Assembly (NCBI GenBank): GCA_904374805.1
Contig: CAJFEW010000007.1
Span: 1 to 42,741, forward strand
Source of the DNA: an uncultured Neglectibacter sp.
GTDB taxonomy: Bacteria; Bacillota; Clostridia; Oscillospirales; Acutalibacteraceae
Direction: 5' to 3'
DNA: 42,741 nucleotides
Shown: piece after piece, positions 1 through 42,741 of the stretch
How the letters are laid out: each line of letters opens with the position of its first letter
Numbering within the stretch: position 1 is the stretch's first letter
The notes under the pieces: model-generated
What the model saw: the letters and a program-made list of their open reading frames with translations, nothing else
The model's database searches: none
Told to the model about the DNA's origin: nothing
Made by a program: the position numbers and the translations under genes

Positions 1-714
1 CTCCACACGGCCAGTAGCCACGGTGCCACGGCCAGTGATGGTGAACACGTCCTCAACGGGCATCAGGAAGGGCAGGTCGTCGTTACGAGCAGGAGTGGGG
101 ATATACTCGTCAACAGCGTCCATGAGTTCCAGAATGCACTTGTACTCGGGAGCGTTGATGTCGGTGGAAGAGCTCTCCAGAGCAGCCAGAGCGGAACCCT
201 TGATGATGGGGGTGTCGTCGCCGGGGAACTCGTACTCGTTCAGCAGATCGCGGATTTCCATCTCGACCAGCTCCAGCAGTTCGGGATCGTCCACCTGGTC
301 GCACTTGTTCATGAACACAACGATATAGGGCACGCCCACCTGACGGGACAGCAGGATGTGCTCGCGAGTCTGAGGCATGGGGCCGTCAGCAGCAGACACA
401 ACCAGGATAGCGCCGTCCATCTGAGCAGCACCGGTGATCATGTTCTTCACGTAGTCAGCGTGACCGGGGCAGTCCACGTGAGCGTAGTGACGCTTGTCGG
501 TCTCGTACTCAACGTGAGCAGTGTTGATGGTGATGCCGCGCTCCCGCTCTTCGGGGGCCTTATCGATGTTGGCGTAGTCCATGAACTGAGCGTCGCCCTT
601 CATGGCCAGAACCTTGGTGATAGCAGCGGTCAGAGTGGTCTTACCGTGGTCAACGTGGCCAATGGTGCCAATGTTAACGTGCGGTTTAGTTCTTTCGAAT
701 TTTTCCTTTGCCAT
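1..714 (-). CDS. tuf: Elongation factor Tu, N-terminal 238 residues (runs off left edge)
   Basis: GTPase that carries aminoacyl-tRNA to the ribosome. The translation starts [20 protein letters not shown] and shows all G-domain motifs: P-loop GHVDHGKT, switch [21 protein letters not shown] and NKCD. About 60 percent of the usual ~395-400 residues is present; domain 3 and part of domain 2 lie outside the window. The ATG at 714-712 follows an AAAGGAGG Shine-Dalgarno at a normal distance. It is the last visible gene of rpsL-rpsG-fusA-tuf, 97 bp after fusA, and seems to have an extra promoter of its own in that gap. Confidence 0.97.
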
Positions 715-768
715 TGGGATTTCCTCCTTTAACTTGCAAGAAAAGATTATTCCGGCTTTATATGCTCC

Positions 769-797
769 ATTTTACCAACAAAGCATAGAAAAAGCAA
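769..797 (-). promoter_or_regulatory. Candidate sigma-A promoter of tuf
   Basis: On the minus strand a -35 TTGCTT (797-792) and -10 TAAAAT (774-769) are 17 bp apart, with an extended TGG before the -10. It lies between the fusA stop and the tuf ribosome binding site, so tuf could be made in excess of the rest of the str operon. Read from sequence only. Confidence 0.5.
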
Positions 798-811
798 GTG
801 GAATTTAACAC

Positions 812-2908
812 TTATTCAGACTTTTTGCCCCGCTCAGAGATGATCTTCTCAGAAATGTTCTTGGGCACTTCCGCATAGTGGGCAGGCTCCATGGTGTACT
901 GGCCACGACCCTGGGTCTTGGACCGCATGTCGGTGGCGTAACCGAACATTTCGGACAGCGGAACTTCGGCGTTGACCTGCTGGGCGCCGGGGATGGCGTC
1001 CATGCCCAGGATCATGCCGCGACGGGAGTTCAGGTCGCCGATAACGTCGCCCATGTACTCCTCGGGAGTGATGACGGTAACCTTCATGATGGGCTCCATC
1101 AGCACGGGATCGGCCTTGCGCATAGCCTCTTTGAAGGCCATAGAACCAGCGATCTTAAATGCCATTTCAGAGGAGTCCACTTCGTGGTAAGAGCCGTCGT
1201 ACAGGGTGACCTTCACATCCACTACGTTGTAGCCAGCCAGCACACCGGAGAGCATAGCACCCTGGATACCCTGGTCAACAGCGGGAATATATTCCTTCGG
1301 GATGGCGCCGCCAACCACAGCGTTGACAAACTCGTAACCCTTGCCGGGGTTGGGCTCGACACGAATCTTAACATGACCGTACTGGCCCTTACCACCGGAC
1401 TGACGGGCATACTTGGTGTCCACGTCAGCGTTCTTACGGATGGTCTCCTTGTAAGCAACCTGAGGCTTACCAACATTGGCTTCCACCTTGAACTCACGCA
1501 GCAGGCGGTCCACGATGATTTCCAGATGCAGCTCACCCATGCCAGCGATAATGGTCTGGCCGGTCTCCTCATCGGTATAAGCCTTGAAGGTGGGATCCTC
1601 TTCTGCCAGCTTTGCCAGTGCAATGCCCATCTTTTCCTGGCCGGCCTTGGTCTTGGGCTCAATGGCCACGCGGATAACGGGATCCGGGAACTCCATGGAC
1701 TCCAGAATGATGGGGTGCTTCTCGTCGCACAGGGTATCACCGGTGGTGGTGTTTTTCAGGCCCACAGCTGCGGCAATGTCGCCAGCATACACCCGGTCGA
1801 TATCCTTCCGGTCATTGGCGTGCATCTGCACAATACGGCCCATGCGCTCGTTGTTGTCCTTTACAGAGTTGTACACCGTGGAACCGGCCTCGATGGTACC
1901 GGAGTACACACGGAAGAAGCACAACTTGCCCACAAAGGGGTCGGTAGCAATCTTGAAAGCCAGAGCTGCGAAAGGCTCGTCATCAGAAGAGTGACGAACT
2001 TCCTCTTCCCCGGTCTCAGGATTGGTGCCCTTGATGGGGGGAACGTCCGTAGGAGCGGGCATATAATCCACGATGGCGTCCAGCAACTTCTGAACACCCT
2101 TGTTCTTGTAAGAAGTGCCGCAGCACACGGGAACCATGTGGTTGGCAATGGTGGACTTACGAATGCAGCGCTTGATCTCGGAAATGGACAGCTCTTCACC
2201 GGACAGGTACTTATCCATCAAGTCATCGTCCAGCTCGGCAACGTGCTCGATCATTTCCGTATGATACTTCTCAGCCTGCTCCTTCATATCCTCAGGGATA
2301 TCTTCGCAGCGGATATCCTTGCCCAGATCGTCGTAGTAGACGTAGGCCTTCATCTCCACCAGGTCGATAATGCCCTTGAAGGTGTCCTCACTGCCGATAG
2401 GCAGCTGAATCGGAACAGCATTACACTTCAAACGGTCCTTCATCATCTGGACAACGCGATAGAAATCGGCGCCCATAATGTCCATCTTATTCACGTAGGC
2501 CATGCGGGGAACCTTATACTCCTCCGCCTGACGCCACACAGTCTCGGACTGGGGCTCAACACCGCCCTTGGCACAGAACACGGTGACAGAACCATCCAAC
2601 ACACGCAGAGAACGCTCCACTTCCACGGTGAAGTCCACGTGTCCGGGAGTGTCAATGATGTTGATACGGTTCAGCTTGCCGTTGTGATCCGGCCAAAAGC
2701 AAGTGGTTGCGGCAGAGGTGATGGTGATGCCGCGCTCCTGCTCCTGGACCATCCAGTCCATGGTAGCGGCACCTTCATGCACCTCACCGATCTTGTAGTT
2801 TACGCCTGTATAATACAGGATACGCTCGGTCGTAGTGGTTTTACCGGCATCGATGTGGGCCATGATGCCGATGTTTCTGGTTAATTCGAGTGGTACCTGC
2901 CTGGCCAT
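812..2908 (-). CDS. fusA: Elongation factor G
   Basis: Translocase GTPase of the ribosome, 698 residues, full length for EF-G. G-domain motifs are clear: [15 protein letters not shown] near the N-terminus, [22 protein letters not shown] and NKMD. Domain IV and V sequence follows ([40 protein letters not shown]). The ATG at 2908 has an AAGGAGG Shine-Dalgarno about 7 nt upstream. It sits 18 bp after rpsG and is cotranscribed with it. There is no sign of the truncated or duplicated FusA2 type. A 668-codon open frame on the other strand is a codon-bias shadow. Confidence 0.98.
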
Positions 2909-2926
2909 AAATTCCTCCTTAATACC

Positions 2927-3397
2927 TTACCATCTGTAATGAGCGAAGGCGCGGTTGGCCTCGGCCATCTTGTGCGTATCTTCGCGCTTCTTGGCGGCGC
3001 CACCGGCGCCGTTGACAGCGTCCAGAATCTCACCGGCCAGTCTTTCCTTCATGGTACGCTCAGAACGATTTCTGGAGTAGGCGGTGAGCCAGCGCAGGCC
3101 CAGGGTCTGACGCCGCTCGGGACGGACCTCCATGGGCACCTGATAGGTGGAACCGCCAACACGGCGAGCCTTAACCTCCAGGCTGGGCATCACGTTCTCC
3201 ATAGCCTGCTCGAACACCTCCAGGGGCTCCTTGCCGGTCTTCTCCTGCACGATTTCGAAAGCACCGTACACGATCTTCTGGGCAACGCCCTTCTTGCCGT
3301 CCAGCATCACGCTGTTGATCAGACGGGTGACGAGCTTAGAATTATACATAGGATCGGGCAAAACATCGCGCTTTGCCACATTGCCTCTTCTTGGCAT
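2927..3397 (-). CDS. rpsG: 30S ribosomal protein S7
   Basis: Primary 16S rRNA-binding protein that nucleates the 30S head. The product is 156 residues, the standard bacterial length, starting [20 protein letters not shown]. The open frame extends 16 codons further upstream, but the ATG at 3397 has GAAGGAGGG 6-7 nt upstream and the conserved MPRRG start, so it is chosen. A 178-bp gap separates it from rpsL. That gap contains short hairpins and no convincing promoter. S7 often autoregulates its operon, and the gap could hold such a site (inference). Confidence 0.97.
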
Positions 3398-3575
3398 GAT
3401 CTTCCCTCCTTCATAAAATGAATTCATCGGTACTCGAAAGCACAAAACTCCCGCTGGCCAAATTGGGCAAGTTACCCGACCCTTGAGGGGATCTATAGTA
3501 AAATGCCAAACCCACGCGCGAAACGTGGCTAGCCATACGAATTCTGTCTAACGATGGAAGAAGCAGGGGCTCTGC

Positions 3576-4001
3576 TTACTTCTTAGCGCCGGCCTTGGGC
3601 CGCTTGGCGCCATACTTGGAACGGGCCTGCATACGCTTGGCCACGCCCTGCGCGTCCAGGGTGCCGCGAATGATGTGATACCGTACACCAGGCAGGTCGC
3701 GCACACGGCCGCCACGGATCATCACCACGCTGTGCTCCTGCAGGTTGTGTCCCACACCGGGGATGTAGGCCGTCACCTCAATGCCGTTGGAAAGCCGAAC
3801 TCTGGCAATTTTACGCAGAGCGGAGTTGGGCTTCTTGGGGGTCTGAGTCTTAACGGTCGTGCACACACCACGCTTCTGGGGGGAGTCCTGGTCGATGGCG
3901 GTTCTCTTCTTGGAGTTCCAGCCTTTGAGCAGAGCCGGAGCCTTGCTCTTCTTCTCGGCAACAGAACGCCCATTGTTGATGAGCTGATTAAAGGTTGGCA
4001 T
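3576..4001 (-). CDS. rpsL: 30S ribosomal protein S12
   Basis: Decoding-centre protein of the small subunit, 141 residues, the longer Firmicutes form. It contains [20 protein letters not shown] and [18 protein letters not shown]. Lys56 (the E. coli K42/K43 region) is present. The position equivalent to E. coli Lys87/88, usually Lys, is Arg101 (codon CGC) in this gene, a substitution linked to streptomycin resistance elsewhere. The ATG has AGGAGG 6-7 nt upstream. It is first in its operon, about 200 nt after a consensus promoter. Confidence 0.97.
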
Positions 4002-4081
4002 ATTGCACCTCCTTACAAAAAATAGTTGTATCTATGTGCTGGCCCGAGGGCCTTGGCACCTCACACATGGAACGGGTTTCC

Positions 4082-4118
4082 AAAACAGGAAGCGCCCCAG
4101 GGAGACTCCCCGGAGCGC
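4082..4118 (-). terminator. Hairpin terminator between rpoC and rpsL, inside the rpsL leader
   Basis: On the minus strand arms at 4118-4112 and 4098-4092 (GCGCTCC with GGGGCGC, one G-U pair) enclose a second GC-rich stem. TTCCTGTTTT follows at 4091-4082. It probably ends rpoBC transcripts. Because the rpsL promoter at 4210-4239 is upstream of it, it also lies in the str-operon leader and could act as an attenuator. Confidence 0.6.
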
Positions 4119-4209
4119 GGTTTTCCTATTTTTCACAGAAAAATCAACCAATCCCTGCTGCTCTTTGGCAGGAAAGGGCAGAATTCACCCGAAAACCGCT
4201 CAGTTGCTT

Positions 4210-4239
4210 ATTATAGCACCTAGTTCTCGGTCTTGTCAA
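4210..4239 (-). promoter_or_regulatory. Consensus sigma-A promoter of rpsL-rpsG-fusA
   Basis: A perfect -35 TTGACA (4239-4234) and perfect -10 TATAAT (4215-4210) are 18 bp apart, with TGC before the -10. The promoter starts 19 bp after the rpoC stop and predicts a leader of about 200 nt before rpsL. It is among the best promoter matches in the window. Confidence 0.8.
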
Positions 4240-4257
4240 GAGAAAAACTGACGCTTT

Positions 4258-7200
4258 TTATGCGCCCTCTTCCTCTAAAAGGTTGTCTTTTTCCTCTTCT
4301 TCCTGGAATTCTACATCCTGGTCCAAGGCTTCTTCTCCAGCCTCTTCCACAAACTCATCATCAGAGGCGGGCGTCAGCGTCTCGGTGTCGTCTCCCTCGG
4401 TGGGGCCGTCGTCTTCCGGACCACCGACAGGCTCGATCTCCACATCGCTGTAGCACTGCATGCCGGTACCGGCGGGAACCAGTTTGCCGATGATCACGTT
4501 TTCCTTCAGACCAATCAGGTGGTCCACCTTGCCCTTGATGGCGGCGTCGGTGAGCACGCGGGTGGTCTCCTGGAAAGAGGCGGCAGACAGGAAGGAGTCC
4601 GTTGCCAAAGAGGCCTTGGTGATACCCAGCAAAATGGGCGTGTAGGTGGCCTCCTGCAGTTCCGTCTCCCCGTTGGCAATGCGCTCCCGGATGGCCTCGT
4701 TGGCGCTGAGAACCTCGTTCTTATCCGCCAAGGAGCTGACCAGCAAACCGGTATCCCCTGCGTCGTCGATGCGAACCTTGCGAAGCATCTGGCGCACAAT
4801 GATCTCGATGTGCTTGTCGTTGATATCCACGCCCTGCATCCGGTACACACGCTGCACTTCCTGAATCAGGTAGTCCTGCACTTCCTGGGTGCCGCTGATT
4901 GCCAGCACGTCGTGGGGATTAACGGAGCCTTCCGTAATGCGCTTGCCACGCTTGATATATTCGCCCTCTTTCACCGTCAGACGGCTGCCAAAGGGAATCA
5001 GGTAGGAACGGGAGTCGCCTGTCTCTTCGTTGGTAACCACCACATGACGGTTCTTTTTGATCTCCTGGAAGGCGACCTTGCCGTCAATTTCGTTGATGAT
5101 GGCCACGTGCTTGGGCTTGCGGCCCTCAAACAGTTCCTCCACGCGGGGAAGACCCTGGGTGATATCTTCCGCACTGGCAACACCGCCGGTGTGGAAGGTA
5201 CGCATGGTCAGCTGGGTGCCTGGCTCGCCGATGGACTGGGCTGCGATAATACCCACAGCTTCGCCCACGGTGACAGCCTTGCCGTTGGCCAGAGAGGCGC
5301 CGTAGCACTTGCGGCACACACCGTTCTTGGCGCGGCAGTTAAGCACGGAGCGAATCTTAATGCGTTCCACACCGCGGCTGGTGATCAGCTCGGCATCGCT
5401 GTCGTCCATGAGCTTGTCTTTGGAGACCAGCACCGTGCCGTCTTCGTCGCAGAAATCCTCCACCAGGTAACGGCCGATCAAGCGCTCCTTCAAGGGCTCA
5501 ATGGACTCGGGTCCTGCGGTGATCTCGAAGACCTCTAGGCCTTCGGTAGTGCCGCAATCGTCCTCCAGGATGATGACTTCCTGGGAGACGTCCACCAGAC
5601 GGCGGGTCAGATAACCGGAGTCCGCTGTACGCAGAGCGGTATCCGCCAAGCCCTTCCGGGCGCCACGGGAGGAGATGAAGTATTCCATAATGTTCAAGCC
5701 TTCACGGTAGTTGGCTCGAATGGGAATTTCAATGGTTTTACCGGATGTGTTGGCAATCAAGCCGCGCATACCGGCCAGCTGCCGGATCTGGCTCATACTG
5801 CCTCGAGCACCGGAGTCAGCCATCATATAAATGGGATTGTACCGGTCCAACCCTTTTTGCAGGGCGTCGGTCACATCGTTGGTGGCCTTCTCCCAGGTGC
5901 GCAGCACCGCGTTGTAGCGTTCAGCCTCCGACAGGAAGCCCTCTGCATATTCGGCGCGGATTTCGTCGATCTCTTTCTCGGCAGCGGCCAAAATATCCTT
6001 CTTGGAGCCGGGAATCGTGGCGTCGCACACAGCCACGGTAATGCCGCTGATAGTGGAATACTTATAGCCCTGGGCCTTGATTTCATCCAACACCTCGGCG
6101 GTGTGCTCCGTGCCGTGCACTTTGATGCACCGGTCGATGATCTGGCCCAGCTGCTTCTTGCCCACCAGGAAGTCCACCTCAAATTTCAGGGCTTCTTCCG
6201 GTGTGGAGCGATCCACATACCCCAAATCCTGGGGGATGGGACGGTTGAAGATCATACGGCCCATGGTGGTCTCCACCAAGCCGGTGACTGTGGTACCGTT
6301 AAACTCCACGGAGCGGCGGACCTTGATCTTGGCGTGCAGGGTAATGGCTTTGGCGTCGTAGGCCATCATGGCCTCGTCCATGTTTCGGAAAACTTTGCCT
6401 TCGCCCTTCTCCCCGTCCTTATCCAACGTCAAGTAGTAAGATCCCAGCACCATGTCCTGGGTGGGCACGGTGACAGGGCGGCCGTCGGAAGGCTTTAACA
6501 AGTTGTTGGCAGCCAGCATCAAGAAGCGGGCTTCCGCCTGAGCCTCTGCGCTCAGAGGCACGTGCACGGCCATCTGGTCGCCGTCAAAGTCTGCGTTGTA
6601 AGCAGTACACACCAGGGGGTGCAGCTTCAGGGCGCGGCCCTCCACCAGCACGGGCTCGAAAGCCTGAATGCCCAAACGGTGCAGGGTGGGCGCGCGGTTC
6701 AGCAGAACCGGGTGGTTTTTGATGACCACTTCCAGGGCGTCCCACACCTCGGGCTTGGCCCGTTCCACAGACTTGCGGGCAGCCTTGATGTTGCCCACCG
6801 CACCGGTTTCCACCAGGCGCTTCATCACAAAGGGTTTAAACAGTTCCAGGGCCATCTCCTTGGGCAGGCCGCACTGGTACATCTTCAGTTCGGGACCTAC
6901 CACGATCACGGAACGGCCGGAATAGTCCACGCGCTTGCCCAGCAGGTTCTGACGGAACCGGCCCTGCTTGCCCTTGAGCATATCGCTCAAAGACTTCAAG
7001 GGGCGGTTGTTGGGGCCGGTGACAGGACGGCCACGGCGGCCGTTGTCAATCAAGGCGTCCACGGCCTCCTGGAGCATACGCTTCTCATTGCGGACGATGA
7101 TGTCCGGGGCGCCCAGCTCCAACAGCCGCTTGAGACGGTTATTCCGGTTGATCACCCGGCGGTACAAGTCGTTCAAATCGCTGGTGGCGAAACGGCCGCC

Positions 7201-7935
7201 GTCCAGCTGAACCATGGGGCGAATGTCGGGGGGGCACACCGGAACTGCGTCCAGAATCATCCACTCAGGACGGTTGCCGGAAATGCGGAAGGCCTCCACC
7301 ACTTCCAGGCGCTTGAGGATGCGCACCCGCTTCTGGCCGGAAGCGGTCTCCAACTCTTCTTTCAGCTCCTGGCTGGTCTTTTCCACATCGATCTCTTCCA
7401 GCAGCTTCTTAATGGCTTCGGCGCCCATGCCTGCCTCGAAATCATCCTCGTATTTTTCTTTCAAATCCCGGTACTCTTTTTCCGTGAGGGTCTGCATTTT
7501 GGAGAGCTCCCGCACAGTGCCCGGATTGGTGACAATGTACATGGAGAAGTACAGCACCCGCTCCAGCACACGGGGAGAAATGTCCAGGATCAAGCCCAAA
7601 CGGGAGGGAATGCCCTTGAAGTACCAAATGTGGGACACGGGGGCGGCCAGCTCAATATGGCCCATGCGCTCCCGGCGCACCTTGCTGCGGGTGACCTCCA
7701 CACCGCAGCGGTCGCAGATCTTCCCCTTGTAGCGAATGCGCTTGTACTTGCCGCAGTGGCACTCCCAGTCTTTGGTGGGCCCGAAAATCCGCTCGCAGAA
7801 CAGACCGTCCCGCTCCGGCTTCAAGGTGCGGTAGTTGATGGTTTCGGGCTTTTTTACCTCGCCATGGGACCACTCGCGGATCTGGTCGGGAGAAGCCAGG
7901 CCGATCTTGATCGATTCGAACGTGTTAAATTCCAT
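4258..7935 (-). CDS. rpoC: DNA-directed RNA polymerase subunit beta'
   Basis: Catalytic large subunit of RNA polymerase, 1225 residues. The N-terminal zinc ribbon has Cys pairs in [24 protein letters not shown]. The catalytic NADFDGD motif is at residues 447-453 and supplies three Mg2+-binding Asp. The second zinc site is [15 protein letters not shown]. The C-terminus is a long acidic tail rich in Glu and Asp. It starts 21 bp after rpoB behind a GGGAG Shine-Dalgarno and is cotranscribed with it. The length fits Firmicutes beta' without the large proteobacterial insertions. Confidence 0.98.
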
Positions 7936-7956
7936 ATCTGTGTTTCTCCCTTCTGA

Positions 7957-10900
7957 TTAAAGCAAGTCGTCATCGCCGTCGTCAAAGCTGAAATCGTCGT
8001 CTGTATAGCTGTCGCGTTCCTCTTCCAGCAGAGGTTCGCCGTTTTCATCCTCCATGGAGTAGCCTTCCAAGTCGTCGGCCACACTTTGCTCCTCAAAATG
8101 GCGGAAGCCCATATCGTCGTCATCGTCAAAGTTCTGCTTCAGGTCAATCTCCTGATTGTCCTTATCCAAAACCTTCACATCCAGACCCAGAGACTGGAGT
8201 TCCTTGATGAGCACCTTAAAGGACTCGGGAATGCCGGGCTTGGGAATGTTCTGCCCCTTTACAATGGCTTCGTACGTCTTCACACGGCCCACCACGTCGT
8301 CAGACTTCACCGTCAGGATTTCCTGCAGGGTGTAGGCGGCGCCGTAGGCTTCCAGGGCCCACACTTCCATCTCGCCGAAACGCTGGCCGCCAAACTGTGC
8401 CTTGCCGCCCAGAGGCTGCTGGGTGACCAATGAGTAGGGGCCGGTGGAACGGGCGTGGATCTTATCGTCCACCAGGTGATGAAGCTTCAGGTAGTACATA
8501 TAGCCCACTGTGACCGGGTTGTCAAAGTACTCGCCGGTACGGCCGTCCCGGAGCCAGAACTTGCCGTCCTCGTTGAGGCCGCCCATGCGGAAGCACTCCC
8601 GGATGTCCGCCTCGTGAGCGCCGTCGAAAACAGGGGTCATAATCTTCCAGCCCAGGGCTTTGGCAGCCATGCCCAAGTGCACTTCCAGCACCTGTCCGAT
8701 GTTCATACGGGAGGGCACGCCCAGGGGGTTCAGCACAATGTCCAGGGGGGTGCCGTCGGGCAGGAAGGGCATCTCCTCCTCCGGCAGAATCCGGGACACA
8801 ACGCCCTTGTTGCCGTGGCGGCCTGCCATCTTATCGCCCACGGAGATCTTCCGCTTCTGGGCAATGTAGCAGCGCACCACTTTGTTGACGCCGGGGGAAA
8901 GCTCGTCGCGGCTGTTCTCCCGGGTGAAGACCTTCACGTCCACCACCACGCCGTACTCGCCGTGGGGAACCCGCAGAGAGGTATCCCGAACCTCTCGGGC
9001 CTTTTCACCGAAGATGGCCCGCAGCAAACGCTCTTCCGCCGTGAGTTCCGTCTCGCCCTTGGGCGTAACCTTGCCCACCAGGATATCGCCGGCACGCACG
9101 TCGGCGCCCACCCGGATAATGCCCCGGTCATCCAAATCCCGCAGCAGTTCCTCGTTGACATTGGGAATATCCCGAGTGATCTCTTCCGGCCCCAGTTTGG
9201 TGTCCCGGGCCTCCATCTCATACTCCTCGATGTGAATGGAGGTGTACACATCGTTGCGCACAATTTTTTCGTTCAAAAGAACGGCGTCCTCGTAGTTATA
9301 GCCTTCCCAGGTCATGAAGCCGATCAGGGCGTTTTTGCCCAAGCTGATCTCGCCGTTTTTGATGCCGGGACCGTCGGCGATCACATCGCCCTCTTCCACC
9401 CGGTCGCCTACGGACACAACAGGAACCTGGTTGATGCAGGTGCTGTGGTTGGAACGCATAAATTTGATGATTTCGTAGTCGTCGATATCTCCGTTGTCGG
9501 AGGTGACACGCACCAAGTTGGCGCTGACGGACTTGACCACGCCGCCCCGCTTTGCCAGCACGCACACGCCGGAGTCTACGCCGGCCTTGTACTCCATGCC
9601 GGTACCCACAATGGGGCTTTCCGTGCGCAGCAGCGGCACAGCCTGCTTCTGCATGTTGGAGCCCATCAGAGCCCGGTTGGCGTCGTCGTTCTCCAGGAAG
9701 GGAATCATGGCGGTGGCCACAGAGACTACCATCCGGGGGCTGATGTCCATGAAGTCCACCTGAGAGGGCTCCACTTCCACGAACTCGTCCCGGTGACGGC
9801 CCACAACCTTGCTGTGCACAAAGTGGCCTTCCTCGTCCAACGGCTCGTTGGCCTGCGCCACAATGAAATCGTCCTCCACATCGGCGGTCATGTACACCAC
9901 TTCTTTGGTGACGATGCCGTTCTCCTTGTCCACCTTGCGGAAAGGCGCCTCAATAAAGCCGTATTCGTTAATACGGGCAAAGGTGGCCAAATAGGAAATC
10001 AAACCGATGTTGGGGCCTTCAGGCGTCTCAATGGGGCACATGCGTCCGTAGTGGGTGTAGTGTACGTCACGCACTTCGAAACTGGCCCGGTCCCGAGACA
10101 AACCGCCGGGTCCCAAAGCGGACAGACGGCGCTTGTGGGTCAGCTCTGCCAAGGGGTTGGTCTGGTCCATGAACTGGCTCAAGGGAGAGGAGCCGAAGAA
10201 CTCCTTGATAGCCGCCACCACAGGCCGGATATTGATCAGGCTGTGGGGAGTCAGCGTCTCCAGATCCTGAGCTTGCAGGGTCATGCGCTCCCGAATCACC
10301 CGCTCCAAGCGAGAGAAGCCGATGCGGAACTGGTTCTGCAGCAGCTCGCCAACAGAACGAATGCGCCGGTTGCCCAGGTGGTCAATGTCGTCGGTAGTGC
10401 CCAGGCCCACGGCCAGGCAGTTCATATAGTTGATGGAGGCAAAGATGTCGTCCACCGTAATATGGTTGGGGATCAGGTCGGCATGCCGGGCGATCAAAGC
10501 CTCTTTCAGCTCCGCCTCGCTCTGGGCGGTCTCCAGGATTTCCGCCAGCACCCGATAGCACACTCGCTCGTTGATCCCGCACTCGGCCTTGGCGTCAAAA
10601 TCCACATACTTTTGGATGTCCACCATGCCGTTGGAGATGATTTTCACTTCCTTCTCCCCTACGGTGACCACTGCCACCGTAACGCCGGCGTCGTCCATAG
10701 CGTCGGCCATCTCTTTGGTGACGGTCTGGCCTGCCTCCGCCATCAATTCGCCGGTAGAGGGGTTGGCCACAGGCTGGGCCAGCACCTGGCCTACCAGGCG
10801 GCCTTCCAGACGAAGCTTCTTGTTGTACTTATAGCGGCCTACGCGAGAGAGGTCGTACCGGCGGGGGTCAAAGAACAGGCCGTTGATGTGGGCCTGGGCG

Positions 10901-11664
10901 CTCTCGATGGTGGGAGGCTCGCTGGGGCGCAGCTTGCGGTAAATCTCAAACAGCGCCTCTTCCATGGTTTTACAGGTATCTTTCTCAATGGTGGCGCGCA
11001 TCCTATCGTCGTCCCCAAAGTAGTCCAAAATCTCCTGGTCGGTGCCCAGCCCCAGGCAGCGGATAAACACAGTGATGGGGATTTTCCGGTTTTTGTCGAT
11101 GCGCACATAGAACACGTCGTTCACATCGTTTTCGTACTCCAGCCAAGCGCCCCGGTTGGGGATGATGGTAGAGGAGAACAGCTCTTTGCCGGAGCGGTCG
11201 TAGTCCATTTTGTAATACACGCCGGGAGAGCGCACCAACTGGGAAACAATCACACGCTCGGCGCCGTTGATGACAAACGTGCCGCTGGCTGTCATCAAGG
11301 GAAAATCGCCCATGAAGACTTCCGATTCCTTAATCTCCCCTGTCTCCTTGTTGAGCAGGCGCGCAGTTACCCGAAGGGCCGCGGCGTAAGTGGCGTCTCG
11401 TTCCTTGCATTCGGACACGCTGTAATTGGGCTTGTCGTCAAGCTTATAGTCTACAAAATCGAGCACAAGGTTGTTGTTGAAGTCTGTAATGCCCGACACG
11501 TCCTTAAAAACCTCTTTCAGGCCCTCTGTCAGGAACCAGTTGTAAGAGTTTTTCTGGACCTCAATCAGGTTCGGCATTTTCAGGACTTCCTCGATTTTGC
11601 CAAAGCTCATCCGAGTATTCTTGCCCAATTGAACCGGTTTCACATTCACCATTGGCTCAGCCAC
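7957..11664 (-). CDS. rpoB: DNA-directed RNA polymerase subunit beta
   Basis: RNA polymerase beta subunit, 1235 residues. The rifampicin pocket reads [20 protein letters not shown], the ordinary Firmicutes sequence with Asp, His and Ser at the usual resistance positions, so no rifampicin resistance is predicted. Other landmarks are [17 protein letters not shown] and, near the C-terminus, [22 protein letters not shown]. The frame opens with GTG at 11664 (AAAGGA 5 nt upstream); an ATG four codons later at 11652 is the alternative. The C-terminus is very acidic. rplJ and rplL are not upstream; an Rrf2 gene is. Transcription starts from its own promoter at 11863-11891. Confidence 0.98.
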
Positions 11665-11784
11665 TCCAATCCTTTGTTATTTTTCCTTTACGTCCGCGGG
11701 AGCCCCGCCCGGCTCATCTCCGCAGCACGTATCCCCCAGGTAGGAGCATTTTCCACAAAAAAACACATTTTTTCTGCAATACAC

Positions 11785-11813
11785 TTGATTCTTTCCAAAC
11801 CTTGTGCTATACT
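11785..11813 (+). promoter_or_regulatory. Plus-strand promoter inside the rpoB leader region
   Basis: TTGATT (11785-11790), 17 bp, then TATACT (11808-11813), with TGC before the -10. It points away from rpoB and toward the rpoB promoter. No plus-strand gene follows, only a strong terminator at 11909-11936. Confidence 0.4.
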
Positions 11814-11862
11814 TTACAAAAATGCGCCAGGGGTACTCCTACCCATGATGATGCAGTATAAT

Positions 11863-11891
11863 AGTATAGAACGAATTTCTTGCTTTGTCAA
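11863..11891 (-). promoter_or_regulatory. Sigma-A promoter of rpoB-rpoC
   Basis: -35 TTGACA (11891-11886), a 17-bp spacer, and -10 TATACT (11868-11863) on the minus strand. The predicted start near 11856 gives a leader of about 190 nt before rpoB. A 10-bp inverted repeat, CTTTACAAAA at 11812-11821 and TTTTGTAAAG at 11896-11905, brackets it and the opposing promoter. Confidence 0.7.
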
Positions 11892-11908
11892 GGGCTTTTG
11901 TAAAGTTT

Positions 11909-11936
11909 CCGCCTTTTCAGGCGGATTTTTCTTTTT
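11909..11936 (+). terminator. Intrinsic terminator, plus strand
   Basis: Stem CCGCC (11909-11913), loop TTTTCA, GGCGG (11920-11924), then ATTTTTCTTTTT. Only the plus-strand side carries the T-tract, so it would end a plus-strand transcript although no plus-strand gene is nearby. Confidence 0.55.
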
Positions 11937-11949
11937 CTGCAGAGAAAAC

Positions 11950-11980
11950 AAAAGGGTACGGAGCCATTCCATACCCTTTT
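11950..11980 (-). terminator. Terminator of the Rrf2 gene
   Basis: Arms AAAAGGGTA (11950-11958) and TACCCTTTT (11972-11980) with extra GGA/TCC pairing inside. On the minus strand TTTTGTTTTCTC follows. It lies between the Rrf2 stop and the rpoB promoter and separates the two transcription units. It may work in both directions. Confidence 0.65.
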
Positions 11981-12073
11981 TATGTTTTATGCAGAATATC
12001 TTTTTCCGAAGAAACACCGCGAAGACACAGAGCCTTGCCCTACCCTTTTTGTGCAGCCGGACTCGGTACGATG

Positions 12074-12502
12074 TCAGGGAGCGTCCCGCTCCTCTTCACA
12101 GCAGCAGGGCTCTTCCGCGCAGATCATGGCGAAGGTATAGGAGTCCAGCTCCCGGCGCACATCTTCCGAAATGCGTTCATAGATGGTGTGCAGCCGGCAG
12201 TGGTTTCTGCCGCAGCTGTACTCCTCCTTTTGGCAGCGGCTGAGCATATAGGGGCCCTCCACCGATTCAATCACCTGACGCAAGGTGATCTCCTCCGGAG
12301 GCTTGGCCAGGGTGTACCCCCCCTTTGCCCCCTTAAAGGAGCAGACCATCCCCTCTGCCACCAGTTCCCGGAGAATCTTTAAAGAAAACCGCAGAGGGAT
12401 TTGCGTCTCTTCCGAGATCTTTTTGGCGTCTCTGCGCTCCCCGTGTTTGGTCAAGTACTCTACAATGCGTACTGCGTAATCCGCCTCCAAAGTCATTACC
12501 AT
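12074..12502 (-). CDS. Rrf2-family transcriptional regulator
   Basis: Winged-helix repressor of the Rrf2 family (IscR/NsrR/CymR relatives), 142 residues. The N-terminal HTH region runs from EADYAVRIVEYL through PLRFSLKILRELVAEGMV to the wing KGAKGGYTLAKPPEEI. A Cys cluster follows, C-x6-C-x4-C in the segment SRCQKEEYSCGRNHCRLH, where family members bind a [2Fe-2S] cluster, though the spacing is not exactly that of IscR. The C-terminus has a further run of three Cys. It stands alone between rpoD and its own terminator, with no linked isc or suf genes, so its targets cannot be inferred. Start at 12502, or the ATG two codons later. Confidence 0.88.
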   Translation of the reverse strand: MVMTLEADYAVRIVEYLTKHGERRDAKKISEETQIPLRFSLKILRELVAEGMVCSFKGAKGGYTLAKPPEEITLRQVIESVEGPYMLSRCQKEEYSCGRNHCRLHTIYERISEDVRRELDSYTFAMICAEEPCCCEEERDAP

Positions 12503-12628
12503 AGAACTTTTACTCCACTGTCCTTTTCTCCGCTTGTTCCTAACGAACGGCCTTGTTGGGTTGAAAGGCCCGGGGCCACTGGGGCTACAACAACCAACGT
12601 GCCTGCATTTCCTGCGCTGCCTCGCGCG

Positions 12629-13723
12629 TCAGTCCAGAAAATCTTTGAGCTTTTTGCTCCGGCTGGGATGGCGCAGCTTGCGCAGTGCCTTCGCCTCAAT
12701 CTGCCGGATGCGCTCCCGGGTCACGTTGAACTCCTTGCCCACTTCTTCCAAGGTGCGGGACCGGCCGTCCTCCAGGCCAAAGCGCAGCCGCAGCACCTTT
12801 TCCTCCCGGGGAGTCAGAGAGTCCAGCACGTTGCCCAGCGTCTCCTTCAACAGAGTGTGGGAAGCTGCATCCGCCGGGGCGGGAGCGTCGTCATCGGGGA
12901 TAAAGTCCCCCAGATGGCTGTCCTCCTCCTCACCGATGGGGGTTTCCAAGGAGACAGGCTCCTGGGCCACCCGCATGATTTCCCGCACCTTGTCCACGGG
13001 CATATCCAGCTCTTCGGCAATCTCCTCTGCGCTGGGTTCCCGGCCGTTGGCGTGCAGCAGCTGGCTGGAAACCTTTTTCACTTTGTTGATGGTCTCCACC
13101 ATGTGGACAGGAATGCGGATGGTCCGGGCCTGGTCGGCAATGGCCCGGGTGATAGCCTGGCGGATCCACCAAGTGGCATAGGTGGAAAATTTAAATCCCT
13201 TGGTGTAGTCAAACTTTTCCACAGCTTTGATCAGACCCAGGTTGCCCTCCTGGATCAAATCCAAGAATTGCATACCACGGCCCAGATAGCGTTTGGCAAT
13301 GCTGACCACCAAACGCAGGTTTGCCTCGGAAAGCCGCTTTTTGGCAGCCTCATCTCCGTTGGAAATGCGCACGGCCAAATCCACTTCTTCCTCCGGGGTG
13401 AGCAGAGGCACCCGGCCGATTTCCTTCAAGTACACTTTGACCGGGTCGTCAATGGAAACGCCCTCTGCAGGCATGCCCGTATCCAGAGTATCTATGCCCT
13501 CCGCTTTGGCCAGTTCCTCGTCGTCGATGGTGATATCGTCAAAGTCCTCGACGATTTCCACCCCCTGGGACTCCAGGGTATCGTAAAATTTCTCAATCTG
13601 CTCCGGGTCGAAGTCCAGCTCTCCCAGGGCGTCCAGAATTTCCTTGGTGCTCAGCTGGCCCTTGCCTTTGCCCAATTCCAAAAGGTCTTTAATCACTGTC
13701 TTTTTATCCGGTTGTGCCGCCAT
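12629..13723 (-). CDS. rpoD: Primary sigma factor RpoD (sigma-A)
   Basis: Housekeeping sigma factor, 364 residues. Region 1.1 is a short conserved block ([20 protein letters not shown]). Region 1.2 contains [20 protein letters not shown]. Regions 2.3-2.4 contain [20 protein letters not shown]. Region 4 includes [20 protein letters not shown] and the [23 protein letters not shown]. An ATG four codons upstream (13735) directly abuts the AAAGGA Shine-Dalgarno, so the ATG at 13723 is preferred. It lies 39 bp after dnaG, the common Firmicutes dnaG-rpoD order. Confidence 0.97.
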
Positions 13724-13762
13724 ATCGTGAACCATTCCTTTCTTATTCCAGGCGATACTCCT

Positions 13763-15541
13763 TTATTTTTGACTGCGAAGCTGTTCCAGATAACGGCGCA
13801 GATCTTCCTGTGAAGCGCCCTGGATAGCCTGGGGGCTGGAAAAAGCCCCCTCCTGCCGGAGAATATTTCCATACCCTTCCACGTCTTCCCAAGTGGGCGG
13901 CACATCTCGATGTTCCGCCAAAATGCGGGTCATCTCCGACAGCTCTTCCCCGGTCAGCTCTCCGGCCAGGTCGGAAAGGGATATTTCGCCGTGTATAGTC
14001 TTACCCAACAACAGGGTATATACTCTGCGCCCCCATTGGGTGACGAAGTTTTCCGGAGGCAGCGCCTCCTGCAAGGCTTTCGCCTTGTCCTGATGGCGAA
14101 ACAAGTAGGCAAGCACGCCCTCTTCCGCCAAAGCCGCCCGCATGCGCCGGCCCTTCTCCGGATTGGCCACCGTACGGGCTGCGGCGATCTGCTGCTGGGA
14201 GCGGACCTCTTCCCGCCGGCGCTGCTTGGCTTGCAGGCTTGCCGCCCGCTTGGCAGAAGCCAAAATACTCTCCTTGCCCACGCCGGTCTCTTCGCTGAGC
14301 CTGCCCGCATACAAGTCCCGTTCCATGGGATCCCGCAGGGGACCCAGCACCTGCTCCACCGCCTCGCGCAAATAGCGTTTTTTCCCATCGTCGGTGGAAA
14401 GGTCGTATTTCTCCCGCAGAGTCTGGAGCCGGTACTCCGTGTCGTTCCCGCTCTGCTCGATCAAACGTTTAAAGCGAAGGGGCCCGTCCCGCGGGTCCGA
14501 TCGGAAAAACTCGTCGGGATCCTTATTCCCTGGGACGGTGATTACCCGGACCAGCAGCCCGGCGTTCTTCAAAATAGGGATGGCCCGCTGGGTGGCCCGG
14601 CGCCCAGCCTCATCGGAATCGTAACAGAGCACGGCCTCGTCTGCGTACCGGCGGATAATGCGGGCCTGCTCCTCCGTAAGGGCCGTGCCCAAGGAGGCAA
14701 TGGCATTGGTGAAACCCGCCCGATGCAGGGCGATCACATCCATATACCCCTCGGCCAAGATCAACTGCCGGGTACCGGCATTTTTGGCAAAGTTCATGGC
14801 AAACAACCCGCTGCTCTTGTGATACACCGGGGTATCCGCCGTGTTTATGTACTTGGGTTTCTCATCGGTCAAAATGCGGCCGCCAAAGGCCACCACATTG
14901 CCCCGCAGATCGAAGATGGGAAACATCACCCTTCCCCGGTACCGATCATAGGGATTTCCCTTTTGGGAAAGGCGCACCATATCCGACTGCACCAGCTCTT
15001 CCACGGTGTACCCTTTATCCCGCAAATGATTGGTCAGGGCGAAGCCGTCGTCCGGCGCATACCCCAGGCCGAAATGACGGATGGTCTTGGCATCCAGCCC
15101 GCGGCTGCGAAAATAGTCCAGCCCAGGCTTCCCCTGGGGGGAGGAGAGCACGTGAAAATAAAAGCGGCCTGCCTCCCGATTGATTTCCAAAATGCGGGCC
15201 CGCAGCCGAGACAGGGAGAGATCCGCCCCCTCCTCCGGCAGAGCCATGCCCGCCCGCTGGGCCAAAAACTTTACCGCCTCTGCAAAATCCAGGTTTTCTA
15301 CCCCCATGATAAAGGCGATCACATCGCCGCCTTTATTGCAGCCAAAGCAATAGAAGGAGTTGTTCTCCGGATAAATGCAGAAGGATGGCGTCTTTTCGTT
15401 GTGAAAAGGGCAAAGCCCCACCAGGTTTTTTCCCCGTCTGCGCAGGTTGACATAGCTGGCCGCCACGTCTTCCAAAGGGTTTCGGTCGTTGAGTTCTCGC
15501 AGAAATTCCGGTGGAAAAGGCAACCCGGTTCCCCCTTTCAT
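13763..15541 (-). CDS. dnaG: DNA primase
   Basis: Makes RNA primers at the replication fork; 592 residues from the chosen start. The N-terminal CHC2 zinc finger reads CPFHNEKTPSFC with YCFGCNKGGDVI. The central TOPRIM core shows LILAEGYMDVIALHRAGFTN and AVLCYDSDEAGRRA, the acidic metal-binding residues. A helicase-binding C-terminal part follows. The frame opens 15 codons earlier, but the ATG at 15541 is preceded by GGGGAAAG at good spacing and gives the usual start. It lies between rpoD and the dGTPase-like gene. Confidence 0.96.
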   Translation of the reverse strand: MKGGTGLPFPPEFLRELNDRNPLEDVAASYVNLRRRGKNLVGLCPFHNEKTPSFCIYPENNSFYCFGCNKGGDVIAFIMGVENLDFAEAVKFLAQRAGMALPEEGADLSLSRLRARILEINREAGRFYFHVLSSPQGKPGLDYFRSRGLDAKTIRHFGLGYAPDDGFALTNHLRDKGYTVEELVQSDMVRLSQKGNPYDRYRGRVMFPIFDLRGNVVAFGGRILTDEKPKYINTADTPVYHKSSGLFAMNFAKNAGTRQLILAEGYMDVIALHRAGFTNAIASLGTALTEEQARIIRRYADEAVLCYDSDEAGRRATQRAIPILKNAGLLVRVITVPGNKDPDEFFRSDPRDGPLRFKRLIEQSGNDTEYRLQTLREKYDLSTDDGKKRYLREAVEQVLGPLRDPMERDLYAGRLSEETGVGKESILASAKRAASLQAKQRRREEVRSQQQIAAARTVANPEKGRRMRAALAEEGVLAYLFRHQDKAKALQEALPPENFVTQWGRRVYTLLLGKTIHGEISLSDLAGELTGEELSEMTRILAEHRDVPPTWEDVEGYGNILRQEGAFSSPQAIQGASQEDLRRYLEQLRSQK

Positions 15542-15589
15542 AAACAAACTTTCCCCGCCCGCCGGCCATCGCCGGGGGCGGCGCATCTT

Positions 15590-16591
15590 TTACAATCCCA
15601 AATTCCACGCTTTGGGAATAAACAAATCCTGATAGCAGGCCACGGCGTAGTGGTCCGTCATACCCGCCACATAGTCACAGGCCGCAATCTCTCTGCCTTC
15701 CTCCTCAGCAATGCGCTGCATGTAGGGGGGCAGATGGCTGGGGTCTGAAAAGTGGAGGAACAGGCTTTTTATAATCCGAGGCACCTTTTTCTCCTCTTTT
15801 TTGGCGTACTCGTTTAAATACACCGCCTGGTACATAAAGTCGCTGAGTTCTTCGTAGGCCTGGTAGGTGCGCTCGTCCATGGAGATCTGCCCCTCCCGGC
15901 TGTTCTCCACCACCGCGCGAATCAGAGAGGTGATGCGCTTTGTCTTGGAGTCGCCCAACACCCGGGTGATCGATTTGGGAATGTCCTCCTCCCGCAGGAC
16001 GCCTGCCCGAATAGCGTCGTCAATGTCGTGGTTCATATAGGCAATCTTATCCGCCCAGCGGATAATACGCCCCTCTGCTGTCTCCGCCTCTAACCCGGTG
16101 GTATGGCAGAGAATGCCGTTTCGGACCTCATAGGTCAAATTCAGGCCCTTTCCCTCTTTTTCCAGGCGCTCCACCACCCGAACGCTCTGTTCATAATGGC
16201 GGAAACCCTGGGGCAAAAGGGCGTTGAGGGCCCGCTCCCCTGCGTGGCCAAAAGGCGTATGCCCCAGGTCGTGGGCCAGGGCCACCGCCTCAGTCAAGTC
16301 CTCATTGAGCCGCAGCGCCCGGGCAATGGTGCGGGCAATTTGGGAAACCTCCAGAGTGTGGGTCAGGCGCGTGCGGTAGTGATCCCCTTCCGGGGAAAGG
16401 AACACCTGGGTTTTGTGTTTTAGGCGCCGAAAGGATTTACAGTGAATGATCCTGTCCCGGTCCCGCTGGTAGGGCGTACGCATCTCGCACTCCTCTTCGG
16501 GGCGCTGGCGGCCCTTGGTCTCCGAGGAGAAGGCCGCCCAAGGGGCGAGCATCTCCCGTTCCATGTTTTGGGTCTGCTCTCGAATGGTCAT
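15590..16591 (-). CDS. Deoxyguanosinetriphosphate triphosphohydrolase-like HD protein
   Basis: 333-residue HD-domain phosphohydrolase of the dGTPase family, predicted to convert dNTPs to deoxynucleosides and triphosphate. It shows the N-terminal family motif RTPYQRDRDRIIHCKSFRRL. The metal-binding HD set is TRLTHTLEVSQIARTIARAL followed by AVALAHDLGHTPFGHAGE. The C-terminus carries conserved DKIAYMNHDIDDAIRAG. The start ATG at 16591 is chosen because translation upstream of it makes no sense. It has only a moderate Shine-Dalgarno. It is followed closely by dnaG, an arrangement seen in several Firmicutes. Substrate preference cannot be read from sequence. Confidence 0.93.
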   Translation of the reverse strand: MTIREQTQNMEREMLAPWAAFSSETKGRQRPEEECEMRTPYQRDRDRIIHCKSFRRLKHKTQVFLSPEGDHYRTRLTHTLEVSQIARTIARALRLNEDLTEAVALAHDLGHTPFGHAGERALNALLPQGFRHYEQSVRVVERLEKEGKGLNLTYEVRNGILCHTTGLEAETAEGRIIRWADKIAYMNHDIDDAIRAGVLREEDIPKSITRVLGDSKTKRITSLIRAVVENSREGQISMDERTYQAYEELSDFMYQAVYLNEYAKKEEKKVPRIIKSLFLHFSDPSHLPPYMQRIAEEEGREIAACDYVAGMTDHYAVACYQDLFIPKAWNLGL

Positions 16592-16631
16592 ACACAATCC
16601 ACACCCTTTCCGAAATCCGCTATTCGTTTGT

Positions 16632-16663
16632 AAAAACACCAGAGACCTGCCTGTCACGTCTCT
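16632..16663 (-). terminator. Candidate terminator after yigZ
   Basis: Stem AGAGAC/GTCTCT (16641-16646 with 16658-16663) followed on the minus strand by GGTGTTTTT. It lies in the 134-bp gap between yigZ and the dGTPase-like gene. Confidence 0.45.
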
Positions 16664-16725
16664 ATAAAGGTAATACGCCGCTTTTTGGAAAAATACTTGT
16701 CCTCCCCCGAAAAAAATTGGAAACC

Positions 16726-17346
16726 TTAGGAAAAGGGGAAAAACCGCTTTCCCTCTTCCTGCAGCTCCACACGCCCGCTGGTGGCGTCTGCCAGGCGCTT
16801 TTCCAAAGCAGGCAGCAGGGCAGGATCCATGTGAAAGCGCAGGCGCACCCGTTCCAGAAACTCCGTGTCGTCCACAACCCCTCCGCTTTCTGGGATCACA
16901 GCGCCCACTTTTCCGTACAGACCATAGTCGCAGGAGAGGGAAAGCAACAGGCACTCCCGCATGGTGATCTTTTTGGCCGCCGCCAAAGCCAGGGAAGCTG
17001 TGTGGGAATAAGCGCGGATCAAACCGCCGCCACCCAGCAGAACCCCGCCAAAATAGCGGGTAGCTACCACCACCGCATCCACCACGCCGGCCTTTTTCAA
17101 AGTCTCTATTACGGGAATGCCGGCGGTGCCTTGCGGCTCCCCATCGTCGGAAAAACGCTGGATCCCATTTTCCCGCAGGATATAGGCGTAGACATTGTGG
17201 CTGGCGTCCCAATAGCGGGTCTTGAGACGGTTGATAAACTCCAGGGCCTCCTCCTCAGTTTGCACCGGACGGCAGGTTCCGATAAACCTGGATTTCTTTT
17301 CCACAAACTGGTCGGCAGCTTCTTTCTCCACCGTGATGTATTCCAA
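16726..17346 (-). CDS. YigZ/YvyE (IMPACT) family protein
   Basis: 206 residues. The N-terminal UPF0029/IMPACT domain shows KKSRFIGTCRPVQTEEEALE, ASHNVYAYIL, RFSDDGEPQGTAGIPV and the signature VVVATRYFGGVLLGGGGLIR. A C-terminal DUF1949 ferredoxin-like domain follows (SLSCDYGLYGKVGAVIPE). IMPACT relatives bind ribosome-associated GCN1-type partners in eukaryotes; the bacterial role is not settled. The start appears to be TTG at 17346 with GGGAG about 9 nt upstream; no ATG gives a full N-terminus. It sits downstream of rpmE and its terminator. Confidence 0.92.
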   Translation of the reverse strand: MEYITVEKEAADQFVEKKSRFIGTCRPVQTEEEALEFINRLKTRYWDASHNVYAYILRENGIQRFSDDGEPQGTAGIPVIETLKKAGVVDAVVVATRYFGGVLLGGGGLIRAYSHTASLALAAAKKITMRECLLLSLSCDYGLYGKVGAVIPESGGVVDDTEFLERVRLRFHMDPALLPALEKRLADATSGRVELQEEGKRFFPFS

Positions 17347-17370
17347 AGCGGCTTCTCCCTTCTTCTGTGA

Positions 17371-17407
17371 AACAAGGACAGGCGGCGCGAATCCGCACCG
17401 CCTGTCC
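17371..17407 (-). terminator. Terminator of rpmE
   Basis: Perfect 10-bp stem, GGACAGGCGG (17376-17385) with CCGCCTGTCC (17398-17407), extended by inner GCG/CGC pairing. TTGTTTC follows on the minus strand. It lies between rpmE and yigZ. Confidence 0.65.
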
Positions 17408-17474
17408 CCGGGCACAGGGCCCGCTATTTTTGTCCAACCCTGCGGGGCTGCCCCCACCAGGCAATCAGCGAAAC

Positions 17475-17681
17475 TTATTTGTCCTGCAGACCGTAACGCT
17501 TCTTGAACATATCCACGCGGCCGCTGGTGTCCACCAGCTTCTGCTTGCCCGTAAAGAACGGGTGGCACTTCGAACATATTTCGACTTTGATGTTCTTCTT
17601 GGTAGACCGGGTCTGAATCACGTTGCCGCAGGCGCAAGTGATGGTGGTCTCCTGGTAGTCGGGATGTATATTCTGCTTCAT
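17475..17681 (-). CDS. rpmE: 50S ribosomal protein L31, zinc-binding type
   Basis: 68-residue L31 starting [20 protein letters not shown]. The four Cys of the zinc-containing form are present: CAC in the first strand and CSKCHPF in the second. The zinc-free paralogue, used under zinc limitation, lacks them. The Shine-Dalgarno AGAGGTG is about 10 nt from the ATG. It has its own promoter and terminator and is thus a single-gene unit. Confidence 0.96.
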
Positions 17682-17732
17682 CTTTCATTTCACCTCTTTA
17701 CGGTTCAGGATATTTCCAGTCATTCGCAGATT

Positions 17733-17761
17733 ATTTTACCACACCTGTGAAGAGAATGCAA
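17733..17761 (-). promoter_or_regulatory. Sigma-A promoter of rpmE
   Basis: -35 TTGCAT (17761-17756), a 17-bp spacer, and -10 TAAAAT (17738-17733) with an extended TGG. It predicts a leader of about 50 nt. Confidence 0.6.
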
Positions 17762-17803
17762 GAAAAACTTTTTTCTTTTCGAAAAAACGGAAGGACGAAA
17801 CCA

Positions 17804-18694
17804 TCACCCTTGATTTCCCAGGTAGGTCAAATACTCCTCCAGACACATGGAGCGCTGCTGCATGGCAGTGGCATGGGCGCTTCCCACGTAGCGGATCACC
17901 GTCAGATCCTCTTGGCAGCCGGTGAAATCCTCTTTATCCGCCGGATAGCGAAAGACAAAGCCATACTGGCCCATATTGCTGCGCAGCCAGGAACAGGTGC
18001 GGGAATCCCCAAAAGTTTCCGGATTTCCATCCAGCCGGACACAAAGCCCTGTTTGCTGGTCGCACTCCCCGGCCATGGGCACCGTGAGCCTGGCCTGGGT
18101 ATGGGCCATGACGGTGGTAAGGCCCTCTTCCTCCATCAACCGGTTTACCTCTGCCTGAAACCGCCGCTCCTGCTCCTCATAGGAGACATACCCCTCGGTA
18201 AAGGTGAGCGCCAGCCCCTCTTCTCTGGCGGCCTCCGCCATCTTCTCCAAGGCGCTTGCCACATGGCTTTCTACCTGTACGCCTTCCGCTTCCACCGTGT
18301 CCGGCACATAAGAGGCGTCCGCCGGGGCATCTTGGTTGATCACAAACAGGCTCACCTCATCCGCGTAAACCGGCAATCCCATACTGTCGTAGGTGGGAAG
18401 CTCCACATTGTCGCCGGAGGAAAGGCTGCTGGAGCCGGAGGCCTCCGCCGAAGGCAGGACCATCTCCGCGTGGAAGTACGGAACCATATAAAAGGCCACA
18501 AAAAACACCACGCCTACGGCAATGGCCAGCACCACTAAAACCAGCACCACCCGCATCCATAACCGGATGTGCCGGGCCTGCCGGGCCTGTAGCTGCTTGT
18601 CCCGGGAAATAAACAGGTTTCTTCCCGCGGGCCCCAAATCGTCCCAGCGTTCCCTCTGTGGGTATATTTCCCGCTTCTTTCTATGTCTCGCCAA
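17804..18694 (-). CDS. VanY-like (peptidase M15B) membrane-anchored protein lacking zinc ligands
   Basis: 296 residues with a basic N-terminus, one transmembrane segment at about 46-70 and an extracellular domain. The fold signature of VanY D,D-carboxypeptidases is recognisable: CDQQTGLCVRL (211-221) where active enzymes have SEHQTGLAVDI, then YGFVFRYPADKEDFTG and VIRYVGSAHA. The three zinc ligands are all changed: His to Gln213, Asp to Arg220, and the final His of EPWHxRYVG to Val266. A catalytic role as a peptidoglycan carboxypeptidase is therefore unlikely. A binding or regulatory role at the envelope is an inference. The start is TTG at 18694 after GAGGG. Confidence 0.85.
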   Translation of the reverse strand: MARHRKKREIYPQRERWDDLGPAGRNLFISRDKQLQARQARHIRLWMRVVLVLVVLAIAVGVVFFVAFYMVPYFHAEMVLPSAEASGSSSLSSGDNVELPTYDSMGLPVYADEVSLFVINQDAPADASYVPDTVEAEGVQVESHVASALEKMAEAAREEGLALTFTEGYVSYEEQERRFQAEVNRLMEEEGLTTVMAHTQARLTVPMAGECDQQTGLCVRLDGNPETFGDSRTCSWLRSNMGQYGFVFRYPADKEDFTGCQEDLTVIRYVGSAHATAMQQRSMCLEEYLTYLGNQG

Positions 18695-18735
18695 ATCATT
18701 CCCTCACATTCCCGGTGCAGTACCACACAGGCAAA

Positions 18736-18764
18736 ATTATACACAACTTTCGCCAAAAAGGAAA
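18736..18764 (-). promoter_or_regulatory. Weak candidate promoter of the VanY-like gene
   Basis: A perfect -10 TATAAT is at 18741-18736. The -35 region 17 bp upstream (TTTCCT) is poor. It is upstream of the VanY-like gene and after the M18 gene terminator. Confidence 0.35.
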
Positions 18765-18800
18765 CTACTCCCTGCGAAAAAAGACGCAGAAAAACCCCTG

Positions 18801-18829
18801 CGAAAAATGAGAGGCGGCTGCCTCTCATT
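18801..18829 (-). terminator. Terminator of the M18 aminopeptidase gene
   Basis: 10-bp stem AATGAGAGGC (18806-18815), loop, GCCTCTCATT (18820-18829). T residues follow on the minus strand. The plus side also has a T-rich run, so it may act both ways. Confidence 0.7.
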
Positions 18830-18840
18830 TCCGTTTTTCT

Positions 18841-20253
18841 TTATTTCGCCTCAAAGTAGGTCTTAAAGCCCTTGTAGGCCATGTAGACATCCAGCTTAGA
18901 AACCACCTCAAAGGGGGAGTGCATGGAGAGCACCGGCACGCCCACATCGATGACGTCGGCGTTCATGCGGGAGATGTCCAGAGCTACGGTGCCGCCGCCG
19001 CCCTGGTCCACTTTGCCCAGCTCGCCAATCTGCCAGAGCACGTCGCCTTCGTCGAAGATCTTCCGGACCTGGGCCACGAACTCAGCGTTGGCGTCGTTAG
19101 AGCCACTCTTGCCCCGGGAGCCCGTGTATTTGGACAGACCCACGCCCCGGTTCAAATAGGTGGAGTTGCCCGCCTCATAGGCAGAGGCGTAGTTTGGGTC
19201 GTACGCGGCGGTCACATCGGCGGAGAGACAGGTGGATTTGGTGTACACATGCCGGGCCTCCAAGCCTTCGGCAGCAGCCAGATCCGCCACAAAGTAGTTC
19301 AGATACTCCGAGGCCAGGCCCGTGTTGCCCACAGAGCCGATCTCCTCCTTGTCCGCCAGCACAGTGATGCAGGTGTACTCGGGCTCTTTGCACTTGCAGA
19401 TGGCCTTCAGAGCAGGATAGGCGCACACCCGGTCGTCATGGCCGTAGGCGCCAATCATGCTGTGGTCAAAGCCGATGTCCACCGCCTTAAAGGCCGGGAC
19501 AAAAGACAGCTCCGCGGAAATCAGGTCGCTTTCCACAATGCCGTACTTTTCGTGGAGAATGTTCATCACGTTGAGCTTAAACAACTGCTCGCCTTCCCCA
19601 TCGGTGAGAGGCAGACTGCCCACCAGCACATTCAGGTCCTCACCGGCAATGGCTTCGCTCAAAGTCTTACCCATTTGGTCCTTGCCCAGATGGGGCAGAA
19701 TATCGGTGATGGTGAACTGGGGCTCGCCCTCTTTCTCGCCGATGTTGACGGTGATCTCCTTCCCGTCCTTGCGGATGATCTTGCCGTGGAGGGACAGGGG
19801 AATGGCGGTCCACTGGTATTTTTTGATGCCGCCGTAGTAATGGGTTTTGAGCAGGGCCAGCTCGCTGGACTCATACAGGGGAATGGGCTTCAAGTCAATG
19901 CGGGGATTGTCGATGTGGGCCGCCGCAATGCGCACGCCCTCTTTGGCGCCCTTCTTGCCGATGACGGCCAGGCACATGGCCTTGCCCCGGTTGTTGTAGT
20001 AGACTCTGTCCCCGGCCTTGTATTTTTTCTGGGGGTCAAAGGGCACAAAGCCCGCTTCTTCCGCAGCCTGCACAGCCCAAGAGACCGTCTCCCTTTCGGT
20101 TTTGGCACAGTTCAGGAAGTCTTTATAGCCTTCGCAGAATGCGTCCGCCTTTTCCAACTCCTTGGCGCCCACTTTGGCAGCGCCATGGGTTCTGTCGTTG
20201 AGCAATTTTTTTGCCAATTCCTTGGCATCCACTTTTTCGTTCTTTTTGGACAT
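18841..20253 (-). CDS. M18-family aminopeptidase
   Basis: Di-zinc metalloaminopeptidase, 470 residues. Metal and catalytic motifs are in order: AAAHIDNPRIDLKPIPL near residue 110 (His and Asp), DKEEIGSVGNTG (catalytic Glu pair), FDHSMIGAYGHDDR, and the C-terminal HSPFEVVSKLDVYMAYKGF that supplies the last His. It is a cytoplasmic enzyme with no signal peptide. The ATG at 20253 has AGGAGG about 8 nt upstream. The upstream small membrane-protein gene reads 142 nt into it in another frame, an unusual overlap. It belongs to the large M18 group that trims N-terminal acidic or neutral residues; specificity is not readable. Confidence 0.94.
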   Translation of the reverse strand: MSKKNEKVDAKELAKKLLNDRTHGAAKVGAKELEKADAFCEGYKDFLNCAKTERETVSWAVQAAEEAGFVPFDPQKKYKAGDRVYYNNRGKAMCLAVIGKKGAKEGVRIAAAHIDNPRIDLKPIPLYESSELALLKTHYYGGIKKYQWTAIPLSLHGKIIRKDGKEITVNIGEKEGEPQFTITDILPHLGKDQMGKTLSEAIAGEDLNVLVGSLPLTDGEGEQLFKLNVMNILHEKYGIVESDLISAELSFVPAFKAVDIGFDHSMIGAYGHDDRVCAYPALKAICKCKEPEYTCITVLADKEEIGSVGNTGLASEYLNYFVADLAAAEGLEARHVYTKSTCLSADVTAAYDPNYASAYEAGNSTYLNRGVGLSKYTGSRGKSGSNDANAEFVAQVRKIFDEGDVLWQIGELGKVDQGGGGTVALDISRMNADVIDVGVPVLSMHSPFEVVSKLDVYMAYKGFKTYFEAK

Positions 20254-20705
20254 TGGTCAGTACCTCCTATTTTTTTTACAACAAACGGGGACTTAGGAAA
20301 CATCCCTGTTGGGGTCTCATCTTCTAAAAGCAGCACTTGGTGCACCTCTGGCAGAATCGCCGGGTAGACTTCCAACGTTTCGACGGAGTACGTGACGGCC
20401 ACATGTTGGCCGGGGCGAAGGGCCTGCAAGGGGCTTTCCTCGCCGTGCCACAACAGCCGGGTGTCCTCCCCCAAGGTGAAGGAGAACTGCCCGCGGTGGT
20501 TTACATCGTTGACAGAGAGGCCTTCCACCAAAAGGGTGTTTTCCTGGCGCTCTAAAATCTGGGCGTAGAACACAGAAGTTTCCTCCCAGGAAACAGTGCG
20601 GTGCTCCGCCGAAGCCCTGCCCAGCAGGAAAGAACCCACATTGGCCCCGGCAAACACCAGCAGGAACACGAGGACCGCCACCACCCGCAAGCCGCTGCTT
20701 TTCAT
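20112..20705 (-). CDS. Small anchored protein with OB-like domain; 3' end overlaps the M18 gene
   Basis: Frame of 197 residues. It has an N-terminal hydrophobic segment (about 7-28) followed by a beta-rich stretch of about 100 residues that resembles DUF3221-type OB-fold proteins (ILERQENTLLVEGL; RLLWHGEESPL; LRPGQHVAVTYSVETL). The natural domain end seems to be near residue 130 (VLLLED). The frame continues because an A8 run at 20277-20270 keeps it open; with seven A it would stop at TAG just before the M18 ribosome binding site. The last ~60 residues overlap M18 and look like non-coding translation. The ATG at 20705 has GGAGGTGA 6 nt upstream. Function unknown. Confidence 0.65.
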   Translation of the reverse strand: MKSSGLRVVAVLVFLLVFAGANVGSFLLGRASAEHRTVSWEETSVFYAQILERQENTLLVEGLSVNDVNHRGQFSFTLGEDTRLLWHGEESPLQALRPGQHVAVTYSVETLEVYPAILPEVHQVLLLEDETPTGMFPKSPFVVKKIGGTDQCPKRTKKWMPRNWQKNCSTTEPMALPKWAPRSWKRRTHSAKAIKTS

Positions 20706-20738
20706 GGGGCGTCACCTCCAGAACTGCTTCTATAGGGT

Positions 20739-20767
20739 ACTGTAGCACGAAACAGGAAGAAACGCAA
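20739..20767 (-). promoter_or_regulatory. Candidate promoter for the OB-like gene and M18 aminopeptidase
   Basis: -35 TTGCGT (20767-20762), 17 bp, -10 TACAGT (20744-20739), with TGC before the -10. It lies in the 82-bp gap after the lytic transglycosylase gene. Confidence 0.4.
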
Positions 20768-20787
20768 TGGATTTTCGCCAATCTTCT

Positions 20788-21345
20788 TTAGGAATAGAGC
20801 TTCTCATAGATTTGATAGGCGCGCTGGACTTTGCGCACATAGGCGTCTGTCTCCGGATAGGGAATGGTGTGCAGCGTCTCCCCGTCGTGGGAATAGTCCC
20901 CGCTTTGGAGCCACTCAGACACGTTGCCCATCCCGGCGTTATAGGCGGCCAGGGCCACATCCAAGCTGCCGTATTGGTCTAAAAGCAGGCGCAGCAGCGC
21001 ACAGCCGCAGTGAATGTTGTCCCCCGGGTCGAACACATCGGCCCCTCCGTTCTCGGGAGGATAGAGGGATACCATCCACGTGAAGGTCTCCTGGGTCAGC
21101 TGCATAAGCCCCTGGGCGTCCGCATGGGATTGGGCGTTTGGATCGAACCGGCTTTCCGTGCGGATCACCGCAAACACCAGGTCTGGGTCCAGGTCAAACT
21201 CCGCAGCCTCTCTCTCCACCAGCTCTTCATAGGAGCGGGGATACAGCAGCCGCAGAACCCCATCCGTCAGCCGGGGCCCAGCCAGCACCGCTCCAATCGC
21301 CACTGCCACAGCCAAAACCACCAAGGCGAAGCATCCTTTTTTCAT
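20788..21345 (-). CDS. Lytic transglycosylase (SLT domain), signal-anchored
   Basis: 185 residues from the ATG at 21345. The N-terminal signal or anchor (about 3-27) is followed by an SLT-type lysozyme-like domain. Motifs: FAVIRTESRFDPNAQSHADA with the catalytic Glu in RTESRF, then QGLMQLTQETF, DNIHCGCALLRLLLDQYGSL and ALAAYNAGMGNV. It is predicted to cleave the MurNAc-GlcNAc bond outside the membrane, giving 1,6-anhydroMurNAc. A TTG two codons upstream has better Shine-Dalgarno spacing (GGAG). It starts just after tsaC-coaE and is probably cotranscribed. Confidence 0.92.
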   Translation of the reverse strand: MKKGCFALVVLAVAVAIGAVLAGPRLTDGVLRLLYPRSYEELVEREAAEFDLDPDLVFAVIRTESRFDPNAQSHADAQGLMQLTQETFTWMVSLYPPENGGADVFDPGDNIHCGCALLRLLLDQYGSLDVALAAYNAGMGNVSEWLQSGDYSHDGETLHTIPYPETDAYVRKVQRAYQIYEKLYS

Positions 21346-21359
21346 AGGCAAACGTTCTC

Positions 21360-22967
21360 CTATTCTGGGCGCAGGTCATCCAGCAGGGCGGCCACAGAGG
21401 CTTCCAGGTCCGCGCCGGGACCGTTTTCCACCACCCAATCTGCCCGAGACGTGTAAAAATCCCCGGAGGGCTGGGCCTCCAAGCGGCGCAGGGCAGCCTC
21501 TTCCGACAAGCCGTCCCGGCGAAGGATTCGCCGCAGCCGCTCCTCCTTGGGGGCGTCCACCACCAAGATGCGGGAACAGGCTCCGTCTAAGCCTGCCTCA
21601 AACAGCGTGGGGGCATCCAACACTAGAAGGGAAAAGCCCTGCTCCTGCCCCTCTCTCATACAGGCGCGAACCTGCCGGAGTATACGGGGGAAGGTGATCT
21701 CCCCCAAACGGGCTCGGGCCTTTTGGGAAGAAAACGCTCGCCGGGCTAGCTCCTGCCGGTTTAAAGCATCGTTTTGCACCACCTCCGGGCCAAAGGCCTG
21801 GGCCAGCTCTTCCAGGCAGGCAGCATCGTACACCTGGGGGCTGCGGGTCACCTGGTCACAGTCTATCACAAAGCACCCCTGCCTGCGCAGAATTTCCCCC
21901 ACCGTGGACTTGCCGGCGCCGGAGGGCCCTGTCAATCCTAGGATATGATGGCTTTGTGGGTTTATCACTTGAAATCCCGCGGCGCGGATCAAACGGTTAT
22001 ACACGGCCAAACCCACCCCTCTCTTGGAGGGCATCTGGGCGTATGCCTTCTTTATCCCCTGCACATCTAGCCGGTGCAGCGCATCGAACAGGACGTGGGC
22101 TTGGGAAGCGCCGTCGTACCGGCCCCCATAGGGAAGAACGGGCACCTCCATCCGGGAAACCGTCTCCGTAAAGCAAAGGGCCCACCCGTCTCCCCGGGCG
22201 TTTACATAGTCCGCGTACTCCTCCGGGGAGGCGTCCACCAGGACCACCTCTGCCGCGGGGGCATAATGCTTGTACTTCATGCCGGGGGAAGCAGCCCGCT
22301 GTCCCTCTTCCATGCGGTGGAGCACGGCGGGATCCACCACAACCTCCCCCAGCACCCTGCGCAGCTGCGCCAGCGTAACACCGCCGGGACGGAGCAGCCG
22401 GGGCGTCTCCTCCGCCAAGGTGATCACGGTGGACTCCACGCCCACCTGGCAATCGCCCCCATCCAGCAGGGCGTCCACCCGGCCGGTCAAATCTGCCTGC
22501 ACGTGAGCAAACGTGGTGGGGCTGGGCCTTCCCGTCAGGTTGGCAGAGGGGGCCGCCAAAGGCAGCCCCGCCGCCTCAATCACAGCGCGGGCCACTGGAT
22601 GAGAGGGACAGCGCACCGCCACGGTGGAAAGCCCGCCGCTGGTCTCCGGCGGGATGAGGCTGGACTTGGGCAAAATCATGGTCAGCGGGCCGGGCCAAAA
22701 GGCCTCCGCCAGCTTTCGAGCGGACTCCGGCACCTCCTGTACCAAAGAGGCCAGCTGCTCTGTTTTGTTGATATGCACAATCAAGGGGTTGTCGGAAGGC
22801 CGCCCCTTAGCCTGATAGATTTTTTTTACCGTCTCCCCGCAAAGAGCGTTCCCCGCCAATCCATAGACGGTCTCCGTGGGAATGGCCACCAGGCCTCCCT
22901 TTTGGAGAATTTCCCCAGCCCGGCGGATATCCTGGGCGTTTTGCCCATCTAAAAGTATCGTCTCCAT
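21360..22967 (-). CDS. Fused threonylcarbamoyl-AMP synthase (TsaC/Sua5) and dephospho-CoA kinase (CoaE)
   Basis: Single 535-residue frame with two enzymes. Residues 1-~335 are a full Sua5-type protein: the YrdC domain (GLVAIPTETVYGLAGNA, KGRPSDNPLIVHI, SANLTGRPSP) makes threonylcarbamoyl-AMP for the tRNA t6A modification. The C-terminal Sua5 extension carries SPGMKYKHYAP. Residues ~341-535 are CoaE, the last step of CoA synthesis: P-loop GLTGPSGAGKST (344-355), FVIDCDQVTR, LVLDAPTLFEAGLD and VVDAPKEERLRRI. No stop or restart is seen at the joint. The ATG at 22967 follows a G-rich Shine-Dalgarno 14 bp after prfA. These are normally two separate genes. Confidence 0.93.
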   Translation of the reverse strand: METILLDGQNAQDIRRAGEILQKGGLVAIPTETVYGLAGNALCGETVKKIYQAKGRPSDNPLIVHINKTEQLASLVQEVPESARKLAEAFWPGPLTMILPKSSLIPPETSGGLSTVAVRCPSHPVARAVIEAAGLPLAAPSANLTGRPSPTTFAHVQADLTGRVDALLDGGDCQVGVESTVITLAEETPRLLRPGGVTLAQLRRVLGEVVVDPAVLHRMEEGQRAASPGMKYKHYAPAAEVVLVDASPEEYADYVNARGDGWALCFTETVSRMEVPVLPYGGRYDGASQAHVLFDALHRLDVQGIKKAYAQMPSKRGVGLAVYNRLIRAAGFQVINPQSHHILGLTGPSGAGKSTVGEILRRQGCFVIDCDQVTRSPQVYDAACLEELAQAFGPEVVQNDALNRQELARRAFSSQKARARLGEITFPRILRQVRACMREGQEQGFSLLVLDAPTLFEAGLDGACSRILVVDAPKEERLRRILRRDGLSEEAALRRLEAQPSGDFYTSRADWVVENGPGADLEASVAALLDDLRPE

Positions 22968-22981
22968 ATTGCCCCCCTTTT

Positions 22982-24052
22982 TTAGCCCCGCGAGGCCTCC
23001 AATTGGGCCGCACGGTCGGCGGCCACCAAGCTGTCCACCACCTCATCCAAGGAGCCGCCCAAAATTTCATCCAGCTTATAGAGGGTCAGTCCAATGCGGT
23101 GGTCTGTTACGCGGGCCTGGGGAAAATTGTAGGTGCGGATTCGCTCGGACCGATCCCCTGTGCCCACCTGGCTGCGCCGCTCCTGGGCCACCTGGTCGTC
23201 GGCCTTTTTCTGCTCCTGGTCCAACAGCCGGGCCCGCAGCACCTTCAGGGCTTTGTCCTTGTTCTTGTACTGGCTTCGTTCGTCCTGGCACTCCACCACC
23301 ATGCCTGTGGGCAAATGGGTCACGCGAATGGCGGAGGAGGTCTTATTGATGTGCTGGCCTCCCGCCCCGCTGGAGCGGAAGGTGTCAATTTGCAAATCTT
23401 TGGGATCGATGTGAATCTCCACTTCCTCCGCTTCCGGCAGCACAGCCACTGTGGCGGTGGAGGTGTGGATGCGGCCCTGGGTCTCCGTCTCGGGAACGCG
23501 CTGGACCCGATGCACACCGCTCTCGTACTTCAAGCGGGAGTAGGCCCCTGTTCCCTCTACCAGAAAGCTGACCTCTTTGAACCCGCCCAACTCCGTTTCA
23601 TTCAAGCTGAGGATCTCCGTCCTCCAGCCCTTTTTCTCCGCGTAAGCCGTGTACATCCGGTAGAGATTATAGGCAAACAGAGCGGCCTCCTCTCCCCCGG
23701 CGCCGCCGCGAATTTCCACAATCACGTTTTTTTCATCGTTGGGATCCTTGGGCAGCAGCAGCACTTTGATCTCCTCCTCCAGGCGGGAGAGTTCTTCCCC
23801 CTTTTCCCGGAGCTCCTGCTGGGCCATTTCGCGCAGCTCCCGGTCGGAGCTTTCCTCCAGGAGTTCTTTCGCACCTTTCCAATCTGCATCGCACCGGCAG
23901 TAGGCACGGTAGGCCTCCACAAGGGGCTCAATCTCTTTGTGCTCTTTCATCAACGCCGCGTAGAGCTCCCGATCTGCCGCCGTCTGGGGGTCGTACAGCT
24001 TTTGGTTCAATTCCTCGTAGCGATTTTCAAACACCTGCAAATTTTCAAACAA
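22982..24052 (-). CDS. prfA: Peptide chain release factor 1
   Basis: Recognises UAA and UAG stops, 356 residues. The GGQ motif is in [20 protein letters not shown]. The codon-reading tripeptide PxT is PET in [18 protein letters not shown], the RF1 rather than RF2 signature. The start appears to be TTG at 24052 ([18 protein letters not shown]) behind a GGAAGG element. The order DUF951-prfA-tsaC-coaE, with the t6A enzyme directly after prfA, matches the familiar prfA-ywlC neighbourhood of Firmicutes. Confidence 0.97.
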
Positions 24053-24103
24053 ATTTGTTCCGCCTTCCTTGTTCCATTCTGAGGTTGCCGCAGGCAGAAA
24101 GCC

Positions 24104-24295
24104 CTACTCTTCCTCAGCAGGCCGCAAAATCTTCTTGATGTTTTTTTCACACTTCAGCCGGGGAATCATCACTTCCCGGCCGCATCCGTTGCACTTGATT
24201 TTAAAATCCATGCCTGCCCGCAGCACGGTAAATTCCAGGCTGCCGCAAGGATGGGGCTTTTTCATCCGCAGCACGTCCCCTACCCGAACATCCAT
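24104..24295 (-). CDS. DUF951 family protein
   Basis: 63 residues, a small conserved Firmicutes protein of unknown function. The sequence fits the family closely: VGDVLRMKKPHPCGSLEFTV and KIKCNGCGREVMIPR, with a Cys in HPCG and a CxxC pair that could bind zinc. The ATG at 24295 follows AAAGGAGGG. It is first in the operon that runs on to prfA, tsaC-coaE and the transglycosylase, just downstream of a good promoter. DUF951 proteins are often near DNA-replication or translation genes; no function is assigned here. Confidence 0.93.
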   Translation of the reverse strand: MDVRVGDVLRMKKPHPCGSLEFTVLRAGMDFKIKCNGCGREVMIPRLKCEKNIKKILRPAEEE

Positions 24296-24333
24296 AGGGG
24301 CCCTCCTTTCTACTAAAGAAAAACTAAGGTACT

Positions 24334-24362
24334 AGTATACACGATTCCCCGCCGTTTTGCAA
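24334..24362 (-). promoter_or_regulatory. Sigma-A promoter of the DUF951-prfA-tsaC/coaE operon
   Basis: -35 TTGCAA (24362-24357), 17-bp spacer, -10 TATACT (24339-24334). It predicts a leader of about 30 nt before the DUF951 Shine-Dalgarno and directly follows the cdaR terminator. Confidence 0.65.
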
Positions 24363-24366
24363 AGAG

Positions 24367-24400
24367 AAGAGCGCCCAGGCAAACACACCGGGACGCTCTT
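24367..24400 (-). terminator. Terminator of cdaA-cdaR
   Basis: Long hairpin with AAGAGCG (24367-24373) pairing with CGCTCTT (24394-24400) and more GC pairs inside. CTCTTTGC follows on the minus strand. It lies 20 bp after the cdaR stop. Confidence 0.6.
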
Positions 24401-24420
24401 GAAAGACTTTGCTGCAACTT

Positions 24421-25818
24421 CTACTCCTGCGGTGCGGCAGCAAGCGCCCCTGTTGCGGAGGAGCCGCTGGACGCTGTGGAAGAGAAGTTCACAGAAACCG
24501 TATATTCTCCAGCCACCCAGCAGGATTCCGCCATACTGCCTGTCAAAGACACGGTGGCAGGCACTTCTACCGTTCCCGTGGCGGTCTGGAAGTTGCTCAA
24601 GTCCACCTGCACAGAAACCGCGTCCCCTGTTAAGCGGGTCACTTGTGCCTCCGGCCCAACCACCGTGACCTCCAAAGAGGTGGTGGTCACTTCAGGATTT
24701 CCCGACGCAGGAGGATTGATAACCTGGATATTGGAGGAGCTTGTGGTCACAGTGGCCTCTGCGTAACCGTTCAAGTTCACCGTAATGGTGGCGTTGCTCA
24801 TCTCCTCCCCTACGGCGCTGATATTGCGCACGCCGGAAGGCAGGGGAATTTCTGCAGTGAACGTATTGTTGGAGCCAGGTTCCAGCTGGGCAAAATCAAT
24901 CACTGTGTTCAATTTGATTTCACTGATGCCGGAAAGCACCTCGGTGGAGCCGGCAATGGTCACTTCTGCAGGCTCAATTTGGATGCGCGACTGGGAGAAT
25001 CCCTCCGGCTGGTGCACCGTGGGCGCCACCAAGCTGACCGTCTTTGTGGGAAGAACGGAAATGGACACATCCACACTTTCCAAATTCATCTCTATATAGA
25101 GACTGTCCACATCGGAAATCACCTGGTTGTTGGCGTCATACAGAACCAGCGGACAGGTGAATTGGGTGTCCTGCCGCAGGGGGGACTCCACCTGGTAATT
25201 GACTGCCACATGGTCAATGCGGCTGACAGAGGACTCCGGACCGGATATGGTCACATTGTCTGCAGAAAGCACGGGCGTTGACGCAAAGTAGCCTGTTTCC
25301 GAACTGTACTGGATGTTGTTTTCAATGGGCAAATTCACTTCTTGGTAACGGTCGTATTCCACCGTCACCTCGTTGGGCGTGACGCCTACGATCTCATAGC
25401 TGGCCATGGCGTTTTGCTTTACGGCGCTTACCGACAGGGTCATCTTCTGCAACGTGTTGCCCTCTACCTTGGTGGAAGTGGGGTTTAAGGTGACGAAGGC
25501 CTCAAAGTCACTGGCGGTCAGCTGGCTGGTCAGCATGTTGTTGCCGGAAACCTGCACGTCCACAGTGGTGTAGTTCATTTGGAATACCTGCAGGCCCTCT
25601 TCCTCCGCGGCAGCAGAAAGGCGCACCTCCACTGGAACATCGCTGATGACAATATCCCGTTCCGTACTGCTGGCGGCCATAAGGAACCAGGTGACCACCG
25701 CCACCACAAAGGAAAACGCCAGCACAAAGGTGTTGTGATAGAAAATCTTTCCAATCGGGATTCGGTTTTTCCGCTCCTGCTCTTTTTCACTCTCTGGGCG
25801 CTTCTTCTCTTCGCTCAC
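24421..25818 (-). CDS. cdaR: CdaR (YbbR-domain) regulator of c-di-AMP synthase
   Basis: 465 residues. It has a charged cytoplasmic N-terminus, one transmembrane helix at about 30-50 (FVLAFSFVVAVVTWFLMAAS) and then about four YbbR-type repeats in the extracellular part, rich in beta strands and Ser/Thr. Known CdaR proteins bind and modulate CdaA at the membrane. The context confirms the call: it starts 5 bp after the cdaA stop. The C-terminal tail is a low-complexity Ala/Ser stretch. glmM, the usual third gene, is not downstream; a terminator is. Confidence 0.9.
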   Translation of the reverse strand: MSEEKKRPESEKEQERKNRIPIGKIFYHNTFVLAFSFVVAVVTWFLMAASSTERDIVISDVPVEVRLSAAAEEEGLQVFQMNYTTVDVQVSGNNMLTSQLTASDFEAFVTLNPTSTKVEGNTLQKMTLSVSAVKQNAMASYEIVGVTPNEVTVEYDRYQEVNLPIENNIQYSSETGYFASTPVLSADNVTISGPESSVSRIDHVAVNYQVESPLRQDTQFTCPLVLYDANNQVISDVDSLYIEMNLESVDVSISVLPTKTVSLVAPTVHQPEGFSQSRIQIEPAEVTIAGSTEVLSGISEIKLNTVIDFAQLEPGSNNTFTAEIPLPSGVRNISAVGEEMSNATITVNLNGYAEATVTTSSSNIQVINPPASGNPEVTTTSLEVTVVGPEAQVTRLTGDAVSVQVDLSNFQTATGTVEVPATVSLTGSMAESCWVAGEYTVSVNFSSTASSGSSATGALAAAPQE

Positions 25819-25823
25819 CGAAA

Positions 25824-26729
25824 TCAGCCCCCCTTCCTGGACGTCCGGTCACCGAAACCGAGCTTATCCAAAATCCGCTTGCTGCCGGAAGCCTCTTCCG
25901 AAGCACCCAGCAGCGCCTCTTCCAGGGCCTGCCGCAAGGTCAGCCGGTTGTAGTTTCTGGTGAACTTTCCCTCCATGGCAAGGGAAATCTGCCCTGTCTC
26001 CTCCGAGACGATCACCACCACAGCATCGGAATTTTCGCTCATGCCCATGGCGGCACGGTGCCGGGTGCCCAGCTCTGCGCTTACATTCACATTGCTTGTG
26101 AGGGGAAGAATACAGCCCGCTGCGTAAATTTGCCCCTCCCGGATGATCATGGCCCCATCGTGCAGGGGCGCCTTATTAAAGAAGATATTGGCAATTAACT
26201 GGCTGGAAGGCGCCGCTTCCACCACCGTACCAGTGGCGACAATTTCACCCAATTTCGTCTGCCGTTCAAAAACAATCAGCGCGCCCATGCGCAGCTGCTG
26301 CAAGATTTGCGTGGCGTCCACCACGCCGTCGATGGCTTTGCGGGTAGCCGCTCTGCCAGCTTCTTTATCTTTGGTCGCCATAGCGCTGGCCAGAGACTGG
26401 GCCACCTTGCTGTGACCCACCTGTTCCAACGCTTTGCGGATTTCCGGCTGGAAAAGGATCACCACAATGACAATGCCGGAAGAGAGGAACGCCCGCAGAA
26501 TGGCGTTGAGCATCATCAAGTCAAACTGATAGGAAATCAAGAAAAGAGCTACCAAAAGGATAATGCCCTTTACCAGCTGTCCGGCCCGGGTTTCCCGCAC
26601 CAGTTTGATAACGCCATAGAGCAACAGGGTGACAATAGCCACGTCAATGGCGTCTTTAAAGGTAAACTGGCGTGCCAAGGTCAGAATGGTCTGGCCTAAC
26701 TGCGCAAGGTACTCCATCGCAGATTCCAT
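25824..26729 (-). CDS. cdaA: Diadenylate cyclase CdaA
   Basis: Makes cyclic di-AMP from two ATP. 301 residues: three N-terminal transmembrane helices (about 28-95), then a DisA_N catalytic domain with the two diagnostic motifs, DGA at 191-193 (PLHDGAMII) and RHR at 223-225 (GTRHRAAMG). The C-terminus is a short tail. The ATG at 26729 follows an AAAGGGGGG element; an ATG four codons later is possible. It is followed at once by cdaR and is likely regulated with it from a promoter near 26838. Confidence 0.96.
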   Translation of the reverse strand: MESAMEYLAQLGQTILTLARQFTFKDAIDVAIVTLLLYGVIKLVRETRAGQLVKGIILLVALFLISYQFDLMMLNAILRAFLSSGIVIVVILFQPEIRKALEQVGHSKVAQSLASAMATKDKEAGRAATRKAIDGVVDATQILQQLRMGALIVFERQTKLGEIVATGTVVEAAPSSQLIANIFFNKAPLHDGAMIIREGQIYAAGCILPLTSNVNVSAELGTRHRAAMGMSENSDAVVVIVSEETGQISLAMEGKFTRNYNRLTLRQALEEALLGASEEASGSKRILDKLGFGDRTSRKGG

Positions 26730-26837
26730 GGCCGCCCCCCCTTTCTTTACACTTCCGTGGGAAGTTCTAAGGTTTTAGGCGCTCCGAAGCACCGCGCCGG
26801 ACCCTGCCGCGCGGCGCCATGCACCTGTCCAAAAGGT

Positions 26838-26866
26838 ATTTTACCATAAACCCTGGGCAAATAAAA
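26838..26866 (-). promoter_or_regulatory. Candidate extended -10 promoter of cdaA
   Basis: TGG-TAAAAT on the minus strand, -10 at 26843-26838. The -35 region is poor (TTTTAT at 17 bp). It would give a leader of about 100 nt before cdaA. Confidence 0.35.
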
Positions 26867-26907
26867 GGCTTTTTGTGAATCCTTTTGAAAAGAAATCGGC
26901 AGCCAGA

Positions 26908-26933
26908 AGTGCCCGCCCCTAGGGGCGGGCACT
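26908..26933 (-). terminator. 26-bp perfect palindrome over the cysteine desulfurase stop codon
   Basis: AGTGCCCGCCCCT (26908-26920) and its exact complement (26921-26933). The TAG stop of the desulfurase gene is at the centre. The following minus-strand bases are only moderately T-rich, so it may terminate transcription or stabilise the 3' end. Confidence 0.5.
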
Positions 26934-28073
26934 GGAGGAAATCTTCCCCAGCTGGAAGGCCAAGGCATCCAGATCTTCTCGCCGGGTAAAGGCAGAAAGG
27001 GAGACGCGCACCGTGCCGGTTTCCAAAGTGCCCATTTTCTCATGGGCGGCCGGAGCGCAGTGCAGTCCGCAGCGCACGGCGATGCCTCCTTTCGCCAGGG
27101 CTTCCCCCACTGTCTCACTGGGAAGCCCCTCCACGTTGCACGAAAGCACCGGCACAAACCAGGGCTCCTGGGGAAAGGGCGTGTACAGGCGGATTCTTCC
27201 CATACGGGACAACCGGCTGTAAAGATGCTGCAGCTTGTGCAGTTCCTCCCGGCAAAGCCGTTCCACGCCCCGCCGCTGCACAAACTCCAGGCCAGCAGCC
27301 AAGCCCAGCAAGCCCGGCACATTCTGGGTGCCGCTCTCGTAGCGTTCGGGGGCTTCCTCCGGCTGCAGCAGGCTGCGGGACTGGGTGCCGGTGCCCCCTT
27401 CCACCAAAGTGCCCAGCAGGACTTCCGGCTCCCGCACCAGAAGAAGACCGGTTCCCATGGGGCCGTACAACCCCTTATGCCCGGCGCAGCACAGGTAATC
27501 GATCCCGCTTTCCTCCATGTGAATGGGCACCAACCCGGCGCCTTGGGCTGCATCCACACAAACCTTTGCCCCATACTGGTGGGCCAGAGCTGTGATGCGC
27601 TCCACAGGCACCCGGATACCAAACACATTGGAAGCCATGGTGCACACCACCATTTTGGTTTTCGGCCCTATGGCGTGGCGCACCTGGTCCAGTGTGGCGT
27701 CGTTGTCCCCTGGGATCACCGGGGCCACCGTATAGGATACGCCCCGGGCCTCCAGGGCTTTCAGGGGGCGCATGACTGCGTTGTGTTCCAAGTCTGTGGT
27801 CACCACGTGGTCCCCTTTTTGCAGGCAGCCCTTCAGCACCAGGTTCAAAGCTTGGGTGCAGCTGGGCTGAAACAGCACGCACTCCGGCCCGGGGGCGCCA
27901 AAAAAGTCCGCAGCGCGCACCCTGAATTCGTAGAGGGCCTGGGTGGTGCGCAGGCCCATGCCGTAGCCGCTGCGTCCAGGGTTAGCCCCCCACTCTGTCA
28001 AAGCACGCTGCACAGCCTGCCGCACTCCCTGGGGCTTCGGGTATGTGGTGGCACTGTTGTCCAAGTAAATCAT
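26919..28073 (-). CDS. Cysteine desulfurase-like class V aminotransferase
   Basis: 384 residues, PLP enzyme of the NifS/SufS fold. It begins MIYLDNSATTYPKP. The PLP-binding His is in DLEHNA, Asp-Ala in CVDAAQGAG and the Schiff-base Lys200 in CCAGHKGLYGPMGTG. The EGGTGTQSRS segment is typical of the TIGR01977 subgroup. The catalytic-loop Cys is Cys339 in RCGLHCAP. It overlaps the upstream DUF3343 gene by ATGA (4 nt), which points to translational coupling. This subgroup with DUF3343 is often found in genomes handling selenium or labile molybdenum hydroxylases, so sulfur or selenium delivery to a specialised target is possible (inference), not necessarily general Fe-S assembly. Confidence 0.93.
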   Translation of the reverse strand: MIYLDNSATTYPKPQGVRQAVQRALTEWGANPGRSGYGMGLRTTQALYEFRVRAADFFGAPGPECVLFQPSCTQALNLVLKGCLQKGDHVVTTDLEHNAVMRPLKALEARGVSYTVAPVIPGDNDATLDQVRHAIGPKTKMVVCTMASNVFGIRVPVERITALAHQYGAKVCVDAAQGAGLVPIHMEESGIDYLCCAGHKGLYGPMGTGLLLVREPEVLLGTLVEGGTGTQSRSLLQPEEAPERYESGTQNVPGLLGLAAGLEFVQRRGVERLCREELHKLQHLYSRLSRMGRIRLYTPFPQEPWFVPVLSCNVEGLPSETVGEALAKGGIAVRCGLHCAPAAHEKMGTLETGTVRVSLSAFTRREDLDALAFQLGKISSSARP

Positions 28074-28300
28074 GGGCGGTCACCGTCCTGTTCCATGCGG
28101 CCCAGGACCCGAATGCGGTTTTCCCGCAAGATTCGTTCCGCAGCGTCCGCCCCTCGGGGAACGTAAATTCCATAACCGCATCCCGTCTCCCCCGTTTTAG
28201 GGATGCGCTCCACGTAGCCCCGGATGCCATGGCGGAACAGCAGGTCCCGCCCTTTCATGGCATAGGTCACGGAGCTAACCACAATCAAAGGCTTGCCCAA
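28070..28300 (-). CDS. DUF3343 family protein
   Basis: 76 residues with the family pattern: an N-terminal strand with Val-rich sequence and Ser (LIVVSSVTYAMKGRDLL), then VERIPKTGETGCGYGIYVP holding a conserved Cys, then a helix. It begins with TTG at 28300 behind GAGGTGA. Its stop overlaps the start of the cysteine desulfurase gene, so the two are made together. DUF3343 proteins may accept or donate a chalcogen through the conserved Cys; this is unproven. Confidence 0.88.
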   Translation of the reverse strand: MGKPLIVVSSVTYAMKGRDLLFRHGIRGYVERIPKTGETGCGYGIYVPRGADAAERILRENRIRVLGRMEQDGDRP

Positions 28301-28366
28301 AAGATCACCTCATTACGTTGCACGAATGGCTCTTACTCCCATTCTATGCACCCGGTGATTCTTGGT

Positions 28367-29536
28367 TCAGCCCTCCAGCAGGCACACTGCTGAGGCAGCC
28401 ATGCCCTCCCCGCTTCCTGTAAAGCCCAGGCCCTCTTCCGTGGTGGCCTTGACGCTCACTTGGGAAACCTCCACGCCGCAGGCCCTGGCCAAATTCTCCC
28501 GCATAGAGGCAATATGGGGGGAAAGCTTGGGCCGCTGGGCCGTGACGGTGGCGTCAATATTGCTGATGGTCCACCCCTCCCGGCGCAGCAGAGCACATAC
28601 CTGCGCCAGCAGCTGCAGGCTGTCCGCTCCTTGGTAGGCCGGATCTGTGTCTGGAAACAGCTTTCCAATGTCTCCTAAGGCGGCCGCTCCCAACAGAGCG
28701 TCCGCAATGGCGTGGGCCAGCACGTCTGCATCGGAGTGGCCCAGCAGCCCCTTTTCAAAGGGCACCTCCACCCCGCCGAGGATCAATTTGCGCCCCTCCA
28801 CCAACTTGTGCACGTCGTAGCCGAATCCAACCCGCATGGCTTTCTCCTCCTTCTGCAGATACGCCCGGGCCGCAAGGCGGTCCTCCGGGGTGGTGAGCTT
28901 GATGTTCCGGTAGTCACCGGGAGTGAGACGCACTTTCCCGCCTGCCGCCTCCACCAGCTGGCAGTCGTCCGTATACTCCTTGCCGGAAGCCAGGGCCTCT
29001 TGCAGGGCCCGCTGGTACAGCTGCCGCTCAAAGGCCTGGGGCGTCTGAATGGCCATCAGCCGCTCCCGGGGGGGCGTGGACTCCACAAACCCCTGGGCAT
29101 CGGACAGCTTGCAGGTATCCTTGGAGGCAACGGCTGCGGTCGCCGCTCCCCACCGCACAGCGTCTTGGCACACGGCCTCCGCCAGGGAAACCGTTACAAA
29201 GGGCCTTGCCCCATCGTGAATCAGCACATACTCCCACGCCGGCGAGAGGGCTTCCACCCCTCTGCGCACGGAATCCTGCCGCTGGCTGCCCCCCGGAACC
29301 ACCTGGACCGGCTTGTCCGTCACGGGAGCCAAAAGCTCCTGCACAGTCTTCCGGTCTTCCTCCCGGCACACCACGCAGAGCTCCCCCACAGCCGGACAGG
29401 CTGCCAAAACTTCCGCGGAATAGAGCAGCACCGGCTTTCCGCCCAAAGGCTCCAACACTTTGGAAAGGGCGCCGCCCATGCGGGTGGAATTGCCCGCCGC
29501 CACGATCACCGCACCAAACTGTTCTTTCACTGCCAT
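28367..29536 (-). CDS. ispDF: Bifunctional IspD-IspF (MEP isoprenoid pathway)
   Basis: Fusion of two MEP-pathway enzymes. The N-terminal ~230 residues are IspD (MEP cytidylyltransferase): [25 protein letters not shown], and the family Thr/Asp in [10 protein letters not shown]. The C-terminal ~155 residues are IspF (MECDP synthase): [14 protein letters not shown] with Asp and His metal ligands, [20 protein letters not shown], and [16 protein letters not shown]. The frame opens with GTG at 29548. ATG at 29536 is annotated, but a GTG at 29530 has the best spacing to AGGAG. The promoter at 29608-29636 starts the unit, which probably continues to DUF3343 and the desulfurase. Confidence 0.95.
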
Positions 29537-29549
29537 CTCTCCTCTCACG

Positions 29550-29583
29550 TTGGGAAAAGCCCGTGATCCCCCGCTTTCCCCAA
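29550..29583 (-). promoter_or_regulatory. Leader hairpin upstream of ispDF
   Basis: TTGGGAAAAGC (29550-29560) and GCTTTCCCCAA (29573-29583) form an 11-bp stem with one mismatch in the ispDF 5' leader, just before the Shine-Dalgarno. The function is unknown. Confidence 0.35.
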
Positions 29584-29607
29584 CGGCAGTATGTTCCCTT
29601 TGGCTCC

Positions 29608-29636
29608 ATTATACCTAGGGAACACACCTCCGTCAA
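29608..29636 (-). promoter_or_regulatory. Sigma-A promoter of ispDF
   Basis: -35 TTGACG (29636-29631), 17 bp, perfect -10 TATAAT (29613-29608). GTTCCCT and AGGGAAC flank the -10 as an inverted repeat. Confidence 0.7.
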
Positions 29637-29676
29637 CGTCCCTCTGGGGGAAACGCCGGCCTGCACAGCGGCAGGA

Positions 29677-30060
29677 TCACTTTCCGCCGGGTTCCACCGC
29701 CACAGGACGATACCCCAATTTCCGCACCACCTGTTTGAGTTCCTCGTCAGGGATCTCCCGCTTGGAAAACACCTGCGCGGTTTTCTTGTGCAAGCTGACC
29801 TTGGCAAGACAGCCCTCTTGCCCGTTGAAGGCGTTTTCCACCCGGCGGGCGCAGTTTTCACAATGCATACCTTCCACATGGATGGTCTTGGCGTACGGGT
29901 AATGGGCGATGTCCCGGTCTCCCGGCCTGACCTTTTTCACAGAATCGCCCCCTGCGCCGCAGCAGCCGCTCTTCAGCTTTTTGCTGTAACTGCGCACGGC
30001 AAACACCACAATCAGCAATAGAACAACGCTGATGAAAATCGTAGGCAACATTCCTTCCAA
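29677..30060 (-). CDS. FeoB-associated Cys-rich membrane protein fused to a heavy-metal-associated domain
   Basis: 127 residues from a TTG at 30060 (AAGGGG Shine-Dalgarno); the next ATG at 30051 is the alternative. The frame extends farther upstream, but those codons look like leader. The N-terminal part is a membrane helix (PTIFISVVLLLIVVFAVRSY) with a basic Cys-rich tail (KSGCCGAGGDSVKK), the pattern of FeoB-associated proteins. The C-terminal part is an HMA ferredoxin-like domain with the metal-binding CxxC in EGMHCENCARRVENAFNG. Iron or copper handling at the membrane is inferred. It is preceded by a promoter with the 16-bp palindromic operator. feoB itself is not in the window. Confidence 0.85.
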   Translation of the reverse strand: MEGMLPTIFISVVLLLIVVFAVRSYSKKLKSGCCGAGGDSVKKVRPGDRDIAHYPYAKTIHVEGMHCENCARRVENAFNGQEGCLAKVSLHKKTAQVFSKREIPDEELKQVVRKLGYRPVAVEPGGK

Positions 30061-30089
30061 GAAAAACCCCTTCTTTCTCTCCAGTTCCG

Positions 30090-30108
30090 CCAAGGGAAGT
30101 TCCCTTGG
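30090..30108. repeat. 19-bp palindrome in the leader of the FeoB-associated gene
   Basis: CCAAGGGAA, one central base, TTCCCTTGG: perfect 9-bp arms. It lies about 85-105 nt after the predicted transcription start and 30 nt before the chosen start codon. It could be an operator or RNA hairpin. Confidence 0.6.
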
Positions 30109-30174
30109 CCCCATCCATTTCATCCCTACTAGAAAAACGAACGCGCACAACCTTGCGGTAACTAAAAAGCGGAA

Positions 30175-30190
30175 GTTAGATTAATCTAAC
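30175..30190. promoter_or_regulatory. Palindromic operator GTTAGATTAATCTAAC
   Basis: A perfect 16-bp palindrome 9 bp downstream of the -10 box of the promoter at 30200-30228. It is of the same type as 31836-31851 and 31898-31913. The outer GTTAG...CTAAC resembles DtxR/IdeR-type iron-repressor boxes (inference). Confidence 0.7.
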
Positions 30191-30199
30191 CACAAAATG

Positions 30200-30228
30200 A
30201 CTATAGCACTCTGTGGGCTATTTGTCAA
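30200..30228 (-). promoter_or_regulatory. Sigma-A promoter of the FeoB-associated/HMA gene
   Basis: -35 TTGACA (30228-30223), 17 bp, -10 TATAGT (30205-30200) with extended TGC. The predicted start near 30193 places the palindrome at about +3 to +18, ideal for repression. Confidence 0.75.
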
Positions 30229-30275
30229 TTGTCCGGGCCAGGAAAAATCCTCGTTCCCCACGGGAAATCCTAGCA

Positions 30276-30306
30276 AAAGGAGCTGCTGCGTTGCGCAGCA
30301 GCTCCC
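30276..30306 (-). terminator. Terminator of the DUF2325-DUF3793-flavodoxin operon
   Basis: Perfect 12-bp stem, GGAGCTGCTGCG (30280-30291) with its complement at 30295-30306, a 3-nt loop, and TTTT on the minus strand. Confidence 0.75.
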
Positions 30307-30333
30307 CCAAATGTTTCCCCCATAGGGATGGCA

Positions 30334-30756
30334 TTACGCCAGTGCCTGCCCCAGGGCCCGGCAAGCTGCTTCCCCCTCCTCGTCGGGAGCTTCGTTGCAA
30401 ATGACCCCTTCGCTCACCAAGTTGGCTCCATCGCTCCGGCAAGTTTCCTCCCAAGTGCGCATCCACTGGCCGTCGCCCCATCCGTAGGAGCCAAACAGAC
30501 CCAGTTTCTTGCCGGCCAGTTTTCCCTCGCAGCTTTGAAACATGGGCTCAAACTCCGTCTCCTCCAGCTGCTCGGCTCCCATAGAGGGGCACCCGAAGGC
30601 GACGGCGTCGTACAGATCCATCTGATCCGGCCCAAATTCCCCGGCTGTCAGCAAATCCACCTCTGCGCCGGCCTCTTTGGCGCCAGACGCTACCTGAGCG
30701 GCCATACTCTCTGTATTTCCTGTTCCGCTCCAATATACAACTGCTACTTTGCTCAT
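30334..30756 (-). CDS. Short-chain flavodoxin
   Basis: 140 residues, electron carrier binding FMN. It begins MSKVAVVYWSGTGNTESMA, with the FMN phosphate loop SGTGNTE. The second and third FMN loops are CPSMGAEQLEE and FGSYGWGDGQWM. The chain is of the short, Clostridium type without the 20-residue insertion. The frame runs 60 codons further upstream into the DUF3793 gene, but the ATG at 30756 with AAGGAG 9 nt upstream is clear. Flavodoxin commonly replaces ferredoxin when iron is scarce, which fits the operator at the head of this operon. Confidence 0.95.
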   Translation of the reverse strand: MSKVAVVYWSGTGNTESMAAQVASGAKEAGAEVDLLTAGEFGPDQMDLYDAVAFGCPSMGAEQLEETEFEPMFQSCEGKLAGKKLGLFGSYGWGDGQWMRTWEETCRSDGANLVSEGVICNEAPDEEGEAACRALGQALA

Positions 30757-30791
30757 TCTAAACGCTCCTTTTCTGTACTTCAATAGATTTG

Positions 30792-31415
30792 TCAGGCTGC
30801 CACCGTAAGCTGCCACACCGTGCGGCCCTGGGCCCAAAGCCTGCCGTACACTTCCCGGCACTTGCGGATTTGGGCGAACTTCTTTTGGGCTTCCCGCTCG
30901 TTGCAGTAGACCTTCCAGCATCCGGCGCACTTGCACCTTTTACCGCCATGCCGGATAAACCCCACCACATCCTCCAGGGGATACCCCAGAAAAACGCCGA
31001 CTTCATGGGGAAATTCCTCGCTCTCCTGGAACCTGGCCCGCAAACGGAAGACCGCTTCTTGCGCTTGCGTGCTGTCATAGCCATAGCGGGCCAAGAAGCG
31101 GAGGACGCCCGGCCGGTTGAGATCCGCCTGCAACTGGGAAACCCGGCACAAGTAGAGCAGCGCCCGGTTTTCCTGACATCGCAAAGGCAGGAGAAAAATT
31201 CCTTTTTGGGAGAAACTGTCGTTCCACAGCCGCACTTTCTCTTTCCACCCTGACTCCACAGGGACGCAAAACAGGCTGGCTGTTTTCAACCCCGCCAGAG
31301 TGGCTGCTCCCTGCTCAATCAAAACCTGCTCCCAAGGAAACGGTCCCTGCCGCAGGGAAGAAACCTTGCAGGGCGCCTCTGGGGCCTTTTCCCCCACGAT
31401 ACCCCAACCGCCCAT
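30792..31415 (-). CDS. DUF3793 family protein
   Basis: 207 residues. It carries the family pattern PHEVGVFLGYPLEDVVGFI, followed by a Cys cluster CKCAGCWKVYCNEREA. The C-terminal stretch contains CREVYGRLW. No signal peptide or membrane helix. The ATG at 31415 shares its A with the TGA of the DUF2325 gene (TGATG), which indicates translational coupling. DUF3793 genes are regular neighbours of flavodoxin and ferrous iron transport genes in Clostridia; the Cys residues may bind metal. Function unknown. Confidence 0.88.
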   Translation of the reverse strand: MGGWGIVGEKAPEAPCKVSSLRQGPFPWEQVLIEQGAATLAGLKTASLFCVPVESGWKEKVRLWNDSFSQKGIFLLPLRCQENRALLYLCRVSQLQADLNRPGVLRFLARYGYDSTQAQEAVFRLRARFQESEEFPHEVGVFLGYPLEDVVGFIRHGGKRCKCAGCWKVYCNEREAQKKFAQIRKCREVYGRLWAQGRTVWQLTVAA

Positions 31416-31702
31416 CAGTTTACAGCCCCCCACTGAGACAGGGCAGCCCGCAAAGCGGTGGCGCTGCTGGTGTGCACCCGCGCCACGGGAATCTGGTTTT
31501 TCTTCGCTTCCTGGGTGACACTGATGACCATTTTGTGAGACACGGTGCTGATGAACAAAATCAGCAGGTCCGGCGTGCCCAGTTTTCGCTTTAAGGAACC
31601 ATTTTCTTTGGTAAACACCTTGGCCTTGCAGCCGTGCTCCTTGCAGATATCCTCATACTGCCCTGCCATTCGTTCGTTTCCGCCTACAATTACTACGCTC
31701 AT
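31415..31702 (-). CDS. DUF2325 domain protein
   Basis: 95 residues starting MSVVIVGGNERMAGQYEDIC, the DUF2325 nucleotide-binding-like first strand. Later elements are GTPDLLILFISTVSHKMV and PVARVHTSSATALRAAL. The start ATG at 31702 has GAGGG upstream; the frame opens 11 codons earlier. It is first in the operon with DUF3793 and flavodoxin, about 210 nt after the promoter. One palindromic operator covers the transcription start and another lies in the leader. Function unknown, probably part of an iron-limitation response. Confidence 0.9.
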   Translation of the reverse strand: MSVVIVGGNERMAGQYEDICKEHGCKAKVFTKENGSLKRKLGTPDLLILFISTVSHKMVISVTQEAKKNQIPVARVHTSSATALRAALSQWGAVN

Positions 31703-31835
31703 GATGTTCCCTCTTTTCTCTGTTCCCGTCTCCAACGGTCCCGCTGGCCCGTGTGTTTGCTCTCCGGAAGCACTGCTTCTAAACCATCCGCCCTTTGGAC
31801 AGGCTGGGGAAGTGCAAATTTGTTTTTTGCTGGAA

Positions 31836-31851
31836 GTTAGTCATAACTAAC
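31836..31851. promoter_or_regulatory. Second palindromic operator in the DUF2325 leader
   Basis: GTTAGTCATAACTAAC: 6-bp arms plus a partly paired centre. It is about 65-80 nt downstream of the predicted start, 62 bp from the copy at 31898. Confidence 0.6.
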
Positions 31852-31897
31852 ATATGAAAAAAAGAAAAAAGCCTATCGGTCCATTTTAGTTTCGCGT

Positions 31898-31913
31898 GTT
31901 AGTTTTAACTAAC
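31898..31913. promoter_or_regulatory. Palindromic operator GTTAGTTTTAACTAAC
   Basis: 7-bp perfect arms with a TT centre, located at about +1 to +16 of the DUF2325 promoter. Same outer bases as 30175-30190. Confidence 0.7.
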
Positions 31914-31920
31914 TACAGAT

Positions 31921-31949
31921 AGTGTACACGCTTTTCTCCCGCACGTCAA
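31921..31949 (-). promoter_or_regulatory. Sigma-A promoter of the DUF2325-DUF3793-flavodoxin operon
   Basis: -35 TTGACG (31949-31944), 17 bp, -10 TACACT (31926-31921). The operator at 31898-31913 begins 7 bp after the -10, so a bound repressor would block it. Confidence 0.65.
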
Positions 31950-31990
31950 GTGGTTTTTTAAAAAAGTTCGTTCCTGAGCAGGGCGCTTTG

Positions 31991-32019
31991 TTGTATCTCC
32001 CTGAAAAAGATGCTATACT
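31991..32019 (+). promoter_or_regulatory. Sigma-A promoter of the TM1266-like gene
   Basis: -35 TTGTAT (31991-31996), 17 bp, -10 TATACT (32014-32019), extended by TGC. It is divergent from the DUF2325 operon, about 40 bp from that -35. Confidence 0.6.
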
Positions 32020-32090
32020 ACCAGCAGAAGCTTTGCCCCGCGCTCCTAGGCGCAAGGGCCAAGAGAATCTTTAGGAAAAGAGGTACGGCT

Positions 32091-32345
32091 ATGAACTGCT
32101 ACTATATCATCGGCTTGCGGGTGGATCACCGCCACGCCAACGCTCTGAACCTGCAAAAAACACTGACCGAGTTCGGCTGCAACATCAAGCTGCGGGTGGG
32201 GCTGCATGAAACCAACGAGGAGTATTGTTCCGACGACGGCGTCATTATGCTGCAGGCCTGCGGTGACCGAGACACCATCGAAAAAATGGTGAGTGCCTTC
32301 AATGCCTTGGAGGGCGTCAGCGCGAAATGGATGGACTTGAACTGA
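32091..32345 (+). CDS. TM1266-family iron-only hydrogenase system regulator-like protein
   Basis: 84 residues with an ACT-like fold pattern: MNCYYIIGLRVDHRHANALN, then a second strand with IKLRVGLHE and VIMLQACGDRDTIEKMVSAF. This family is linked to FeFe-hydrogenase maturation genes and is thought to regulate them; hyd genes are absent here. The ATG at 32091 is chosen over an in-frame start 27 codons upstream because AGAGG precedes it and the extra residues overlap the promoter. The gene is followed by a terminator. Confidence 0.82.
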   Translation: MNCYYIIGLRVDHRHANALNLQKTLTEFGCNIKLRVGLHETNEEYCSDDGVIMLQACGDRDTIEKMVSAFNALEGVSAKWMDLN

Positions 32346-32428
32346 CCGCTGTTTCCCAGCAGAGACCGGTTCACAACCCAAGGAAAACGCAGCGCAATTC
32401 GCGCCTGTTTCCAGCAAAAACGGAGGGA

Positions 32429-32456
32429 GCTGCCGCCTGGTGCGGCAGCCCCCTTT
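32429..32456 (+). terminator. Terminator of the TM1266-like gene
   Basis: GCTGCCGC (32429-32436), 5-nt loop, GCGGCAGC (32442-32449), then CCCCTTTT. It is directly upstream of the DUF2461 gene. Confidence 0.65.
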
Positions 32457-32475
32457 TCACAGGAAAGGAATGTAT

Positions 32476-33192
32476 ATGGACACCCCATTTTCCCAAAAAA
32501 CCCTGGATTTTCTCTTTGAAAACCGGCTGCACGACAGCCGCGCCTGGTTTGGGGAGCACAAACAGGAGTACCAGTCCTATGTGATCGCCCCTCTGCGCCA
32601 GCTGGTGCTGGACCTGACCCCCACCATGCTGGAACTGGATCCTCACTTCACCACAGAGCCTCGGGTGGACCGGACCATCTGCCGCATTTGGCGGGACACT
32701 CGCTACACCAAAGACCCCTCCCTGTATCGGGACCACATGTGGATTATTTTCAAAAGGGGCGGGCGCATGCACGGAACCGACTATCCCGGCATGTATTTTG
32801 AAATCAATTTGGACGGCTTCTCCTACGGCTGTGGGTTCTACCACGCGTCCACCCCCTTCCTGCAGCACATGCGGACGAAAATCCTGCAGGGAGACCCAGA
32901 CTTTCAAAAGGCCCAGGCTGCCTATCTGCAGCAACGGGTTTTCCAAATGGAGGGAGAATGTTTCAAACGGCCCCATTACGGGGACCGTCCGCCGGAAGAG
33001 CAGCTTTGGCTGGAGCGGCGAAACATCAGTTTCAACGGAACCAGCCACGATTTCCCCCTTCTCTTCTCTCCGGATCTTTCCAAAAAGGTGGCAGAAGATC
33101 TGCGGCTGCTGTTTCCCGTCTACCGGTTTCTCCTGTCCACCGCAGAGGAAACCCTGCAGCAGAAGACCGCCCAAAATCTGCTGCAGCGATAA
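32476..33192 (+). CDS. DUF2461 (TIGR02453) family protein
   Basis: 238 residues. Family marks are FSQKTLDFLFENRLHDSRAW near the N-terminus, then ICRIWRDTRYTKDPSLYRDH, GMYFEINLDGFSYGCGFYHA, and FPLLFSPDLSKKV. No signal peptide. The preferred start is the ATG at 32476, 6 nt after AAAGGA; an ATG at 32470 abuts the Shine-Dalgarno. The function of this widespread family is unknown. The downstream phosphotransferase gene begins 43 bp later and may be cotranscribed. Confidence 0.9.
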   Translation: MDTPFSQKTLDFLFENRLHDSRAWFGEHKQEYQSYVIAPLRQLVLDLTPTMLELDPHFTTEPRVDRTICRIWRDTRYTKDPSLYRDHMWIIFKRGGRMHGTDYPGMYFEINLDGFSYGCGFYHASTPFLQHMRTKILQGDPDFQKAQAAYLQQRVFQMEGECFKRPHYGDRPPEEQLWLERRNISFNGTSHDFPLLFSPDLSKKVAEDLRLLFPVYRFLLSTAEETLQQKTAQNLLQR

Positions 33193-33235
33193 CCCAGCCA
33201 GCTGCCACACCCACAACACGCAGGAGGACACAAAC

Positions 33236-34201
33236 ATGTATGTTGCCCCTTCCCGGGACGCAGCCTACAAAAGAGAGCTGCTTCGCACGATTGAGGAAAT
33301 CTATGGAATTGCAGGGAGGCAGCTGCTCCCTGCCAGCAGCGGTTACTACGGGGAAACCTGGAAACTGTGCACGGCAGAGGAATCGTTTTTTCTCAAGCTG
33401 GACTACCTTCTCTACCACCAGGCTATTTTTGAAAGAGGCCTTTCCGTGGTGGCCTATCTGTGCAGCCAAGGGCTGGACTTTGTGGGAGAGGTTGTACCCA
33501 CGAAAGAGGGCAAGCTTTCCGCCAGTTTTCACGGGGCTGTCTTGGGCGTATTTCGATGGCTGGAGGGGGAAAATGTGGAAACCGACGCCACCAAGGCGCC
33601 GGAATACCAGCTGCTTTGCCAAGTATACCAGCACACGCGGCCCGGCCTGCCTCTGCCCTCTGCGGAATTTTCCTCTCAGGCAGCCCTGACCTTTTTTGAA
33701 AACTGGCAGGCGCTGGAGAAGGATCCTGTGTATCCGGGAGCTGGAGAGATCCTTGCACTGTTGGAAGAAAACCGCTCTCTGCTGGAACAACGTCGAGAGC
33801 GGCTGGATGCCTTTGCCCGCCGCTGCGAGAAAGAGCCGGGAGACTGTTACATAACCCACGGTGACGCCGGTGGAAACTTCTTTGTGGGAAAAGGCAAGGA
33901 CGCCGGAAAGAACTTTTTGGTGGATTGGGACGAGGCCATGTACGCCCCTTTGGAGCGGGACGCCTGGGTGATGGGATGTTACCCTTGGGCACGGGAGCTT
34001 TTCAACAACACCCTGCGCCGAAACAACATTCCCTATGAACTGCGCTTGGACCGGCTGGGTTTCTACAGTTACCACATGTTCTTTTTCTACCTGAATGAGT
34101 TTCTCTCCTGCCTTCCCTTTTGGAACCTGTACCAGCGGATAGAGGACTATTTTGAAAACGGATGGATCTTAGAGCGGCTTCAATTTGCCGACACCTTGTA
34201 A
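33236..34201 (+). CDS. APH-fold phosphotransferase
   Basis: 321 residues of the aminoglycoside phosphotransferase/choline kinase-like fold. The catalytic loop is ITHGDAGGNFFVG (Brenner-type HGDxxxxN) and the Mg2+-binding Asp is in FLVDWDEAMYAPLERD. The N-terminal lobe has a plausible nucleotide loop (SGYYGETWKL) and the Lys in FLKLDY. The ATG at 33236 follows AGGAGG. Resistance is not implied; many chromosomal members phosphorylate sugars or small alcohols, and some are spore-coat (CotS-like) relatives. Substrate unknown. Confidence 0.85.
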   Translation: MYVAPSRDAAYKRELLRTIEEIYGIAGRQLLPASSGYYGETWKLCTAEESFFLKLDYLLYHQAIFERGLSVVAYLCSQGLDFVGEVVPTKEGKLSASFHGAVLGVFRWLEGENVETDATKAPEYQLLCQVYQHTRPGLPLPSAEFSSQAALTFFENWQALEKDPVYPGAGEILALLEENRSLLEQRRERLDAFARRCEKEPGDCYITHGDAGGNFFVGKGKDAGKNFLVDWDEAMYAPLERDAWVMGCYPWARELFNNTLRRNNIPYELRLDRLGFYSYHMFFFYLNEFLSCLPFWNLYQRIEDYFENGWILERLQFADTL

Positions 34202-34402
34202 AGCTCGTCTTGGTTTTTGGTGCGCCGCTTTGAACCCCTGCCGGCTGCAAGTTCTTTCAGGCGCCCCGCCGGAGGGACCCCATTTCCGATAGACAGGCAA
34301 ACTGCGGCTGTTTGACGCATATTTGTATAGGGGAACCGTTGTTTCTCCCACTTTCACTGGAGAACCGCGGTTCTCAATTTTTTGGAAAAAGGGGCTGACT
34401 TT
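34202..34402. other. Non-coding stretch before the recombinase locus, with paired palindromes
   Basis: No supported gene. Two related inverted repeats stand near the downstream end: GGGGAACCG...TTTCTCCC (34330-34349) and the perfect 16-bp palindrome GAGAACCGCGGTTCTC (34360-34375). They share GAACCG/TTCTC and lie 29 bp apart, just before the small ORF that precedes the recombinase. They may be recombinase-binding or operator sites. Confidence 0.55.
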
Positions 34403-34516
34403 ATGGGAAAACGATCGCTGCAAATCACCTGCTGCTTTGGAGAGGAGGACGCGGGCGCGCTTTTATTTCGCTCGTTTCTGCTGTTTCTTCGCCGGGAACT
34501 GGAACAGGTCCGCTAG
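34403..34516 (+). CDS. Small protein upstream of the serine recombinase
   Basis: 37 residues, MGKRSLQITCCFGEEDAGAL and then FRSFLLFLRRELEQVR. The ATG at 34403 has AAGGGG about 9 nt upstream. Short ORFs with this layout (a beta strand, Gly/Asp, then LLxxSFxxFLxREL) are found in front of TndX-type recombinases in mobile elements of Clostridia; that is recollection, not a search result. Probably cotranscribed with the recombinase 54 bp downstream. Function unknown. Confidence 0.6.
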   Translation: MGKRSLQITCCFGEEDAGALLFRSFLLFLRRELEQVR

Positions 34517-34570
34517 GCCCATGCTCCGCCGTCCCATGCAGCAAAAGTCCCTGATCCCAGGAGGAAGAGG

Positions 34571-36148
34571 ATGCACTGGGAGATAGAAAACCCTGCAGAC
34601 TACCAGGCAGGCCTGTATATTCGCCTGTCCAAGGAGGATGAAAACGAAGGCCCTTCCGAAAGCGTCAGCAACCAAAAATCCCTGTTGGAGGAATTCGTCC
34701 GCCAGCACCGTCTGCAGGTGTTTGACACCTATATCGACGATGGATGGAGCGGCACCAATTTTGACCGCCCGGCGTTTCAGCGGCTGATCGCCGACATCGA
34801 GGCCAAGAAGGTCAACTTGGTCCTCACCAAGGATTTGAGCCGTCTGGGCCGGGACTACATTCTTACCGGCCACTACATGGAGCGGTTCTTTCCCGAGCAC
34901 CGGGTGCGGTACATCTCCCTGCTGGACGGCATCGACACCGGGGTGGACTCCACTGCCAACGACATCACTCCCTTCCGCGCCATCATGAACGACATGTATG
35001 CCAAGGATATCTCCAAAAAGATATCCAGCGTCAAGCACGACAAGCAGCGCAAGGGGCTGTTCATCGGCGGCAAGCCGGTCTACGGCTACAAGATGCACCC
35101 CACCGAGAAAAACAAGATCGTCATCGACGAGCCGGCCGCCTCAGTGGTGCGCCGGATCTTCGGTATGGCTCTCTCCGGCAGGAGCTGCCGGCAGATCGCC
35201 TCCAAGCTCAACGAAGAGCATATCCCCACCCCCGCCGCGTATGCGGGACTCCCGGTGAGCAGGCCCGGCCCCTACACAGGCCTGTGGTCCAGTGAGCGGA
35301 TCTCGGAGATGCTGCAAAACGAAACGTACATCGGCAACATGGTGCAGGGGCGCAGCCGAAAGGTCAGCTATAAGACAAAGAAGTGCATCCGGCAACCGCC
35401 TCAGGATTGGATTGTGGTGGAAGGCACCCACGAGCCCCTCATTGACCAGGAGACCTTCCACAAAGTGGGTCAGCTGGTGGACAGCCGCAGGCACACCCGC
35501 AGCCGCACCTACGATTTTCTGCTCAAGGGGTTGATCTTCTGCCACGAGTGCGGCTACCCATTGGGAGTGCTCAACCGCAAAAACGCCAAGGGCGAAAACG
35601 TGCTGTACTTTGTCTGCCGCACCTACCAGCGGTTCACCAAGGCCGGGGTTTGCACCTGCCATTCCATCAAGGAGCAGGTTGTCACCCAAGCGGTAGTGGA
35701 GCAGGTGCGGGAGATTTGCCAAAAGTATTTGCAGCCGGAAAAACTGCTGCCCATCGCCCAGCAGGAGATCGCCAAGGCCCAGGCGGAGGTGGATCATAAG
35801 AAGGAGAGCGCCGCCCTGAAGGCCAAGATCGACAATCTGTCTGCCCAGTTGGACCAGGTGTATCTGGATAAGCTGTCCGGCCTGCTGGATGAGGGGGATT
35901 TCCAGCGGGTCTACCGGAAGGTCAAGGCCGACCGGACCGCGCTGGAGCAGCGCCTCTTCCAGATGGACCGGCCGGACTTCTCCCCCGAAAAGCAGAACAA
36001 TCTGGCCAGAGAACTGGTGGAACGCTTTCTGGCTGCCGCCCCTACTAACCGGGAGGTATTAGTTTCCCTGATCGAGCGGGTGGAGTTGACCGAAGAAAAA
36101 GAGGTGATCCTCCGCTTCCGGGTTCGCAAACCAGAGCAAAAGGGATGA
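34571..36148 (+). CDS. Large serine recombinase (TndX/SpoIVCA-like)
   Basis: 525 residues. The resolvase domain has the nucleophile Ser20 in YIRLSKEDENEG and the catalytic Arg set in LVLTKDLSRLGRDYI. Next are a Recombinase (PF07508) domain with GGKPVYGYKMHP, then near 320 a zinc ribbon with CHECGYPLG and paired Cys in VCRTYQRFTKAGVCTC. A coiled-coil region follows (HKKESAALKAKIDNLSAQLD) and a C-terminal DUF4368-like end. The ATG at 34571 follows AGGAGGAAGAGG. It appears full length and intact. Such enzymes integrate or excise elements and, in the skin system, restore sigK. It converges on a sigma-K fragment, the same layout as spoIVCA-spoIVCB. Confidence 0.93.
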   Translation: MHWEIENPADYQAGLYIRLSKEDENEGPSESVSNQKSLLEEFVRQHRLQVFDTYIDDGWSGTNFDRPAFQRLIADIEAKKVNLVLTKDLSRLGRDYILTGHYMERFFPEHRVRYISLLDGIDTGVDSTANDITPFRAIMNDMYAKDISKKISSVKHDKQRKGLFIGGKPVYGYKMHPTEKNKIVIDEPAASVVRRIFGMALSGRSCRQIASKLNEEHIPTPAAYAGLPVSRPGPYTGLWSSERISEMLQNETYIGNMVQGRSRKVSYKTKKCIRQPPQDWIVVEGTHEPLIDQETFHKVGQLVDSRRHTRSRTYDFLLKGLIFCHECGYPLGVLNRKNAKGENVLYFVCRTYQRFTKAGVCTCHSIKEQVVTQAVVEQVREICQKYLQPEKLLPIAQQEIAKAQAEVDHKKESAALKAKIDNLSAQLDQVYLDKLSGLLDEGDFQRVYRKVKADRTALEQRLFQMDRPDFSPEKQNNLARELVERFLAAAPTNREVLVSLIERVELTEEKEVILRFRVRKPEQKG

Positions 36149-36162
36149 CTTTGTATATGCAA

Positions 36163-36197
36163 GCAAAGAATGCGCCGGAAAACGGCGCATTCTTTGC
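36163..36197. terminator. Hairpin between the recombinase and sigK fragment
   Basis: Perfect 15-bp stem GCAAAGAATGCGCCG (36163-36177), GAAAA loop, complement at 36183-36197. It lies between convergent genes and can end transcripts from both sides, though neither side has a strong T-tract. Confidence 0.6.
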
Positions 36198-36229
36198 AGG
36201 CAAAATCGCTTACAATAGAGCCGCTGCCA

Positions 36230-36690
36230 TACATAGCTGCGGGATATGCCCAGCCGTTTGGCCACCACCCGCTGGGGCTGGGGCTGAAACCCACAGAGCC
36301 CGTAGCGCATGCAGACAATCTCCCTCTCCCGGGTGGTCAAGGCCCTTTGGAGAAACCCGTAGAGCTTTTCGCTTTTCAGCTTCACATCCAGGTTGTCTAT
36401 AATGGTGTCGTCCACGGCCATGGTGTCCAAAATGGTCAAGGTGTTTCCATCCTTATCGGTTTCAATGGGATCGCTCAGGGACACATCCTGGGCGCTTTTG
36501 CGGCCGCTGCGGAAAAACATGAGAATTTCGTTTTCAATGCACCGGGACGCGTAGCTGGACAGGCGGATCCCCTTAGAGGGATCGAAGGTATCCACGGCTT
36601 TGATTAGGCCAATGGTACCAATGGAGACCAGATCCTCTTGATCGTTTTGGCTGGCGTAGTATTTTTTCAAAAGATACGCTACAGGGAAAG
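36230..36690 (-). pseudogene. sigK: Sigma-K gene fragment, cut off at both ends
   Basis: A frame of about 150 codons encodes sigma-K from region 2 to the start of the region 4 recognition helix: LLKKYYASQNDQEDLVSIGT, RLSSYASRCIENEILMFFRS, DVSLSDPIETDKDGNTLTIL, TTREREIVCMRYGL and VVAKRLGISRSYV. The match begins near VAYLLKKYY (about 36690) and ends at SYV (36232-36230). Upstream, the conserved ARNxLIEHNLRLV part is missing, or survives only as a frameshifted remnant. Downstream, the expected SRIEKRAL helix is replaced by unrelated codons running into the hairpin. There are no stops within the match, so decay is recent or the piece is part of a gene rebuilt by excision. The frame has no good start codon (TTG at 36670). 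Confidence 0.8.
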
Positions 36691-36798
36691 TCTTTTGAAA
36701 AAAGGACAGGCTGCGTTCCGATGTCTTATGGCCCGCATCTTGGAAGAAAAAGCAGTGGGCCGTTCCAAGGGATCGTCCCTCTGCCGGCTTGGAACCCC

Positions 36799-36827
36799 TT
36801 GCAACCGACCAGGGGCCGTGCTACAAT
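36799..36827 (+). promoter_or_regulatory. Sigma-A promoter of the M24 peptidase gene
   Basis: -35 TTGCAA (36799-36804), 17 bp, -10 TACAAT (36822-36827), with extended TGC. The leader is about 30 nt. Confidence 0.65.
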
Positions 36828-36862
36828 TTGCAGTAGAAAACCTTATTGGGAGGGACTTTGCA

Positions 36863-37936
36863 ATGGAACTGGAACGTATCGGCCGGGTACTGCAGGCCAT
36901 GAAGGAGCGGGGACTTTCTCAGATGATTGTCTGCGACCCCCAGAGCATCGACTACTTGACCGGGGTGCACGTGGCGCCCTTTGAACGGCTATTCGCCCTG
37001 TACCTGCGGGCCGACGGCAACCACGTGTTCTTTTTGAACAAACTCTTCACCGTGCCGGAGACTCCCCTGGAGAAGGTGTGGTTCAGTGACACCGACGACT
37101 CCATTGGGATGCTAGCTCAGCGGATACAAGCCGGGGAACCTTTGGGCATTGACAAAGAGTGGACGGCCCGGTTCCTGCTGCCCCTGATGGAGCGGCTGCC
37201 CGGCACCTCCTTCCAGCTGGCCAGCGACTGCGTAGACAGTGTGCGGGCCCGGAAGGACGCCGCCGAGCAAGAGCTGATGCGCATGAACTCCCGGCTCAAC
37301 GACGAGGCCATGACCCGTGCCGTGGCCTACATTCGGGAGGGCATGACCGAGCGGCAGGTGGCCAACTTTCTGATGGCTCAGTACAAGGAATTGGGGTGCG
37401 AGGAACCCTCCTTCTCCCCCATTGTCTCCTTTGGCGCCAACGCCGCCGATCCCCATCACATGCCGGACGACACCGTCCTGCGAGAGGGGGACTGCATCGT
37501 ACTGGACATTGGCGGCCGGAAGGATGGGTACTGCTCGGACATGACTCGCACCTATTTCTGCAAACGTGTTTCCGACAAGCACGCAGCCATCCACGACCTG
37601 GTGCGCCGGGCCAACGAGGCGGCTGAAGCCTTGGTCCGTCCCGGGGTGCCCCTGTGCCAGCTGGACAAGGCCGCCCGGGACATGATTGCCCAGGCGGGCT
37701 ACGGGGAGTACTTCACCCACCGGCTGGGGCACTTCATCGGCCGCACCGAGCATGAACAGGGGGACGTGAGCAGCGTCAACACCACCCTGGCCCAGGAGGG
37801 CATGGTCTTTTCCATTGAGCCCGGCGTCTATCTGCCTGGGGAAATGGGCGTGCGGGTGGAAGACTTGGTGCTGGTCACTGCCGAGGGCTGCGAAGTGCTC
37901 AACCGGGTGGACAAGCACTGCCAGATCATTGGCTGA
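36863..37936 (+). CDS. M24-family peptidase (Xaa-Pro aminopeptidase-like)
   Basis: 357 residues: an N-terminal creatinase domain (ERIGRVLQAMKERGLSQMIV, IDYLTGVHVAPFERL) and a pita-bread catalytic domain. Metal ligands are visible: Asp in IVLDIGGRKDGY, Asp in CSDMTRTYF, His in THRLGHFIGRTEHE, Glu in FSIEPGVYLPGEMG and Glu in VRVEDLVLV. The HGIG motif of most members reads HFIG here. It is predicted to remove an N-terminal residue preceding proline, in the cytoplasm. The ATG at 36863 has GGAGG 9 nt upstream; the frame extends 75 codons upstream without meaning. Divergent from the sigK fragment. Confidence 0.93.
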   Translation: MELERIGRVLQAMKERGLSQMIVCDPQSIDYLTGVHVAPFERLFALYLRADGNHVFFLNKLFTVPETPLEKVWFSDTDDSIGMLAQRIQAGEPLGIDKEWTARFLLPLMERLPGTSFQLASDCVDSVRARKDAAEQELMRMNSRLNDEAMTRAVAYIREGMTERQVANFLMAQYKELGCEEPSFSPIVSFGANAADPHHMPDDTVLREGDCIVLDIGGRKDGYCSDMTRTYFCKRVSDKHAAIHDLVRRANEAAEALVRPGVPLCQLDKAARDMIAQAGYGEYFTHRLGHFIGRTEHEQGDVSSVNTTLAQEGMVFSIEPGVYLPGEMGVRVEDLVLVTAEGCEVLNRVDKHCQIIG

Positions 37937-38029
37937 GCCCTGAGCTGCTCCGGCAGCTGACGAAGTCTTCCAGAGCCGCGTAGCAAAACGAAACAACAGG
38001 GAGCTGTTCTCTGCTTCCATAGCGAAGGA

Positions 38030-38060
38030 GCCGCCGTGTGATACGGCGGCCCCTTTGTTT
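38030..38060 (+). terminator. Terminator of the M24 peptidase gene
   Basis: GCCGCCGT (38030-38037), 5-nt loop, ACGGCGGC (38043-38050), then CCCTTTGTTT. Confidence 0.65.
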
Positions 38061-38116
38061 GGACTGTTCCGTGCCGGCTACATGGCACAGATACAAAACC
38101 GCTAAGGGAACAGTCC
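38061..38116. repeat. Nested inverted repeat, possible repeat element
   Basis: GGACTGTTCC (38061-38070) is exactly complementary to GGAACAGTCC (38107-38116). Inside, GTGCC (38071-38075) pairs with GGCAC (38084-38088). Near-copies of CCCTTTGT flank both outer arms. The region up to 38220 holds no supported gene; frames there lack ribosome binding sites. It could be a MITE-like or structured-RNA element. Confidence 0.45.
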
Positions 38117-38220
38117 CCCTTTGTGGATTCTCTGAACGAATTTCAAAAGGGAGCAAGGTGCAGTTCGAGCTGTCCGCTGCTGAAACCGCTTTTCCTGCAG
38201 AAGCGCTTTTCGTCTCCGCT

Positions 38221-39165
38221 TTACAGATGGCTCCAGCAGTATGCAACGCCGGACCCCGCCAGCCAAAGCATCCAAACTGCTGCCAAGGCCAAAGATAGGG
38301 CAAAAAACAGAAAAAAGGCGAGAGGAATCCAGGAAAAAGGCAGCCGCAGCCAATCGGCGAAACGTGGACCCGGCCCCAAGCGCCCTTTTCGATCCCGGTA
38401 GAGGACATACCTGCTTCCAGGCACATAGGCCTTTCTCGCCGACGTGCAGGGTGGAAACCATTCGACTTTTTTACCGGACTCCAGAAAAGAGAACAGGGGA
38501 TAACTGCTGACGCTTCCCTCGCCGTCTCCTTTTTCTATCCATCCCTCACAGGTAGCCTCCACTTCTTCCAGGTGGCCCAGCAGGCGCTTTATCCCCCAGA
38601 GCAGGGGGCCTCCAAAGGAGTGGATTTCACGCCGCAAGAAAACCTGCACAAAGGCAAAGGTCCCCACGGCGCAGCCTGCCCCCAGCAGGCCACAGAAAAG
38701 GGCTCCCGGCAGATTGGGAACCTCCACTGTGTAATCCGAGAGAGCTGTCAGAATCTCCTGACCATGGAGAAAAAAGCTAAACGCGGCTATCCCGCACAGG
38801 AGGGCAAACCATCCCCACACCGTCCACAGGGAGCGAACCTCTTTCCAAAGAGCCCACCGGCTGCCGACCGGGTCATACAAAAGGGAGATTCTGTCTCCCT
38901 TCGCCGGGTTTTCCACTATGCCCGGATATTCTTTGCGGAAAGATAGGGTTCGCCCCTTCCAGGGGGCTTCCCATGTGACACACGTGGAAGAGCGGTCGTC
39001 GTCTATGGTGGTGGAGTCGCTCCAAGTTTTGCGGGTTTCCACCTCCACCGCCTGCGCGGGAAGCCGGACAGCCCCCTTCCACTTTCTCCTGCGCCGTATC
39101 CCGCGAAGTGCTAGAAAGAGAAAAAAGACAGCCAGCGCCAAACAGATCCACCCTGCTGTCCACAC
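38221..39165 (-). CDS. DUF3592-like membrane protein
   Basis: 314 residues. The N-terminal membrane helix (about 3-22) is followed by a beta-rich domain with TCVTWEAPWKGRTLSFRKEY and GDRISLLYDPVGSRW, the DUF3592 pattern. Two more helices lie near 118-165. A second copy of the beta domain (KGDGEGSVSSYPLFSFLESG; GSRYVLYRDRKGRLG) precedes a final helix pair. The start is GTG at 39165 after AGGGGG. It is the last gene of the operon with the solute-binding/vWA lipoprotein, 39 bp after the preceding gene. Function unknown; envelope role inferred from topology and context. Confidence 0.75.
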   Translation of the reverse strand: MWTAGWICLALAVFFLFLALRGIRRRRKWKGAVRLPAQAVEVETRKTWSDSTTIDDDRSSTCVTWEAPWKGRTLSFRKEYPGIVENPAKGDRISLLYDPVGSRWALWKEVRSLWTVWGWFALLCGIAAFSFFLHGQEILTALSDYTVEVPNLPGALFCGLLGAGCAVGTFAFVQVFLRREIHSFGGPLLWGIKRLLGHLEEVEATCEGWIEKGDGEGSVSSYPLFSFLESGKKVEWFPPCTSARKAYVPGSRYVLYRDRKGRLGPGPRFADWLRLPFSWIPLAFFLFFALSLALAAVWMLWLAGSGVAYCWSHL

Positions 39166-39204
39166 AACCGTTTCCCCCTCTCTGCAAGGCCAATCTCTGT
39201 GTTT

Positions 39205-40188
39205 TCACGACCCGGAAACACCGAACTGGGCCACGTCCGTAGGGGCATCGTACCATCCGGTGCGAAACCCATGGCGTTCCCACGCAAGGCGCTGAATCTC
39301 TTCGTCTAAAAAGGCCTGGGCTCCCTGCGCGCCGGCATCATCCAGGGCGATGTACACGTGGGAGGACCACACAGTGGGCGTTGGATACAACAGCACAATG
39401 TCCTCCTGGACCTGTGCCCAGGTTTCCGGTTCCTGCACAGCAAATTCCAACAACTGGCTTTCGTAGCCGGCAATGAGGGGCTTTTCCCCCATGCCGGTTT
39501 TTAGAAACTGGTCGAACAAGTCGGAAGAGGAGCTCTCCATATACCCCAGGCGCTGAAAAATGGCCTGCAGCTGGGGGAGCACTTCCGGCAGGTCCTCTTC
39601 CGAGGTCACGCCTCCCGCCAAGGTGTTCGCCAAAAGCCCTGCAAACATATTGCCGGAGTTGGACTTGACCGGATCTGTCGTGGCAACAGAGATAGAGCCG
39701 TACAGCTCCGGCAACCCGATGTCCGCCCATGTTTTTCCCGATGCTATCCATTCCGTAAGTATTTCCATATCCACAGTGGTGACACCGTCGCTTTCCCCGG
39801 CGATCCCCTGGCTTTTCAGCGCCTCTGCCACAGGGGTATGGGTGTACAGCACAAGGGGGGTGTTGAACACAATCTCGCTGGCCTTGGGAGATCCAAAGTT
39901 CTGTTCATACAATTCCAGCGCCGTTTGATTGGAGGGAAACAGGAAATTCTGACCGGAAGTGTCTTGGGAAACCATTTCCATGGAACCCTCCCGCGTATAC
40001 TCCACAGAAAGCTTATAGCGGTCTCGCAAGATCTGCTGCACTTCCTCATCCTCCAGCAGGCCGATTTTTTCCCCGCCCACAGAGCCCTGGATTTCGGTCA
40101 CCTGCTGGGTGTGGGAAAACCACCCGTATCCCACTGCTCCCAATGCCACCACCAGTAAAAGCGCAAGGCCGATCCACTTGGTTTTCAT
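39205..40188 (-). CDS. Membrane-anchored solute-binding-like protein
   Basis: 327 residues. The N-terminal hydrophobic segment (about 5-24) lacks a lipobox Cys, so it is likely an uncleaved anchor or Sec signal. The outer part has the type 2 periplasmic-binding pattern: a YKLSVEYTREGSMEM strand, SEIVFNTPLVLYTHTPVAEA, YGSISVATTDPVKSNSGNMF, and PLIAGYESQLLEF. It resembles molybdate/phosphate-type extracellular binding domains, but no transporter genes are near. The ATG overlaps the stop of the XpaC-like gene by ATGA. It probably works with the upstream lipoprotein, which has the same fold; ligand unknown. Confidence 0.78.
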   Translation of the reverse strand: MKTKWIGLALLLVVALGAVGYGWFSHTQQVTEIQGSVGGEKIGLLEDEEVQQILRDRYKLSVEYTREGSMEMVSQDTSGQNFLFPSNQTALELYEQNFGSPKASEIVFNTPLVLYTHTPVAEALKSQGIAGESDGVTTVDMEILTEWIASGKTWADIGLPELYGSISVATTDPVKSNSGNMFAGLLANTLAGGVTSEEDLPEVLPQLQAIFQRLGYMESSSSDLFDQFLKTGMGEKPLIAGYESQLLEFAVQEPETWAQVQEDIVLLYPTPTVWSSHVYIALDDAGAQGAQAFLDEEIQRLAWERHGFRTGWYDAPTDVAQFGVSGS

Positions 40189-40805
40189 TTGGCCGCCTCC
40201 TTCCGCGGATCTTCCCCCAAAATCTGCTGCAACACCTGGATGTCCACCTCTGCGTCCAGCAGTTCTCCCGCCATCAGCTGGGTAAACTGCTTTTCAAACG
40301 CCTGGTTGAGCACAGGAAGCACCTCCTGGGTTTTCTGCTGGATCTCCAGCACCTCTTGGGTGTGCAGGCCGGTTGTCTCCAGCTCTTTGTATCGCTCCAG
40401 CAGCTTGGCGGCTGTGTCCAGGTAATAGAGGAAAAATCGGCGCGCCTGGGGAATTTTCTCCCTGTTTTTTTGCAGATAGGCCATCAGCCGCCGGGCCGTT
40501 GCGGAAAGCTCCTGGGCCTGCTTCGCCACAGACGGGCTGGGAATTTCCTGTCCCGCCCGTTCCAGGGTTTCCAAATCCTCTTGCGCTCCCTCCAGAAGGG
40601 CTGCCCAATCCTCCCCGTTTTTTACTCCATCCAGGGAAATGCCGGCCAGCTTTGGCCGGGGTTTAAGCAGGAAGAACAGGCCGAAATAGGTGCCCACGCT
40701 CAGAAGCAAAGAGACGATGGGATTCCAGTGCAGCAGAAAAAACAGGGTCAAAAACAATCCGCTTCCCACCAGCAAGGCCAGCAGCATTCTCGCTGTTTCT
40801 TTCAT
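40185..40805 (-). CDS. XpaC-like protein (5-bromo-4-chloroindolyl phosphate hydrolysis family)
   Basis: 206 residues: two hydrophobic N-terminal segments (about 7-46, LLALLVGSGLFLTLFFLLHW and IVSLLLSVGTYFGLFFLL) and a helical cytoplasmic domain with RFFLYYLDTAAKLLERYKEL, the XpaC signature, and TQEVLPVLNQAFEKQFTQLM. The ATG at 40805 shares a base with the upstream TGA (TGATG). XpaC genes normally sit beside telA (toxic anion resistance), which is missing here. The name comes from an indirect phenotype; true function unknown. Confidence 0.85.
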   Translation of the reverse strand: MKETARMLLALLVGSGLFLTLFFLLHWNPIVSLLLSVGTYFGLFFLLKPRPKLAGISLDGVKNGEDWAALLEGAQEDLETLERAGQEIPSPSVAKQAQELSATARRLMAYLQKNREKIPQARRFFLYYLDTAAKLLERYKELETTGLHTQEVLEIQQKTQEVLPVLNQAFEKQFTQLMAGELLDAEVDIQVLQQILGEDPRKEAAK

Positions 40806-42370
40806 CAATTGTACCCCTTCACACTGCGGAAAGCGCCCACCAGGTCTTCCCGGCCGTCAAACACCCGGGCGTTGGAAAATTCCGCCAGATTTTCCAGCTG
40901 ACTCTCGTCCGCATCGCCAAACATGATGGAGAAAATTGGCACCTGGCTGCCCAGTTCACCGTAGGCTTCGGCCAACTGGTTGAAACTGCCGCCGGACTGT
41001 CCGTCTGTCAGCAAAATGATGGCCGGTGTGTACTGGGAGAGGTCGTATTGCTTCAGTTCCTCCACCCCTTGGGCAGCCGCCTGGTACATGTCAGTGCCTC
41101 CTCCGGGGCTTAGCTCTTCCAGAGTGCTGTAAAGCTCCTCCAGCTGAGAACCGTTTCCCTGGGCGGTGTAGACCCCCAGGACAGATCCTGCAAAGGGGAT
41201 GAGGATGTTCACCTCTTGCTCCGAAGCTTGCAGAAAATTTTCCGCCGCATAGCTTTGAATCAGCAGCTGCTCCATGGCAGCTTCCAACTGCCGGTTGCCA
41301 TCCCCCGACATACTGCCGGAGTAGTCCAGGCAGTAGACGTTGAGGGAGGGCTTTTTCAGCGCCGTCTGATACAGGTTCAAAGCTTCAAACAGCACCTGGG
41401 AGGAAGGCATGTGAATGGGAGAGAGAACCCGATCCGGCTGCAGGCCCCAATCCTCCCGGAACACGTCACGGTTTTCCGGGTTCACCCCCGTATAGCTGGA
41501 CCGCCGCCCCGTGCGCTGGATTTGGCTTTGCACCTCTTGGGAGAGAAGGTACTCTTGCAGGGAGAGAAACAGCTCCTCCTTTTGGTCGTCCCCCTGGTCC
41601 ACATAGGCCAAGGGCGAGTCGGCCAGGGTCAGGCCGTCGGCAGGATACACAACGGTGAGCGGTTCCCGCCCCTGGGCTTCCAGCTCTTGATTGGCCTGGA
41701 TGATCAAACACTCGTAATTGACCATGGCGTCAAAGTCCCCTTCCAGGAACATGTCTTTCAGCCAATCGGAGCTGCCAGAAGAGCGGTCCACCCCAGAAAG
41801 AAGTTCGGTCATCTGTGCACGCAGATCTTCCCGCTGGAGATCTTCCATGGTGATAACCTCCGGATTCCCCAACAGGGTGTAGAGGAACCCGATGTATGCG
41901 CTGGCTCCTGAATTGGACTGTGAGGCGCTGGTCATGCAAAACCGCAGCTGGCCGCTGCGGATGGGCTCCAACAAGTCGCTCACAGTGACCTCTCTTCCCA
42001 CAAAGCCCAGCTGCTCTGCCAAGCTCTGCCAAATGCCGAATGCCACCGGGGTGATGGAGATCGATTCCGCATGCTTAACGTTGAGGGAAGAATCTCCTGC
42101 GTTGAGCCACAGGGAACTGGCGGGCCAGACTGCATCATAGGGGACGCTTTCCTGCTCCAGCTCCCGCATAATATCCAAAGAACCCTGGTAGGACATCTCG
42201 AGGCGGACGCCGTTTTCCTCTGCAAACTGTTCTAAAATCGGTTCCAGCTCGCTGTTTTCCGAGCCAGACAAAATCCGCAGCACGCTTCCGCCCCTGCCAA
42301 GAACCGCGTCTGCCCTCTGGCTTTGTTCGGCACGTGCACACCCTGCGAGGGACAGCACCATGTACAGCAC
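40805..42370 (-). CDS. Lipoprotein: solute-binding domain fused to von Willebrand factor A domain
   Basis: 521 residues from GTG at 42370. A lipobox LSLAGC gives lipid-anchored Cys11. Residues ~30-310 form a type 2 solute-binding fold (LRILSGSENSELEPILEQFA; YDAVWPASSLWLN; SASQSNSGASAYIGFLYTLL). Residues ~340-521 are a vWA domain with an intact MIDAS: DxSxS at Asp349-Ser353, Thr426 in GGGTD, Asp456 in LLTDGQS. The real start is probably 12 codons upstream: codons from 42406 add the charged n-region IKVRKGIAWVGAV, and AGGAGG lies at 42416-42411, but the codon there is ATA. It heads the operon with xpaC, the second binding protein and DUF3592; the IS end lies upstream. Ligand and partner unknown. 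Confidence 0.85.
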   Translation of the reverse strand: MLYMVLSLAGCARAEQSQRADAVLGRGGSVLRILSGSENSELEPILEQFAEENGVRLEMSYQGSLDIMRELEQESVPYDAVWPASSLWLNAGDSSLNVKHAESISITPVAFGIWQSLAEQLGFVGREVTVSDLLEPIRSGQLRFCMTSASQSNSGASAYIGFLYTLLGNPEVITMEDLQREDLRAQMTELLSGVDRSSGSSDWLKDMFLEGDFDAMVNYECLIIQANQELEAQGREPLTVVYPADGLTLADSPLAYVDQGDDQKEELFLSLQEYLLSQEVQSQIQRTGRRSSYTGVNPENRDVFREDWGLQPDRVLSPIHMPSSQVLFEALNLYQTALKKPSLNVYCLDYSGSMSGDGNRQLEAAMEQLLIQSYAAENFLQASEQEVNILIPFAGSVLGVYTAQGNGSQLEELYSTLEELSPGGGTDMYQAAAQGVEELKQYDLSQYTPAIILLTDGQSGGSFNQLAEAYGELGSQVPIFSIMFGDADESQLENLAEFSNARVFDGREDLVGAFRSVKGYN

Positions 42371-42420
42371 GGCCCCAACCCATGCAATTCCCTTGCGAAC
42401 TTTTATACTACCTCCTCAAA

Positions 42421-42651
42421 CTGCGTAGAGCGACCCAGTATTCCTATCTATAGTGTATGGGAAATAGGCCGGTTGGGTCTAGCACAGACAGGAAAGGATT
42501 CGGTAAGATTTAGGTTAACAGCAGATGGATTCAATGCCTTACGGGGGCATACACAAGCAGAAAGAGTTGCCGCCGGCAGTGTCTTTCCCCCGCTTTTTCA
42601 CCGTGCTCCCTCTTCGGGGTGCAAAAAAGGAGAGCCCCTCCCGGTGTGAAG
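42421..42651. other. Intergenic region between the vWA operon and the IS end
   Basis: No supported gene. I see no convincing -35/-10 pair for the operon; TACACT and TATAGA near 42450 lack good -35 boxes. A TTAGGTTAAC stretch near 42509 resembles half of an iron-box but is not palindromic. Confidence 0.5.
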
Positions 42652-42741
42652 TGACCCCCAAAAGTTAGACAATATTTGAAAGCAAAAATTGTTTAAGCAG
42701 CCGAAAGGGCTTGTTGTCTGTGAATTGCAGGCGGCAAGCCC
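42652..42741 (-). mobile_element. Terminal part of an IS3-family insertion sequence
   Basis: The terminal inverted repeat TGACCCCCAAAAGTTAGACA (42652-42671) begins with TG as in IS3-family ends. The adjacent frame gives the C-terminus of a transposase (below). The rest of the element is beyond the right edge, so completeness cannot be judged. Confidence 0.7.
42693..42740 (-). CDS. IS3-family transposase, last 15 residues (partial)
   Basis: Minus-strand frame GLPPAIHRQQALSAA and TAA stop (42695-42693), about 20 bp inside the terminal repeat. It fits the usual C-terminus of IS3 orfB (a GLSPxxYR-like motif and short tail). Too short for more. Confidence 0.6.
   Translation of the reverse strand, partial: GLPPAIHRQQALSAA

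Follow-up and report, generated by a model that had tools for sequence, protein, structure and literature searches.

A sigK gene in three pieces in an uncultured Neglectibacter, probably interrupted twice and rebuilt by two recombinases

In Bacillus subtilis and Clostridioides difficile, sigK is interrupted by an element whose recombinase rebuilds the gene during sporulation, and in B. subtilis spoIVCB and spoIVCA are convergent. The window analysed here, a stretch of 42,741 nucleotides that is the entire contig C7 of the draft genome of an uncultured Neglectibacter sp. (hereafter G000), holds a piece of sigK that lacks both ends and faces a large serine recombinase gene. Is this an unusually split gene or a dead copy, the two options left by an earlier note made from the letters alone, and where is the rest of the gene? 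The features with which the answer begins are these:

1-33192, neighbouring chromosomal block with tuf, fusA, rpoBC, rpoD, dnaG and further genes up to DUF2461; not part of a mobile element
34404-34517, plus strand, small ORF of about 37-40 aa directly upstream of rec2
34571-36148, plus strand, large serine recombinase gene rec2, 525 aa, with Resolvase, Recombinase and Zn_ribbon_recom domains
36230-36667, minus strand, middle piece of sigK (hereafter M), from KKYY to ISRSYV, with Sigma70_r2 and Sigma70_r4 domains (Pfam)
36863-37936, plus strand, M24 peptidase gene, beyond M as seen from rec2

M sits in a minus-strand open frame (36061-36690) and aligns with positions 61-212 of the 227 of the SigK profile TIGR02846 (NCBIfam; E 6.3e-54), its score of 182.9 bits falling under the cut-off because M is a fragment. 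The earlier note had described a stop-free sigma-K segment ending at SYV about 80 bp from an intact, convergent large serine recombinase, and this description holds in each part: M departs from sigK after ISRSYV, at 36230, 81 bp away from where the rec2 stop codon ends (36148), the two genes converge, and the rec2 frame is open with all three domains. The 5' end, given by the note as VAYLLKKYY, is indeed cut there, but VAYLL is not sigK; the sigK part of M begins at KKYY, 36667, and the residues before it belong to another attachment site, on its element side. The note had not seen the full layout, in which the gene is broken twice into three pieces and there are two recombinases.

The G000 assembly has 2274541 bases in 100 contigs, and is 95.94% complete with a contamination estimate of 0.04. 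A complete sigK elsewhere in the genome, which the earlier note had named as speaking against its proposal, was not found by searching the whole 100-contig draft with TIGR02846. This search gave eight matches, among them the window fragment, an N-terminal fragment on contig C40, weaker sigma factors and one full-length match on C28; the latter was considered as an intact sigK and rejected, as it scores as SigE (NF006158, 355.3 against a cut-off of 339). Both of the missing ends that the note had proposed to look for are present. The N-terminal piece (hereafter N) occupies 8870-9073 of C40, with 68 codons that end in VAHIVK and match TIGR02846 positions 3-72; another large serine recombinase gene, rec1, faces it in convergent orientation. 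For the 3' end, a pattern with R as the fifth motif residue had no match in G000; relatives have IEKKAL, and the degenerate pattern IEKKALEKL occurs in G000 at one place, on C76, with 0 mismatches, where the reversed-pattern control gave one match within two mismatches. This C-terminal piece (hereafter C) is the last 23 codons of the gene, SRIEKKALEKLREEFEKKEGAPL followed by a stop.

Can the three pieces make a gene? The breaks share short words, AAAAA between N and M and ATGTAT between M and C, and when the pieces are joined at these words they yield a single in-frame SigK of 236 aa without a stop, an interrupted frame rejoined through a short shared core as in skin-type elements. The joined protein passes NF004471 (291.8 bits, cut-off 252) and scores 279.9 against TIGR02846, under its cut-off of 298.65, a value that the uninterrupted SigK of G020, a relative, falls short of too (287.4). 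Ahead of N lies a promoter-like GCACTTT-14-CATACACA, and a like-spaced site ranks in the best two for 11 of the 11 species' sequences aligned, in a consensus scan run without shuffles. A split SigK protein working without DNA joining was considered and rejected, C being 23 codons without a start of its own.

The two breaks fall at codon 68 (site A, VK/KYY) and codon 213 (site C, SYV/SRIEK). Attachment-like sequences accompany both of them in the window:

36229-36234, minus strand, core word ATGTAT of site C, common to the C piece on C76
36209-36228, minus strand, element-side arm of site C; the CTTACAATAG motif, read on the plus strand, starts 20 nt from the core
36663-36702, minus strand, attachment half of site A, an A-run core and element-side arm

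The site-C arms on C7 and C76 each carry CTTAC(A/C)ATA(G/A), or YTTAYNWTAR, beginning 20 nt from the core, and the same motif is found in the site-C arms of most relatives displayed; those of G202 fit poorly. It has four matches in 131840 positions (three contigs), two of which are these sites, a rarity that is not an independent test because the motif was derived from them. At site A, the C7 and G003 arms agree at 26 of 34 positions, a score that none of 5000 random windows reached; with the G013 and G023 arms the agreement is 17 of 34 each, reached by 28 and 31 of 5000. As inverted repeats about a core, both site-C arms have the motif and the site-A arms align less well. The note had placed the break further 3' than that of B. 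subtilis, and site C does lie 3' of the nt 195 and nt 423 sites described for the B. cereus group, the latter of which shares the B. subtilis AATGA core (PMC10745906).

Each break has a large serine recombinase of its own, as would be expected at the end of a skin-type element: rec1 at the junction of N and site A, and rec2 at that of M and site C. The rec1 frame is open with Resolvase, Recombinase and zinc-ribbon domains. Large serine recombinases have an N-terminal Tyr-x-Arg-x-Ser motif, which reads YIRLS in rec2 and YARVS in rec1. The small ORF upstream of rec1, of about 64 aa, overlaps the recombinase start. Of the 11 rec2-type genes displayed, 9, with that of the window among them, have a small ORF (37-60 aa) ahead of them that looks similar by eye, and for rec1 too the small upstream ORFs resemble one another between species by eye. 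Four of these ORFs, including the window's, were compared with Pfam and have no match up to E 1. The small ORFs upstream of rec1 and rec2 are candidate directionality factors.

The comparison with related genomes that the note had proposed shows sigK intact in G020, and split in other relatives at the same sites beside the same kinds of recombinase. At least 10 of 29 genomes of the genus (own included) have a split sigK among the matches listed, and among these matches the splits fall at site A in G003 and G023, at sites A and C in G013 and G000, and at a further site B (profile about 109-117) in G009, G010, G018, G021, G022 and G024, for the last of which the N half alone was seen. Retrieval with M gave 80 named loci, 70 with a full-length frame and 10 without, several of the ten stopping at a contig edge. 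Homologues of rec2 at E <= 1e-120 are present in 11 of 200 genomes of the family, own included, and in 8 of the 10 other genomes a C-terminal piece of sigK lies directly 3' of the homologue on the same strand. Five of these eight are broken at site C (G202, G076, G079, G205 and G082). Contiguous site-C elements measure 5692 bp in G202 (a single-contig genome), 7005 bp in G076 and 11771 bp in G079, and all join in frame; in G205 the site-C halves are on two contigs, and G082 has sigK in three pieces, split at sites B and C. In G178 (L177/L223) and G171 (L180/L198) a C-like piece adjoins the rec2 homologue, yet each genome also has a full-length-looking sigK, and in G166, where C is beside a rec2 homologue, no N or M piece was seen.

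A counterpart is G013, which has the same two interruptions as G000 and three pieces joinable in frame: N with rec1, and M 11 kb on, lie on the 45-kb contig C10, and rec2 followed by C on C54. After M on that 45-kb contig (L078 18814-20000, L079), ORFs resembling ParA, ParB, MobC, a relaxase, VirD4 and VirB were noted by eye. In the 5-kb site-A element of G003 (L081 10348-12281), a Y-family DNA polymerase and a YolD-like gene were likewise noted by eye beside rec1. A single segment separates the gene pieces at site C in G202, G076 and G079 and at site A in G003, G023 and G013; in G000 the pieces are on three contigs.

How are these three contigs related to the native locus? The block at 1-33192 of C7 is collinear with G013 contig C22 from about 3.6 kb and with G020 contig C1 from about 4.3 kb, as well as with G003 contig C10 as far as that contig covers. 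Collinearity with G013 and G020 stops at DUF2461 (33192), exactly where rec2 and M lie. Five of 40 genomes (own included) have the M24 peptidase gene; the copies of G013 (C58) and G023 (C109), as assembled, are on contigs other than that of sigK. The native upstream genes of sigK (U) are on G000 contig C10, without N. In G003, G012, G013 and G020, DUF1275 is downstream of sigK. On C40 of G000 it precedes N, and C, looked for beside it there as in relatives, was not present; C retains its native downstream genes on C76. These comparisons used neighbour genes with identity of at least 60% or more than 150 bits, upstream genes of at least 60%, and best non-overlapping ORFs for collinearity. A tRNA suspected by eye at the left of C76 was discarded, ARAGORN having found none. 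In G202, which belongs to another genus, sigK and a SigA-type gene are about 432 kb apart on the single contig. The recombinase gene rec2 adjoins M in G000 but C in nine relatives (G013 and eight others), and the flanking words would fit an element in reverse orientation at the same site C. As the surroundings of the pieces differ from those in relatives, M was most likely moved a long way from its native place, a conclusion that rests on a draft assembly in which contigs may be chimeric.

Both ends of sigK are in the genome, the join is in frame, no complete sigK was found in the assembly and relatives share the sites and recombinase kinds, and for these reasons the note's alternative of an unusually split gene is supported and that of a dead or decayed copy is less likely. 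We favour, at a probability of about 0.75, a doubly interrupted skin-type sigK whose three pieces are rebuilt by two recombinases in the mother cell, such that sigK can probably work only after the chromosome has been cut and rejoined during spore formation. In the mother cell, during sporulation, rec1 would join N to M at site A and rec2 would join M to C at site C, each helped by a small directionality factor for which the small upstream ORFs are the candidates. The product would be an intact sigK under its own promoter, and the spore would retain the split form. The recombination itself, its timing, the assignment of each recombinase to a site and the roles of the small ORFs are what we infer from the in-frame joins, the conserved arms, the open recombinase frames and the splits in relatives. 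Against this reading count SigG, which was not found in the draft, the TIGR02846 score under its cut-off, the place of rec2 beside M where nine relatives have it beside C, and the full-length-looking sigK of G178 and G171. If the pieces are far apart, large parts of the mother-cell chromosome would be lost or inverted on joining, which would work by excision or inversion alike because the mother cell is not inherited. A wider proposal, which we make tentatively and rate at somewhat less than even odds, is that the pieces do lie at distant places with essential blocks such as rpoBC between them, that the mother cell puts the gene together through large-scale deletions or inversions in its disposable chromosome, and that the germ line can thus bear breakpoints within the elements.

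That proposal competes with an assembly artefact, in which the interruptions are real and chimeric contigs have scattered one ordinary locus with two elements, as possibly in G013. The draft does have 100 contigs, recombinase genes are repeats (eight Recombinase-domain matches on six contigs of G000) and rec2 and M stand exactly where collinearity with G013 and G020 ends; nevertheless four false joins would be needed at once (U/C10, DUF1275-N/C40, rpoBC-rec2-M-peptidase/C7 and C-MBL/C76), the contigs have similar G+C (0.53-0.59 in the measured parts) and the contamination estimate is low, and we consider an artefact possible but less likely than not. If on the other hand the elements are mobile phage or integrative conjugative insertions that use sigK as attB, reconstitution would be incidental excision and not developmental. 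The conjugation-like ORFs after M in G013, whose site-C element may be an integrative conjugative element inside sigK, and a phage-like tail ORF noted by eye in the G202 element point in this direction. In G000, however, no mobile-element genes were recognised near rec2 among the ten flanking proteins scanned, and a spore-former with a late sporulation gene left broken would be selected against, making an explanation by incidental excision improbable.

The same low standing is given to a dying sigK in a lineage that is losing sporulation, its pieces being relics of insertions and rearrangements. SigG was not found in the G000 draft and is present at about 400 bits in G013, G003 and G020, so either it lies in the unassembled part of a genome that is 95.94% complete or sporulation has been lost in this lineage. 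The genome is also small (2.27 Mb), and the native order is broken on every side of the pieces, which are on three contigs. Against such decay, none of the three pieces has a stop or frameshift, and dN/dS between G000 and G013 is well below 1 (0.068 for M over 145 codons; 0.129 for N over the 49 codons compared), with 0 replacements among the 9 codons of C compared and finite values for M against other relatives of 0.092 to 0.145; dS is near saturation, and most of this signal of selection may therefore predate the present arrangement. The promoter-like site, the attachment arms and both recombinase frames have been kept, SpoIVA (above cut-off in G000, and intact in 8 of 8 genomes examined), SigE and SigF-like genes are present, and G013 independently keeps three pieces that can be joined in frame.

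Interrupted sigK genes are already known, and what would be new here is the 3' site, the double interruption and the apparent dispersal. No report of a two-element or three-piece sigK was found in a search of mainly open-access literature. If the favoured reading is true, two independent recombination systems can interrupt one sigK at two sites simultaneously, and the extreme 3' end of the gene, which lies within the recognition helix of region 4.2, is hit repeatedly in this family. It would perhaps also mean that a developmental gene survives scattering, as it may do because the cell in need of it is a disposable one; scattering, if true, would be in principle a bacterial counterpart of soma-only genome rearrangement. 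For annotators and for surveys of sporulation genes there is a caution, since a sigK seemingly absent from a draft may exist in pieces.

How does this locus compare with characterized systems? In the skin element of B. subtilis the recombinase gene likewise faces the 5' piece of sigK. There the large serine recombinase SpoIVCA, with its directionality factor Skr, restores the split sigK via a short core, and the Skr ORF lies upstream of and overlaps the SpoIVCA gene as the small ORF does at rec1 (PMC6957869). That system, however, has one element at one site, whereas G000 has two sites, both elsewhere in the gene. The skin-Cd element of C. difficile (recombinase CD1231, directionality factor CD1234) is in the opposite orientation to that of B. 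subtilis, with the recombinase gene directly upstream of the 3' piece, as rec2 is in G013 and eight relatives (PMC5025042). It differs from G000 in being a single element, and in the account given there its site is described just as unlike that of B. subtilis (PMC5025042). In the B. cereus group there are independent insertion sites in sigK at nt 195 and nt 423, and excision has been confirmed for the elements of two strains; the nt 195 site, at codon 65, has site A nearby, but the insertions are single, and among those described in section 3.5 of that paper none is near site C (PMC10745906). Heterocyst interruption elements of cyanobacteria act in nitrogen-fixation and other genes and not in sporulation, and the relevant parts of their description contain no scatter among housekeeping genes (PMC4874684). 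They are nonetheless alike in that one gene can hold several elements, as do 10 of 87 interrupted genes, among them the nifD of Rivularia with four (PMC4874684).
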